Shown in pieces: positions 1 to 47,188 of a stretch of 47,188 nucleotides of DNA. This stretch comes from Mycoplasmataceae bacterium. Lineage in GTDB: Bacteria; Bacillota_I; Bacilli_A; Mycoplasmatales; Mycoplasmoidaceae. The DNA lies in assembly GCA_031284985.1 (NCBI GenBank), contig JAITWZ010000011.1, positions 1 through 47,188 of the forward strand, read 5' to 3'. Each line of letters starts with the position of its first letter. Positions within the stretch are counted from its first letter, which is position 1. A program made the position numbers and the translations under genes. The notes below the pieces were generated by a model that ran no database searches, was not told where the DNA came from, and was given only the letters and a program-made list of their open reading frames with translations.

Positions 1-2
1 AA

Positions 3-134
3 GGTATAAAATATTTAGAATTAGCTGCTGAACAAGGTTTTACCCCTGCTCAAAATATTTTAGAAATACTAAAAAAGTCTCATATCGAACAAAATGCTGT
101 AAAACACCATAAGACAGAAACTAAAAAATCATAA
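3..134 (+). CDS. 3' end of an unidentified gene upstream of infB (partial)
   Basis: The window opens inside an open frame of 43 codons ending in TAA. The tail is hydrophilic and Lys/His rich at its end (ends HKTETKKS). In many Mollicutes the genes before infB are nusA and ylxR, but I do not recognise this tail as either. A 121-base gap with its own -10 box separates it from infB, so it need not be in the same transcript. Confidence 0.6.
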   Translation, partial: GIKYLELAAEQGFTPAQNILEILKKSHIEQNAVKHHKTETKKS

Positions 135-255
135 TAACTAAGTAAGATCATTTTAACTTAACCTAATTACCGAACTATAGTTTTTTACTATACCCACCAA
201 CGTTCATCCAAAAACTACCCATTCTTAATATAGTATAATGTAATTAGAGTGATTT

Positions 256-2070
256 ATGCAAAACAAGAAACAAAATAATAACCGGATTGATATTAACTTA
301 ACCAAACAGATTCAACAAGCTAAAACTGGTCTTAAAGGTAATGTTTTTGCCTTTACAGGTAGTATGAGTATTCAGCAATTTGCCGCTAGTATTAAGAAGA
401 GTGTATCAGAAATTATTGCTTATTACTTTAAAAAAGGTAAAATCACTAACAACAATACAATCTTAAATGAAGAAGAGATTGCTGAACTTTGTATTAACTT
501 TGACTTTGATTTTGAGAAGAAGGCTGTTGTTAATGAAACCAATATCTTAGCTAACTTAAAATTCGTTGATGATCCAGCTGATCTTGTTAAACGTCCACCA
601 ATTGTGACAATCATGGGACATGTTGATCACGGAAAAACCACTATTTTGGATTTTATTCGTAAAACTAATGTTGTTAAAGGTGAAGCAGGTGGTATTACCC
701 AACATATTGGCGCTTACCAAATTGAATATAAGGGTAGCAAAATCACTTTCCTAGATACACCAGGACATGAAGCATTTAGTGCGATGCGTGCTCGTGGTGC
801 TTTAGTAACTGATATTATCGTAATTGTTATTGCTGCTGATGATGGTTTTAAACCACAAACAGAAGAAGCAATCAATCATGCTAAAAGTGCACGAGTGCCA
901 ATTATTGTCTTCTTAAATAAAGTTGATAAACCAGGAATTAACATCGAAAAGGTCATGGGAGAATTAGCTGAACATAATCTTACACCTGAAGAATGAGGTG
1001 GTAATACTATTGTTATTAAGGGTTCAGGACTTTCAGGATTAAATATTGACAAACTACTTGAATCAATCATTACTGTAGCTGAAATGAATGAATTAAAAGC
1101 TAATGATAAGCGTTTAGCACAAGGGATTGTTATTGAATCATCTGTTGATAAAGGATTGGGAGTAGTAGCAACCTTAATTATTAAAACCGGTACTTTATAT
1201 AAGGGTGATTTCATTATTGCTGGTAGTGCTATAGGTAATGTGCGTTTGATGCTTAATGATCAATTAAAAAATATCACTTGTGCCACCTTATCCCAACCTG
1301 TTAAAATTACTGGCTTAAATAAGACTCCAAGTGCTGGTGATCACTTCCTTGTATCTAATGATAAAGCCCAAATTAAGGAATTAGCTAGACAGACTGAAAT
1401 CATTAAAACTAATGAGAATTATATTCAACCTGCTATCAATCCTGACCCTAATATAAAAACTGTTTTAATGATTTTAAAAACAGATGTTCATGGTTCTTTA
1501 GAAGCAATTAAAACTATGTTACAGAAAATAAACATTGAAAACACTAGTTTACACATTTTAAGAGCTGGAGTTGGTGCAATTACTGAAAATGATATTAATT
1601 TAGCAAAAAGTGCCAAAGCAATAATTGTTGGTTTTAATATCAAACCAATAAAACCAGTACGTGACATTGCTGATCAATTGCAAGTTAAAATTCTATTTTA
1701 TAATATAATTTATAAATTATATGATGATGTAGCTGCGATGTTGCTTGGTCAATTAGATCCCCAATATGAAGAAAAAGAAACAGGCGAGGCTAAAATATTA
1801 CAAATTTGACAGCATTCAGCAGTTGGAATCATAGCTGGTTGTAAGGTAACATCTGGTGAAATTAACCGTAACGATAATGCCCGTGTGTTACGAGACGGAG
1901 TAGTAATTCACCAAACAAAAATCGGTTCAATGAAGCATGTTAAAGAAGTTGTTAATAAAGCCACAACTGGTACAGAATTTGGTATCACCTTAGAAAACTT
2001 TAATGACTTGAAAGTTAATGACATCATTCAATCATACAAATTAGTTGAGGTTAAACGTGAATTCAAGTAA
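256..2070 (+). CDS. infB: Translation initiation factor IF-2
   Basis: GTPase that places initiator tRNA on the 30S subunit in the cytoplasm. The 604-residue product is short for the family, as usual in Mollicutes, because the N-terminal extension is reduced. The G1 motif GHVDHGKT is at residues 121-128, followed by the G3 motif DTPGHEAF and G4 motif NKVDKP; the C-terminal domains carry the typical GSLEAI and [10 protein letters not shown] segments. In-frame UGA codons at 994-996 (in EEWGG) and 1807-1809 read as Trp. A TATAAT box lies 18 bases before the ATG. The next gene, rbfA, overlaps its 3' end. Confidence 0.97.
2047..2050 (+). promoter_or_regulatory. Shine-Dalgarno GAGG that decides the rbfA start
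   Basis: GAGG lies inside the end of infB, six bases before a GTG at 2057. It favours GTG 2057 over the upstream TTG at 2045 as the rbfA start. Confidence 0.55.
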
Positions 2071-2467
2071 TAAGCATACATCATTTAAAATCGACCGTAT
2101 TGAAAGCGAAGTGCTAAACATTTTAAACCATACATTAAAATTTATTATTTATGATGAATTTTTAAAAGAAGTATCTTTTACATATGTAAAGATTGATTCA
2201 GGCTGTACAATTGCTACAATCGCTGTAGATACATTCAACCGTAGCAATATTGATAAAATTGTTACTAAATTGAATGAATGTAAGGGAATCTTCCGTAGTG
2301 AACTTGCTAAGTATATGAAGGTATGAAAAGTTCCTAACATAATTTTTGAACGTGATGTAACCATTGATCGTGCGATTCAAATTGAAAAAGCATTAAAGGA
2401 AGATGTTATTGTTAAGCGAACAATCACTCCACGAAAAACCACAAAGAAAACCAAAAAAACTTTATAA
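2057..2467 (+). CDS. rbfA: Ribosome-binding factor A
   Basis: Small KH-like factor needed for maturation of the 16S rRNA 5' end and 30S assembly. From the GTG start the product is 136 residues, normal for RbfA. It begins [19 protein letters not shown], which matches the family's N-terminal helix. A UGA at 2324-2326 is read as Trp (KVWKVPNI), then FERDVTIDRAIQIEKAL, the usual end of the domain, and a Lys/Thr-rich tail. It overlaps infB by 14 bases, and the infB-rbfA order is widely conserved. Confidence 0.88.
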
Positions 2468-2472
2468 TCATT

Positions 2473-3507
2473 ATGGAATCTATTTATAATTACACTTTAG
2501 AAGAATTAGAACAGAAATTTGTTGCTTTAGAGATTAAGAAATTTAATGCGAAACAGGTGTATAAATGGGTTTATGAGAAGTTATGTACTGATTTTGATGT
2601 AATGTCTAATCTTAGCAAGGCCACAATCGCTATTTTAAAAAATAACTTTGACTTCAATTACTTACAAATTCTTGAAACCTATATTGATCCAGATGATGAA
2701 ACAACAAAATTTTTATTAGAAACTAATGATAAACAACGTATTGAAACAGTTATTATGAAGTTTAATTACGGATATTCAATCTGTATTTCAACACAAGTGG
2801 GTTGTAACATGGGTTGTAAATTCTGTGCTTCTGGACTATTAAAGAAAATTAGAGATTTAAGTACATGTGAAATGGTTCTACAAATCATTACTGCCAATCA
2901 ATATTTAAAGAAGCATAAAAACGCATTCATTTCTAATGTTGTAGTCATGGGAATTGGTGAACCATTAGATAACTATGAAAATTTAAAACGCATGCTTAAA
3001 ATTATAAACGAACCATTTGGTTTAAAATTAGGCAGTCGTAAGGTTACTGTTTCCACTTGTGGCCTAGCTAACAAAATATTAACATTTGCAAAAGATTTCC
3101 CCCAAACGAATTTAGCAATTTCACTACATGCGTCAAATGATACAATTCGTAATAAAATCATGCCTATTGCTGCTGTTTACAATATACCGAAGCTATTGCA
3201 TACCCTACACGAATATAGTGCAATTGTTAACCGCCGGATTACGATTGAATACTTATTACTTAAAGATATTAACGATTCTTCTGATTGTGCTATGCAACTA
3301 GCATCATTACTTAAGGATTTAAATTGTTATGTGAATTTAATTAATTATAATAATGTTAGTGACCATAATTTCACTCGAAGTACTAATTCTGAACAGTTTG
3401 CCAAAATTTTGATCGCTAATCACATCAATACGACAACTAGATTAGAACGTGGTTTAAAAATTAATGCTTCTTGTGGCCAATTACGAGCCAATTACGAGAA
3501 AAAATAA
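2473..3507 (+). CDS. rlmN: Dual-specificity 23S rRNA/tRNA adenine-C2 methyltransferase (radical SAM)
   Basis: Methylates C2 of A2503 in 23S rRNA and of A37 in some tRNAs. The product is 344 residues, full length. The radical-SAM cluster motif CX3CX2C is seen as C111, C115 and C118. The C-terminal cysteine that carries the methyl group during catalysis is C334, in SCGQLRA. MGIGEPLDN is the family's GGE-type segment. It starts 5 bases after rbfA and is followed 5 bases later by prpC. The order rlmN-prpC-kinase is the same as in Bacillus. Confidence 0.95.
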   Translation: MESIYNYTLEELEQKFVALEIKKFNAKQVYKWVYEKLCTDFDVMSNLSKATIAILKNNFDFNYLQILETYIDPDDETTKFLLETNDKQRIETVIMKFNYGYSICISTQVGCNMGCKFCASGLLKKIRDLSTCEMVLQIITANQYLKKHKNAFISNVVVMGIGEPLDNYENLKRMLKIINEPFGLKLGSRKVTVSTCGLANKILTFAKDFPQTNLAISLHASNDTIRNKIMPIAAVYNIPKLLHTLHEYSAIVNRRITIEYLLLKDINDSSDCAMQLASLLKDLNCYVNLINYNNVSDHNFTRSTNSEQFAKILIANHINTTTRLERGLKINASCGQLRANYEKK

Positions 3508-3512
3508 CCATT

Positions 3513-4322
3513 ATGGAAAGAAAACTAATACATAGCGCATACACAGCACAAGGTCTAAGAGAGCGGAACGAAGATAGTTTTTGAGTTGGGCAAAATGATT
3601 CTAAACAAATGTTAATTGTGGTATGCGATGGAGTTGGTGGTGATGTTGATAGTCATATCGCTAGTGAAATTGTAGCCGGTACTTTTCGTTTAAGTTTTTT
3701 TAAATCCCCAGTAATTGAAAATTTTAAGAAATTCTATAATGAAGCAATTCAACTTTCATGTAAATATATTGATAACGTGAGTACAAAATTCAAACATAAT
3801 GAAAAAATGGGTACAACCATAAATGTTGTTTTAATTGATGGCAACAAAGTACAATGCGCAAATATTGGCGATACCCGTACTTATCGATTTTTAGCTGATG
3901 ACAATTTAATCCAACAAATTTCTTATGACCAAAATTTACAAAATTTCATTCGTACTAAATTTTCAGTATTAAAAGATGCCGCAAAGAAAGAAGGTAATGT
4001 GGCTAAGGAAAATGAATTAAAACAAGAAGAAGAGGCACTAATGAAAGAACATGAAGACCATTTGTTAGCATTAACATGTTGTTTAGAGACAAAATGTGCT
4101 ATTACACCTGATAACAGTAGCTACAACTCCTTTATTTTGCAAAAAGATGATCAGGTAATTGTCTGCACAGATGGTGTTTACAATTGGATAAAACCACTTG
4201 AAATCATTGAATTAATTAAAACTAAAAAGGATTATGAATCATGTGCAGGTGAAGTTATTTTTAAAGCGATACAAAATCAAAGTAATGATAATTTAACATT
4301 CGTTGTTGCGAAATATGAATAA
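3513..4322 (+). CDS. prpC: PP2C-type protein serine/threonine phosphatase
   Basis: Metal-dependent phosphatase that reverses Ser/Thr phosphorylation. The product is 269 residues. Family motifs are visible: RERNEDS near residue 20, VCDGVGG with metal ligand D39, NIGDTRTYR, and the late TDGVYNWI and NDNLTFVV. The real start is ATG 3513; a UGA early in the gene encodes Trp (FWVG). A Lys/Glu-rich insert near residues 150-175 (KKEGNVAKENELKQEEEA) is longer than in the minimal family. The stop overlaps the kinase start by 8 bases, so the two are translationally coupled. Confidence 0.93.
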
Positions 4323-5427
4323 ATATAATGTTGGTGACCTAATTGGTGACCGTTTTAAATTAACTAAAGAAATAACCAAAGGTGGCATGGGCTCAGTAAT
4401 TTTTTTAGCAACTGATACTAAAAAACCAGCAACTCATGACTCATACTGAGAATTAACTCAAAAAAATGTTATTGTTAAAATTGTTTACCGTAATGCCGAA
4501 ATTGGTGATGAAGAGTGGGAAAAGCTACTTGATGAGTCAGTTACAGCCCGCCGTGCATCACGTGAGGAAAATGTTGCTAAGCTTATTGAAATATTTAAAG
4601 AAAATAATAATACAATTATTTTTGTGATGGAATATGTGAAGGGTCATTCTTTACGTGATATCATTGAAAAAAATGGTTATTTAAACTTAAAAGAATCATT
4701 ATATATTATTAGAAAGGTTCTTGAAGCATTAAAGGGGTTACATAATTTTAAGCATAAGATCATTCATCGTGACTTAAAACCAGAAAATATTATGATTTCT
4801 AATGATTATACGCAAATTAAGATTATTGATTTTGGTATTTCAAGTGTTATTGCAAGCGGTAATAAAGTATTAACACTTGAAGAATCTTTATATGGTACAT
4901 ACGCCTATATAAGTCCAGAAATTTTTGCTTTAAATGAAAGTACTGATAAAGGTTCAATTTTAAATGAACAGTTTGATTTCTTTTCAATTGGTGTAATATT
5001 ATACGAAATGTTATTAGGAACAAAACCATTCTATGCTGAAGATTATGAAACAAAAGAAGCTTTAAAATTAGCATTAAATTATGATATTTACCCGATGAAC
5101 AAAATTGATAATAACATTCCCAATGCTGTCGAAAATATCATCTTTAAGTGTTTAGCGTCTAAAAAAGAAGATAAGAAGTATCGCTATAAAAAAGCTGAAG
5201 AAATTATCCACGATATTCAAAAAATTGAACAAAATACCAAAGCTGCTTTCAATGTTAAACTAATAAAGCCAGAACATAAACGTGTTTATGTTGCTAGAAC
5301 AATTTTTAAAATTGATGCTGAAAAACAACATTTAAAAATCTGGTATCAGCAGTGATTTATTAATATGATTATTGCAATTGTTTTAGTGATAATTGGTGCA
5401 ACTATTCTATTTGTAGTAGTTTTTTAA
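4315..5427 (+). CDS. Membrane-anchored serine/threonine protein kinase (PrkC-like, no PASTA domains)
   Basis: Hanks-type kinase of 370 residues. Visible features are a glycine loop (KGGMGSV), ATP-binding K55 (VIVKI), the catalytic loop HRDLKPEN with D153, DFG at D172, and an SPE-type activation end. UGA codons at 4447-4449 and 5353-5355 are Trp. The protein ends with one strongly hydrophobic segment (from about residue 350, IIAIVLVIIGATILFVVVF) and then stops. It would be tail-anchored with the kinase in the cytoplasm and no external sensor, unlike PrkC with its PASTA repeats. Paired with prpC. Confidence 0.93.
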
Positions 5428-5448
5428 ATTAATAATTATTCAATAACT

Positions 5449-5454
5449 TATAAT
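5449..5454 (+). promoter_or_regulatory. -10 box for tRNA-Leu
   Basis: TATAAT lies 30 bases before the mature tRNA 5' end, leaving room for a short 5' leader. Confidence 0.5.
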
Positions 5455-5484
5455 AATAATATATAAGCTTATTAAGTTTAATAG

Positions 5485-5571
5485 GCTCAGATGGCGGAAT
5501 TGGCAGACGCAGTAGACTCAAAATCTACCGATGGAAACATCTTATGGGTTCAAGTCCCTTTCTGAGCACCA
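5485..5571 (+). tRNA. tRNA-Leu (CAA)
   Basis: Class II tRNA with an extended variable arm. The acceptor arm GCTCAGA pairs with TCTGAGC, the discriminator is A and CCA is encoded. Anticodon stem GTAGA/TCTAC closes the loop CTCAAAA, giving anticodon CAA. The T arm contains GGGTTCAAGTCCC. Confidence 0.96.
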
Positions 5572-5592
5572 TAAATCCTTTATGAATAGTTA

Positions 5593-5612
5593 ATTTAATT
5601 ATTTGTTACTAT
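5593..5612. repeat. 20-base direct repeat, left copy
   Basis: Identical over 20 bases to 6431-6450, where the copy forms the last codons and stop of secA. The two copies bracket the gene-free region that holds the RNA cluster, as expected for an insertion or a partial duplication of the secA end. Confidence 0.7.
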
Positions 5613-5647
5613 CTAACAAATAATAACTCTTTAATTAAAAGTTAAGC

Positions 5648-5776
5648 GTGCTAATCAAATTAAGTGTTATAAATGGCACAGTTGATGCTTTATTTTATAA
5701 GAATAATGGATTTACGGACAATTTTGTGAATATTAAAATAACATGAAGAAGCTTAAAATTCGATTCTGAAACTTAA
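5648..5776 (+). pseudogene. Possible 42-codon ORF or gene fragment
   Basis: An open frame from GTG 5648 to TAA 5774 gives a protein-like sequence with one UGA Trp (begins VLIKLSVING, contains KITWRSLKF). There is no convincing ribosome-binding site or upstream promoter. It may be a remnant of a larger gene, or chance. Confidence 0.2.
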
Positions 5777-5784
5777 ACACATGG

Positions 5785-5790
5785 TATAAT
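5785..5790 (+). promoter_or_regulatory. -10 box of small-RNA unit 1
   Basis: TATAAT 17 bases before the conserved RNA core. The -10-to-core distance is nearly the same in units 3 and 4. Confidence 0.55.
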
Positions 5791-5796
5791 CAAAGT

Positions 5797-5840
5797 AAGG
5801 TTCGGGGACCTGCTAGAAATAGCTATCTAAGCCCCACTTG
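5797..5840 (+). ncRNA. Small structured RNA, family copy 1
   Basis: The hairpin at 5804-5835 has a GGGG/CCCC outer stem (5804-5807 with 5832-5835) enclosing the conserved core. The core holds an inner stem GCTA/TAGC capped by a GAAA tetraloop and an asymmetric internal loop, ACCT against TATCTAAG. Ends are approximate: the start is set about 7 bases after the -10 box, and no poly-T terminator follows. I do not recognise this as a known riboswitch or ribozyme. Confidence 0.55.
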
Positions 5841-5880
5841 TAATTTAATCAACATTGCAATATTTGTTCTGAAAATATTG

Positions 5881-5886
5881 TATAAT
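5881..5886 (+). promoter_or_regulatory. -10 box of small-RNA unit 2
   Basis: TATAAT preceded by AAATATTG. The same 14-base block (AAATATTG plus the -10) recurs before units 3 and 4 (there TATAGT), so the promoters are duplicates of each other. Confidence 0.55.
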
Positions 5887-5892
5887 TAAAGT

Positions 5893-6010
5893 GTCTAGGT
5901 TTGTCGGCTTGGTCCATAGGGGTTCCTGGAAAAACCGTCTATATACAATATTATTAGTAGTATACCTACGCCCCTCGTACGAGTTATTAAGTAGGCTTCT
6001 AAATAATGGT
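5893..6010 (+). ncRNA. Putative structured RNA of a different class (unit 2)
   Basis: It sits behind the same promoter type as the repeated family but does not carry the family core. Several helices are visible: AGGGG (5918-5922) with CCCCT (5971-5975) enclosing GGTT/AACC and ATAC/GTAT hairpins, then the self-complementary CTCGTACGAG at 5974-5983, which competes with the first helix. The region is noticeably G+C richer than its surroundings. No long ORF is present. Ends are guesses. Confidence 0.4.
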
Positions 6011-6063
6011 CTAATTTAATCAACGTTGTAACATTAATTCTAATATTTATTAAGAAAATATTG

Positions 6064-6069
6064 TATAAT
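6064..6069 (+). promoter_or_regulatory. -10 box of small-RNA unit 3
   Basis: TATAAT preceded by AAATATTG, 19 bases before the conserved core. Confidence 0.55.
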
Positions 6070-6075
6070 CAAAAT

Positions 6076-6122
6076 AAGGTTACGTGGGACCTGCTAGAAA
6101 TAGCTATCTAAGCCCCGCTCAT
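6076..6122 (+). ncRNA. Small structured RNA, family copy 3
   Basis: Its core at 6089-6112 is identical to copy 1 (24 bases). The outer stem differs in sequence but still pairs: GTGGG (6084-6088) with CCC (6113-6115), then a bulged C, then GC (6117-6118). Confidence 0.55.
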
Positions 6123-6166
6123 ATTTTAATCAACTTTATAATATAACATCTATTGTGTAAATATTG

Positions 6167-6172
6167 TATAGT
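6167..6172 (+). promoter_or_regulatory. -10 box of small-RNA unit 4
   Basis: TATAGT preceded by AAATATTG, 20 bases before the conserved core. Confidence 0.5.
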
Positions 6173-6178
6173 TAATGT

Positions 6179-6226
6179 AAGGCTTAGCTGGGCCTGCTAG
6201 AAATAGCTATCTAAGTCAGCCTTTTA
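6179..6226 (+). ncRNA. Small structured RNA, family copy 4
   Basis: The core at 6193-6215 is identical to copies 1 and 3 over 23 bases. The outer stem is again different but paired: GCTGG (6187-6191) with TCAGC (6216-6220). This copy ends in CCTTTT, the only one resembling a terminator. Confidence 0.55.
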
Positions 6227-6430
6227 AATGAAACATAAAAATAAATATCAATTTTTTCTATTGAAAATGATTTAATGGTTCTCTTCTATATCTAATGCGG
6301 ATTTTATAACCTTTCATGGGCAGATTCAACCCTAACATTTGAACAAGCACTTCTTCTTGTACTATAACAATAAAATTATATTTTATTGACTGAATGTACC
6401 ATTATTTTCCACACAAAATAGCAAGGAACC
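6227..6430. other. Gene-free stretch between the RNA cluster and secA
   Basis: About 200 A+T-rich bases without a supported gene, RNA or clear terminator. Only short open frames are present. Confidence 0.5.
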
Positions 6431-6450
6431 ATTTAATTATTTGTTACTAT
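6431..6450. repeat. 20-base direct repeat, right copy (secA end)
   Basis: Exact copy of 5593-5612. It covers the secA stop codon and last codons. Confidence 0.7.
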
Positions 6451-9100
6451 TTGTATCTTCAGGGTTAGTTGGATCTAATAAATCAGATTTTTCTTCTTCA
6501 GTACGAATAAATATCTTTTTAATGTCATCAACAACATTACCAAGCATAGATTTTTCTTTTTCAGCATTAGTATTTTCAGCAGCAACAACGTGTGGTGAAC
6601 CACCACCAATATCAGTAACAACAGTTGTAACATTGCTAATAACATCTTCATTTTTGCTTTCAACTTTAACTTCTTTTGGTAATAGTGATGATAAAACATC
6701 AGGTGTTAAAATGCCAGGATTTGTTTTAGCTAGTGTTTTTTGTAAAGCAGTTGTGGCGTTAGCAACAAAGAATTTATGTATCGAATACACAGTGTTACGA
6801 GCAACTGCTAATTTTAATGATTCAAAGTGGTTATCAGCTTCTTCAATGTAAATGTTTAATGGTGATTTTTGTTCTAGAGAACGTAAAGAAACACCTTCAC
6901 GGATTTTTGTCATTAAATCAAGGTGATTAGTTCATTGTAAATCAAGGTTTTGTAATAAAATACTTTTAATCATACGTTCGCTTTGTTCATGGCCTAATTC
7001 ATCAATCTTTAAATTAATACTCATACGTAGTAAGTTGGTAATTTGCTCTTCACATTCATTAATTGATTTTGAAGTAAAGAACTGGTGATTAACTAATTCT
7101 GCACCAAACACTAATCGATTAAGAATAGAAGCTACTTGTTCACCAATGACATATACACCGTTTTTAGGGTCAACATTGTTAGTGATGATTTCTTTAGCAA
7201 CAGTTTTACACATATTTAGGATGATTTGTAAATTATTCTTAGCGATTAAGATTTCATCACGTTGTTTGTAAATTAATTCTCGTTGGTTTGATAAAACACT
7301 ATCATAATCAATTAATGACTTACGAACATCGAAATTCATACCCTCGATACGTTTTTGTGCACTATTAATCATTGTTAACCAGAAACGTGAGTCTAAATAG
7401 TCTTCATCAATTTTTTCATTAGCTTTGTCTAATTTCTTACCAACGAAACGGACAAATAATTCATCTTGTAGTGAAACAAAGAAACGTGTTTGACCAATAT
7501 CACCTTGTCGTCCACTTCGTCCACGTAATTGGTTATCTACTCGACGAGATTCGTTGTGTTCAGTTCCAATAACATACAAACCACCTAATTGTACAACACC
7601 ATCTCCTAATTTAATATCTGTACCACGTCCAGCCATGTTTGTAGAAATGGTAATTGAACCTTTTTCACCAGCATTTTTAATGATATCAGCCTCTAAAGCA
7701 TTATTCTTAGCATTAAGTAGTTCGTATTTTAAACCTTTATTATTTAAAAAAGTTGATAATTGTTCAGAATCTTCAACTGAGGCTGTACCAATAAGAATTG
7801 GTTGATTAGTTTGGTGTATACGTTCAACTTCAGCAACCACGTGGTGTCATTTACTAACTTTATTTTGGAAAATATAATCGGAATAATCTTTTCTAACAAC
7901 ACGTTTATTAGTTGGTACAGGCACAACAACCATGTTGTATATCTTCATAAATTCTTCTTCTTCTGTTAATGCCGTACCACTACAAGCAGCTAGTTTTTTA
8001 TACATACGGAAGAATGATTGGTAAGTAATTGTGGCAATAATCACGTTTTCTGGCTCAATCTGGACATATTCTTTCGCTTGGATAGCTTGTTGTAAACCAG
8101 CATTATAAGAACGACCCTCAAGGATACGGCCAGTAAATTGGTCAATTAGTAATATTTTATCTTCTTTAACAATATATTCTTTGCCTTCTAAGAAAACGAA
8201 ATTAGCCATCAAACTGTTTTTAATTTTATGGATTAAATTAGAATTTCCTAATAAATAATAATTTTTTAATTGGAAGAATGCTTCAGCTTTTTTAACACCA
8301 CTATCAACTAAGCTAATTGAATTACTTTCAGGATCAATTTTATAATCAGCATTAACTAATGTTTTAACAAAGCGGTCAGCATCAACATACAATGATACAT
8401 CTGGTTTTGGCATACCTGAAATAATTAATGGTGTACGAGCTTCATCAATTAAAACAGAGTCACCTTCATCGACAATAGCATAGTGTAAGCCACGAATTAC
8501 CTTGTCTTGATAGTTTTTAACCATGTTATCACGTAAATAATCAAATCCCAATTCAGAGTTAGTAGTATAAGTAATGTCACAAGCAAACATTTTTTGTTTT
8601 TGGTTATTATCAAAAGCTGCTAGATTATAACCAACAGTGATACCTAGGGGGTTTAAACACTCCGCACAGAATTTAGCATCACGTTGTACTAAATATTCAT
8701 TAACTGTAATGATGTGTACACCTTTTTTCTCAAGCGCATTGATATAAGCTGCCATGACACAGACCAATGTTTTTCCTTCACCCGTATATAATTCTGCAAA
8801 ATCACCAATATGTAGGACATATGTACCGATTAATTGTACTTTATAAGCAAATAGCCCAGTAACACGGAAAATTGCCTCACGAACAGTAGCTAGAACTTCT
8901 ACAAGCATAGAGTCAATAGTCTGTCCATCTTTAAGCTTTTTTATAAATTCATCAGTTTTAGATGACAAAATACGATCATCCATTGCCCGGTACTCTAATT
9001 TTAAATCATCAACTTTATTAGCAATGTCCTTACCTGCTTTAAGGATTCTTCGATAAGGCGCAAATACGTTGAACCTTTTTATGCCACTTACACTTGCCAT
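6437..9100 (-). CDS. secA: Preprotein translocase ATPase SecA
   Basis: Cytoplasmic and membrane-associated motor that pushes secreted proteins through SecYEG. The 887-residue product contains Walker A YTGEGKT near residues 105-111, the DEAD-box equivalent IVDEGDSVLIDEARTPLIISG (Gly where most SecA have Val), IDQFTGRILEGRSY, and the helicase motifs GTASVEDSEQLS, TNMAGRGTDI and QLRGRSGRQGD. UGA Trp codons fall at 7847-7849 and 6932-6934. The C-terminal tail (last ~90 residues) is acidic and Thr/Val rich with no zinc-binding Cys cluster, so SecB-type binding is absent. Confidence 0.97.
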
Positions 9101-9114
9101 ACTATAATATATAT

Positions 9115-9120
9115 ATTATA
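9115..9120 (-). promoter_or_regulatory. -10 box for secA
   Basis: TATAAT on the minus strand, 14 bases before the secA ATG. Confidence 0.45.
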
Positions 9121-9207
9121 TAATAAGCATACATAATAATATTTAATAAGGTGCATTTTTTAAAAACATCAACATCAAAAATACCCAATTAAATCAGTTT
9201 TTAGTTT

Positions 9208-10467
9208 TTATGAGAATGATTTTGCTACTCATTCATGCAAAATTTTAATCGCATCGATATTTTTTTGTTGTTCAACAATAAACCAAGCTACTGTATTATT
9301 TTTTTCTAGAAATTTTTCATAAACTTTTATCTTGTTTTTTTCTAATAAACTAGCTGAATTATTTAAAACCTCATTATTGAAACTATTAGTAATGACAGCA
9401 ATGACACTAACATCACGGTTAATTTCTGTTTTGTATATTGATAAAACAACTTCAACGCTCTTTAAATCATTGTCATTTACAATTACTAATGTATCATCAT
9501 TTTTCACTATTTTACGAACATATAAATGTGAATCAAGGATACTAACGTTATTAATGGTGATTAAATTTTTATTTAAAGCAGAAGTAATTAAGAAAAATGG
9601 ACGTGAACTATTATCATTATTAACGTAAGAACCAGGTAAATCAGGATTAGTGGCACTTTTAAAGATAATACGGATGTTATGTTGTTGTGAATATTCAAAT
9701 GCACGTTGAGACATAATTCGATCATCACCACCAAAACTTAATAACGAACCTAGTGTTTCGTAATTAATTGATGGTACAACGATGGGATTAGCTACATTTG
9801 GTTCACTAGTTGATAATAACCCAGCATATGGTCTTCAATATACGATTTCACTAGAATTGAAAAATTTAGCAATTATGGCACTGGTATAATCAGTTCCGTG
9901 TAATCCCAATGTTGTGTGGTTACCAGTAATGCTATCACTACCAATATTACCAGCCATAATAATTGTTTGTGGGATGTTAAGCTTTAAAAATCGTTCATTC
10001 GATAGTTTTTCATCAATGTTAGCATGTCCGTAATTGTCATCAGTAATAATGATATCTAAGGAATTAATGCAAGGTAATCGTGCATACTTAGAAATAATAA
10101 GTGTAGAAAACATTTCAGCATAGATTAAAACACTATCCAATAATCGTGAATCAAGATCATTGTTAACTTTAATTGAAATTAAGATGTCATGTAACTCTTC
10201 AAATTCTTTTTCTAATGTTTTATCACTAAGGTGTAATTCTTTAATGATATTTGTGTGAAAGCTCTTTAATTCATTAAATTTTTTCTCAAGATTAACATGA
10301 TCGTTACTATTGGCAATATTTGCTAATTCACAAATCAATGGTGTGATGCCATCAAATTCTGAAAAAATGGCAATACAATTAATTTTAGGGATGAAAGAAA
10401 CAATTTTTCTTACATCTTCAGCACTTCTTAACGTCTTACTACCAAATTTGTATACAACATTGGACAT
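9208..10467 (-). CDS. Aspartokinase-like protein (divergent)
   Basis: Aspartokinase phosphorylates aspartate at the head of the Lys/Thr/Met pathway. The 419-residue frame, with UGA Trp at 9835-9837 and 9229-9231, has the family layout: N-terminal VYKFGSKTL (for VxKFGGTS), a central NHTTLGLHGTDYTSAIIAKF (for the TTLGRGGSDYTA segment), then NPIVVPSINYETLGSLLSFGGDD (for SYxEAxELAxFGAK) and a C-terminal ACT-like half. The usual Arg in LGRGGSD and the TDVDG motif are replaced. Activity is therefore uncertain, although the fold assignment is good. No other amino-acid biosynthesis gene is adjacent. Confidence 0.8.
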
Positions 10468-10475
10468 ATATCATT

Positions 10476-10481
10476 ATTATA
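10476..10481 (-). promoter_or_regulatory. -10 box of the aspartokinase-like gene (leaderless)
   Basis: TATAAT on the minus strand ends 8 bases before the ATG, so transcription should begin at or next to the start codon. Confidence 0.5.
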
Positions 10482-10526
10482 ACATTTAGCTAAATCATAT
10501 AATACATATGTAGCACTATTCCACAT

Positions 10527-11426
10527 ATGCCATCAACAAATATTATATTTTTAAAACCACATTTTGAACAAAAAATATGGGGTGGAAATCATTTAAAAAA
10601 ATACCATTATGATCTTCCTTCCACAAAAACTGGTGAAGCTTGAGTCATTAGCGGGATTGATAAAAAGAGTTCTTACCTAGCAGATGGTACACCATTTAGT
10701 GATTTCTTTAAAAATAATCGGAAACTCTTTGATAATTATGAAACAGACCAATATCCTCTATTAGCTAAAATACTTGATTGTAATGATGCTTTGTCAGTCC
10801 AAGTTCATCCCACTAAAAGTTATTGTTCAAAACATCCTCTAGCAGACGAGAAAAATGAAGCTTGATATATTTTAGATTGTCAACCAAAAAGTCGCATTGT
10901 CTATGGACATAACGCTAAAAATAAACCAGAACTTGAAAAAATGATTAAAGGTGGAATGTGAACTAAGTTATTAAAATATGTTAATGTTAAGCAAGGCCAA
11001 GTATATTTTGTCCCTTCTGGAACAATCCATGCTTTAGGTAAGGGTTTACTAATCTATGAAATTCAGCAATCATCAGACACCACATATCGTGTTTATGATT
11101 ATGATCGTAACAAAGATGACCAAAAACGAAAACTGCACATTGAAGAATCACTTGCTAACATTACTGTTCCTTTTAAAGCACCAATTTCAAATCATAACAA
11201 AGAAACATTAATATCAACAAAATTTTTTAACTTAGTAACTGCTTTCAAACCAAAAAAATATATTTTCAATAATGCACGATGGTTACAATGCTCAGTAATT
11301 GAAGGTACAGGAATGGTAGATGATGTTAAAATTAAAAAAGGTGATAACTTTGTTATTATAAATGGTGTCAAACAATTCACATTAAAAGGTAATGCGAAAT
11401 TACTTGTGTCTTTTATTACAAAATAA
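10527..11426 (+). CDS. manA: Mannose-6-phosphate isomerase (class I)
   Basis: Zinc enzyme that interconverts mannose-6-phosphate and fructose-6-phosphate. The 299-residue product shows KPHFEQKIWGG near the N-terminus, QVHPTKSY with the zinc-ligand QxH pair, then DEKNEAWYI, a later zinc-ligand His in FVPSGTIHALG, and YDYDR. Several UGA codons are read as Trp (GEAWVIS, NEAWYIL, GGMWTKL). Length and motifs match the short Firmicutes form. It would feed mannose into glycolysis or supply mannose-6-phosphate for glycans. Confidence 0.93.
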
Positions 11427-11434
11427 TAAATATA

Positions 11435-12190
11435 TTACTTTTTACCTTTTTTACTTTTACTAGATGTTTTAGTCTCTTTAACAGCTACTGCATGACTTTC
11501 TGTACTTTTTTGTTTCAATGTGAAAAAGTATTTAAATGCATAAGCTGCTCCAGTTGCGCCAAGCATTGGTCCAACAATGAATACTCAAACTTGTTTAATT
11601 GGTTCAAAATCATTATTAAACATCGCAACAATTGCTGGACCAATACTACGTGCTGGATTAACAGAAGTTCCAGTTAATAATATTCCCACTAAATGAACAG
11701 CAATTAATGCAACACCAATTAGGATGAATTTTTCACCCTTATCAACACACAATAACACTGCTGAAACAAAAATAAATGTTAAAATTATCTCAACAATTAA
11801 TGCTCCATAAATATTAATTGTACCAGCTGGAATATTATATAAACCATTAACATAAGCATTAGCAGCTACTCCTGTGTATGATGTAAATTCAAAGATACCA
11901 AATAAAGCAACAGATGCAAGAATGGCACCAATAATTTGTGCACCAACATATCATGCAAATTCTTTTCATGTCATTTTTTTATTTAAAACGCATGCTAAAG
12001 AAACTGCTGGATTTAAATGTGCGCCAGAAACATGACCAACAATTAATATGGCAGTTGTTATTCCAACACCAAAACCAATCGCAGTGATTAATAAATTACC
12101 ACCAGTGATGATACCAATAGCAAGCGCAATAAATAAAAATATGAAAGTACCAATTATTTCTGCAATAAACTTCTTAATAATTACTGGCAT
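11435..12190 (-). CDS. Aquaporin (MIP family, AqpZ-like)
   Basis: Six-helix membrane channel of 251 residues with both pore motifs: SGAHLNPAVS in the first half and GTSVNPARS in the second. The residue after the second NPAR is Ser, as in water-selective AqpZ, rather than the Asp typical of glycerol facilitators. Water or small-solute flux is thus a better guess than glycerol uptake. A Lys/Ser/Thr-rich cytoplasmic tail of about 25 residues ends the protein. UGA at 11966-11968 is Trp. Confidence 0.92.
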
Positions 12191-12198
12191 ATATGTAT

Positions 12199-12204
12199 AT
12201 TATA
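12199..12204 (-). promoter_or_regulatory. -10 box of the aquaporin gene (leaderless)
   Basis: Minus-strand TATAAT ends 8 bases before the ATG. Confidence 0.5.
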
Positions 12205-12240
12205 ACACAAGTGTTATAGTTAGATCTATAAAACTTTATT

Positions 12241-13077
12241 TTATTTAGTTTCTAATTTATCAATAAAGAAGGTATTTTCTTGCACTTTTTGTTTGATACG
12301 ATCAAAAAAACGTTTGTAGAAATCCATGTTTTTATAATCACCCTTAATAAATTTATCTCTAATCTCTTGTAATGGATAATTAGCAACAAACATAGTCATT
12401 TTTGACAATTGTAAACGGCGTTCGATGTATGAACAGATTTCATATAAACAAGCTTCTTTATTACTAATGAAGTTAAAATCATCAACAATTAACAAATCAC
12501 TCATAGTAATCACGTTATCTAATAATTCAATCGTATCTTTATTAATAATATCACCGTAATTTTTGCAACTCTGGATTCGGTCAAGAAATGTTTTAAAATG
12601 AATATATTCTACATGTACATGTTTTACTTCTGAAAATTCATTATTACGATTAATAATTAATTGATTACCAAAAGCAATTGCTCGACGAGTTTTGCCACTA
12701 GTTATGGGACCATATACATATATGCATTCTTCTAGTGATTTTTTATTATCAGCTAAATAAGTTTTTAAATATTCAATAAACTTAATTGTTTCTTCATAAT
12801 CATGGTCACGAATATAGACAGTATTAAATTTTCATTTTTTCCATTCCTTCTCAACTTGTGGTTTTTGGGTATATTGCTCATCAGCCTCAATCAAGGGATA
12901 GACAGCAATAATTTTTAGATTGTTACCAGAAACACGAAATTCAACACCATCAATCAATTTTTTAGTATAAATTTCATTTAATACTTCATAATTATTTTCA
13001 ACCATTACATCAGTGATTGGTAGTTTTGGAAATATATTTAAAATATATTTTTTAATCTCACTAATATTACTATCCAT
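12241..13077 (-). CDS. dnaI: Primosomal helicase-loader ATPase (DnaI/DnaC-like)
   Basis: AAA+ protein that loads the replicative helicase. The product is 278 residues. The N-terminal domain precedes a P-loop in YVYGPITSGKTRRAIAFG and a Walker B in DLLIVDDFNFI, followed by MTMFVANYPL (sensor I region). UGA Trp codons are used. The start is taken at ATG 13077 rather than an upstream TTG because AGAGG lies 6 bases before it. It begins one base after the dnaB stop (TAA-C-ATG). Confidence 0.85.
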
Positions 13078-13078
13078 G

Positions 13079-14224
13079 TTAATCCTCTCACTTCGCAATC
13101 TTTTTATTTAAATGTGTTGGAGCAACACTTCGTTCTTTTTCATATTTAATTTTTTCTTCGTGTGTTGAAAAATCAAAATGAGCTAACATTTTTTCACAAG
13201 TATCTAAATTAAGGTCACACACTGTTTGGGCAGTGGATTTGATATATGTTGGTTTATATTTACCAGTTTTATAATAACAAAAATCAGTAATCATGTTAAT
13301 CTGTGCATCATCAAGCATTTTTTTCCTTAATCCTTTAATTAATTCAATCTCTTGTTGATGTAGGTTTTGTTTTTTGATTGAAAAAAGATATTGTTCAGAA
13401 TTGATATGGTATGATTTAAAAACAGCTTCAATTTCTTCTTTAGAAGCTTTCTTAATAAAAATTTGATGGTTACGGATAATCTTTAAATTCGGATTAAATT
13501 TAATAAATGTACGGTTTAGATCATCAATATTGCTATTTAAGTATTCTTTATCAACAACTGGCATATTCTGTTCATTAATGACCACTGAACGTACAATTAA
13601 ATTAACAATTTCATTGGTGCTTAAACACAAACACTGTGTTTCAATGATGTTTTTACATTCAAAAGACATTTTTATGGGATTAGAGAAGTGTGCAGTTGTT
13701 TGTTGGTAGATGTGGTCATAATCAATTTTGGGAATATCATTCGGATTATTAAATAAAATATCAATTGTTGCAGAAATGTTCAAAGCACTTGTTTTCACTA
13801 ATCCTTGGTTAGTGTAGAGAAAATTTAATTTTTCAAATTCATCATTACCAATGTGATTAATATATAGTTGCTTAATTTTTGGATCATAAAGCATTTCTCT
13901 TAATGTTTTAGGTTGTTTAAGCACAATATAGTAAGTATTATCCAAATCTTCATAATATGTATCAATCAAACCAATTGCTTCAAGCACTGAGCGCATTTGG
14001 GTAAAATCACGGTGTTGTAGTGCTTGTTTATTCAAAAACTTGAATAAATCATACTTTGGACCAATTCGGTAGCTATTCATGGCTTCACTAACCAATAAAC
14101 TATATAAATTAATTGCTGGATTACCCACAATTGGACTATATATATTATTTAAGTTATTAAAGTCTAGAACGAATTCGTATTCCTTCTTAATAATCAAACT
14201 TGCGTTGCTGATAACTTCTTGCAT
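13079..14224 (-). CDS. dnaB: Replication initiation/membrane attachment protein (DnaB of Bacillus, DnaD-like)
   Basis: The 381-residue product resembles the Bacillus DnaB primosome component: N-terminal winged-helix region (YSPIVGNPAINLYSLLVSEA, DLFKFLNKQ) and a C-terminal DnaB2-like helix segment (LIKGLRKKMLDDAQINMITDFCYY). This DnaB is not the replicative helicase. In the standard code the frame would end at 13088, but in code 4 that UGA is Trp and the protein ends KWED. The two-gene operon with dnaI is typical of Firmicutes. Confidence 0.82.
13084..13088 (-). promoter_or_regulatory. Shine-Dalgarno of dnaI
   Basis: AGAGG on the minus strand, within the end of dnaB, 6 bases before ATG 13077. 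Confidence 0.55.
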
Positions 14225-14414
14225 ATTTTTTTGGTTGGTACGAATGTTCCTAATTATGTCGCTTTAAAGCAACAAATAGTGGACCATTTTATCATTACTA
14301 ATTTGATTATATACAAATAAAAAACATTACAAAAAAATGATATACTAACTTTTTTATATTTTACTTTTTTTTATCAAAACCGACAATTATTTTTTTAGCC
14401 CCTATAACATAAGC

Positions 14415-14439
14415 GTTTCCTACATAAAATGTTGGAAAC
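14415..14439 (+). other. Strong hairpin
   Basis: GTTTCC-T-ACAT-AAA-ATGT-T-GGAAAC: ten base pairs with one T.T mismatch and a three-base loop. No T-run follows directly, so it is not a canonical terminator. Confidence 0.5.
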
Positions 14440-14536
14440 TTTCTTAGTTTTAAGGTGGTGAAAAAATTCACCAAAAGTTTGCACAAAAATGTATTTGTAC
14501 ATTATAATGTAAACAATATTAAAATTTAGACATTCT

Positions 14537-14542
14537 TATAAT
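14537..14542 (+). promoter_or_regulatory. -10 box of the 130-residue membrane protein gene (leaderless)
   Basis: TATAAT ends 9 bases before ATG 14552. Confidence 0.45.
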
Positions 14543-14551
14543 GTAAATAAG

Positions 14552-14944
14552 ATGTTCAAAGATCCCCTACTTAATAGATTTTTTAAAGCAACAATTATTT
14601 ACTTAACGTGCATGATTGTTATTTGTCTGATAATTAGCGTCATTTTACATGCACCGACAATATTTTATAGTGCGATATTGTTTCTCCCATTTCCGGTCAT
14701 ATATGTGTATTTAAATTGATGGATGAGTAATTTAATAATTAAGCATGCGCGTGCTAGGAAACCTGATTTTAAACAATGATTATTCTGGTTTGGGATAAGT
14801 TTTTACCGCTTGATTATTGTTATTCCCCTACTTTTTACTTTAATTTTTCCTGTGGCGTTTGAACTATTTACCACAATTACTATAACTATTGCTTTTATGC
14901 TAATGCGAGCTGTGGTTGCATCTACATACCATAAAGAAAGCTAA
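14552..14944 (+). CDS. Small polytopic membrane protein
   Basis: The 130-residue product has about four hydrophobic segments (near residues 13-33, 36-56, 78-103 and 104-120), with a basic loop KHARARKP between the second and third. UGA codons encode Trp in LNWWMSN and KQWLFWF. I do not recognise the family. It sits at the edge of the accessory islet and could be either native or acquired. Confidence 0.7.
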
Positions 14945-14969
14945 TTTTTTGTGTGATTTTTAAAAATTT

Positions 14970-15503
14970 TTGCGATTTTTTAAAATTTATTGTCATTATA
15001 TTGTAGAAGATACGACAAACAAAAACGATACACGAAAAAACACTTTGTTACTTTACAAAGCGAATAAGCCATTTTATAAAAGTTTAGCTACACAACATAA
15101 ACCGATTGCACGTGCTTTAGTTGAGAAAATCAATGATGACTACCTGAAAAAAAATAACGGAGAATGTCCAGATTGTCAGACAAAAATGATTAGACGTGGA
15201 AAAAATCGTGCAGGATTTTGCTGCTTTTATTGTCCGAAATGCAAAAAATTTCGCACAGGTAGCGAAGGTACATATTTTTGAAATAAGAGAATTGATTTAT
15301 GACAGTATTTAGCAATCGTTAAATTATTAATTGAAGGTAATAGCATTAGGCAAATTAGTTACAAATTACGTATGACAGTACCATGAGTATTCCATATCAG
15401 AAATTTAGTGTTACCAATAATGAACACACTTGATAAGGCTAAATTATCTACTGATGCTTACTATAATGCAATTTATTTTAAAATTCTTGAAAAAGGTATT
15501 TAA
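14970..15503 (+). pseudogene. Transposase N-terminal remnant (zinc ribbon plus helix-turn-helix)
   Basis: The 177-codon frame has no good start (a TTG is the first option) and no DDE catalytic domain. It contains a zinc ribbon CPDCQTK...CPKCKKF, as in IS1 or IS1595-type transposases. This is followed by a helix-turn-helix-like stretch (LIEGNSIRQISYKLRMTVPW). The UGA codons are Trp. The frame then ends at a point where a complete transposase would continue into its catalytic core. I saw no terminal inverted repeats. Best read as a truncated insertion-sequence relic. Confidence 0.55.
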
Positions 15504-15569
15504 AGCATTGTATCAAACGCGACAGAACACTAATTATGGTTCAACAAACTCAACTACTTTATGGTAGTA

Positions 15570-15575
15570 TATAAT
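15570..15575 (+). promoter_or_regulatory. -10 box of the small toxin-partner gene (leaderless)
   Basis: TATAAT ends 9 bases before ATG 15585. Confidence 0.45.
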
Positions 15576-15584
15576 TAAATTAGT

Positions 15585-15764
15585 ATGACCAAGAAAGAAT
15601 TTGAACAGAGAAAACAAGAATTATATAACATAGCATCTCCGACTGACAAGAGAGCTATTGATTCTGCACGTCGTGACTCCAAAATATGAAAGGAAGAAGG
15701 AGAAAAAATAGAAGAAGAAGAGGGACATAAGGTATTTTGACCTAGCCATTTACTTAAAAAATAA
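15585..15764 (+). CDS. Small charged protein upstream of AbiEii-type toxin (possible antitoxin)
   Basis: The 59-residue product is highly charged (begins MTKKEFEQRKQELYNIASP, middle EEGEKIEEEEGHK), with UGA Trp codons in KIWKEE and FWPSH. It stops 3 bases before the AbiEii-like gene, the arrangement expected of an antitoxin-toxin pair. It does not resemble the usual AbiEi winged-helix antitoxin and is much shorter. The antitoxin role is inferred from position only. Confidence 0.65.
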
Positions 15765-15767
15765 TTA

Positions 15768-16394
15768 ATGAAGTATACTGCACGAGAAAAACACGCTAAT
15801 ATCATAAGCGATTTCTTAATTTTTCTAAATAAAGTAACAGACAAATTTGTTTTAAAAGGTGGTACAGCATTAGCAAAATGCTATAATCTCGATAGATTTG
15901 AGGATATAGACTTAGATAGTGAAAAAGGAAATATCACATCTATTGTAAAAAATTATTGCAAGTCAAAAAACTTTACGTATTGTGAAAAGAAAAATACTAG
16001 TTATGGTCAGAGATTTATGATCGATTATAAAGTTGATAGACAGTTATTAAAGGTAGAAGTAAGGCTAAATGAAAAAATCAACAAGGATGACGTATGTAAA
16101 ATTAATGGTATAATTGTTTATAAAATAAACAGATTAACTCTAATGAAATTGCAAGCGTATGATTCTAGAGATAAGATTCGTGATATGTATGATATTGCAT
16201 TCATTATCAATAACTACTGAGATTCTCTAAATGAGGTAATATGAAAAATAATAGCATTGAGTTTTGAAAATAAAGGTTTAGAACATTTTGATTATTTGAT
16301 AAAACAACAAAAAGATGACCTTATTGATACTAAAAATTTTTTAGAAAAAACATTAATTGCATTCAACAAAGTTGAAGAATTTAGCAGAAAGTAA
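15768..16394 (+). CDS. AbiEii/AbiGii-type nucleotidyltransferase toxin
   Basis: The 208-residue product has the family signature LKGGTALAKCY (GG at residues 31-32) followed by RFEDIDLD (acidic residues D46, D48, D50), the nucleotidyltransferase metal site. RDKIRDMYDIAFII is the conserved C-terminal part. A UGA at 16218-16220 is Trp (NNYWDSLNE). AbiEii proteins are toxins of type IV-like toxin-antitoxin and phage-abortive systems. The gene follows a small charged ORF and a transposase remnant, consistent with horizontal arrival. Confidence 0.85.
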
Positions 16395-16472
16395 ACATTA
16401 ACATTCACTAAATATCTTTTGTTTTAAAGTTCGGTTTTTAACAACTGATTTGTTATTCTTCTTAAATTAAAG

Positions 16473-17420
16473 CTACTTATCTTTTTTCTCATTAACGATA
16501 CAATTAATCGCAATTGCTACTTCACCATGGCCAGTGATAATAGTACCTGGACGATTAGTATAATTACAAGAATTTCCAGCTGCATAAATATGTGGAATAT
16601 TGGTTTTTTGTGCCTGGTCAACAATAATTTTATTAGTTTCATCTAGTTTTAGATTTTCAAAGATATTCAAACCGTGGACATCAATTGTTTGCCCGTATTG
16701 CACGATAATTATGTCAAAATCAATTTTATCTTCAACATTTGTTAATAAATTTTTAATTATTAATTCTTTACCTTTAATTTCAACTGGAGCACTATTTAAA
16801 ATAACATTAACTTTATGTTTTTGTAAATTATCCACATTAACACCATTTGCACGAAACTGATCACGACGATGAATTAATGTAACATGTTCAGTGATTTGTT
16901 GTTTTTTGAACTCATTAGCCCAATCCACAGCGCTATCACCACCACCAAGGATTACAACTCTTTTATCTTTATATTTTTCAATTTCATCGATAGTGTATTG
17001 TGTGTTAGTATGACTAACTCCAGGAATTTGGAGAAGATTAGGTGTAAACATTCCCGCGCCAGTAGCAATGATGATGTTATGGGCTTTAATAGCATTGGTA
17101 TTTGTAGTACATGTGTAATAATTATCTGTATATGTTACAGATAAAATTTTTGTTTCTAGTAAAGTCGGAGTGTTGCTAACTTGTAAATTATTAATTAAAT
17201 GTTGCACTAAATCATGAGCTTTAATATCATGAAACATGGGATAATCATGAATAGATTTTTGAGGATATAAAATTACTGGCTGGCCACCAAGATAGGCATT
17301 AGCTTCAACTAATATTGCCTTTAAACCTTTGATGTGTGCAAGATATGCACCATATATGCCAACAGGTCCACCACCAATTATTACAACATCAAATACTTCG
17401 TCAAAATTTATTTTGTTCAT
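16473..17420 (-). CDS. Ferredoxin-NADP+ reductase, thioredoxin-reductase-like
   Basis: The 315-residue flavoprotein has an FAD motif IIGGGPVGIYGAYLA near residue 14, IIATGAGMF, and an NAD(P)-binding ILGGGDSAVDWANE near residue 157. The CxxC redox pair of thioredoxin reductase is absent, placing it in the YumC-type ferredoxin/flavodoxin reductase group. HYAAGNSC-like AAGNSCNY near the end is family-typical. It would move electrons between NADPH and ferredoxin, which matters here because of the hydrogenase. The start ATG overlaps the upstream gene's TAA (TAATG). Confidence 0.88.
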   Translation of the reverse strand: MNKINFDEVFDVVIIGGGPVGIYGAYLAHIKGLKAILVEANAYLGGQPVILYPQKSIHDYPMFHDIKAHDLVQHLINNLQVSNTPTLLETKILSVTYTDNYYTCTTNTNAIKAHNIIIATGAGMFTPNLLQIPGVSHTNTQYTIDEIEKYKDKRVVILGGGDSAVDWANEFKKQQITEHVTLIHRRDQFRANGVNVDNLQKHKVNVILNSAPVEIKGKELIIKNLLTNVEDKIDFDIIIVQYGQTIDVHGLNIFENLKLDETNKIIVDQAQKTNIPHIYAAGNSCNYTNRPGTIITGHGEVAIAINCIVNEKKDK

Positions 17421-17968
17421 TAAATTTTTTTAGGTTTGTTTTTTTTGTTTTTCATTTGTACAAGAATTGCAAAAATAATTTGTATTAAAATTAACGCATA
17501 TGGAACAAACATCAAAACAAATAAGCAGATACCAGTGCTATTTAATTTAAGGTCAACATTTCCAGCATCCGTTTCAAATACCTCTGTAAGTAATTGAATA
17601 TTTCTAATCGCGCAAACAGAAAAAACATATAAAATAATCACTAAAAGATAAAGTACAACAACTCAAATGTAACGACACTTAGTAACTTCATTAAGACTAC
17701 GACCTTTATATCTAACAACAATTAGTGATGCCAAAACAATCGTTCATAAAATAATAAAAATTAGAAAAAGTATCATTCCACTACCAAAAGATGGCAATGG
17801 ACTCACATCTTTATTAGTAATATCAGCTAATATACCACCAAAGTTTCCAGTAGTGTTAAAAGCACGCGCAAAAACAATTGGTGCAAAAATTACACTAAAT
17901 AAAATATTAATTATATATAAACTTCAACATAATGTTACATTAGTTTTATTTTTTTTAATATTAATCAT
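17420..17968 (-). CDS. Four-helix membrane protein
   Basis: The 182-residue product reads through several UGA Trp codons, with four hydrophobic segments and a Lys-rich C-terminus (MKNKKNKPKKI). No family is recognised. Its stop overlaps the start of the ferredoxin-NADP reductase by one base, so the two are co-translated. A functional link to redox metabolism is possible but not shown. Confidence 0.78.
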
Positions 17969-17974
17969 ACATAT

Positions 17975-17980
17975 ATTATA
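17975..17980 (-). promoter_or_regulatory. -10 box of the membrane protein-reductase operon (leaderless)
   Basis: Minus-strand TATAAT ends 6 bases before ATG 17968. Confidence 0.5.
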
Positions 17981-18102
17981 ATAAATCAAATATTTTATCA
18001 TATTTGTTTATAAAAACTTAAGTTTAAACGCCAGATTTATGCACTTTTAATTAAGAATATGTATTTATAGTATAATATATAGTATAAGCAGTAGGCAGAT
18101 TA

Positions 18103-18249
18103 ATGAAGGCCAAAGTAGTTCTTGCATGTGAAGTGTGTAATTCAAGAAATTATCATCTCACACGTAACAAATATAGTGAAAAACGGCTAGAACTCAAAAA
18201 ATATTGCGCTAAATGTAACAAAGTAACAACACACAAAGAAACAAAATAA
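18103..18249 (+). CDS. rpmG: 50S ribosomal protein L33
   Basis: The 48-residue product keeps two CxxC zinc pairs (CEVCNSRNY and CAKCNK), so this is the zinc-binding version of L33. It is the first gene of an rpmG-secE-nusG operon, a conserved order in Firmicutes. Its stop overlaps the secE ATG by one base. Confidence 0.93.
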   Translation: MKAKVVLACEVCNSRNYHLTRNKYSEKRLELKKYCAKCNKVTTHKETK

Positions 18250-18689
18250 TGGCAAAACTAAGTAAAATCGAGAAACAGAAGTTGCGAGATGAAAAACATC
18301 AAGCACATTTTCTAAAGCAAAAAACTCGTAATTTAAACCAATTAACAGTTAAAATTAAAAATTTAAAAACTAAACAAACTACAGCTAAAAATGAGAAGGC
18401 AATTGTTAAATCACAGACATTAATTGAATTAAATGAACAAAAATATCGTTTACTTAATGATCAACAAAAATTTGATCCAGAGACTTTAAGTTCTTTCATT
18501 ATGAAGCGTTGATTTTATGGTGTTGGAAAAGAGTTTTTACGTATCGATTGAGCAACTCGAAAGAAAGTTTTCATAAACTTTGTTATAATAATAATAGTGG
18601 TAGCATTTTTTGCCTTGTTATTCTTAGGGGTGGACAGTATTCTGGTTCCTCTAATGAAAACAAACCCGCAAGCACCCGCTACTGCATAA
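18249..18689 (+). CDS. secE: Protein translocase subunit SecE
   Basis: Membrane subunit of SecYEG. At 146 residues it has a long Lys-rich, partly coiled-coil N-terminal extension (about residues 1-85), not present in the minimal 60-residue SecE. The core follows: RWFYGVGKEFLRIDWATRK and one transmembrane segment (FVIIIIVVAFFALLFLGV). UGA Trp codons fall at 18510-18512 and in IDWATR. The context with rpmG and nusG supports the call. Confidence 0.88.
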
Positions 18690-18695
18690 TACAAA

Positions 18696-19349
18696 ATGAA
18701 AACTAATTTTGCTACAAAGCCCCAATGATTCATAATTACCGTAATTGGCGGGAAAGAGAAATCTATCATCACTAACATCGTTGATCGTTTAAACACATAT
18801 GGATATTATGGTGTTGATAAGCCAGTTCGTGAAATTAAAATTATTGAACATCTAGAAACACTTAAAAAATTGTATAACTCTGATGATGCTTCTTTACCTA
18901 AAAATCTTACTAACACAAAAACAACATCTTGAAAAACTTTACCAAATGGTAAATATGAAAAAACTATCACCCATGTTACTAATAAATTTCCTTCATATAT
19001 TTTTATTAATATGATTTATGATTTAGATATTTGATATGTTATTCGAAATACAGGTGGAGTTCTAGGTTTCATCGGTTCAAGTGGTAAGGGTGCTAAACCT
19101 ACACCAATTTCATTAACACAATATGAAAGTGCTTTAGTTACTAATATTTCTAAAAAAGAAAGCGAATTTAACCGTGGCTATCAACTTAATACTTCCGTAA
19201 CTATTAATTCTGGAGCATTTGCTGGTGAAGTTGGACTAATCAAAGCCAATACAGATGATGGTGTTAAGGTTGAAGTTAATGCATTTGGTAGAAAACAAGA
19301 TATTGATGTTAAACATGGTGAATTTTCTCTTACTGAAGAAAAAAAATAA
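18696..19349 (+). CDS. nusG: Transcription termination/antitermination factor NusG
   Basis: The 217-residue product starts MKTNFATKPQWFIITVIGGKEKSI, the expected NGN beginning with UGA as Trp. The NGN end shows IRNTGGVLGFIGSSG (usual VRNTPGVTGFVG) and the C-terminal KOW domain contains INSGAFAGEVGLI. It binds RNA polymerase and links it to Rho or the ribosome. It follows secE by 6 bases. Confidence 0.94.
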
Positions 19350-19351
19350 TT

Positions 19352-19588
19352 ATGAATCAGAATGAAATTTTCAATATTTTAAAAGATATTGCTAAAAAGA
19401 ATAATATTAGTATCAACAATACACATTTAAATGTTGAACTAAAAAAGATTGGTGTTGATTCACTACAAGGTATTAATTTAATAATCCAAGTGGAAGAAAA
19501 ATGTCATGTAACCATTCCTGATGATGATTTAGTTAAAATCAAAACTCCAGCTGACATTATCAACATCATCATTAAGCTACAAAAATAA
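19352..19588 (+). CDS. acpP: Acyl carrier protein
   Basis: The 78-residue acidic helical protein has the phosphopantetheine attachment motif GVDSLQGINL with Ser37. It carries acyl chains for lipid metabolism. It starts 2 bases after nusG, so it is probably co-transcribed, an unusual neighbour for nusG. Confidence 0.9.
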   Translation: MNQNEIFNILKDIAKKNNISINNTHLNVELKKIGVDSLQGINLIIQVEEKCHVTIPDDDLVKIKTPADIINIIIKLQK

Positions 19589-19628
19589 TTATTTTATTTA
19601 AAGAATTTTAGATAAAAATATAGTTTTT

Positions 19629-19709
19629 TTAATAGTATTTTTTATAATTAAGTTCCAATGGTTCAATAAAGATAGTATGAATGCCATATTTTTTTAGGAT
19701 TTTTAACAT
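19629..19709 (-). pseudogene. Possible 26-codon microORF or gene fragment
   Basis: On the minus strand, ATG 19709 to TAA 19629 reads MLKILKKYGIHTIFIEPLE and ends NYKKYY. The composition is protein-like, but it is too short to place. It occupies the acpP-xseA gap. Confidence 0.2.
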
Positions 19710-19793
19710 TTTAGTAAGATATGTACTATAATAATATTAACGGTTAGTAACTGTTATATTAAAGTAGTATATATTGCAAAACAATGTACATTG

Positions 19794-19799
19794 AAAGGA
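19794..19799 (+). promoter_or_regulatory. Ribosome-binding site of xseA
   Basis: AAAGGA lies shortly before ATG 19804. A TATAAT-like box is about 70 bases upstream, so this gene has a true leader, unlike many others in the window. Confidence 0.45.
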
Positions 19800-19803
19800 C
19801 GCT

Positions 19804-21147
19804 ATGTCTTTAGATAGAAACGAATTTAAAAAAGAAAATAATAACAATAATAAAATGAATAATCCTAGAAATATGAATGACCAGAATCAACCTCTATCTG
19901 TTAGGAATTTTGCTGATGATATTGGTTCAAAATTAAAAAACTTGAATCAATATACAATTAAAGGACAATTAGTTGATCCACGCGAGATTCTGAACCAAAA
20001 AAATAGGACAACTTCTTTCTATGCTTCGCTACGTGATGAAAAAGAAGAATGTCGTGTAAGTATTAAAATTTTTGATAAAACCACAGCTGACCTTGATCCA
20101 AATATTAAAGAAGGTGATTTAGTAGTTGTTACAGCCACTGTAGCTTTTATGAATAAAAGAGGTGAGTTATATTTAAAAGCCACAAAAATTAAATTATTTG
20201 GTATTGGTGAGTTATATAAAAAAATTGAAGAACTTAAAATTAAATTAAGAGCTGAAGGATTATTTGATCCTAGTCGTAAGAAAAAATTACCATTCATTCC
20301 AAGATGTGTTGGTTTAATAACAGGAAAAGGTTCAATGGGTATTCATGATGTACAAGATAACACAGAACGTCGTTGACCAGGAATTCATTTTAAAATCCGT
20401 GAAGTTACTGTCGATGGTACAACTCCACCACGTGAAATGTTTCGTGATTTAAAGAATTTACAGGCTGATCCTAATGTTGATGTTATTGTCATTGCTCGTG
20501 GAGGTGGTGACCCACAAGGTATGCTAATGTTTAGTGATGAAGAATTAGTTCGTGAAGTTGCAGCGTGTAAATTACCAGTAATTTCTGCCATTGGACACGA
20601 AGAAGACCATCCTTTGCTTGATGATGTAGCTGATGTACGTGCTTCAACTCCTACTGATGTTGCTAAGCATCTAGTGCCTGATTGAAGATTTGAGAATGAA
20701 AATATTGCACTTATGAAACAAAATCTTTTAAAAACTATTAAACATATGCTAGAATTTAATGAATCACGTTTACGTTCTATGCAATTACCTTCACAAGAAA
20801 AAATCTTTTCTAACAATATTATCATGGTTTTAAATTTACAAAATCGTTTAAAAACATTAATGAATAATAAAATTGCTCGTGATGATCATTTTGAACAATG
20901 CTATCCACAAATGAGAAATTTAATCAATAACCAATTATTGGTCAATGAAAATTTCATTAACAATATCCAAGACCATCTAAATGCCCTAGATCCTCGTAAA
21001 GTACTAAAACGTGGATATGCAATCATCAAAAGTGAACGTGGTATCATTAAAACTGTAAACGAAGTTACAATCAATGATAAAGTAACAATGGAAATGCATG
21101 ATGGTATGGTAGAAACAGTTGTAAAGGAGGTAAAAAAATATGGATAA
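19804..21147 (+). CDS. xseA: Exodeoxyribonuclease VII large subunit
   Basis: Single-strand-specific exonuclease subunit of 447 residues. An Asn-rich N-terminal leader (about 35 residues) precedes the OB-fold (NQYTIKGQLVDP, TSFYASLRDEKEECRVSIKIF). The catalytic domain shows RCVGLITGKGSMGIHDV, DVIVIARGGGDPQGML, ISAIGHEEDHPLLDDVADVRASTPTDVAKHL. UGA Trp codons are at 20374-20376 and 20683-20685. The last 8 bases overlap xseB. Confidence 0.95.
21123..21130 (+). promoter_or_regulatory. Strong Shine-Dalgarno of xseB
   Basis: AAAGGAGG inside xseA, 9 bases before the xseB ATG. It is the best ribosome-binding site in the window. Confidence 0.7.
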
Positions 21148-21352
21148 TAAAATTGAAATACTAAAAGATTTTAACTATGAAGAAGCGAAGAAAGAATTAT
21201 CAAATATAGTTAATAAATTAGAGGTTGGTGACATGCCATTAAACGAATCTATTAATTTATTTGAAAGAGGAGCTGAGCTTTCTAAATTGTGTCAAACTTT
21301 TCTGAATAACGCGAAATCAAAAGTAAAAAAAATTGAAGACGAAGCAAAATAA
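21140..21352 (+). CDS. xseB: Exodeoxyribonuclease VII small subunit
   Basis: The 70-residue helical protein reads FNYEEAKKELSNIVNKLEVGDMPLNESINLFERGAELSKLCQ across the conserved core (shown here in part). It associates with XseA. Start overlap with xseA ensures coupled synthesis. The sequence GCAAAA-TAAT-TTTTGC spans its stop codon and may form a weak hairpin. Confidence 0.93.
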   Translation: MDNKIEILKDFNYEEAKKELSNIVNKLEVGDMPLNESINLFERGAELSKLCQTFLNNAKSKVKKIEDEAK

Positions 21353-21459
21353 TTTTTGCTCTTAATATAAAAATGCTTGCTTTTTTTGTGCATCGATAAT
21401 TAAGTTAATCGCTACATAATTAGAAAATAACTGTTTAAAAATATTAAAAATCAATATAC

Positions 21460-21465
21460 TATAAT
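21460..21465 (+). promoter_or_regulatory. -10 box of the nucleotidyltransferase-amidohydrolase operon
   Basis: TATAAT ends 12 bases before ATG 21478. Confidence 0.45.
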
Positions 21466-21477
21466 ATATATAGTGCT

Positions 21478-22158
21478 ATGAATTTAATATTAATGTGCGG
21501 TGGAATGGGTACAAGAGCCAAACCATATCGTAAAAATCTCCCAAAAGAAATGTTACCATACAAACGTTTTAGCAAAAAACCTGTCATAATGGAAATTATT
21601 GATAGTATTGCTGGATATGTGAATGATATCATTGTATGTTGTGGTGAAGATAAAAAGACCATGTATGAACAAATCGCTGCTAAATTTAAAACTAGTGAAA
21701 GAGATGTAATTTGAAGTAAAGACAGTAATTCGGGAATTTTCTATGCTCTAAGAAGTGCTTGTAAATTAAGCAATGATGATAACATTATTTGTTTTTGTGA
21801 CAGTTGAACAGATTCGATTAATTGATTTGCAAAATTTTGTGCAACCACAAAACCTAATGGTTTATTAATGTTAACTGAGAACATCGAAGAAAAATATCGA
21901 ATCAATTATGGTTGTATAGTTGGTAAAAAATATATTGATAAATCTAATGAAACTGATTTAGTCCCTAACCGTTCTTTTGGAGTATTCTATTTAAATAAAA
22001 ATTTGAAATTTGGTAAAAATTTTAATGATTTGCATGATATGTATAATGAGTTATTGCATAAAGATATGATGGGTTTTGTTATTGGAAAAAGTAAACATTG
22101 CTATGATGTTGGCAACAAACATGTTTGAAAGAAAAATATCGTGTGCAAAAAAATTTAA
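21478..22158 (+). CDS. Sugar-phosphate/NTP nucleotidyltransferase family protein
   Basis: The 226-residue product begins MNLILMCGGMGTRAKPYRKN, followed by LPKEMLP, close to the GGxGTR...PKpMLP signature of sugar nucleotidyltransferases. FCDSWTDSI occupies the position of the metal-binding Asp region. UGA Trp codons occur, including 22126-22128, so the gene ends at 22156-22158 (NIVCKKI). The substrate cannot be told. It overlaps the amidohydrolase start, and a role in activating a sugar or alcohol phosphate is plausible. Confidence 0.75.
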
Positions 22159-23456
22159 TACTTATAAAAAACTGTACGCTTATTGCAGTCGATCTAAATC
22201 AGCCAATTGTCCAACGTGATGTTGATATTTTAATTGAAGATACAAAAATAAAATCTATTGGAAAAGATATTGTTGCTCAAGGAGCCAAGATTATTGATGG
22301 TCAAAACAAATATGTAACTCCTGGTTTTATTAATTGTCATGCACATATACCAATGAGTGTTTTTCGTGAAGCGATTGATGGATATGGGCTGCAAGACTGA
22401 CTCACAAAAGCTATATGGCCAATAGAGAATAAACTAAATATTGATGATATATATTGATTTAGTTTATTAAGTATGTATGAATCATTAAGTAATGGTGTAA
22501 CAACTATTAATGATATGTATTTTCTCACTGAAGGAATCATTAAAGCTAAGCATGCTGCATTAATAAACCTATACACAACTATAACTTTAATGGATATTGA
22601 TGGTGAAAGTAATGGTAAGAAAAGATGAGATAATTTTATAAATATGGTTGAGAAATACCCAAATGAAAACATCATTATGTCATTTCATGGTTTGAATACA
22701 TGCTCACCAAAATATATTCAAACATGTGTTGAAGCATATAAAAACTTTCAAAAAAATAGTAATGCCAAGTCTAATCTCCTTCACATTCATTTTTGTGAGA
22801 ATACTCAAGAAGTTGCTGACACTTGCAAAAAGCATAACATTACCGTACCAAGTGTAGCCTTACAAAAATATTTTAAAGATTTTAAATTAATTTTAGCTCA
22901 TGCAGTAAAAACCACAAGCGCTGATTTAGATATTCTTAAACAACTAAATTGTACAGTGTGCCACGATCCAGTAAGTAATCTACGTTTAGGTTCTGGTGTG
23001 TGTGATATTATTAAATTACGAGAACATGGGATTAATGTATGCTTGGGTACAGATGGACAAGGGAGTGGAAGTAATTTAAGTATGCTAAAAGAAATGCGTC
23101 TAGCTTGTTTATTACCAAAAGGGTTAAAAGAAAACCCTAGCATTATTAATGCTTACGATGCACTGCAAATGGCCACCATTAACGGCGCAAAGGCATTAGG
23201 TATTGAAAAGTCTAAGGGTAGTGTTAGTATTGGCAAGGACGCTGATTTAAACATCTTTAATTTCAAAGCTATTGAGATGTTTCCTGTTAATGATGTTGTT
23301 TCTGATTTAGTTTATAATGCTAACAGTGAAGATATTGAGACAGTTATTGTTGGTGGAAAAATAATAATTGAGAATCACGCCCATGTTTTACTTAAAAAAG
23401 AAGAAATCACTAAAAAATGCGCAGAACTAATTAATGAAATTAAAAAACGACAATAA
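22143..23456 (+). CDS. Amidohydrolase, S-adenosylhomocysteine/methylthioadenosine deaminase-like
   Basis: Metal-dependent deaminase of 437 residues from GTG 22143 (MQKNLILIKNCTLI); a TTG at 22125 in the same frame is an alternative. Metal and active-site motifs are seen in order: PGFINCHAHIPMS (HxH), LLHIHFCENTQE, LILAHAV, and CLGTDGQGSGSNLSM. UGA Trp codons occur in LQDWLT and DIYWFS. Length and motifs fit the MtaD/SAH deaminase group, which salvages products of S-adenosylmethionine use, but atrazine-chlorohydrolase-like relatives act on other purines or pyrimidines. Confidence 0.82.
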
Positions 23457-23504
23457 TTATGAGAATTATTCACTATTAATTATTAGATATTATAATTAAT
23501 GTAT

Positions 23505-23582
23505 GGCGATTATGGCGAAGCTGGTTAACGCACCTGATTGTGAATCAGGCACTCATGGGTTCAAGTCCCATTAGTCGCCCCA
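23505..23582 (+). tRNA. tRNA-His (GTG)
   Basis: Acceptor GCGATTA pairs with TAGTCGC, with the extra G-1 at 23505 opposite C73, the histidine identity element. Anticodon stem CCTGA/TCAGG closes loop TTGTGAA (anticodon GTG). CCA is encoded. Confidence 0.96.
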
Positions 23583-23602
23583 TTAATTATTACAGTCAGC
23601 AA

Positions 23603-23679
23603 TGGCGCACCCAGGATGATTCGAACACCCGACACCAAGTTTAGGAAACTTGTGCTCTATCCAGCTGAGCTATGGGTGC
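23603..23679 (-). tRNA. tRNA-Arg (CCT)
   Basis: On the minus strand the acceptor GCACCCA pairs with TGGGTGC, discriminator G, CCA encoded. Stem CAAGT/ACTTG closes loop TTCCTAA, giving anticodon CCT for AGG codons. Confidence 0.95.
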
Positions 23680-23692
23680 ATAAGTAGCACGA

Positions 23693-23974
23693 CTATAATA
23701 CTTTTTGCAAGCGCCTTGAATGTTTTAAAATTTGTTTATAGATCCCTTTAAGAGTTTTAACATCAATTTGATCTTTTGACAATGTGACAATTTTATCCAT
23801 TAATTGCTGCTCACGTAATTTATTGCGTACAGGCTGTTTGCCATCTTTTTTTATCTTGCCGATTGCTGCAGTAACCTGATAACGTTTAATAAGCGCTGTA
23901 ACAATTGCCGTATCGCATAAATCGATTTCTTGTCTTAAGGTATTGATTTGTGCTTGTGGATCAGTTTTTTTCAT
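23693..23974 (-). CDS. Chorismate mutase, AroQ type
   Basis: Converts chorismate to prephenate. The 93-residue helical protein has the AroQ active site in the right spacing: R14, R31, K42, R54-E55, S86 and Q90, matching R11, R28, K39, R51-E52, S84 and Q88 of the E. coli domain, with Asn51 in place of Asp48. Motifs are LRQEIDLCDTAIV and KKDGKQPVRNKLREQQ. It is a stand-alone domain. No other shikimate or aromatic gene is visible in the window. Confidence 0.88.
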   Translation of the reverse strand: MKKTDPQAQINTLRQEIDLCDTAIVTALIKRYQVTAAIGKIKKDGKQPVRNKLREQQLMDKIVTLSKDQIDVKTLKGIYKQILKHSRRLQKVL

Positions 23975-24091
23975 AATATGTTAGATATTAGGGTTGAATT
24001 ATATTTGCTGAGTTGGTTTGACTTCTTAATTACATTATATAAAAATAATACGAAGCAAGAGTAAAAGTTTATCAGTCAGTTATAGAATTTA

Positions 24092-24097
24092 TATAAT
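24092..24097 (+). promoter_or_regulatory. -10 box of BspA-like lipoprotein 1 (leaderless)
   Basis: TATAAT ends 8 bases before ATG 24106. Confidence 0.5.
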
Positions 24098-24105
24098 AAT
24101 AGTAT

Positions 24106-25011
24106 ATGAAATTGAAACAAATTAGTAAATGAATGTTATGCATCTTATTACTGAGTGTATTATCTTTATCAGTGGTTTTATCAAGTTGTAGTAAAACCGA
24201 CTCATCACCTTATGAGAATGATCGCACTAAATATAATTTGTCTGGTACTAATTGGCAAGGTCACATTACAGGACAAGTAACAATTAAAGTGGATGAAATA
24301 GGTCATTTTGCAACTATTGTTAGTAGTACTTCATACACTGCTCATGATTTAATCATTCCCCAATATGTATATGTGGATGGTATAGCATATACGATGAGTG
24401 CTAATGGTTTTACTTTAAATTCTGAATATGTAACTGGGACAATTTATGTTCCACCTAGTTTTATATATGTTGGTGGTAAAAATGATGCGATTGCAATTAA
24501 TTGTCCAAATGCAGAAACTGTAATCTTCCCAGCAACTGTTACTGAATTATTTTCTCATAGCATTAATGTTAAATATATTAAAATTCCTAAAACCATCACC
24601 TATATTGGTTCTGAGGCTTTTAAAGACTGTACAGCAATAAATGAAATTGTCATTTCTGACGGAATCACAAACATCAACGATAAAACATTTTATAATTGTA
24701 TTGGTTTAACAAAAATTACTCTTCCATATGATTTACTTAGTATTAGTGAATACGCTTTTTGAGGTTGTGAAAACTTAGCAACAATAGAATTTGGAAAATA
24801 TATTAGAAAAATTGACAATCATGCTTTTGGGTTATGTACAAGTTTACCAATTATTTTTATAGGTGAGAGTGTAACAGAAATGGGTGAAAGTGTTTTTGCT
24901 TCATGAACAGAATTACAAACTATTAAATTACCGTGATATTATAAACAAAAACCTGCTAAATGAAATGATTTATGATCTGCTAATTCTATTGCAAAAATCG
25001 AATATAGATAG
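24106..25011 (+). CDS. BspA-like leucine-rich-repeat lipoprotein 1
   Basis: The 301-residue surface protein has a lipoprotein signal ending LSSC (Cys near residue 28). After a spacer domain of about 110 residues (NWQGHITGQVTIKVDE, YTAHDLIIPQYVYVDG), LRR_5-type repeats follow: VTELFSHSINVKYIKIPKTITYIG, then EAFKDCTAINEIVI, KTFYNCIGLTKITLP, YAFWGCENLATIEF and HAFGLCTSLPIIFI. Each repeat ends with the FxxCxxLxxIxLP pattern. UGA Trp codons are frequent in the C-terminal part. It shares architecture with the gene at 36798. Confidence 0.9.
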
Positions 25012-25016
25012 TTGTT

Positions 25017-26762
25017 TTAATGGTGAAATAATTTATGTGCTTTCTTGTCACCAGGAATGATTTTCATATTTTTATATAAATTAATGGCAGAAGGGTTGTT
25101 GTGAGACATTTGGATTTTTGCTTTTACGTCTTGCTTATGTAAAACAGCACTACGCTCACTTTTATAATTATCATTAATTGCAAGGTTTTTATTTATTATT
25201 GGTTGTCCACCACCATTGATACAACCACCATTACAGGCCATAATTTCAATAAATTGAAACTTCTTCATTAAATCGCTATTTAAAAATTTAAACACATTAG
25301 CAGCCCCGCTAACGATTGCAGCATGTAATTTAACTTTACCAATCAAAACATCAGTAGTTTTAACACCAGGATAATCTGGTACTGGTGTGTAAGTTATCTT
25401 CGCTGCTTTATTCGTGCCTTCAACCAGACATTTTGCTGTTCTAATTGCAGCTTCCATCACTCCACCTGCTGTTCCAAATATCACACCAGCACCACTATAA
25501 TCACCAATTGGTGTATCAACTGCTTCATCCTCAAGGTTTTTAAAGTCAATATTATGCATTCTAATCAATGTAGCAAGTTCACGTGTTGTTAACACAGCAT
25601 CAATACTTTTATCCAAACTAGCTTCATATTTTTTAGCAATACATGGCATAATTGATACAACAAACAAGTCTTCTTTTTTTATTTTTTTATCAGTAATAGT
25701 TTGTAAATAGTAATTTCTAGCAATTGCTCCAAAAATTTGTTGTGGTGTTTTTGTTGTTGAAAGACAAGGTTTTAAATTGGGATAAAAATTATTAGCTAAA
25801 CGATTCCATGCTGGGCAACATGAAGTGAACATGGGCATTGTTGAATCCCCTGAATTGTTGGCTGTAATACCAAACGCATTATTTTTAATTGGCAAATGTA
25901 AACGGTGTAGCAACTCAGTAGCTTCTTCCATAATTGTTATATCAGCTGCAAAACTTATATCAAATACTTTTTTAAAACCAATTTTTCTTAAAGCAGCATA
26001 AATTTTACCAGTAACATCAGTACCAAGTTTTAGGCCGAATTCCTCTCCTAATGCAGTTCTAACAGCAGGTGCAATTGCCACAATCGCATGTTTATTTTTT
26101 ATTGCTTTTTGAACAATTTCAATATGACTCTTTTCAGTTAGGGCACCTGTTGGACAGTTATTAACACATTGACCACACAATAAACAATTAGTTTTATCAA
26201 GGCAAATACTATTTTTTAAAGAGGTATTTGGTTTGATTAGAGTAGTCACTTTATCACCATTTTTTTCAGTACCAAGTACTATACTCTTAGTTGTTGTTAA
26301 AACACTACAAGTTGTTACACAACGCTGACACTTAATACATTTATTATTATCAATAACAATCGCAGTACTTGTATCGTTTAATAATGCTTTATCAGCAACA
26401 TAAGGTTTTTTTATCTGGGGCTTATTAGCAATAATTAATTTTAAAAATTCACAACTTGTACGACGCATACATGTACCACACTTAAAATCATGCTTTTCTA
26501 ATAATTGTTCAACTCTCAACTTGTGAAATGCACGAATTTCTTCATCATCTGTAATAATTACATCACCATCGTTCACAACAGTCCCACATGCTAATTTCTT
26601 ATTACCATTAATTTTTACCAAGCAGTAGCCACATTTGGTAATGTTATTACATTCTTTTAAATAACATAATGTTGGTATAATTATATCATTTCTCTTACAA
26701 AACTCAATGACATTTTCTTGCTTGTTGTTTCATGTGAATTTTTTGCCGTTAACAGTTATCAT
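25017..26762 (-). CDS. hydA: [FeFe]-hydrogenase, modular (CpI-like)
   Basis: Catalyses reversible 2H+ + 2e- to H2. The 581-residue product matches the Clostridium pasteurianum CpI architecture. It has an N-terminal [2Fe-2S] domain (CYLKECNNITKCGYC, then C58), a His-ligated [4Fe-4S] site (H91, C95, C98, C104) and two ferredoxin-type clusters (C142, C145, C148, C152; C193, C196, C199, C203). The H-cluster domain has L1 TSCCPAW (C315 proton relay, C316 ligand), L2 MPCIAKKYE (C374) and L3 MACNGGCINGGGQP (C510, C514). All ligands are present. Start is ATG 26762; one UGA Trp lies in the N-terminus. Directly downstream of cmk on the same strand, 34 bases apart. Maturases are not in the window. Confidence 0.95.
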
Positions 26763-26796
26763 TTTCTCTATCTTAAGTTAACAAGCGCTCCATTCA

Positions 26797-27471
26797 TTAT
26801 TGTGTATTAAATTTCGGATTATTAATAATTGACATGAATTTATCATATAAGAAGTTAGTGCACTCATCAATAGTTTTACCAGTAGTATCTAAAAATAAAG
26901 CATCAGGTGCTTGTTTCAAAGGTGAAATAATACGTGTCATATCTAATTCATCACGTTTTAGCAAATCTTCTAGAATTGCATCAAAACTATCAACTTTACC
27001 ACTTTGTTCCCAACGACGTTGTGCACGTAATTTAGGATCAGCTGTAACATAGACTTTAAGAGTAGCGCCAGGAAACATAACAGTAGTCGTATCTCGACCT
27101 TCAATAACAATGTTAGCTAATTTTGCAATTTTCTTTTGCGTATCACTTGATGCTACACGGATTTCAGGGATTTTAGAAATTAATGGAACAAACGATGAAA
27201 TTTCTTTGCTATAACATAATTTGGTTACATCTACTCCATTTAAAAAAAATGAATCACCTGACTGATTCACATTTGTTTCATTAATAATTTTTAAAATAGC
27301 GTTTATGTCGGTGATATCGGTATTTGCATTTTTAAGAGCAATCGCATAACAGCGATATAAACCGCCTGAATTAATATAAGTAAAACCAAGTTTTTTCGAC
27401 AACGCTCTAGCGATGGTGCTTTTGCCAGCACCAGCTGGACCATCCATTGCTATTTGGTAGTATACTGACAT
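26797..27471 (-). CDS. cmk: Cytidylate kinase
   Basis: Phosphorylates CMP and dCMP. The 224-residue product starts MSVYYQIAMDGPAGAGKST with the P-loop, then YINSGGLYRCYAIAL (family YxDTGAMYRA), IVIEGRDTTTVMFPGA, KVYVTADPKLRAQRRW and DELDMTRIISPLKQAPDALFLDTT. Full length. It probably heads a two-gene transcript with hydA, an unexpected pairing. Confidence 0.95.
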   Translation of the reverse strand: MSVYYQIAMDGPAGAGKSTIARALSKKLGFTYINSGGLYRCYAIALKNANTDITDINAILKIINETNVNQSGDSFFLNGVDVTKLCYSKEISSFVPLISKIPEIRVASSDTQKKIAKLANIVIEGRDTTTVMFPGATLKVYVTADPKLRAQRRWEQSGKVDSFDAILEDLLKRDELDMTRIISPLKQAPDALFLDTTGKTIDECTNFLYDKFMSIINNPKFNTQ

Positions 27472-27481
27472 ACTTAATAAT

Positions 27482-27487
27482 ATTATA
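27482..27487 (-). promoter_or_regulatory. -10 box of cmk (leaderless)
   Basis: Minus-strand TATAAT ends 10 bases before the ATG; the gap 27472-27689 is a divergent promoter region with rpmI. Confidence 0.45.
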
Positions 27488-27689
27488 ATTGATATTTAAA
27501 AAATATCATAAAAATTTTAATAAATTGTTAATTTTATATCTAATATAATATATTTTTATTATTTTATTTTGTTTAAAACTAATATATATTATATAGAAGA
27601 GTGTGGTAATATATGTATATTTTTCAGTGTTTGGAGTTAAGATTTTATTAAATTTCTATTTATATACTATAATATATATAGGTAATATT

Positions 27690-27905
27690 ATGCCAAAACA
27701 AAAAACAAAGAAGGCAGTAAGTAAAAGATTTAAAGTTTCGAAAACTGGTAAGGTTATGCATAAGCATACTAACCGTTCACATCGAGCTTTTGGTAAGACT
27801 ACTAAACAGAAACGTCATTCTCGTAAGACAGCTACTATGAATGCTGCTAGTAGTGATCGTATTGGACGTTGTTTGCCATATTCGAAATTTAGTAAGAAAG
27901 GATAA
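27690..27905 (+). CDS. rpmI: 50S ribosomal protein L35
   Basis: The 71-residue basic protein (MPKQKTKKAVSKRFKVSKTG, later KRHSRKTATMNAASSDR). An open frame extends upstream to 27603, but ATG 27690 gives the family start. infC, the usual upstream partner, is not adjacent here. Confidence 0.94.
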   Translation: MPKQKTKKAVSKRFKVSKTGKVMHKHTNRSHRAFGKTTKQKRHSRKTATMNAASSDRIGRCLPYSKFSKKG

Positions 27906-27910
27906 TATAT

Positions 27911-28258
27911 ATGCGTGCAACTAACGGACCAGTAACAAGACAACGACGTAAAGCTATTAAAAGAAGAGTAGAAGGTGCTTGAGGTACAAAACATACTTCT
28001 TATAAGATTGCTCGTCAAACATTAATTCGTAGTGCTAAGTATGCTCTACGTGATCGTCGTGCTAAAAAACGTGATTTTCGTTCTTTATGAATTTCTCGTA
28101 TAAATGCAGCATTACGTCCAATGGGTTATAACTATTCGACTTTCATTAATGCTTTGGCTAAAAAGAAAATTTTAATAAATCGTTTAATTGTTTCTGAACT
28201 AGCTATTAACAACCCCGCTGAATTTAATTCACTAGTAGAATTTGCCTTTGCTAAGTAG
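27911..28258 (+). CDS. rplT: 50S ribosomal protein L20
   Basis: The 115-residue basic protein has [21 protein letters not shown], two UGA Trp codons (GAWGTKH, SLWISRI) and [19 protein letters not shown]. It binds 23S rRNA early in 50S assembly. It follows rpmI by 5 bases and, in other Firmicutes, represses its own operon. Confidence 0.95.
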
Positions 28259-28263
28259 TGGAT

Positions 28264-29355
28264 ATGCAGCCTAGTAAAAAAAAATATACACATTTTGATA
28301 CAAATATGTGTATTGTGACATTTATTATACCTGCATATAACTGTAAGGACACAATTGTTCAATTACTTTCCTCTTTTGATTATGAATGAAAAGATAACTT
28401 TGAAATAATTATTGTTGATGATGGTTCAACAATATCCTTTAAAAATAAAATCACAAATTTTTTAGGTAAATATCCTAATACAATACATTATATTAGAAAG
28501 GAAAATGGTAATTGGGGTAGTGTTATTAACTACGTTAAAAACTATCATTTAGTGCATGGACATTGAGTTAAGATAATTGATGCTGATGACTTAATATATA
28601 CAACAAATTTCTTTGCATATTTAACTCATTTGCAAAATAGTTATCTACGAGAAAAATATGATTTAGTAATTAGTTCTTTCTTACTAGAACATATTAAAAG
28701 TAACAACACTGAGTTTAAAAGAGTTTACGGAGCGCGTGGAAAGATTCGCTACACAAGTGTTGATAAATTTTATAATATTAATTCAATCATTACTCACCAT
28801 TCAATTAGTATAAAAAAAGAATTATTTTATGCTTTAGTAGATTTGCCTGAAAAAAGTACATTTATGGATACTGGCCTTATATTTCAACTCTTATTACTTA
28901 GTAAAGGGTGTGTTTTCCTTCCTAAAAAATTATTTTTATACATTTATCGTGTTGGTAATCCAAATCAGTCCATTGCATTACGAAACTTCATAAAAAGTAA
29001 GGAGCATATCTTCCGCTTAATAAAATTCATTACTAAGTTTAATATCAATACTGGTATCTCTGATAAACGACGACGCGTCTTACAAGCTATGCTTAAAAGA
29101 GTAATTTATTTAATAGTAATGATAATTTCTGTTGATCCAAATAAAAATTCTAGTATGCATGCTAATGAAATTTTATACCTTAAAAGTATCATCAAAGATA
29201 ATTTAGGCGAAAGACAATCTCGTTTATTACTATTGTCAAACCCTTTTATTTCATTAATATATTTCCGTCAATCAAAGATTATTAAAATTATTTATACTTT
29301 TACTTTTCAACGTGTTAATTGGGGTGTTTTCAAAGCAATAAAAGCTGGTGGATAA
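28264..29355 (+). CDS. Family 2 glycosyltransferase
   Basis: The 363-residue enzyme has a GT-A nucleotide-binding start VTFIIPAYNCKDTIVQLLSS, IIIVDDGST, and the metal-binding IDADD. UGA Trp codons occur in YEWKDN and GHWVKI. The C-terminal half contains a hydrophobic, basic stretch (FIKSKEHIFRLIKF onward) typical of polysaccharide or glycolipid transferases of the cytoplasmic membrane face. It starts 5 bases after rplT and converges on glf, suggesting a role in surface-glycan synthesis. Confidence 0.88.
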
Positions 29356-29381
29356 AATTATTTTCCACTAATAATTTTATC
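29351..29381. terminator. Bidirectional terminator-like hairpin between GT2 and glf
   Basis: A perfect 12-bp inverted repeat, GATAAAATTATT and AATAATTTTATC, with a 7-base loop covers both convergent stop codons. It is A+T rich and could serve both strands. Confidence 0.5.
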
Positions 29382-30536
29382 AGCTAAATCAAAGGCATTT
29401 TTAATGGCATCATCCATATCAAAATATTTATATTGTGCCAAACGTCCAAGTAAGTAAAAGTTGTTAAATGATTGGATTTGCTTAATGTATGTATGATAAA
29501 TATTTTCATTTTCTTTATTACTAATTGGGTAATATGGTGTATTAAAGTCTGTTGATGCTTCTGATCACATTCCTGGGTATTCATGGGAAATTGTCGTTTT
29601 ATTGATGTTATTTTGTAATGTTAATTTTTGGTATTCTGTAATCCTTGTAAAATTAGGATCAGATGGATAATTAATTACTGGAGCTGGTTGGTATGACGAT
29701 TGATTAAAAGTCTGAAATTGAATCTTCAAGCTACGAAATCCTAATTTTTGATATTTATAATCGAACAATTCATCAACTCTTCCACAATAAACAACCTTAG
29801 TGTTGGTGACATCAACTGAACCAGCATCTTTTACACCATTTCAAATAAATAATTTTTCATTTATGAAGTGCAATTCATATGGACTATTAACAACAACTTT
29901 AATATTTTTATGATTGACCATCTTCTCAATCATTTTTGTATAACCTTCAACTGGTAAACCTTGGTATTTATCATCAGGGAAATAATTATTTTTCTCATCT
30001 AAAATAATTTTAACGCGATTAATTACACTAGGGTCAACATTTTCAATACCCACACCTCACATTTTTGCAGTGTAATTACTATAAACATTATCATATAAAA
30101 ATTGGTATAATTTCTTAACTTCATAATTATCAATAATTTTCATCTCATCTAAGGTTATAGTAGTTTTATCAGGATAGAATGATTTTAACACATGGATAAT
30201 TTCTGTGGCATGAGCAGGGTCGATAATTTTTATACTTTCAAAATTAATTGGTAATGGAAAAATTAAATTATTAGTATTACACAAAACACTATGACGATAC
30301 TTATTAAATTTAGCAAACTTTTTTACAAAACGAAAAACATCTCGGTATGGTGTATGAAATATGTGTGGACCAAATTTGTGAACTAAAACACCATCCTGGT
30401 TTACAAAATCATAGCAATTACCGCCAATATACTTATTTTTTTCATATATTGTGACATTTCATCCATGTGAAGCTAATTTTCTTGCTAGTGTGGCACCAGA
30501 TATACCACAACCAAATATAAATACTTTCTTATCCAT
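29358..30536 (-). CDS. glf: UDP-galactopyranose mutase
   Basis: Flavoenzyme that makes UDP-galactofuranose from UDP-galactopyranose. The 392-residue product has the FAD motif FIFGCGISGATLARKLA, KYIGGNCYD, and HIFHTPYRDVF, then KMWGVGIENVDPSVINRV, YFPDDKYQGLPVEGYTKMIEKM, and the late HEYPGMWSEAS and YYPISNKEN and YLLGRLAQYKYFDMDDAI. Full length with several UGA Trp codons. It overlaps the upstream hydrolase by 8 bases. Confidence 0.94.
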
Positions 30537-31413
30537 TAATAACTCCAGTTTGGAATATGTTTCACAATTCATCTTTCATCGGTTCTTCTAAACATAAAAT
30601 ATGTCAACCTTTTTCTAAAAATACCAAATGTTTACTTTTAGGAAATTTTTGATTTAATTTATTTCAACGTTTAAAATCAGCTAAGCGGTCCTCTTTAGTT
30701 TGTATTTGAATAAAATTAGTATCTGGAAACTTTTTTAGTAATTTATTCATCGTTTTCCACGATTTTTTCATTATTAAATTAGCAGTTCATGATGATTTAT
30801 TATTCGATTTTTTATTATTTTCCTTATTTAAGCGTCGCATGCGGACCAATATTTTATTTGAAGTTAAATATTCAATGGGATCAGCAGCATTATAATCATA
30901 AGTTGTTATGCCAAAGAAAATTACTGGTAACATTTTACATGCTGTTTTAAGATTCACTAAAAGTGATGTCTTGTTAACATTAATAATTTTATAGGGAATG
31001 TTTCATACAATCATTCCATCAACTAATTTATGAAATTTAAAATAAAATATAACACTGATTGCTCCACCAAAAGATTCACCTGCGATAAAAACTTTTGAAT
31101 TAGGAAATTTAGCTTTTGTAATATTTATTACACCCATTAGTTCATTTACATAGCGACTAGCATGCAATGATGCACTATTAGAATTATCACCATGAGCTAG
31201 CTTTTCATAAGAAACTAGAATTTTATCATCAAAAAATTTATGTTCAAGCATATCTGCTCCTGAAATTGTTCCATTCAATCCTTGTACATATAATATGACA
31301 TCGTTTTTTCCATTATCTATTAATGGATCATAATACACGTATGGGATATGTTGTTTGAAACCTGGCACAATTTCTTGTGAGACATGTTTTCTTTGAACTT
31401 GAAATAATTGCAT
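30529..31413 (-). CDS. Alpha/beta hydrolase
   Basis: The 294-residue product has an oxyanion-type segment YVQGLNGTISG and nucleophile elbow GESFGG (Ser114). Candidate acid and base are TKEDRLAD and KGWHILC near the C-terminus. UGA codons are read as Trp (ends ELWNIFQTGVING). It resembles lysophospholipase or monoacylglycerol lipase-like hydrolases; substrate unknown. Translationally coupled with glf, so it may act on a membrane lipid or glycolipid. Confidence 0.82.
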
Positions 31414-31437
31414 ATTAAATGCAACATTAAATAAAAA

Positions 31438-32817
<1,380 letters not shown>

Positions 32818-32825
32818 ATGATAAT

Positions 32826-32831
32826 ATTATA
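32826..32831 (-). promoter_or_regulatory. -10 box of eno (leaderless)
   Basis: Minus-strand TATAAT ends 8 bases before the ATG. Confidence 0.5.
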
Positions 32832-33229
32832 TAACATAATACATTATTATTAGTAATATTTTCATTTCATTGCATGGAAAATAAATATAATGTTACAAAA
32901 CTTAGCCATAAACTATATACTATATTATTAAATAAAACAAAAATTACTTAATATTGGTACCAGCAACTTTGCTAGACGTTATATTTGTCTTTTGTAAAAT
33001 AATACATCTATTATTCCACATATTCTTTGTACTATTTAACTTTAGGTTTTGAAGGTGAATAAGAATTTTAAATTTAAAAAACATTAAAGTATTGTAGATT
33101 TTATCACCATTTCTAACATAAATACAGGGGTGTTTTTTGTTTGAACTCAAGTTTCATAGTTCTTAATGTTTGAATATGCCCTATATTATTGCTAAAATAT
33201 TTAATATAATAAAATATATAAGTTAGATT
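32832..33229. other. Intergenic region, possibly with a decayed ORF
   Basis: About 400 bases between divergent genes. The only open frame is 68 codons on the minus strand (32944-33150), starting at a TTG without a ribosome-binding site (contains YVRNGDKIYNTLMFF). It could be a gene remnant. No RNA gene or clear hairpin is seen. Confidence 0.4.
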
Positions 33230-33733
33230 ATGAAACAAAAAACAAAGCAAAAATCAAAGTGAGATAACATTAAAAGATTAGGTGGTGTTGGTCTTATAAT
33301 ATTGATTTTAATAGCAGGTGTCACTTTACAAGTTACACAATGTGTGAACATGGTCAATGTAATTCAACTAAGTGGACCATATGGTAGTTTTCCTACAACA
33401 ACAACGAAAGCATACGCCAATGCTAATGTTAAAATTAAAAATCTTGTTTCATTAAGCGCTGACAACAGTTCTACAAACAAAATTGCATACAATGAAACCG
33501 CACAAATTTATGTACTTAACTCTTCAACTAGTACGGTCATTGTGACTTGGAAAAATGAGAAGGAAGGGTACACTGTTACTACACGGAATGCTGAACCGAG
33601 TGACTACGAATTAAATGGTTATTATGTATATTGACAAAGACGTCGTAGGGGTGGCAGATATGGTTATTACACCAAAGTACGCACAAGACATAATGTGACT
33701 GTTAAACTTACAGTTGGAATAATTGGCGAATAA
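33230..33733 (+). CDS. Exported or membrane-anchored protein of unknown function
   Basis: The 167-residue product has a basic N-terminus (MKQKTKQKSKWDNIKR) and one hydrophobic segment (GGVGLIILILIAGVTLQV), then an extracellular Thr/Ser/Asn-rich domain. A Cys follows the hydrophobic segment (VTQC), but Gln at -1 does not fit a lipobox. The C-terminal part contains RRRGGRYGYYTKV. A signal-anchor is most likely. Two UGA Trp codons. No family recognised. Confidence 0.75.
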
Positions 33734-33897
33734 TAAACTATTGTTCGACTGTTAATAAGTTTAAGTTGTCTAAATCGCACAACCGTTTCGAGTTACAAGC
33801 TACAAATTACCCATTATTATTACGATATCTACAATTAAATATCATTAATGTTTTATGCTTTTTAGCAGTACTACAACAAATATATTCATTGTCATTA

Positions 33898-33903
33898 TAT
33901 AAT
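33898..33903 (+). promoter_or_regulatory. -10 box of rpsT (leaderless)
   Basis: TATAAT ends 8 bases before ATG 33912. Confidence 0.5.
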
Positions 33904-33911
33904 ATAGGTAC

Positions 33912-34205
33912 ATGGCTAATCTAAGTGCAAGTAAAAAAAATATTCGAAAGATAAAAAAACAAAGTTTAAGAAATAAGTTTGTACTTACTAATCTTAAAAC
34001 TGTTACCAAAAATGTTATTAAACAACATGACCAACCATCTTTGAATATTGCTTACCAAAAAATTGATTCAGCACTAGCTAAGGGCAAAATTCACCGTAAT
34101 AAAGCTAATCGTTTAAAATCTCGTCTTGCTAATATTACTTTAAATAAGAAAAGCGCACCTGTAGCTTCTGCACCTGCTCCAACAGATGTACAGAAAAATT
34201 CATAA
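33912..34205 (+). CDS. rpsT: 30S ribosomal protein S20
   Basis: The 97-residue basic helical protein has SASKKNIRKIKKQSLRNKFV, later KGKIHRNKANRLKSRLA, the conserved S20 end. An Ala/Pro-rich tail of about 15 residues is extra. The lipoprotein gene starts inside its 3' end. Confidence 0.92.
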   Translation: MANLSASKKNIRKIKKQSLRNKFVLTNLKTVTKNVIKQHDQPSLNIAYQKIDSALAKGKIHRNKANRLKSRLANITLNKKSAPVASAPAPTDVQKNS

Positions 34206-34728
34206 TTCACTTATAGTTGGTTTTAGTTTGTTGATAATCCCAACCACTTTTTTATTGGCTGGTTGTGGAAAGGGGAATGATCCTTTTAACACACTTGAAG
34301 TTGGTAATAGTTTTGTTATTAGCAATAAAACAGAAGCTAATTTTTTAAAAGAGAGTGTTAGACGTAAAACTGAGCAATATGAGTTTGGAACAATTTCAAA
34401 GAATGACATTCCTGCTACGGGTTTAACTTATAAAAATGATTTCGGTGTTTTAGCTTCAAGATTATATTGAGAAATGGCTTATAATCTAGCAGCTAACTAT
34501 AAAAATAAAGTTAGTGTGAGCATACCATATACTGAAAATCAGCCTTGATATACTGATATTGTGCCAAACACTATCACTGATAATACTATTGAAATTCATC
34601 CTAATGTTAATGGACAGGTTACATCATATGTGTGTCGCTATGTAGTGAGTGGTAATAAAATTATGTTTTCTCTTGGATCTTCTAATGCACAATCACAATA
34701 TTTCTATAACGTTTCTTTTAGCGACTAG
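34186..34728 (+). CDS. Lipoprotein of unknown function
   Basis: The 180-residue product has a signal peptide and lipobox LLAGC (Cys near residue 27), then a polar domain rich in Asn, Ser and Tyr. UGA Trp codons read RLYWEMAYN and NQPWYTD. The start overlaps rpsT by 20 bases and the stop overlaps the dnaG stop on the other strand by 3 bases. No family recognised. Confidence 0.82.
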
Positions 34729-36716
34729 ACATTATTTTTATTCTTAGTTTGTACTAAAATTTCTCTTAATTTAGATAATTTTTCAGCATTTGGTGTTGGT
34801 GATAAGCATTCAAGTGTGATATCCATTGATATTTTTTCAACTTTAAAAACATAAAATAGATCATTAACATGCCCAACCATTTTTAAAAACTCCTTTAACA
34901 ACACTGTGTGGTCAATATTTGGTAATGGTTTTTTTAATTGTGGTGTTTGTAAAAGAATATTTTTTATATCTTGATAATTTCCACTTGTTTTATATTCAGT
35001 GTCTAACATTTCTAGAAAACTTTCATAGGTTATCTGTGTCGCTTGTTCTTTAAGACTAAATAGAATTTTAAGAATATCTGGTAAGACTGGAATTGGTTCT
35101 TCAATTAAAATAAAATTATTCAAGCGCTTTTCACTCAAAGCAATAAAATCATTATTTGCTAAGCAAAAACGGATTATTTCAATAATATTGTTTCTAATTC
35201 CAGTCATAGCATTTGCAATTTTCTTTCGATGCTGAATAATTTGTGCATTAACATTTTCTTGTGGTTTTTGGGTTGGTTTAGAAAATGTTTGCTGTTGCGA
35301 ATTTACATAACTCTCATGAGTACTGCGTGTTGGGTGTGGTGGTGCTGTATTTTTAATAAATTCACCACCTATTTCTTTTTTAAAATGGTATTCATATTTG
35401 TCTTGAATGTCTAATAAGTTAAAACCAGATATTAATGCGAGTGTCTCAAAGTGTTTTGACTTAAGTAATGTTTCTGGATTTTTAGCCATATATGACAATA
35501 TTGAATTCAATTCATTAAGTTTTTGGTCTTGGGACAGTGTTTTCTTAAAAGTATAATTAATCAAATAAGTAAAAAAATCAGTCCGGTCTTGGATAATCTT
35601 TTTAATTGATTCTGGCCCTTTTTTTGTAATTAATTCATCAACATCTTTTATATTGGCATCATATGGAGCCACAACTGAAATATTTCAACCCTTTTCCAAT
35701 AAGGCTTTGCCAATCATAACATTAGCGTTAGCTCCAGCTTGGTCATTATCAAATGAAACAATAATTGTCTTTATATCATTAAAAGATGAAAGAATTTGAA
35801 TATGTGTTTGCGTTAATCCCACACCCATCAAAGCCATGACATTTTTATATCCAGCACGATAATATGCAATTACATCCATATACCCTTCTACCAAAATTAG
35901 CTCATCTGTTTTTTCGTTTACGAAATTATTGATGTTGTAGAAACATGAACCTTTATTGAATATTTTTGTTTCTTTAGAATTTAAGTATTTTGGTTGCCTA
36001 TCAGTAGTTGTTCGACCGCTATAGGCTAAGATATATCCATTTTGATTCATAATTGGGAAAGTAATTCGATCAATGAGAAAATCAAAAATCTCGCCTTTTT
36101 CATTAATATTAATTACAGAATTTTCCACAAGTTGTTGTTCATTCCAAATTAAATTTTTATCATAATCTTCACCGAACATATTGTCTTTATTGATACAAAT
36201 TTCATATATCATTCGTGGTTCTTTTGGAGCATACCCCAGATGAAAAAATTTAATAATCTCATCATTTAGACCTCGTTTATGCAAATATTGTAGATTACTT
36301 TTATTTTCTTCGTTATATAAAAATCCCTCATAATATGTATTGATGTGGGTATTCATATCAAGTAATGTTTTTATTTTAGGGTCAGAATAAGTGTTTGAAA
36401 ATAATTTACCATATTTACTAATATCAATGTGTGAGATTTCTGCTACAACTTTCACAGCTTCAATAAAACTTATTTTTTTAAATTTTTGGACAAAACTAAT
36501 TACATTCCCTTTTGCACCACAAACAAAACATTTTCAAATTTTTTTCGTTGGTGAAACTGATAAAGATGGATTAGTATCACTATGAAATGGACACACTGCA
36601 ACATAATTAGCACCTTTTTTTGTTAGTTTAATAAAACTACCTATTACACCAACAATATCGCATTTTTCAATGATCTGATTAGCTAAATTATAACTATCGT
36701 TTTTGTTTTCAATCAT
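34725..36716 (-). CDS. dnaG: DNA primase
   Basis: Synthesises replication primers. The 663-residue product has the CHC2 zinc finger (CPFH followed by CFVCGAKGNVISF), an RNAP-like TOPRIM core with ILVEGYMDVIAYYRAGYKNVMALMGVGLT and VSFDNDQAG, and ITFPIMNQNGYILAYSGRTT upstream. UGA Trp codons are read at several points (KIWKCF, KGWNIS). The start is ATG 36716 rather than an upstream in-frame codon, because a -10 box lies 9 bases away. The C-terminal helicase-interaction domain is long and divergent. Confidence 0.93.
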
Positions 36717-36725
36717 GCTATAAGT

Positions 36726-36731
36726 ATTATA
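36726..36731 (-). promoter_or_regulatory. -10 box of dnaG (leaderless)
   Basis: Minus-strand TATAAT ends 9 bases before ATG 36716. Confidence 0.5.
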
Positions 36732-36785
36732 GCAAGGGGCAATGAAAATTATTTTGTAATTTGTATATAAAATATTTATTAGCAA

Positions 36786-36791
36786 TATAAT
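36786..36791 (+). promoter_or_regulatory. -10 box of BspA-like lipoprotein 2 (leaderless)
   Basis: TATAAT ends 6 bases before ATG 36798. Confidence 0.5.
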
Positions 36792-36797
36792 TAAAAT

Positions 36798-37625
36798 ATG
36801 TATAGCAAAATTAAAGTCGCTAAAATTCTATTATCCACAACTATTGTATTATCTAGTTTTCTTGTACTAGCTAGCTGTGGCGAAATCAAACCAAGTACAG
36901 TAGTTCAATACGATTCTTCTGGAAAAAATTGAGGTGGATATGTTAGTGGTCAATTAGATATAAGGTTTGACGATAATGATCACACTGCTTATATTCATGA
37001 TGCTAATTCATACGTAGCACATGATTTAGTAATCCCTTGAACCATTTGACAGAACGATACTGCATATACAATAAACTTAGCTAAATCTAAATTTACACCT
37101 AACGGTGACATTACTGGTAAACTTACAATCCCTTACAATGTTGTTGAAATTGGAAATGACGCATTCGCACATTGTAGTGGTTTAAACTCAGTCATCTTGC
37201 CACCAACTTTAAAAACTATTGGAGATTTTACTTTTTCTTCATGCACAAATTTAACAACAATCATTATTCCAGATAGTGTGACAAATATTGGAATAGGTTG
37301 TTTTAATAATTGTACTAATTTATCAATTATAGGTATAGGAACAGGTTTGCAAAGCATAGCAAGTTTAATGTTTTATGATTGCGCTAATTTATCAATATTC
37401 TTTATCCCAACTAATATCACTAGCATCGGTAGCCAAGCGTTTTTTGGTTGTACAGGATTATCTGTATTGGTAATTTCAGAAAATGTCACAGTTGTTGGTA
37501 AGGAAGCATTCAAAGGTTGGTCTACTAACCAAACAATAATGGTATGATGAGAATCTAGTGATACACCAGCGGATTGAAACGAAGATTGAAACTCCAGTGA
37601 AGCAACAATTATATATTCTAGCTAA
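36798..37625 (+). CDS. BspA-like leucine-rich-repeat lipoprotein 2
   Basis: The 275-residue product has lipobox VLASC (Cys near residue 27), then the same spacer domain as the gene at 24106 (NWGGYVSGQLDIRFDD, YVAHDLVIP). LRR_5 repeats follow: DAFAHCSGLNSVILPPTLKTIG, FTFSSCTNLTTIIIPDSV, then CFNNCTNLSIIGI, MFYDCANLSIFFIP, AFFGCTGLSVLVI and AFKGWSTNQTIMV. The shared N-terminal domain shows the two genes are true paralogs and not just repeat carriers. Likely surface adhesin. Confidence 0.9.
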
Positions 37626-37651
37626 GTATAGCAAGGGTTATTTGTGTTTTA

Positions 37652-37657
37652 TATAAT
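37652..37657 (+). promoter_or_regulatory. -10 box of proS (leaderless)
   Basis: TATAAT ends 8 bases before ATG 37666. Confidence 0.5.
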
Positions 37658-37665
37658 ATGTTTAT

Positions 37666-39096
37666 ATGGCAAATTCTAATAGTCCGACTAAAATAGTCAA
37701 GAGAAATGAAAATTTTGCTGAGTGGTATACAAGTGTCATTCTTGCAGCTAAATTAGCTAGTTATGCTTCTGTGAAGGGGTGTATTAATTATTTACCAAAA
37801 GGATGGGCAATTTGAGAACATATTAAAGATGCAATTGATTCGGCTTTTAAAAAAACTGGGGTTTTAAACGTACAATTACCGTTATTTATTAAAACAAGTG
37901 ATTTTACTAAAGAAAAAGATCATATTGCTGGTTTTGCTCCAGAATCTTTTCTAGTTGAACACATTGGTGAAAAGAAAGTAGAAGATACATTAATCATTCG
38001 TCCAACAAGTGAAGTATTATTTAGCCAAGTTTTTAAGGATGAAATTCACTCTTATAATGATTTGCCGCTTAAGTATAACCAGTGGTGTAGTGTTTATCGT
38101 GCTGAAAAAACAACAAAACCATTTCTAAGAGGAAGTGAAATTATTTGACAAGAGTTACATGCGATGTTTGCAAGTGAAGATGAAGCAGTAAAATACACTT
38201 TACAAATACATGAATTGTATAATGACTTTTTAAAAGATGTTTTATGTTTACCATTCTTAAGCGGTAAAAAGACAGAAGGTGAAAAATTTGCAGGAGCTGT
38301 TACCACTTACACTAGAGAAGTGTGATCACAAGACTGCCAGACAATCCAAACTGGTACTTCACATTATTTAGGTACTAATTTTTCAAAAATGTATGATGTA
38401 CAATTCCAAAATAAGAACAATAAATTAGAATTACCATACTATATGTCAGCTGGTATGACCACAAGAACAATTGGTGATATTATTATGGTTCACGCTGATG
38501 ATAATGGTCTAGTGTTGCCATTTAAAGTAGCACCTACACAAATTGCAATTTTATTATTATTTTGTGAACAAGATAAAAATATAATTAAAGCTGGACAAGA
38601 TCTTGCAAAGAAATTAGATGCTTTTAGAACCTATATTGATACAACAAATAATTCATTTGGTTATAAGATTAATGAACAAGAAGTTAGTGGTACACCATTC
38701 AGCATTATCATCGGTCCAAAGGATTTAGCAAACAATTCTTGTATGGTCTATCGTCGTGATTTAAAAACTAAATCCACTATTAAACTTACTGAACTGGTTG
38801 AGACAATAACAAAAATGCACAGTGAATATGATAAAAACTTATATAATAAGGCATTAGAACACTTAAACAGCAGTATAGTTGAAGTAAGCACATTCGAGGA
38901 ATTTGTTAAAGCCATCAATGATAAAAAAATTGTGTTAGCACCTTGAGGTGGAACTGTTGAGGATGAAGCAAAGCTAAAAGAACAAACATCAGGTGTTACA
39001 CCACGTTGTGTATTTAAAGAAGGAAAAATTAACAAGAATTGTTTCTTTACTAAAAAACCAGCTAAACAATTAGTGTATTTTGCCAGATCGTATTAA
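37666..39096 (+). CDS. proS: Prolyl-tRNA synthetase, short (eukaryote/archaeal-like) type
   Basis: Charges tRNA-Pro. The 476-residue enzyme has class II motifs: INYLPKGWAIWEHI (motif 1 region), TLIIRPTSEVLFSQVF and [31 protein letters not shown] (motif 2), and FKVAPTQIAIL anticodon-binding start. It lacks the bacterial insertion domain, which is the usual Mollicutes form. UGA Trp codons fall at several positions. The stop overlaps alaS on the other strand. Confidence 0.95.
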
Positions 39097-41831
39097 TTTA
39101 ATTCACTAGTGGTAGTGGTGTTAACTTTTTCAAACTGATAATCATTAATGAAAGATGTAATTTTATCAATTTGCTCCATACCAGCAACTCCACCTTGTGC
39201 AAAACATGGACCACCACCACCGCTGCCATCTACAAGTGCACCAATCTTTTTAATTAATTCACCACATGAAATCTTAACGCTTTTATTACAAACGGCAATG
39301 TATTGAATCTTATCAGGAAACTTATTAATAATAAAATACAAATGTTCCTTGTCAGTATTAGTTAAATCATTTAATGCACTAATGATGTTTTTATTATTTT
39401 GTTCAAACACTGTGGCATAACAGATTTTTTCAGCTTTATTTAATTGTTTATCAGTGTTCTTAATGAATTCAATGGCATTTTCGTTTTGTTGTTTAGCGGC
39501 TTGAACAAATAGTGTGCTTGTTAATATCACTAATTTATCATAAATCTCATGTAGGGTATTAAAATCACCACTGTTCTTATTAACTTCACTATATAAAGCA
39601 TCATATTCTTTATTATGAATGTTGTATTCCACATATTGATCGTTAATGACTTTAATTTTTTTATCATACATCGCAATTTGTTCAGCAATATATTTATCAA
39701 TTGTTTGATTAGAAGTAATCGCTCTAATTCGTCACATATCTGCACTTTTGTGACTATAGTCAATAATCATGAATCGTTCAATTTCTTTAGTGTTATTAAC
39801 ATGTGTACCACCACAAATTTCTTTATTAATATCACCAATAAAAATGACATTTAATTTTTCTTTTATTTTCTTGTAAACATCAACAAAGTGTCCAATTACT
39901 CCTAATTGTTGTGCTTCTTCTAATGTATAAAGTTTACGTTGTACTACATAACCAGTATTGATAATATCGTTAATTTTATCCTCAACTGATTTTAATTCTT
40001 GTTTTGTAAGTTTATGGGCAGTTTTAAAATCAAATGTCAAGTATTGATCAGATTTGAATGCTCCTTCTTGTTTAATGTCGCTACTAATATTTTGATTCAA
40101 TACCATTTCTAATAAATGCTCAACAGTGTGATTCTTGCTAATTTTTTCACGGAATGTACGATCTATATCCAAATTTACTTCGCTATTTTTAGTGATAGTG
40201 ATTCCATCAGTTTCAATATGATGAGCATGTTGGCCATTAACGCACTTAATAACATCATCAACAATAATTTTATTATTGTTGACAGTGATAAAACCTTCAT
40301 CATGGATTTGTCCTCCACTTGTAGCGTAAAAAATTGTTTTATCGAAAATGACTCAGCCATCATTATTAATTTTTTCAACGGGATTAAATTTATCATCAAA
40401 CAAGCCAATTATCTTTGCATCTGATAATTCGTATTGGTCGTAAATAAAAGTAGATTTAGTTGTAAAATTAATCAAACCAGTGGCTTGTACGCTCATCCCT
40501 TTTATTTCTAAATTAGCGCGAGATGTTTTTTTATGTGCTTCCATTTTTTGTTTAAAACCTGATTCATCAAAACTAACACCTTGTTCTGCTGCTTTTTCTT
40601 TAATGATCTCAATTGGAAAACCATATGTTTCTACTAACTTAAACACAGTATCTGCATCTAAATTTTTATTTTGCGAAATAATTTTATTAAAATATTCTAG
40701 ATTTTTTTCAATAGTATTTTTAAATTGTTCTTGTTCAGCTTCACAAACATGCAAAATATGTTCCTTGTGTTGAGAAAGTTGTGGATAGAATTCTTGCATA
40801 GTTTCAATTAACTTACTGATTACTACACGTACAAAATTAGCATTTGGTTTTAATTTTTTCGCTGTTAGCAAAGCACGACGAATCAAACGACGTAAAACAC
40901 TGCCACGTTCTTTATTGGAAATTACTGCACCATCAGCAAGCGCAAATAAGACAGCTTTTAAGTGGTCAACAACAACTCGGTATGCACGGTTAATTTCATT
41001 TTGTTTGTAATCATTACTAAAATATGCATCAATATCATATTTTTCCTTGCTAATAGCTTGTAGAGCAGTAATTGTTGGCATAAACAAATCAGTATCAAAA
41101 TTAGTTGGAACGTTTTGTAAAATGCTTGCTAAACGTTCTAATCCAGCTCCCGTATCAATATTTTTTCTAGCAAGTGGTGTATAATTATTCTCGCCATCAT
41201 TGTTAAATTCACTAAAAACTATATTTCAAATTTCAACATAACGATCATTTTCAATGTCATCAAAAAACAATTTTGTGCCAATATTTTTTGGATCATATTT
41301 TTCACCACGATCATAATATATTTCTGTACAAGGTCCACATGGGCCTTGACCAATATCTCAAAAATTACGACTTTTATCATTAATTGCAATATGTGTTGTT
41401 TTAATACCAAGTGCCACTCATGCATTAAACGCTTGTTGGTCGTTATTGAAAACAGTAATATATAGTTTATCCACAGACATTTTGTAAACCTTAGTTAACA
41501 ATTCGTAAGCAAAAATAATCGCATCTTCTTTAAAATAGTCACCAATAGAAAAATTACCCAACATTTCAAATATAGTATGGTGACGAGCAGTTACTCCAAC
41601 ATTAGTGATATCATTTGTTCTGATTGATTTCTGTGAATTAACTAAACGGTTATGTGGAGCATTAGTTTTTCCTGTAAAATAATCTTTTAATGTGGCAACT
41701 CCGGAGTTAATTCATAATAATGTTGGGTCATTTACTGGGATTAGCGATGCTGGGGCAATAAATAAGTGATCTTTACTCTTAAAAAACTTAATTCATTTAT
41801 TACGGATTTCATTTGCGCTAAACTTTGTCAT
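39093..41831 (-). CDS. alaS: Alanyl-tRNA synthetase
   Basis: Charges tRNA-Ala and edits Ser/Gly errors. The 912-residue enzyme has [51 protein letters not shown] and [12 protein letters not shown] in the catalytic domain. Next come HAHHIETDG (alternate reading from the minus strand), [11 protein letters not shown] and CGGTHVNNT of the editing domain, and a C-terminal [13 protein letters not shown]. Many UGA Trp codons break the frame under the standard code. It begins 2 bases after the zinc-lid kinase gene ends. Confidence 0.96.
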
Positions 41832-41833
41832 AA

Positions 41834-42550
41834 TTAATTTTTGTGGTAAACAATTCGATGAGTAGATTCAGCCTTAACAAAGTCAATATTTTTTTCAACT
41901 TTAACAGTTGCAAAATAATTTTGTAATTTTATAAGAAATTGATGAAGTGTCGTCTTTTGATCAAAATTTGCATGTACTATGCATTTTCGGCCCTCAAAGT
42001 AATTTAATATATGTTTCATATTTCTCTTAAATTCTCGGTGCTTATTTTTAAGTGCTTCTGGATGTCCATCAACGCGCACAGCTAATACAGCTCCGCAATA
42101 ACTACAAACACCAGTTCTAGCAGTTTTATCAAAAGTGGTATTAGTAGTACGTCCACATGCCATACATTTTCGTCTTCCATTTGCTCGCAGTCTTGTCACA
42201 AAATAATTTGCTTTTAAGTAAAATAAATAATCAAAATGCAAAGTGCTATCAAGCAGTTCAGCTTGTTGCACACAACAAGGGTAACCATTGAAAAGAATAA
42301 TCTTTTTCTCATCATATTTATAAGTATTGAATTTTTCAATAATTAAGTCTGTTAATATATCATTATCAACCATTTCACCTTTTCTAAAAGATTTCATAAA
42401 TGACATGCCTGCTTCAGTATCGTTTTTAATTTCGCTCTTGACAATATTACCAACATTAATTTGTTCAAAAGTAGCAGGATATTTTTTTGTTAAATAATCA
42501 CAAATCAATCCTTTACCACTTCCTGTAGAGCCAACAATAGATATAACCAT
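41834..42550 (-). CDS. Adenylate-kinase-like nucleotide kinase with zinc lid
   Basis: The 238-residue P-loop kinase has GSTGSGKG at residues 7-14 and a lid-type zinc knuckle C129-X2-C132...C149-X2-C152, as in Gram-positive adenylate kinases. The NMP-binding DGFPR motif is replaced by NGYPC, so the Arg that contacts AMP is missing. This argues for a paralog with a different nucleoside monophosphate substrate rather than the housekeeping Adk. It heads a two-gene unit with alaS. Confidence 0.72.
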   Translation of the reverse strand: MVISIVGSTGSGKGLICDYLTKKYPATFEQINVGNIVKSEIKNDTEAGMSFMKSFRKGEMVDNDILTDLIIEKFNTYKYDEKKIILFNGYPCCVQQAELLDSTLHFDYLFYLKANYFVTRLRANGRRKCMACGRTTNTTFDKTARTGVCSYCGAVLAVRVDGHPEALKNKHREFKRNMKHILNYFEGRKCIVHANFDQKTTLHQFLIKLQNYFATVKVEKNIDFVKAESTHRIVYHKN

Positions 42551-42556
42551 ATATAA

Positions 42557-42562
42557 ATTATA
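42557..42562 (-). promoter_or_regulatory. -10 box of the kinase-alaS operon (leaderless)
   Basis: Minus-strand TATAAT ends 6 bases before ATG 42550. Confidence 0.5.
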
Positions 42563-42799
42563 TCATATTGACTATTCAATAACATTACACAAAACTAATA
42601 TTTGTTATATGAATAAAGTTGTAAGTTAATGACATGGAATGAACATATAAAATATTGTCATAAATTGCTAATTAAAATTTTAATATAATAGCAATATACA
42701 AAAACCAGATTTTTATTTTTTTTAGTTAATTATTCACTTATTAAAGTTACATCATATTTTCTTGTATTTAGCTATATTAAGTAATTAAATGTAAAAGTC

Positions 42800-42805
42800 T
42801 ATAAT
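42800..42805 (+). promoter_or_regulatory. -10 box of smpB (leaderless)
   Basis: TATAAT ends 6 bases before ATG 42812. Confidence 0.5.
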
Positions 42806-42811
42806 TAAAAT

Positions 42812-43255
42812 ATGAAGGTTATTGTATTAAACAAGAAATTCAATTTACATTACGAAGCAAGCGACACATATGAATGCGGTATGGAACTTGTTGGTAATGA
42901 AGTGAAATCCATTACAAGTGCTAGTGTAAATATTGATGAATCATTTGCGTTTATAAACACAACTTCCCAAATGTATTTAATTAATATGTATGTAGCACCA
43001 TACAAACAAGCTAACTCATTCTATAAGATAAACCCCTATAGAAAAAGAAAGTTATTGCTTCATAAAACTGAAATTACCAAAATAGATTATCGTATTAAAA
43101 AAGAACATTTGACATTAATTCCAACAAAATTATATTTCAACCATGGAAAAATTAAGGTAGAAATTGCCATTGCTAGAAAGAAAAACATCCACGATAAAAG
43201 AGAAGATATAAAAAAAAGACAAATGGCACGTGAAGCAAAAAATAAAGTGTGTTAG
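42812..43255 (+). CDS. smpB: tmRNA-binding protein SmpB
   Basis: Partner of tmRNA in rescue of stalled ribosomes. The 147-residue protein has YECGMELVGNEVKSI, SVNIDESFAFI, NPYRKRKLLLHKTEI and LIPTKLYFNHGKIKVEIAIARKK, then HDKREDIKKRQM. Full length with the basic C-terminal tail. tmRNA itself is not in the window. Confidence 0.95.
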   Translation: MKVIVLNKKFNLHYEASDTYECGMELVGNEVKSITSASVNIDESFAFINTTSQMYLINMYVAPYKQANSFYKINPYRKRKLLLHKTEITKIDYRIKKEHLTLIPTKLYFNHGKIKVEIAIARKKNIHDKREDIKKRQMAREAKNKVC

Positions 43256-43274
43256 TAGTATCATATCAATGTTT

Positions 43275-43280
43275 TATAAT
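43275..43280 (+). promoter_or_regulatory. -10 box of the orphan Cys-rich gene (leaderless)
   Basis: TATAAT ends 8 bases before ATG 43289. Confidence 0.5.
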
Positions 43281-43288
43281 ATAAATAG

Positions 43289-44245
43289 ATGAAAAATTAC
43301 AAAAACTTGAAGAAGATAATAATTGGGTGCAAATGCTCGGAATTATTTAGGATGAATACCGAGAATGTAAAATCGAATATTTTTTTTCTAAACATTAGCG
43401 ATGAACAATTTTTTACAAATTTAAAAAAAATCCTAATTAACCACCCTCCAAAAGATGTGCTGTTCATTGTACACTCTTTCATTTATTTTGAAAAGAAAAG
43501 ACAAGTCCGTAAATTTTTCCATTTGATCAAAAATTATAAGAAATGTATGCACTTTGTTGATACAGTACAAGTTATAAATAATGTAAAAAATAATTTTAAA
43601 AAAAGAAAATGAATTATAAAAAAATTTAAAAAGACAGAGATATTTACTTATTCTCTCACTGACGCAAAATTATACGGGTGATCGCAAATTAATTATCCAG
43701 TTATTGATATTAGAAAAAAATACAAAAAGTTTGAATATAGAAACAATATTTTACTTCAAAATTTACGACATGATGATTATTTAAGAATTAATACAACATA
43801 TCAGTGGCTTAAATCTTTTGATAAGAGAATACCATATATTTATAATGGCCCCGTTAATATTTCAAACGTAGCACCAGAATATAAAGAAAAATGCGAATAT
43901 ATCAACGCCTGCTGTAATTATCATTTAGTAAATCGTGATGCAGAATTTATCGATAATTGTGTGAACTGTAACATCTGTATGTATGTTGGAAGATTTGGTA
44001 GTGAGTATTTAACTAATAAATTATTTTTCTGTGTTCTAACAAATAAAAAAATTATTACAGATGTTAACCTAGTAAAAAATGAGCCTTATTATGATAAAAG
44101 ATGAATTAAGGTTGTTAAACAAGGGAAACGCTTATCACCAAGCATCATCAAATGAATCAAGGATAAAAAAATAGTTCCTAATTACAAAAATAAAGATATT
44201 GTTTTGGTGGATTATTATGTTAACAAATTAATATCAATGTTATAA
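43289..44245 (+). CDS. Orphan protein with a cysteine cluster
   Basis: The 318-residue product is rich in Lys, Asn, Tyr and Phe. UGA Trp codons (43610-43612, and in LYGWSQIN, DKRWIKV, IIKWIKD) support translation. The C-terminal half has a compact set of possible metal ligands: C202, C208, C209, H212, C224, C227 and C230, including CxxCxxC. No signal peptide or membrane segment is evident. I do not recognise the family; the cluster suggests zinc or iron-sulfur binding, but that is inference. Confidence 0.72.
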
Positions 44246-44321
44246 TTCTTAATTAATGCTTTTAAGTTTGAATAATTAAATTGTAATCATTTTCACATAC
44301 AATGTTGTTTACATAACAAAA

Positions 44322-44570
44322 CTACAAGGAATTTTTATGCTTTCTGCTTATGGAGAAACAAGCAAAATTTATTGCAACACAAAAAAGCGATGCAACCATT
44401 ATAAGAATTAAGCGTATATTTGAAACACCTAAAACTAAATTCAATATACCTAAAACGATAGCAAGTAGACCAAATAATATTCCAAATATTGCCAAAATAA
44501 TTTTAAATTTTTTATTTTTTATAAATTTAAGCATTAGTGTTCGAAAGCCATTGGTAGATATATCTTTCAT
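44322..44570 (-). CDS. Small two-helix membrane protein
   Basis: The 82-residue product from ATG 44570 (an in-frame ATG at 44615 is possible) has two hydrophobic segments (IILAIFGILFGLLAIVLGIL and LILIMVASLFCVAINFACF), with Lys/Arg at both ends. AGAAAGAA precedes the chosen start. No family recognised. It is similar in size and plan to the gene at 46696-46938 on the other side of dxs. Confidence 0.6.
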   Translation of the reverse strand: MKDISTNGFRTLMLKFIKNKKFKIILAIFGILFGLLAIVLGILNLVLGVSNIRLILIMVASLFCVAINFACFSISRKHKNSL

Positions 44571-44647
44571 GGTGTTCTTTCTAAATGAATAAGTAAATAG
44601 GTGATAATGATTCACATATAATGTTCTATATTACACAATTGCATAAA

Positions 44648-46468
44648 TTACAGTTTTTTAAATCTTTCAATAATTGTATTAGCAATTGAATTATCATCTA
44701 AATTGTATCGTTCCATCAATGCATCATAAGGAATAAAATCAGTATATTCTTTTTTAGCTCCAAAATTTAAAACAACACGTTCTTTTTGTGAAGCATAATG
44801 TGCAAAAAATTTTTGACCAAATCCACCATCAACAATGCCATCTTCAATTGTCACAAGTAGTTGTCAATCTGATTTTATAGCAAGTGCGCCACTTAAAAAT
44901 AAAAAATTCACATTAGTGATGCTGCGTGGGTTGATTACTGTAACCTCACAACCAAATTTTTCCTTCACTATACGCGCAACATTAACTGCTTTCTTAAAAA
45001 ATTTCCCCAAACCAACAATTACTATATCATGACCTTGTTGATAGATTTCAGGTTTTAGCATAAAGGAAATGTTTGGATAAACAGCAGTGGTGTTTTTTAA
45101 TAATGATTTTGGCTGCTTAACTGTATTCAATTGGTACTCTAATGGTGGAATTTTTCTTTTATCTATTTCTGATTCATCGTCTTGACACACTCTTATTGCA
45201 ATAGGGAACTGTGCCTTTTTTGAAAATTCAAGCATCATTTTGTATTCGGCATCACAAGTTGGTGATAAGTAAACTAAATTAGGTATATTACTAAGCATAG
45301 CAATATCGTACATACTAACATGGGAATAATCAGATGTATAGATTCCACCACCAAATACCAACAAAGTAGCTGGTGTATTATTCATTGTTCAGTCTTGCAT
45401 AATTTGGTCATATGCTCTTTGAATAAATGAAGAAGCGGCACATATATATGCTTTTACACCAGATGCGGCTAAACCTGAAGCAACTGCTACTGCACTTTGT
45501 TCAGCAATACCAACATCAATATATCTTTCTGGACATTTTTGTTGTAGTGTTCTTCCAAATAAAGGAGTGCCAGGAACAACAGCAACGACATCTGGATTTG
45601 CCAAAATGAAGTCGATAGTTGAATCTGAGTCATTTTTATTTAAATCAGCTGTTTCACCAGTAACAGGATCAAATGGACTAACACGATAGTGTCACAACTC
45701 TGTGTGTTGCTCTGCATATGGTAGTCCTTTCCCTTTTTTATTATGCACATGGATAACAACAGGCTTTTGTATATCTTTAGCAATATTTAATGCATCTATA
45801 ACTTGTTGTACATCATTGCCGTCTTTAACATAATAATATTCAAAACCAAATGCTTTAAACAAATTTACAGGACTTTGTCCATTACTTGTACGTAATGCTT
45901 GTAAATTTCCATATAAACCACCAGCATTAGGGTCAATTGAAAATTCATTATCGTTTATAAGTAAAATGAAATTAGATTTTAAATACCCTGCAATATTTAA
46001 ACCTTCTAAAGCCTCACCACCAGATAATGAACCATCCCCTAATACGGCAATCACTTTATAGTTTTGCTTGCGAAAATCTCGTGCATAAGCTATTCCACAT
46101 GCTAGGGAAACTGAAGTGGAAGTATGTCCAACATTAAAATGGTCATGTGGGCTTTCTGTAATATTTGTAAATGGAGAGCAACCGTCTTGAATGTGGAAAT
46201 TTTTAAATAAATCAAGTCTACCAGTTAATAACTTATGTGGAATTGATTGGTGTGATACATCTCAAACAATTTTATCTTTTGGTGATTCAAACACATAGTG
46301 TAAGGCAATGGCGGTTTCAACAATACCAAAATTTGGTCCAACATGACCTCCAACTTTAGAGATTTTATCAAGCATAACAGTACGAATTTCACTCGCTACT
46401 TCTTTTAACTGAGTAATAGAGAGTTTTTTAAGATCTTCAGGATTTTGAATTTTGTCAAGATATGCCAT
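44648..46468 (-). CDS. dxs: 1-deoxy-D-xylulose-5-phosphate synthase (transketolase family)
   Basis: Makes DXP from pyruvate and glyceraldehyde-3-phosphate, the entry to the MEP isoprenoid pathway and to thiamine/pyridoxal synthesis. The 606-residue product has GGHVGPNFGIVETAIALHYVF, WDVSHQSIPHKLLTGR, the thiamine diphosphate motif VLGDGSLSGGEALEGLN...NDNEFSI, YIDVGIAEQSAVAVASGLA and TIEDGIVDGGFG. Length is slightly below the usual 620-640. Start is ATG 46468, 6 bases after a -10 box; another ATG lies at 46483. Confidence 0.92.
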
Positions 46469-46474
46469 ATATAC

Positions 46475-46480
46475 ATTATA
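46475..46480 (-). promoter_or_regulatory. -10 box of dxs (leaderless)
   Basis: Minus-strand TATAAT ends 6 bases before ATG 46468. Confidence 0.5.
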
Positions 46481-46695
46481 CATTTTAAGAAAGGATTTAA
46501 ATATATAAAGTAAGGTCTGTGTACTTTCTTCCTTGTTTTAAATGTTAATGAGATAAAAGCGACAGACAAAAATTACAATATGTTATACTTATTGGTCCGT
46601 TTTTTTTACTTCCAAAAAAGTGATATATGTCATAGTATAAGATTATATTTTGTTTGTTGGTAAAAAATCAAAGCAATCAACTCAATCTAAATATT

Positions 46696-46938
46696 TTAAA
46701 GCGATCAAATTCTCATTTTTCTTCATTTGTATACCACTATACCTTTCTTGATTAAAACACTGTCAGTAATACTCATTATTAAAATAATTAAAAAGTATAA
46801 TCACCCCAAACATATTCACCATATTGATAAAGTTGATGATAAAATTTGACATACAATTAAAATAAGAACAACCATCATACCTAAAACTAGTAATATTCGT
46901 GCAATTTTTATTAATGATGAAATGCTTTTCTTATTCAT
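46696..46938 (-). CDS. Small membrane protein, possibly frameshifted
   Basis: The 80-residue product (begins MNKKSISSLIKIARILLVLG) has two hydrophobic segments and UGA Trp codons (SIWWICLGW, YKWRKMRIW). After its last residues, the next frame stays open and protein-like for about 27 codons (MKKNENLIALKYLDWVDCF, then DFLPTNKI and a stop), overlapping the end. One base change would fuse both. A degenerate copy of that tail lies at about 47017-47070. Confidence 0.5.
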
Positions 46939-47188
46939 ATTTTATTTGTAATCAGATTGAGCTAAGTTAAGGAAAACTGTGTCTAAAAATATTATAGTGA
47001 ATAAAAGATATATTAAAATATTTTTTGTTTAGGTAGCAAACCAAAGCGATTAACTTTAAGTCTACTATTTGGTGGAGGTTATAGGAGTTGAATTATTATT
47101 AGATGTGATTCAAGATAGTTTTATTATTCTTTGAACAAATAATTAAACTTAATTGAAAAACAATACTAGGAATAGTATAAAAGAAAAA
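46939..47188. other. Intergenic end of window
   Basis: 250 bases without a supported gene. The stretch near 47017-47070 resembles 46648-46695 at the DNA and, on the minus strand, protein level (RFGLLPKQKIF against CFDFLPTNKI), probably the remains of a duplicated gene end. Confidence 0.35.

What the first reader, a model, noticed from the sequence alone, without database searches (positions are those of the whole stretch)
5785..6226. Tandem family of small structured RNAs with an invariant core and covarying stem
Seen directly: three units (cores at 5808-5831, 6089-6112, 6193-6215) share an exact 23-base core containing GCTA-GAAA-TAGC. Each follows a -10 box at 17-20 bases. The outer stem differs each time yet still pairs: GGGG/CCCC, GTGGG/CCC(C)GC, GCTGG/TCAGC. 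Compensating change means selection on RNA structure and not just a DNA site. The core has a GAAA tetraloop and an asymmetric ACCT/TATCTAAG internal loop, which looks like a ligand- or protein-binding motif. I know no named RNA family with this core. Inference: roughly 45-base trans-acting RNAs or regulators.
Basis: seen in the sequence. Interest (0 to 1): 0.82.

Follow-up and report, generated by a model that had tools for sequence, protein, structure and literature searches.

The report
Orphan RNA antidotes to a lost toxin
This gut mycoplasma-like bacterium carries several tiny folded RNA genes that match, in related species, the RNA antidote placed directly in front of an RNA-cutting toxin gene, but here the toxin gene is gone and only the antidotes, each with its own promoter, remain.

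Summary
The three units are real (exact 23-nt core, no chance match expected) and the compensating stem is real. AGGU:ACCU (AGGC:GCCU in unit 3, UGGU:ACCA elsewhere) pairs across the GGGG strand, making an H-type pseudoknot with a hairpin in its last loop. A covariance model found relatives in the same uncultured Mycoplasmataceae genus. In three genomes the same RNA (two found by model, one by eye) lies 8-19 nt 5' of the start codon of a ToxN endoribonuclease (Pfam PF13958; predicted fold matches ToxN/AbiQ). [quoted passage not shown] Unit 3 is still followed by a relic of the toxin's first codons. No ToxN is detectable in this genome (82% complete). Three related genomes also keep such antitoxins without a cognate toxin. 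Two things differ from textbook type III systems: one pseudoknot per promoter instead of a tandem array with a terminator, and an extra hairpin. Other genera of the order have the classical array. Verdict: a new variant of a known kind, most likely orphan antitoxins kept as protection against incoming ToxN; that function is inferred, not shown.

The parts
5785..5790 (+). -10 box (TATAAT) of unit A1
   Evidence: sequence; conserved TATAATCAAA block, D5 repeat; no transcript data
5798..5835 (+). unit A1: pseudoknot antitoxin RNA. P1 AGGT 5798-5801 / ACCT 5808-5811; PK GGGG 5804-5807 / CCCC 5832-5835; P2 hairpin 5812-5823; linker TATCTAAG 5824-5831
   Evidence: covariance model and pair counts
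5881..5886 (+). further TATAAT box at the start of the A1-A2 spacer; what it transcribes is unclear
   Evidence: D3 repeat
5949..5954 (+). -10-like box TATTAT in front of unit B
5959..6004 (+). unit B: divergent, probably decayed antitoxin of the same plan. PK CCTAC 5965-5969 / GTAGG 5991-5995; P1b GCCC 5970-5973; P2 CTC GTAC GAG 5974-5983; tail CTTCTAAAT. P1a is weak here (AGT; GGT in the C47 copy)
   Evidence: 93% identical copy at G000:C47; reading of the sequence, no model support
6064..6069 (+). -10 box (TATAAT) of unit A2
6077..6118 (+). unit A2: P1 AGGT 6077-6080 / ACCT 6089-6092; PK GTGGG 6084-6088 / CCCGC 6114-6118; P2 6093-6104; linker 6105-6113
6167..6172 (+). -10 box (TATAGT) of unit A3
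6180..6220 (+). unit A3: P1 AGGC 6180-6183 / GCCT 6192-6195; PK GCTGG 6187-6191 / TCAGC 6216-6220; P2 6196-6207; linker 6208-6215
6221..6229 (+). CTTTTAAAT tail, the proposed ToxN cleavage site at the 3' end of the antitoxin
   Evidence: same position and motif in toxin-linked relatives; cleavage is inferred
6228..6275 (+). relic of the toxin gene start: MKHKNKYQFFLLKMI*, against MKHKNKYSIYTL of the intact ToxN in G273
   Evidence: tblastn 8/12 identical, E 2.6e-4 in a 260-bp search; DNA 63/87 identical from pseudoknot into the coding start, E 2e-11
5593..5612 (+). left copy of a perfect 20-nt direct repeat that flanks the array, possible insertion scar
   Evidence: only these two copies in the genome with up to 2 mismatches
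6431..6450 (+). right copy of the 20-nt direct repeat, overlapping the secA stop codon

Best explanation
Each unit is a promoter plus one antitoxin RNA of a type III toxin-antitoxin (ToxIN-like) system. In the complete systems of this genus, transcription starts at a 5' hairpin or directly at a pseudoknot. The pseudoknot has stem P1, whose loop pairs with a 3' strand; a hairpin sits between P1 and a conserved UAYCUAA linker. It is followed by a UAAAU-containing tail and, 8-19 nt on, by the AUG of a ToxN endoribonuclease. Proposed mechanism: ToxN cuts the transcript at the UAAAU tail, which frees the pseudoknot, and the toxin then binds it and is inhibited, as in ToxIN and CptIN. Cutting the toxin's own leader would also limit toxin synthesis. 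In this genome the toxin has been lost (a 12-codon relic follows A3) and the antitoxins persist as free-standing, promoter-bearing units with different pseudoknot helices. They most likely act in trans as protection against ToxN from incoming elements. Shown: the RNA fold by covariation, the linkage to ToxN in relatives, and the lack of a detectable toxin here. Inferred: transcription, cleavage at UAAAU, toxin inhibition, and the protective role.
For: Pseudoknot: on 9 relatives 95.5% of pair cells pair, 10 of 13 pairs change on both sides, covariation score 0.485 against 0.169 in shuffles (0/500), and sliding the partners destroys it. The A-type search found toxin-linked copies in G273 and G200, and a third was read in G114. 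The gene behind is ToxN: Pfam PF13958 1.6e-12, PADLOC AbiQ 2.4e-12, AlphaFold model best hits 4ato, 4glk, 2xd0 and 7d8o, all ToxN/AbiQ. A second kind of the same plan precedes ToxN in G203 and twice in G152. Toxin relic after A3. No toxin in the own genome by two searches, while the same profile finds toxins in the five toxin-bearing relatives at E below 1e-97 and none in G081, G194 and G269, which also carry such antitoxins. Core 23/23 identical against 50-72% identity upstream.
Against: No transcript or binding data. The genome is only 82% complete, so a toxin could be in the missing part. Published ToxIN antitoxins are tandem repeats with a terminator, and antiQ needs about 1.8 repeats (PMC5086642); the genus lacks both features. 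The GGU...ACC pattern and the pseudoknot alone would not prove an antitoxin; the case rests on the toxin linkage. Unit B fits poorly, and copies at C40 and C27 look decayed.
Confidence: 0.85

Rival explanations
1. Decaying remnants only: leftovers of dead toxin-antitoxin loci and their duplications, with no present function.
For: Toxin relic after A3; degraded copies at C40 and C27; unit B has a weakened P1; the MAG has no detectable toxin.
Against: The core is identical in three units although upstream flanks are only 50-72% identical. Helix changes are compensated in all three and in the C2 and C3 copies. Promoters are kept. Intact toxin-less copies exist in three other genomes.
Confidence: 0.3
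2. Antitoxins of a live system whose ToxN gene is encoded elsewhere in the cell (missing 18% of the genome, or a plasmid).
For: Completeness is 82%.
Against: No match in 824 kb by two sensitive searches. G081 is 94% complete and also has antitoxins but no toxin.
Confidence: 0.2
3. A metabolite-binding riboswitch or self-cleaving ribozyme with pseudoknot fold (fluoride- or pistol-like).
For: A compact pseudoknot with an extra hairpin looks like such RNAs (recalled, not tested by alignment).
Against: No relevant Rfam match even at E 10. The units in the window stand free of any gene, and the only repeated downstream gene in relatives is ToxN.
Confidence: 0.03
4. DNA repeats or mobile-element ends, or chance repeats, with no RNA role.
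For: Repeats in tandem; 20-nt direct repeats flank the array.
Against: Compensating changes in two interlocked helices over nine sequences; strand-specific order promoter, pseudoknot, toxin start.
Confidence: 0.02

Closest known systems
ToxIN type III toxin-antitoxin (Pectobacterium ToxIN, Bacillus thuringiensis ToxIN, Lactococcus AbiQ; PMC5086642, PMC8860590)
   Same: ToxN-family endoribonuclease downstream; antitoxin is an H-type pseudoknot of 36-45 nt; AAAU-type motif at the pseudoknot's 3' end
   Different: One pseudoknot per transcript instead of a tandem array; no terminator found between antitoxin and toxin in G273 and G200; an extra hairpin inside the pseudoknot's long loop; often a 5' hairpin; in this window no toxin and one promoter per unit
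CptIN of Eubacterium rectale (PMC4627078)
   Same: 45-nt H-type pseudoknot cut by its toxin; toxin and antitoxin pairs are highly specific
   Different: CptI is two tandem repeats with an unstructured A-rich loop L2; here L2 holds a hairpin. The toxin here matches ToxN/AbiQ better than CptN
Phage pseudo-ToxI of PhiTE (PMC3475682)
   Same: Antitoxin-like RNA without its toxin, able to act in trans against ToxN when expanded or recombined
   Different: Carried by a phage and made of tandem repeats; here chromosomal, single units with separate promoters
Orphan antitoxins as anti-addiction modules, described for type II protein antitoxins (PMC7354431)
   Same: Antitoxin kept without toxin, proposed to protect against incoming toxins
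   Different: Here the antitoxin is an RNA; I found no test of the idea for type III

Membership tests
Type III toxin-antitoxin (ToxIN) | ToxN-family toxin gene directly downstream of the RNA | tested here: met
   Met in relatives G273, G200 and G114. Not met at the window locus itself, where only a relic of about 12 codons remains
Type III toxin-antitoxin (ToxIN) | antitoxin folds as an H-type pseudoknot | tested here: met
   Covariation in both stems
Type III toxin-antitoxin (ToxIN) | antitoxin is an array of tandem repeats | tested here: not met
   TRF finds no antitoxin array before the ToxN genes of this genus, but 2.0-3.8 repeats of 40-43 nt in other genera of the order. The window's units are about 100-280 bp apart, each with its own -10 box
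Type III toxin-antitoxin (ToxIN) | Rho-independent terminator between antitoxin and toxin | tested here: not met
   None on the coding strand in G273 and G200, and only 8-19 nt between pseudoknot and AUG in G273, G200 and G114
Type III toxin-antitoxin (ToxIN) | toxin is a sequence-specific endoribonuclease that processes its antitoxin | not testable with these tools
   Fold and family only; the UAAAU tail suggests the site
Type III toxin-antitoxin (ToxIN) | antitoxin neutralises the toxin in vivo | not testable with these tools
   Needs a kill/rescue assay
Rfam families (all 4227) | score above the curated threshold | tested here: not met
   Only tRNAs matched; nothing relevant up to E 10

The most novel reading that the evidence does not exclude
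The genus keeps chromosomal collections of free-standing RNA antitoxins, with different pseudoknot helices and therefore perhaps different toxin specificities, as heritable protection against ToxN-bearing plasmids, phages or neighbours. This would be an RNA-antidote counterpart of anti-addiction modules, built from single-unit type III antitoxins that need no processing into repeats.
Probability: 0.35. Interest if true: 0.75.

Novelty: new variant of a known kind. Interest (0 to 1): 0.6.

Why it matters
Type III antitoxins have been recognised by their tandem repeats, which were part of the published search criteria (PMC5086642, PMC8860590). Single-pseudoknot antitoxins would be missed by such searches, so these systems, and free antitoxins above all, may be undercounted. 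The compensating helices among otherwise identical cores give a ready test of which part of the RNA sets toxin specificity. Recurrent toxin-less copies in four genomes make the open question of RNA anti-addiction directly testable.

Tried and rejected
Nested-only folds: no better than shuffles, so energy folding was dropped for covariation. Rfam at gathering score and at E 10: nothing relevant. Exact-core search in 297 other genomes of the order: nothing; only the structure model reached relatives. Riboswitch or ribozyme reading (fluoride- and pistol-like architecture) was considered from memory and rejected after the ToxN linkage. IMG/VR search for the toxin: no relatives. A toxin relic beyond the first 12 codons after A3 was looked for and not found. 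The 5' hairpin abutting P1 in toxin-linked copies is suggestive only: single-locus shuffles reach it in 11 to 135 of 500. Weak hits of the second model in G200, G155, G247, G213 and G229 were inspected and look like chance. The 46310-46349 match in the window (E 3.1) was dropped as chance.

Full report
Observation. The three copies of CCTGCTAGAAATAGCTATCTAAG are at 5809, 6090 and 6193 on the + strand, with no other match at up to 3 mismatches and none expected by chance. They lie between a tRNA-Leu gene and secA, which is read on the other strand, in a region without a plausible protein gene. The window belongs to an 824-kb, 82% complete genome. Related MAGs of the same genus are named uncultured Mycoplasmataceae, and the genes read well under genetic code 4.

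Structure. Unit 3 has AGGC:GCCT and a fourth copy in the same genome (C2, L008) has TGGT:ACCA. GGGG:CCCC becomes GTGGG:CCCGC, GCTGG:TCAGC and GAGGG:CCCTC. The two helices interlock, so the RNA is an H-type pseudoknot with a GCTA-NNNN-TAGC hairpin between P1 and the linker TATCTAAG. On four sequences from this genome four pairs change on both sides. On nine sequences ten of thirteen do, with 95.5% of cells paired and no shuffle reaching the covariation score. Plain energy folding cannot see this.

Relatives. A covariance model of the four copies found homologues in G273, G269 and G081 of the genus and, among the fetched loci, in G200; a refined model confirmed them and a fifth good copy, C3, in the own genome. 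In G273 the pseudoknot ends 8 nt before the ATG of a 208-aa protein that is a ToxN toxin by Pfam (1.6e-12) and AbiQ by PADLOC. Its AlphaFold model (pLDDT 74.6) has ToxN and AbiQ structures as its only strong PDB matches. In G200 and G114 the same plan stands 19 and 12 nt before ToxN: TGGT-TTCCGAG-ACCA, GTCAAAAGAC, TATCTAAG, CTCGG, and AGGT-CTACGTAT-ACCT, GCCCTTCGAGGC, TACCTAAA, TACG. The pseudoknot helices differ in sequence but all pair. A second kind with the same plan (TGGTT-GCCCA-AACCA, hairpin, TCGAAT, TGGG) stands before ToxN in G203 and twice in G152.

Toxin-less copies. G081 has one promoter-like box followed by a second-kind pseudoknot and an A-type pseudoknot with no toxin behind (L012). 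G194 has a second-kind copy in front of an unrelated gene. G269 has an A-type copy followed by no toxin. The cognate toxin profile finds toxins in all five toxin-bearing genomes at E below 1e-97 and none in G081, G194 or G269, nor in the own genome. G269 does hold a weak, different ToxN match elsewhere. The own genome has at least five well-formed copies (A1, A2, A3, C2, C3), unit B and its relative on C47, and two decayed copies. Behind A3 the DNA still matches G273 across the pseudoknot into the toxin start (63 of 87 bases), giving MKHKNKYQFFLLKMI-stop. The locus thus looks like a toxin-antitoxin locus that has lost its toxin. A perfect 20-nt direct repeat, present nowhere else in the genome at up to 2 mismatches, flanks the array and overlaps the secA stop codon, which suggests that the array arrived by insertion.

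How it differs from textbook systems. Type III loci have been defined by tandem repeats, one promoter and a terminator before the toxin (PMC5086642, PMC8860590). Other genera of this order do have such arrays (43 nt x 3.2, 40 x 3.7, 41 x 3.8, 43 x 2.0). In this genus no antitoxin array was found before any ToxN, and no terminator in G273 and G200. Instead the -10 box is followed after about 7 nt by a 5' hairpin or by P1 itself, and the pseudoknot's 3' end carries a UAAAU-containing tail (UUCUAAAU, UUUAAAUG). A single unit would need only one cut to be released, its 5' end being the transcript start. This is inference; the 5' hairpin is statistically only suggestive.

Function. The best-supported reading is an RNA antitoxin. 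Position and fold support the kind; activity is untested. Type III antitoxins are highly specific for their own toxin (PMC4627078), and expressed pseudo-ToxI or ToxI in trans can suppress ToxN-mediated abortive infection (PMC3475682). Free copies with conserved cores (23 of 23 identical against 18-26 of 36 upstream) and varied pseudoknot helices fit protection against incoming ToxN. Neutral leftovers and an unseen toxin in the missing 18% of the genome remain possible.

Verdict. Observation confirmed. A new variant of the type III antitoxin.

Noticed in passing
5593-5612 and 6431-6450: Perfect 20-nt direct repeat ATTTAATTATTTGTTACTAT flanking the antitoxin array; only these two copies in the genome; the right one overlaps the secA stop codon.
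   Followed up: partly
15768-16394: AbiEii-like protein (PADLOC 1.4e-55), toxin of a type IV abortive-infection system; its partner was not examined.
   Followed up: no
5881-5948: Stretch with its own TATAAT box and GTCTAGGTTTGTCGGCTTGGTCCATAGGGG between A1 and unit B; no role found. Its TATACAATATT (5942) is the inverted copy of the box region (16-nt inverted repeat).
   Followed up: partly
5841, 6012, 6122: Conserved TAATTTAATCAACNTT block after A1, unit B and A2, and also after the decayed C27 copy; not part of the pseudoknot, function unknown.
   Followed up: no
L012 1420-1540 (G081): Two different antitoxin kinds in tandem behind one promoter-like box and no toxin: a composite toxin-less antitoxin transcript.
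   Followed up: partly
L019, L020, L027: Other ToxN loci of the genus carry a third, different short leader (in L019 and L020 GGGGTAA...ACCC), in L019 and L020 followed by a terminator-like hairpin.
   Followed up: no
L010, L018, window 5485-5571: Several of these antitoxin copies lie next to tRNA genes (Ile, Ile-Ala, Leu), perhaps an insertion preference.
   Followed up: partly

Follow-up and report, generated by a model that had tools for sequence, protein, structure and literature searches.

HydG, one of the maturases of [FeFe]-hydrogenases, is absent throughout a genus of Mycoplasmatales that conserves the hydrogenases themselves (HydA), and judging from sequence searches the same absence beside conserved HydA is apparently class-wide. 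This pattern is what is new here; the enzyme itself is of a known type, and isolated cases of HydA without maturases were already known. No report of maturase-less HydA across the class was found in the open literature searched, although subscription hydrogenase surveys may already note it, and a hydrogenase in Mycoplasmatales likewise appears unreported in that literature. The gene at the center of the analysis, hydA, lies in a window of 47,188 nucleotides (the whole stretch of DNA that was analyzed) belonging to the draft genome of an uncultured mycoplasma (61 contigs, 824 kb, completeness 82%), which is referred to below as the source genome.

A predicted five-cluster hydrogenase of the CpI type

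A complete modular [FeFe]-hydrogenase with its full set of H-cluster cysteines and with four accessory cluster sites had been proposed for this locus by the first-pass annotation. The coordinates proved exact for the hydrogenase reading frame, the strand is minus, and the claim about the clusters is correct far beyond chance, with 20 of 20 cluster ligands present in the alignment to CpI of Clostridium pasteurianum. The gene and its parts are:

25017-26762, minus strand: hydA; its product of 581 aa (code 4) is a modular [FeFe]-hydrogenase of the CpI type with five clusters (reading frame and translation, Pfam/NCBIfam, PDB phmmer, model and fold search)
26547-26759, minus strand: N-terminal [2Fe-2S] domain, residues 2-72, C33/C44/C47/C59 (PF13510; columns of CpI 34/46/49/62)
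26421-26522, minus strand: His/Cys3 [4Fe-4S] FS4C domain, residues 81-114, H91/C95/C98/C104 (PF22609, 1.2e-13; CpI alignment)
26136-26351, minus strand: two [4Fe-4S] F-clusters, residues 138-209 (PF12838; 8/8 Cys against CpI)
25209-26093, minus strand: H-domain, residues 224-518 (PF02906, Fe_hyd_lg_C, 5.5e-81)
25806-25826, minus strand: L1 motif TSCCPAW; C315 corresponds to the CpI C299 proton donor and C316 to the CpI C300 ligand
25623-25649, minus strand: L2 motif MPCIAKKYE; C374 is a ligand and K377 corresponds to CpI K358
25200-25247, minus strand: L3 motif EIMACNGGCINGGGQP; C510 and C514 are ligands
25023-25169, minus strand: small-subunit-like C-terminal domain, residues 532-580 (PF02256, 1.2e-7)

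The 581 codons are free of frameshifts, and Trp is encoded by one UGA (W11) and one UGG. Against TIGR02512 (group A) the gene scores 420.9 bits, above the cut-off of 405.95; its score of 644 against NF040762, with a cut-off of 900, places it outside that narrower curated clade. CpI matches residues 2-580 of the product in a PDB search (E ~1e-146) with an identity of about 44% over the alignment, and CpI structures are the best PDB fold matches to the AlphaFold2 model (pLDDT 85.6), with a predicted similarity of TM 0.90-0.91 and a best rmsd of 2.4. The ligands comprise all four H-cluster Cys and 16 of 16 accessory-cluster residues: four of four Cys for the [2Fe-2S] cluster, His94 and three Cys for FS4C, and eight of eight Cys for the F-clusters. 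The proton path is kept in full (five of five; CpI C299/E279/E282/S319/R286), and ten of eleven residues of the H-cluster pocket are as in CpI, the sole change being S323->T; the CpI site numbers used for ligands, proton path and pocket are what we take to be the positions in that enzyme. With the L1, L2 and L3 motifs, the H-cluster Cys, the accessory clusters and the family score all in place, hydA is, by its sequence, a gene for a group A [FeFe]-hydrogenase of the CpI type.

Genomic context and origin of hydA

The flanks of hydA are chromosomal and include cmk, ribosomal proteins L35/L20, enolase, dnaG and alaS (L35, L20 and alaS were assigned by recognizing their sequence). The nearest of these is:

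26797-27471, minus strand: cmk, (d)CMP kinase (TIGR00017), directly upstream of hydA on the same strand with a 34-bp gap

Co-transcription of cmk and hydA is possible. Both the GC content of hydA (31.7%) and its GC3 (18.9%) match those of neighboring genes, most of its larger neighbors also use UGA, and a tRNA-Trp(UCA) was found in the source genome. Because HydA is nearest to Clostridiaceae enzymes, the contig might be thought to be contamination from a Clostridium-type bacterium, but UGA-Trp codons in hydA and most of its neighbors, the matching GC3, the core mycoplasma genes on either side, an identity to Clostridium relatives of just 46-47% and a HydA homologue in a second member of the genus leave that idea with almost no probability. 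Contamination is ruled out by UGA use, GC3, synteny and relatives, and the earlier view of the gene as native holds on these grounds together with the tRNA.

Several other genes of the window deserve mention. BspA-type leucine-rich-repeat lipoproteins, which are candidate surface or adhesion proteins, are encoded at 24106-25011 (plus strand) and 36798-37625 (plus strand), the second being assigned by sequence similarity only; one of the two genes is convergent with hydA. A DXP synthase-like protein is encoded at 44648-46483 (minus strand) in this mycoplasma genome, and a motif scan gave no other clear MEP-pathway gene beside it. An AbiEii-type nucleotidyltransferase gene lies at 15768-16394 (plus strand).

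HydA lineages in the genus and the order

At least 19 of 36 genomes of the genus carry a group-A HydA, 18 of which exceed the curated cut-off, and in the tree these proteins form three separate lineages, each grouping with known active enzymes. The CpI lineage consists of the source genome and one relative, G013 (n = 2); the A6 lineage spans 12 genomes, in nine of which a NuoF-type gene adjoins HydA; and a short M2-type lineage of ~450 aa, without N-terminal domains, is found in five. A further, divergent HydA occurs in eight genomes of the genus, and the single one scanned is of type B1 (489 aa). None of the other-genus genomes of the order, among those listed, reached the group-A cut-off, and IMG/VR yielded one distant HydA (31%).

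The branch leading to the source HydA is long, and its closest relative is the HydA of G013. Both fall in the Clostridium/CpI clade, the source HydA being closest to Clostridiaceae enzymes; each remains in that clade when the other is left out, and this stability answers the long-branch warning on the source HydA. A bifurcating HydABC role for the source hydA was rejected, given its place in the CpI clade and the lack of NuoF.

Proton-path residues are kept in all 19 group-A HydAs of the genus. In relatives without maturases, dN/dS was 0.03-0.05 when closely related A6-type HydAs were paired and 0.09-0.16 in pairs of the short M2 type, which shows strong purifying selection on both types. The pair formed by the source HydA, a protein without a close relative, gave a saturated and uninformative 0.38.

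Two sequence features of the other lineages were also observed. The L1 motif reads TSCSPGW in A6-type HydAs of the genus (e.g. L002) and in class relatives, so that Ser replaces the cubane ligand that is C300 in CpI; the same variant is seen in HydA1 of Acetobacterium woodii (7q4v/7q4w). In the two M2-type loci read, a gene for a ~210-aa membrane protein (L014:2618-3253, L019:831-1463) overlaps the beginning of the short hydA by ~14 bp; the protein had no Pfam/NCBIfam match and is possibly a partner or a transporter.

Absence of HydE, HydF and HydG

HMM searches found HydG in none of 36 genomes of the genus (E<=1e-10), 11 of which are at least 90% complete, and HydE in none of 23; in the same number of genomes no HydF exceeded the cut-off, and its matches were limited to the N-terminal GTPase domain. 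The HydG model is sensitive, as it matched Thermotoga maritima, plus E. coli and other controls at a loose threshold, probably via paralogues. The source genome was also searched by tblastn, in stretches totaling 835 kb with overlaps, using HydE, HydG and HydF from the complete operons of two class relatives: nothing was found for HydE or HydG (E<=0.01), HydF gave the GTPase domain only, and HydA as positive control was recovered at 5e-140. All six radical-SAM proteins of the source genome—MiaB, MtaB, HemW, RlmN (assigned by recognizing its sequence), NrdG and an AmmeMemoRadiSam enzyme—were assigned to families other than HydE/HydG. The search for hydE, hydF and hydG that had been suggested as a check thus came out negative by both HMM and tblastn: in place of the canonical HydA-HydEFG system, the source genome has HydA with HydE, HydF and HydG absent.

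We consider it highly improbable that maturases are encoded but were missed through an incomplete draft or extreme divergence. The source genome is indeed fragmented and incomplete, and mycoplasma proteins evolve fast, but a sensitive model gave no HydG in any genome of the genus, the near-complete ones included, tblastn for HydE and HydG was negative in a single-contig relative as well, and the radical-SAM complement is fully accounted for. An extra radical-SAM enzyme linked to HydA was likewise rejected, the counts being similar (5-7) in HydA-positive and HydA-negative genomes. The AmmeMemoRadiSam-system radical SAM enzyme (L104:458-1303, G000:C49) is an observation of its own in so reduced a genome.

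Counted with both group-A HydA and HydG at E<=1e-60, a class sample of 296 genomes contained HydA in 173 and HydG in 19, every genome with HydG being HydA-positive. HydG is absent from 154 of the 173 HydA-bearing genomes (e.g. G290, G069, G080, G102, G223, G226), single-contig ones included. All HydG matches in the class exceed 430 bits, so that the choice of threshold is an improbable explanation of the gap between HydA and HydG. Within one genus, g58, HydG is present in G098 and absent from G107. G290, a class relative assembled as a single contig of 1,061,998 bp and 99% complete, carries PFOR and, at loci L200, L218 and L219, a HydA adjoining NuoF-/NuoE-type genes (HydABC), a second, group-B-like HydA, and, beside a SpoIIE-type gene, a third HydA that matches FeS and, weakly, PAS. 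Neither HydE nor HydG was found in G290 by tblastn (E<=0.01), and its HydF matches cover the GTPase domain only. Together with the class counts, this genome indicates that maturase absence is common in the class and not a mycoplasma accident.

Electron partners and metabolism

The source genome encodes a 2[4Fe-4S] ferredoxin of 58 aa (G000:C3:35-211); a motif scan of this genome, which is a pattern scan and not proof, gave no other ferredoxin-type protein besides HydA. A candidate partner of the ferredoxin lies in the window:

16473-17420, minus strand: FNR2-type ferredoxin-NADP reductase (FNR in the PDB, 1e-52), without the CxxC of thioredoxin reductase

LDH, GAPDH, pyruvate kinase, a SufS-type aminotransferase and NrdD were also found. 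Searches of the draft, which is 82% complete, turned up none of PFOR, PFL and NuoF (for NuoF, no PF01512 match and a negative tblastn), and PFOR and PFL are likewise lacking in G013, which has the same HydA type; in the genus, 26 of 36 genomes do have PFOR. Given the state of the draft, missing electron partners may exist. The failure to find PFOR/PFL/NuoF here, and PFOR and PFL in G013, suggests that H2 uptake feeding ferredoxin, NADPH and radical-SAM enzymes is at least as likely as H2 release.

For the earlier claims these results are mixed. An anaerobic life of the organism is supported by the NrdD/NrdG genes. Of the proposed electron donors ferredoxin was found and PFOR was not; the combination named in advance as fatal, a lack of all maturases and all electron donors, is seen in full for the maturases and in part for the donors: ferredoxin and FNR are present, but PFOR/PFL/NuoF were not found. 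The statement that H2 metabolism is very unusual for mycoplasmas stands as regards a native CpI-type HydA, which is rare among them, but the H2 metabolism, deduced without regard to the maturases, is unsupported in the form in which it was put.

Maturation and function of HydA

HydE, HydF and HydG have all been described as essential (PMC6212873). With HydEFG held indispensable for activation of [FeFe]-hydrogenases, a HydG-less genus with constrained HydA exposes a large gap in the picture of activation. Where HydA is conserved and HydG is lacking, it follows that organisms share the cofactor, that maturation takes a route not yet described or that HydA also does something else, and because HydA alone is routinely read as H2 metabolism, each of these three options would change the reading of hydrogenase genes in metagenomes.

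The reading we somewhat favor is a functional, ferredoxin-linked hydrogenase of the CpI type, laterally acquired from a Clostridiaceae-like donor, whose [2Fe] cofactor is obtained externally or by an unknown route. The gene would have retained its function after the transfer. The general Fe-S machinery, of which SufS is present, would insert the cubanes, including [4Fe-4S]H, for which insertion by this machinery has been described (PMC6212873). The [2Fe] subsite would come from outside the cell, supplied by an organelle of the host or by H2 producers living alongside, or alternatively through a still unknown internal route. HydA would then trade electrons with ferredoxin. As PFOR/PFL/NuoF were not found, the ferredoxin probably connects to NADP(H) by way of FNR, and also to radical-SAM/NrdG enzymes; HydA could run towards H2 uptake for low-potential electrons or towards H2 release as a sink. 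An external source of the cofactor is chemically feasible, since synthetic [2Fe]adt fed to living E. coli or Synechocystis containing apo-hydrogenase leads to activation (PMC6984386). Mycoplasmatales MAGs are among the putative protist endosymbionts in a paper on termite symbionts (PMC11257099), which makes a hydrogenosome-bearing host, as proposed by the first-pass annotation, plausible, as a possibility, here. For the [FeFe]-hydrogenases of the genus as a whole, and probably of most HydA-bearing class members too, we see evenly balanced chances that they are matured without self-encoded HydEFG, with [2Fe] either a public good shared by protist hydrogenosomes or neighboring bacteria or the product of an undiscovered pathway. 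We know of no natural free pool of the [2Fe] cofactor and of no importer for it.

HydA might instead have been kept as an Fe-S electron-transfer protein without the [2Fe] subsite, its hydrogenase activity lost. This main rival, which we rate as rather unlikely, agrees with the failure to find HydEFG in the genus and has parallels in the maturase-less HydA of Rhodospirillum rubrum, for which inactivity or another role was proposed (PMC4967309), and in Blastocystis ST1, without HydF and HydG, for which another electron acceptor was proposed (PMC5608401). It does not sit well with the retention of diiron-site and proton-path residues across three lineages, nor with G290, where the three hydrogenase-like proteins kept without HydE/HydG are hard to explain without an H-cluster and where one HydA, with its weak PAS match and SpoIIE neighbor, resembles H2 sensors. 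To our knowledge, the proton-path residues have no role other than H2 chemistry. The proton path kept in all three lineages and the partner genes (NuoF-type beside A6 HydA) favor a working enzyme, which we therefore rank above reuse.

Comparison with known systems

The study HydA is like CpI of C. pasteurianum, an M3-type, group A ferredoxin hydrogenase, in being full-length, in its five clusters, ligands and proton path, and in its C-terminal small-subunit domain; it differs in that it is 44% identical and belongs to a code-4 genome in which HydEFG were not found. The HydABC enzymes (A6) of A. woodii and Thermoanaerobacter kivui are of the same type as those of genus relatives with an adjacent NuoF-type gene, whereas the study hydA has no NuoF partner and falls in the CpI clade. 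Ca. Mycoplasma girerdii, a symbiont of Trichomonas, is comparable as an anaerobic mycoplasma with ferredoxin (PMC5476646). PFOR and PFL occur in that species and a hydrogenase could not be identified (PMC5476646), whereas in the source genome a hydrogenase is present and PFOR and PFL were not found. R. rubrum, Entamoeba and Blastocystis ST1 likewise have HydA without full HydEFG (PMC4967309, PMC5608401); those are isolated cases, whereas here the pattern extends over a bacterial genus and most of the HydA-bearing class genomes sampled.
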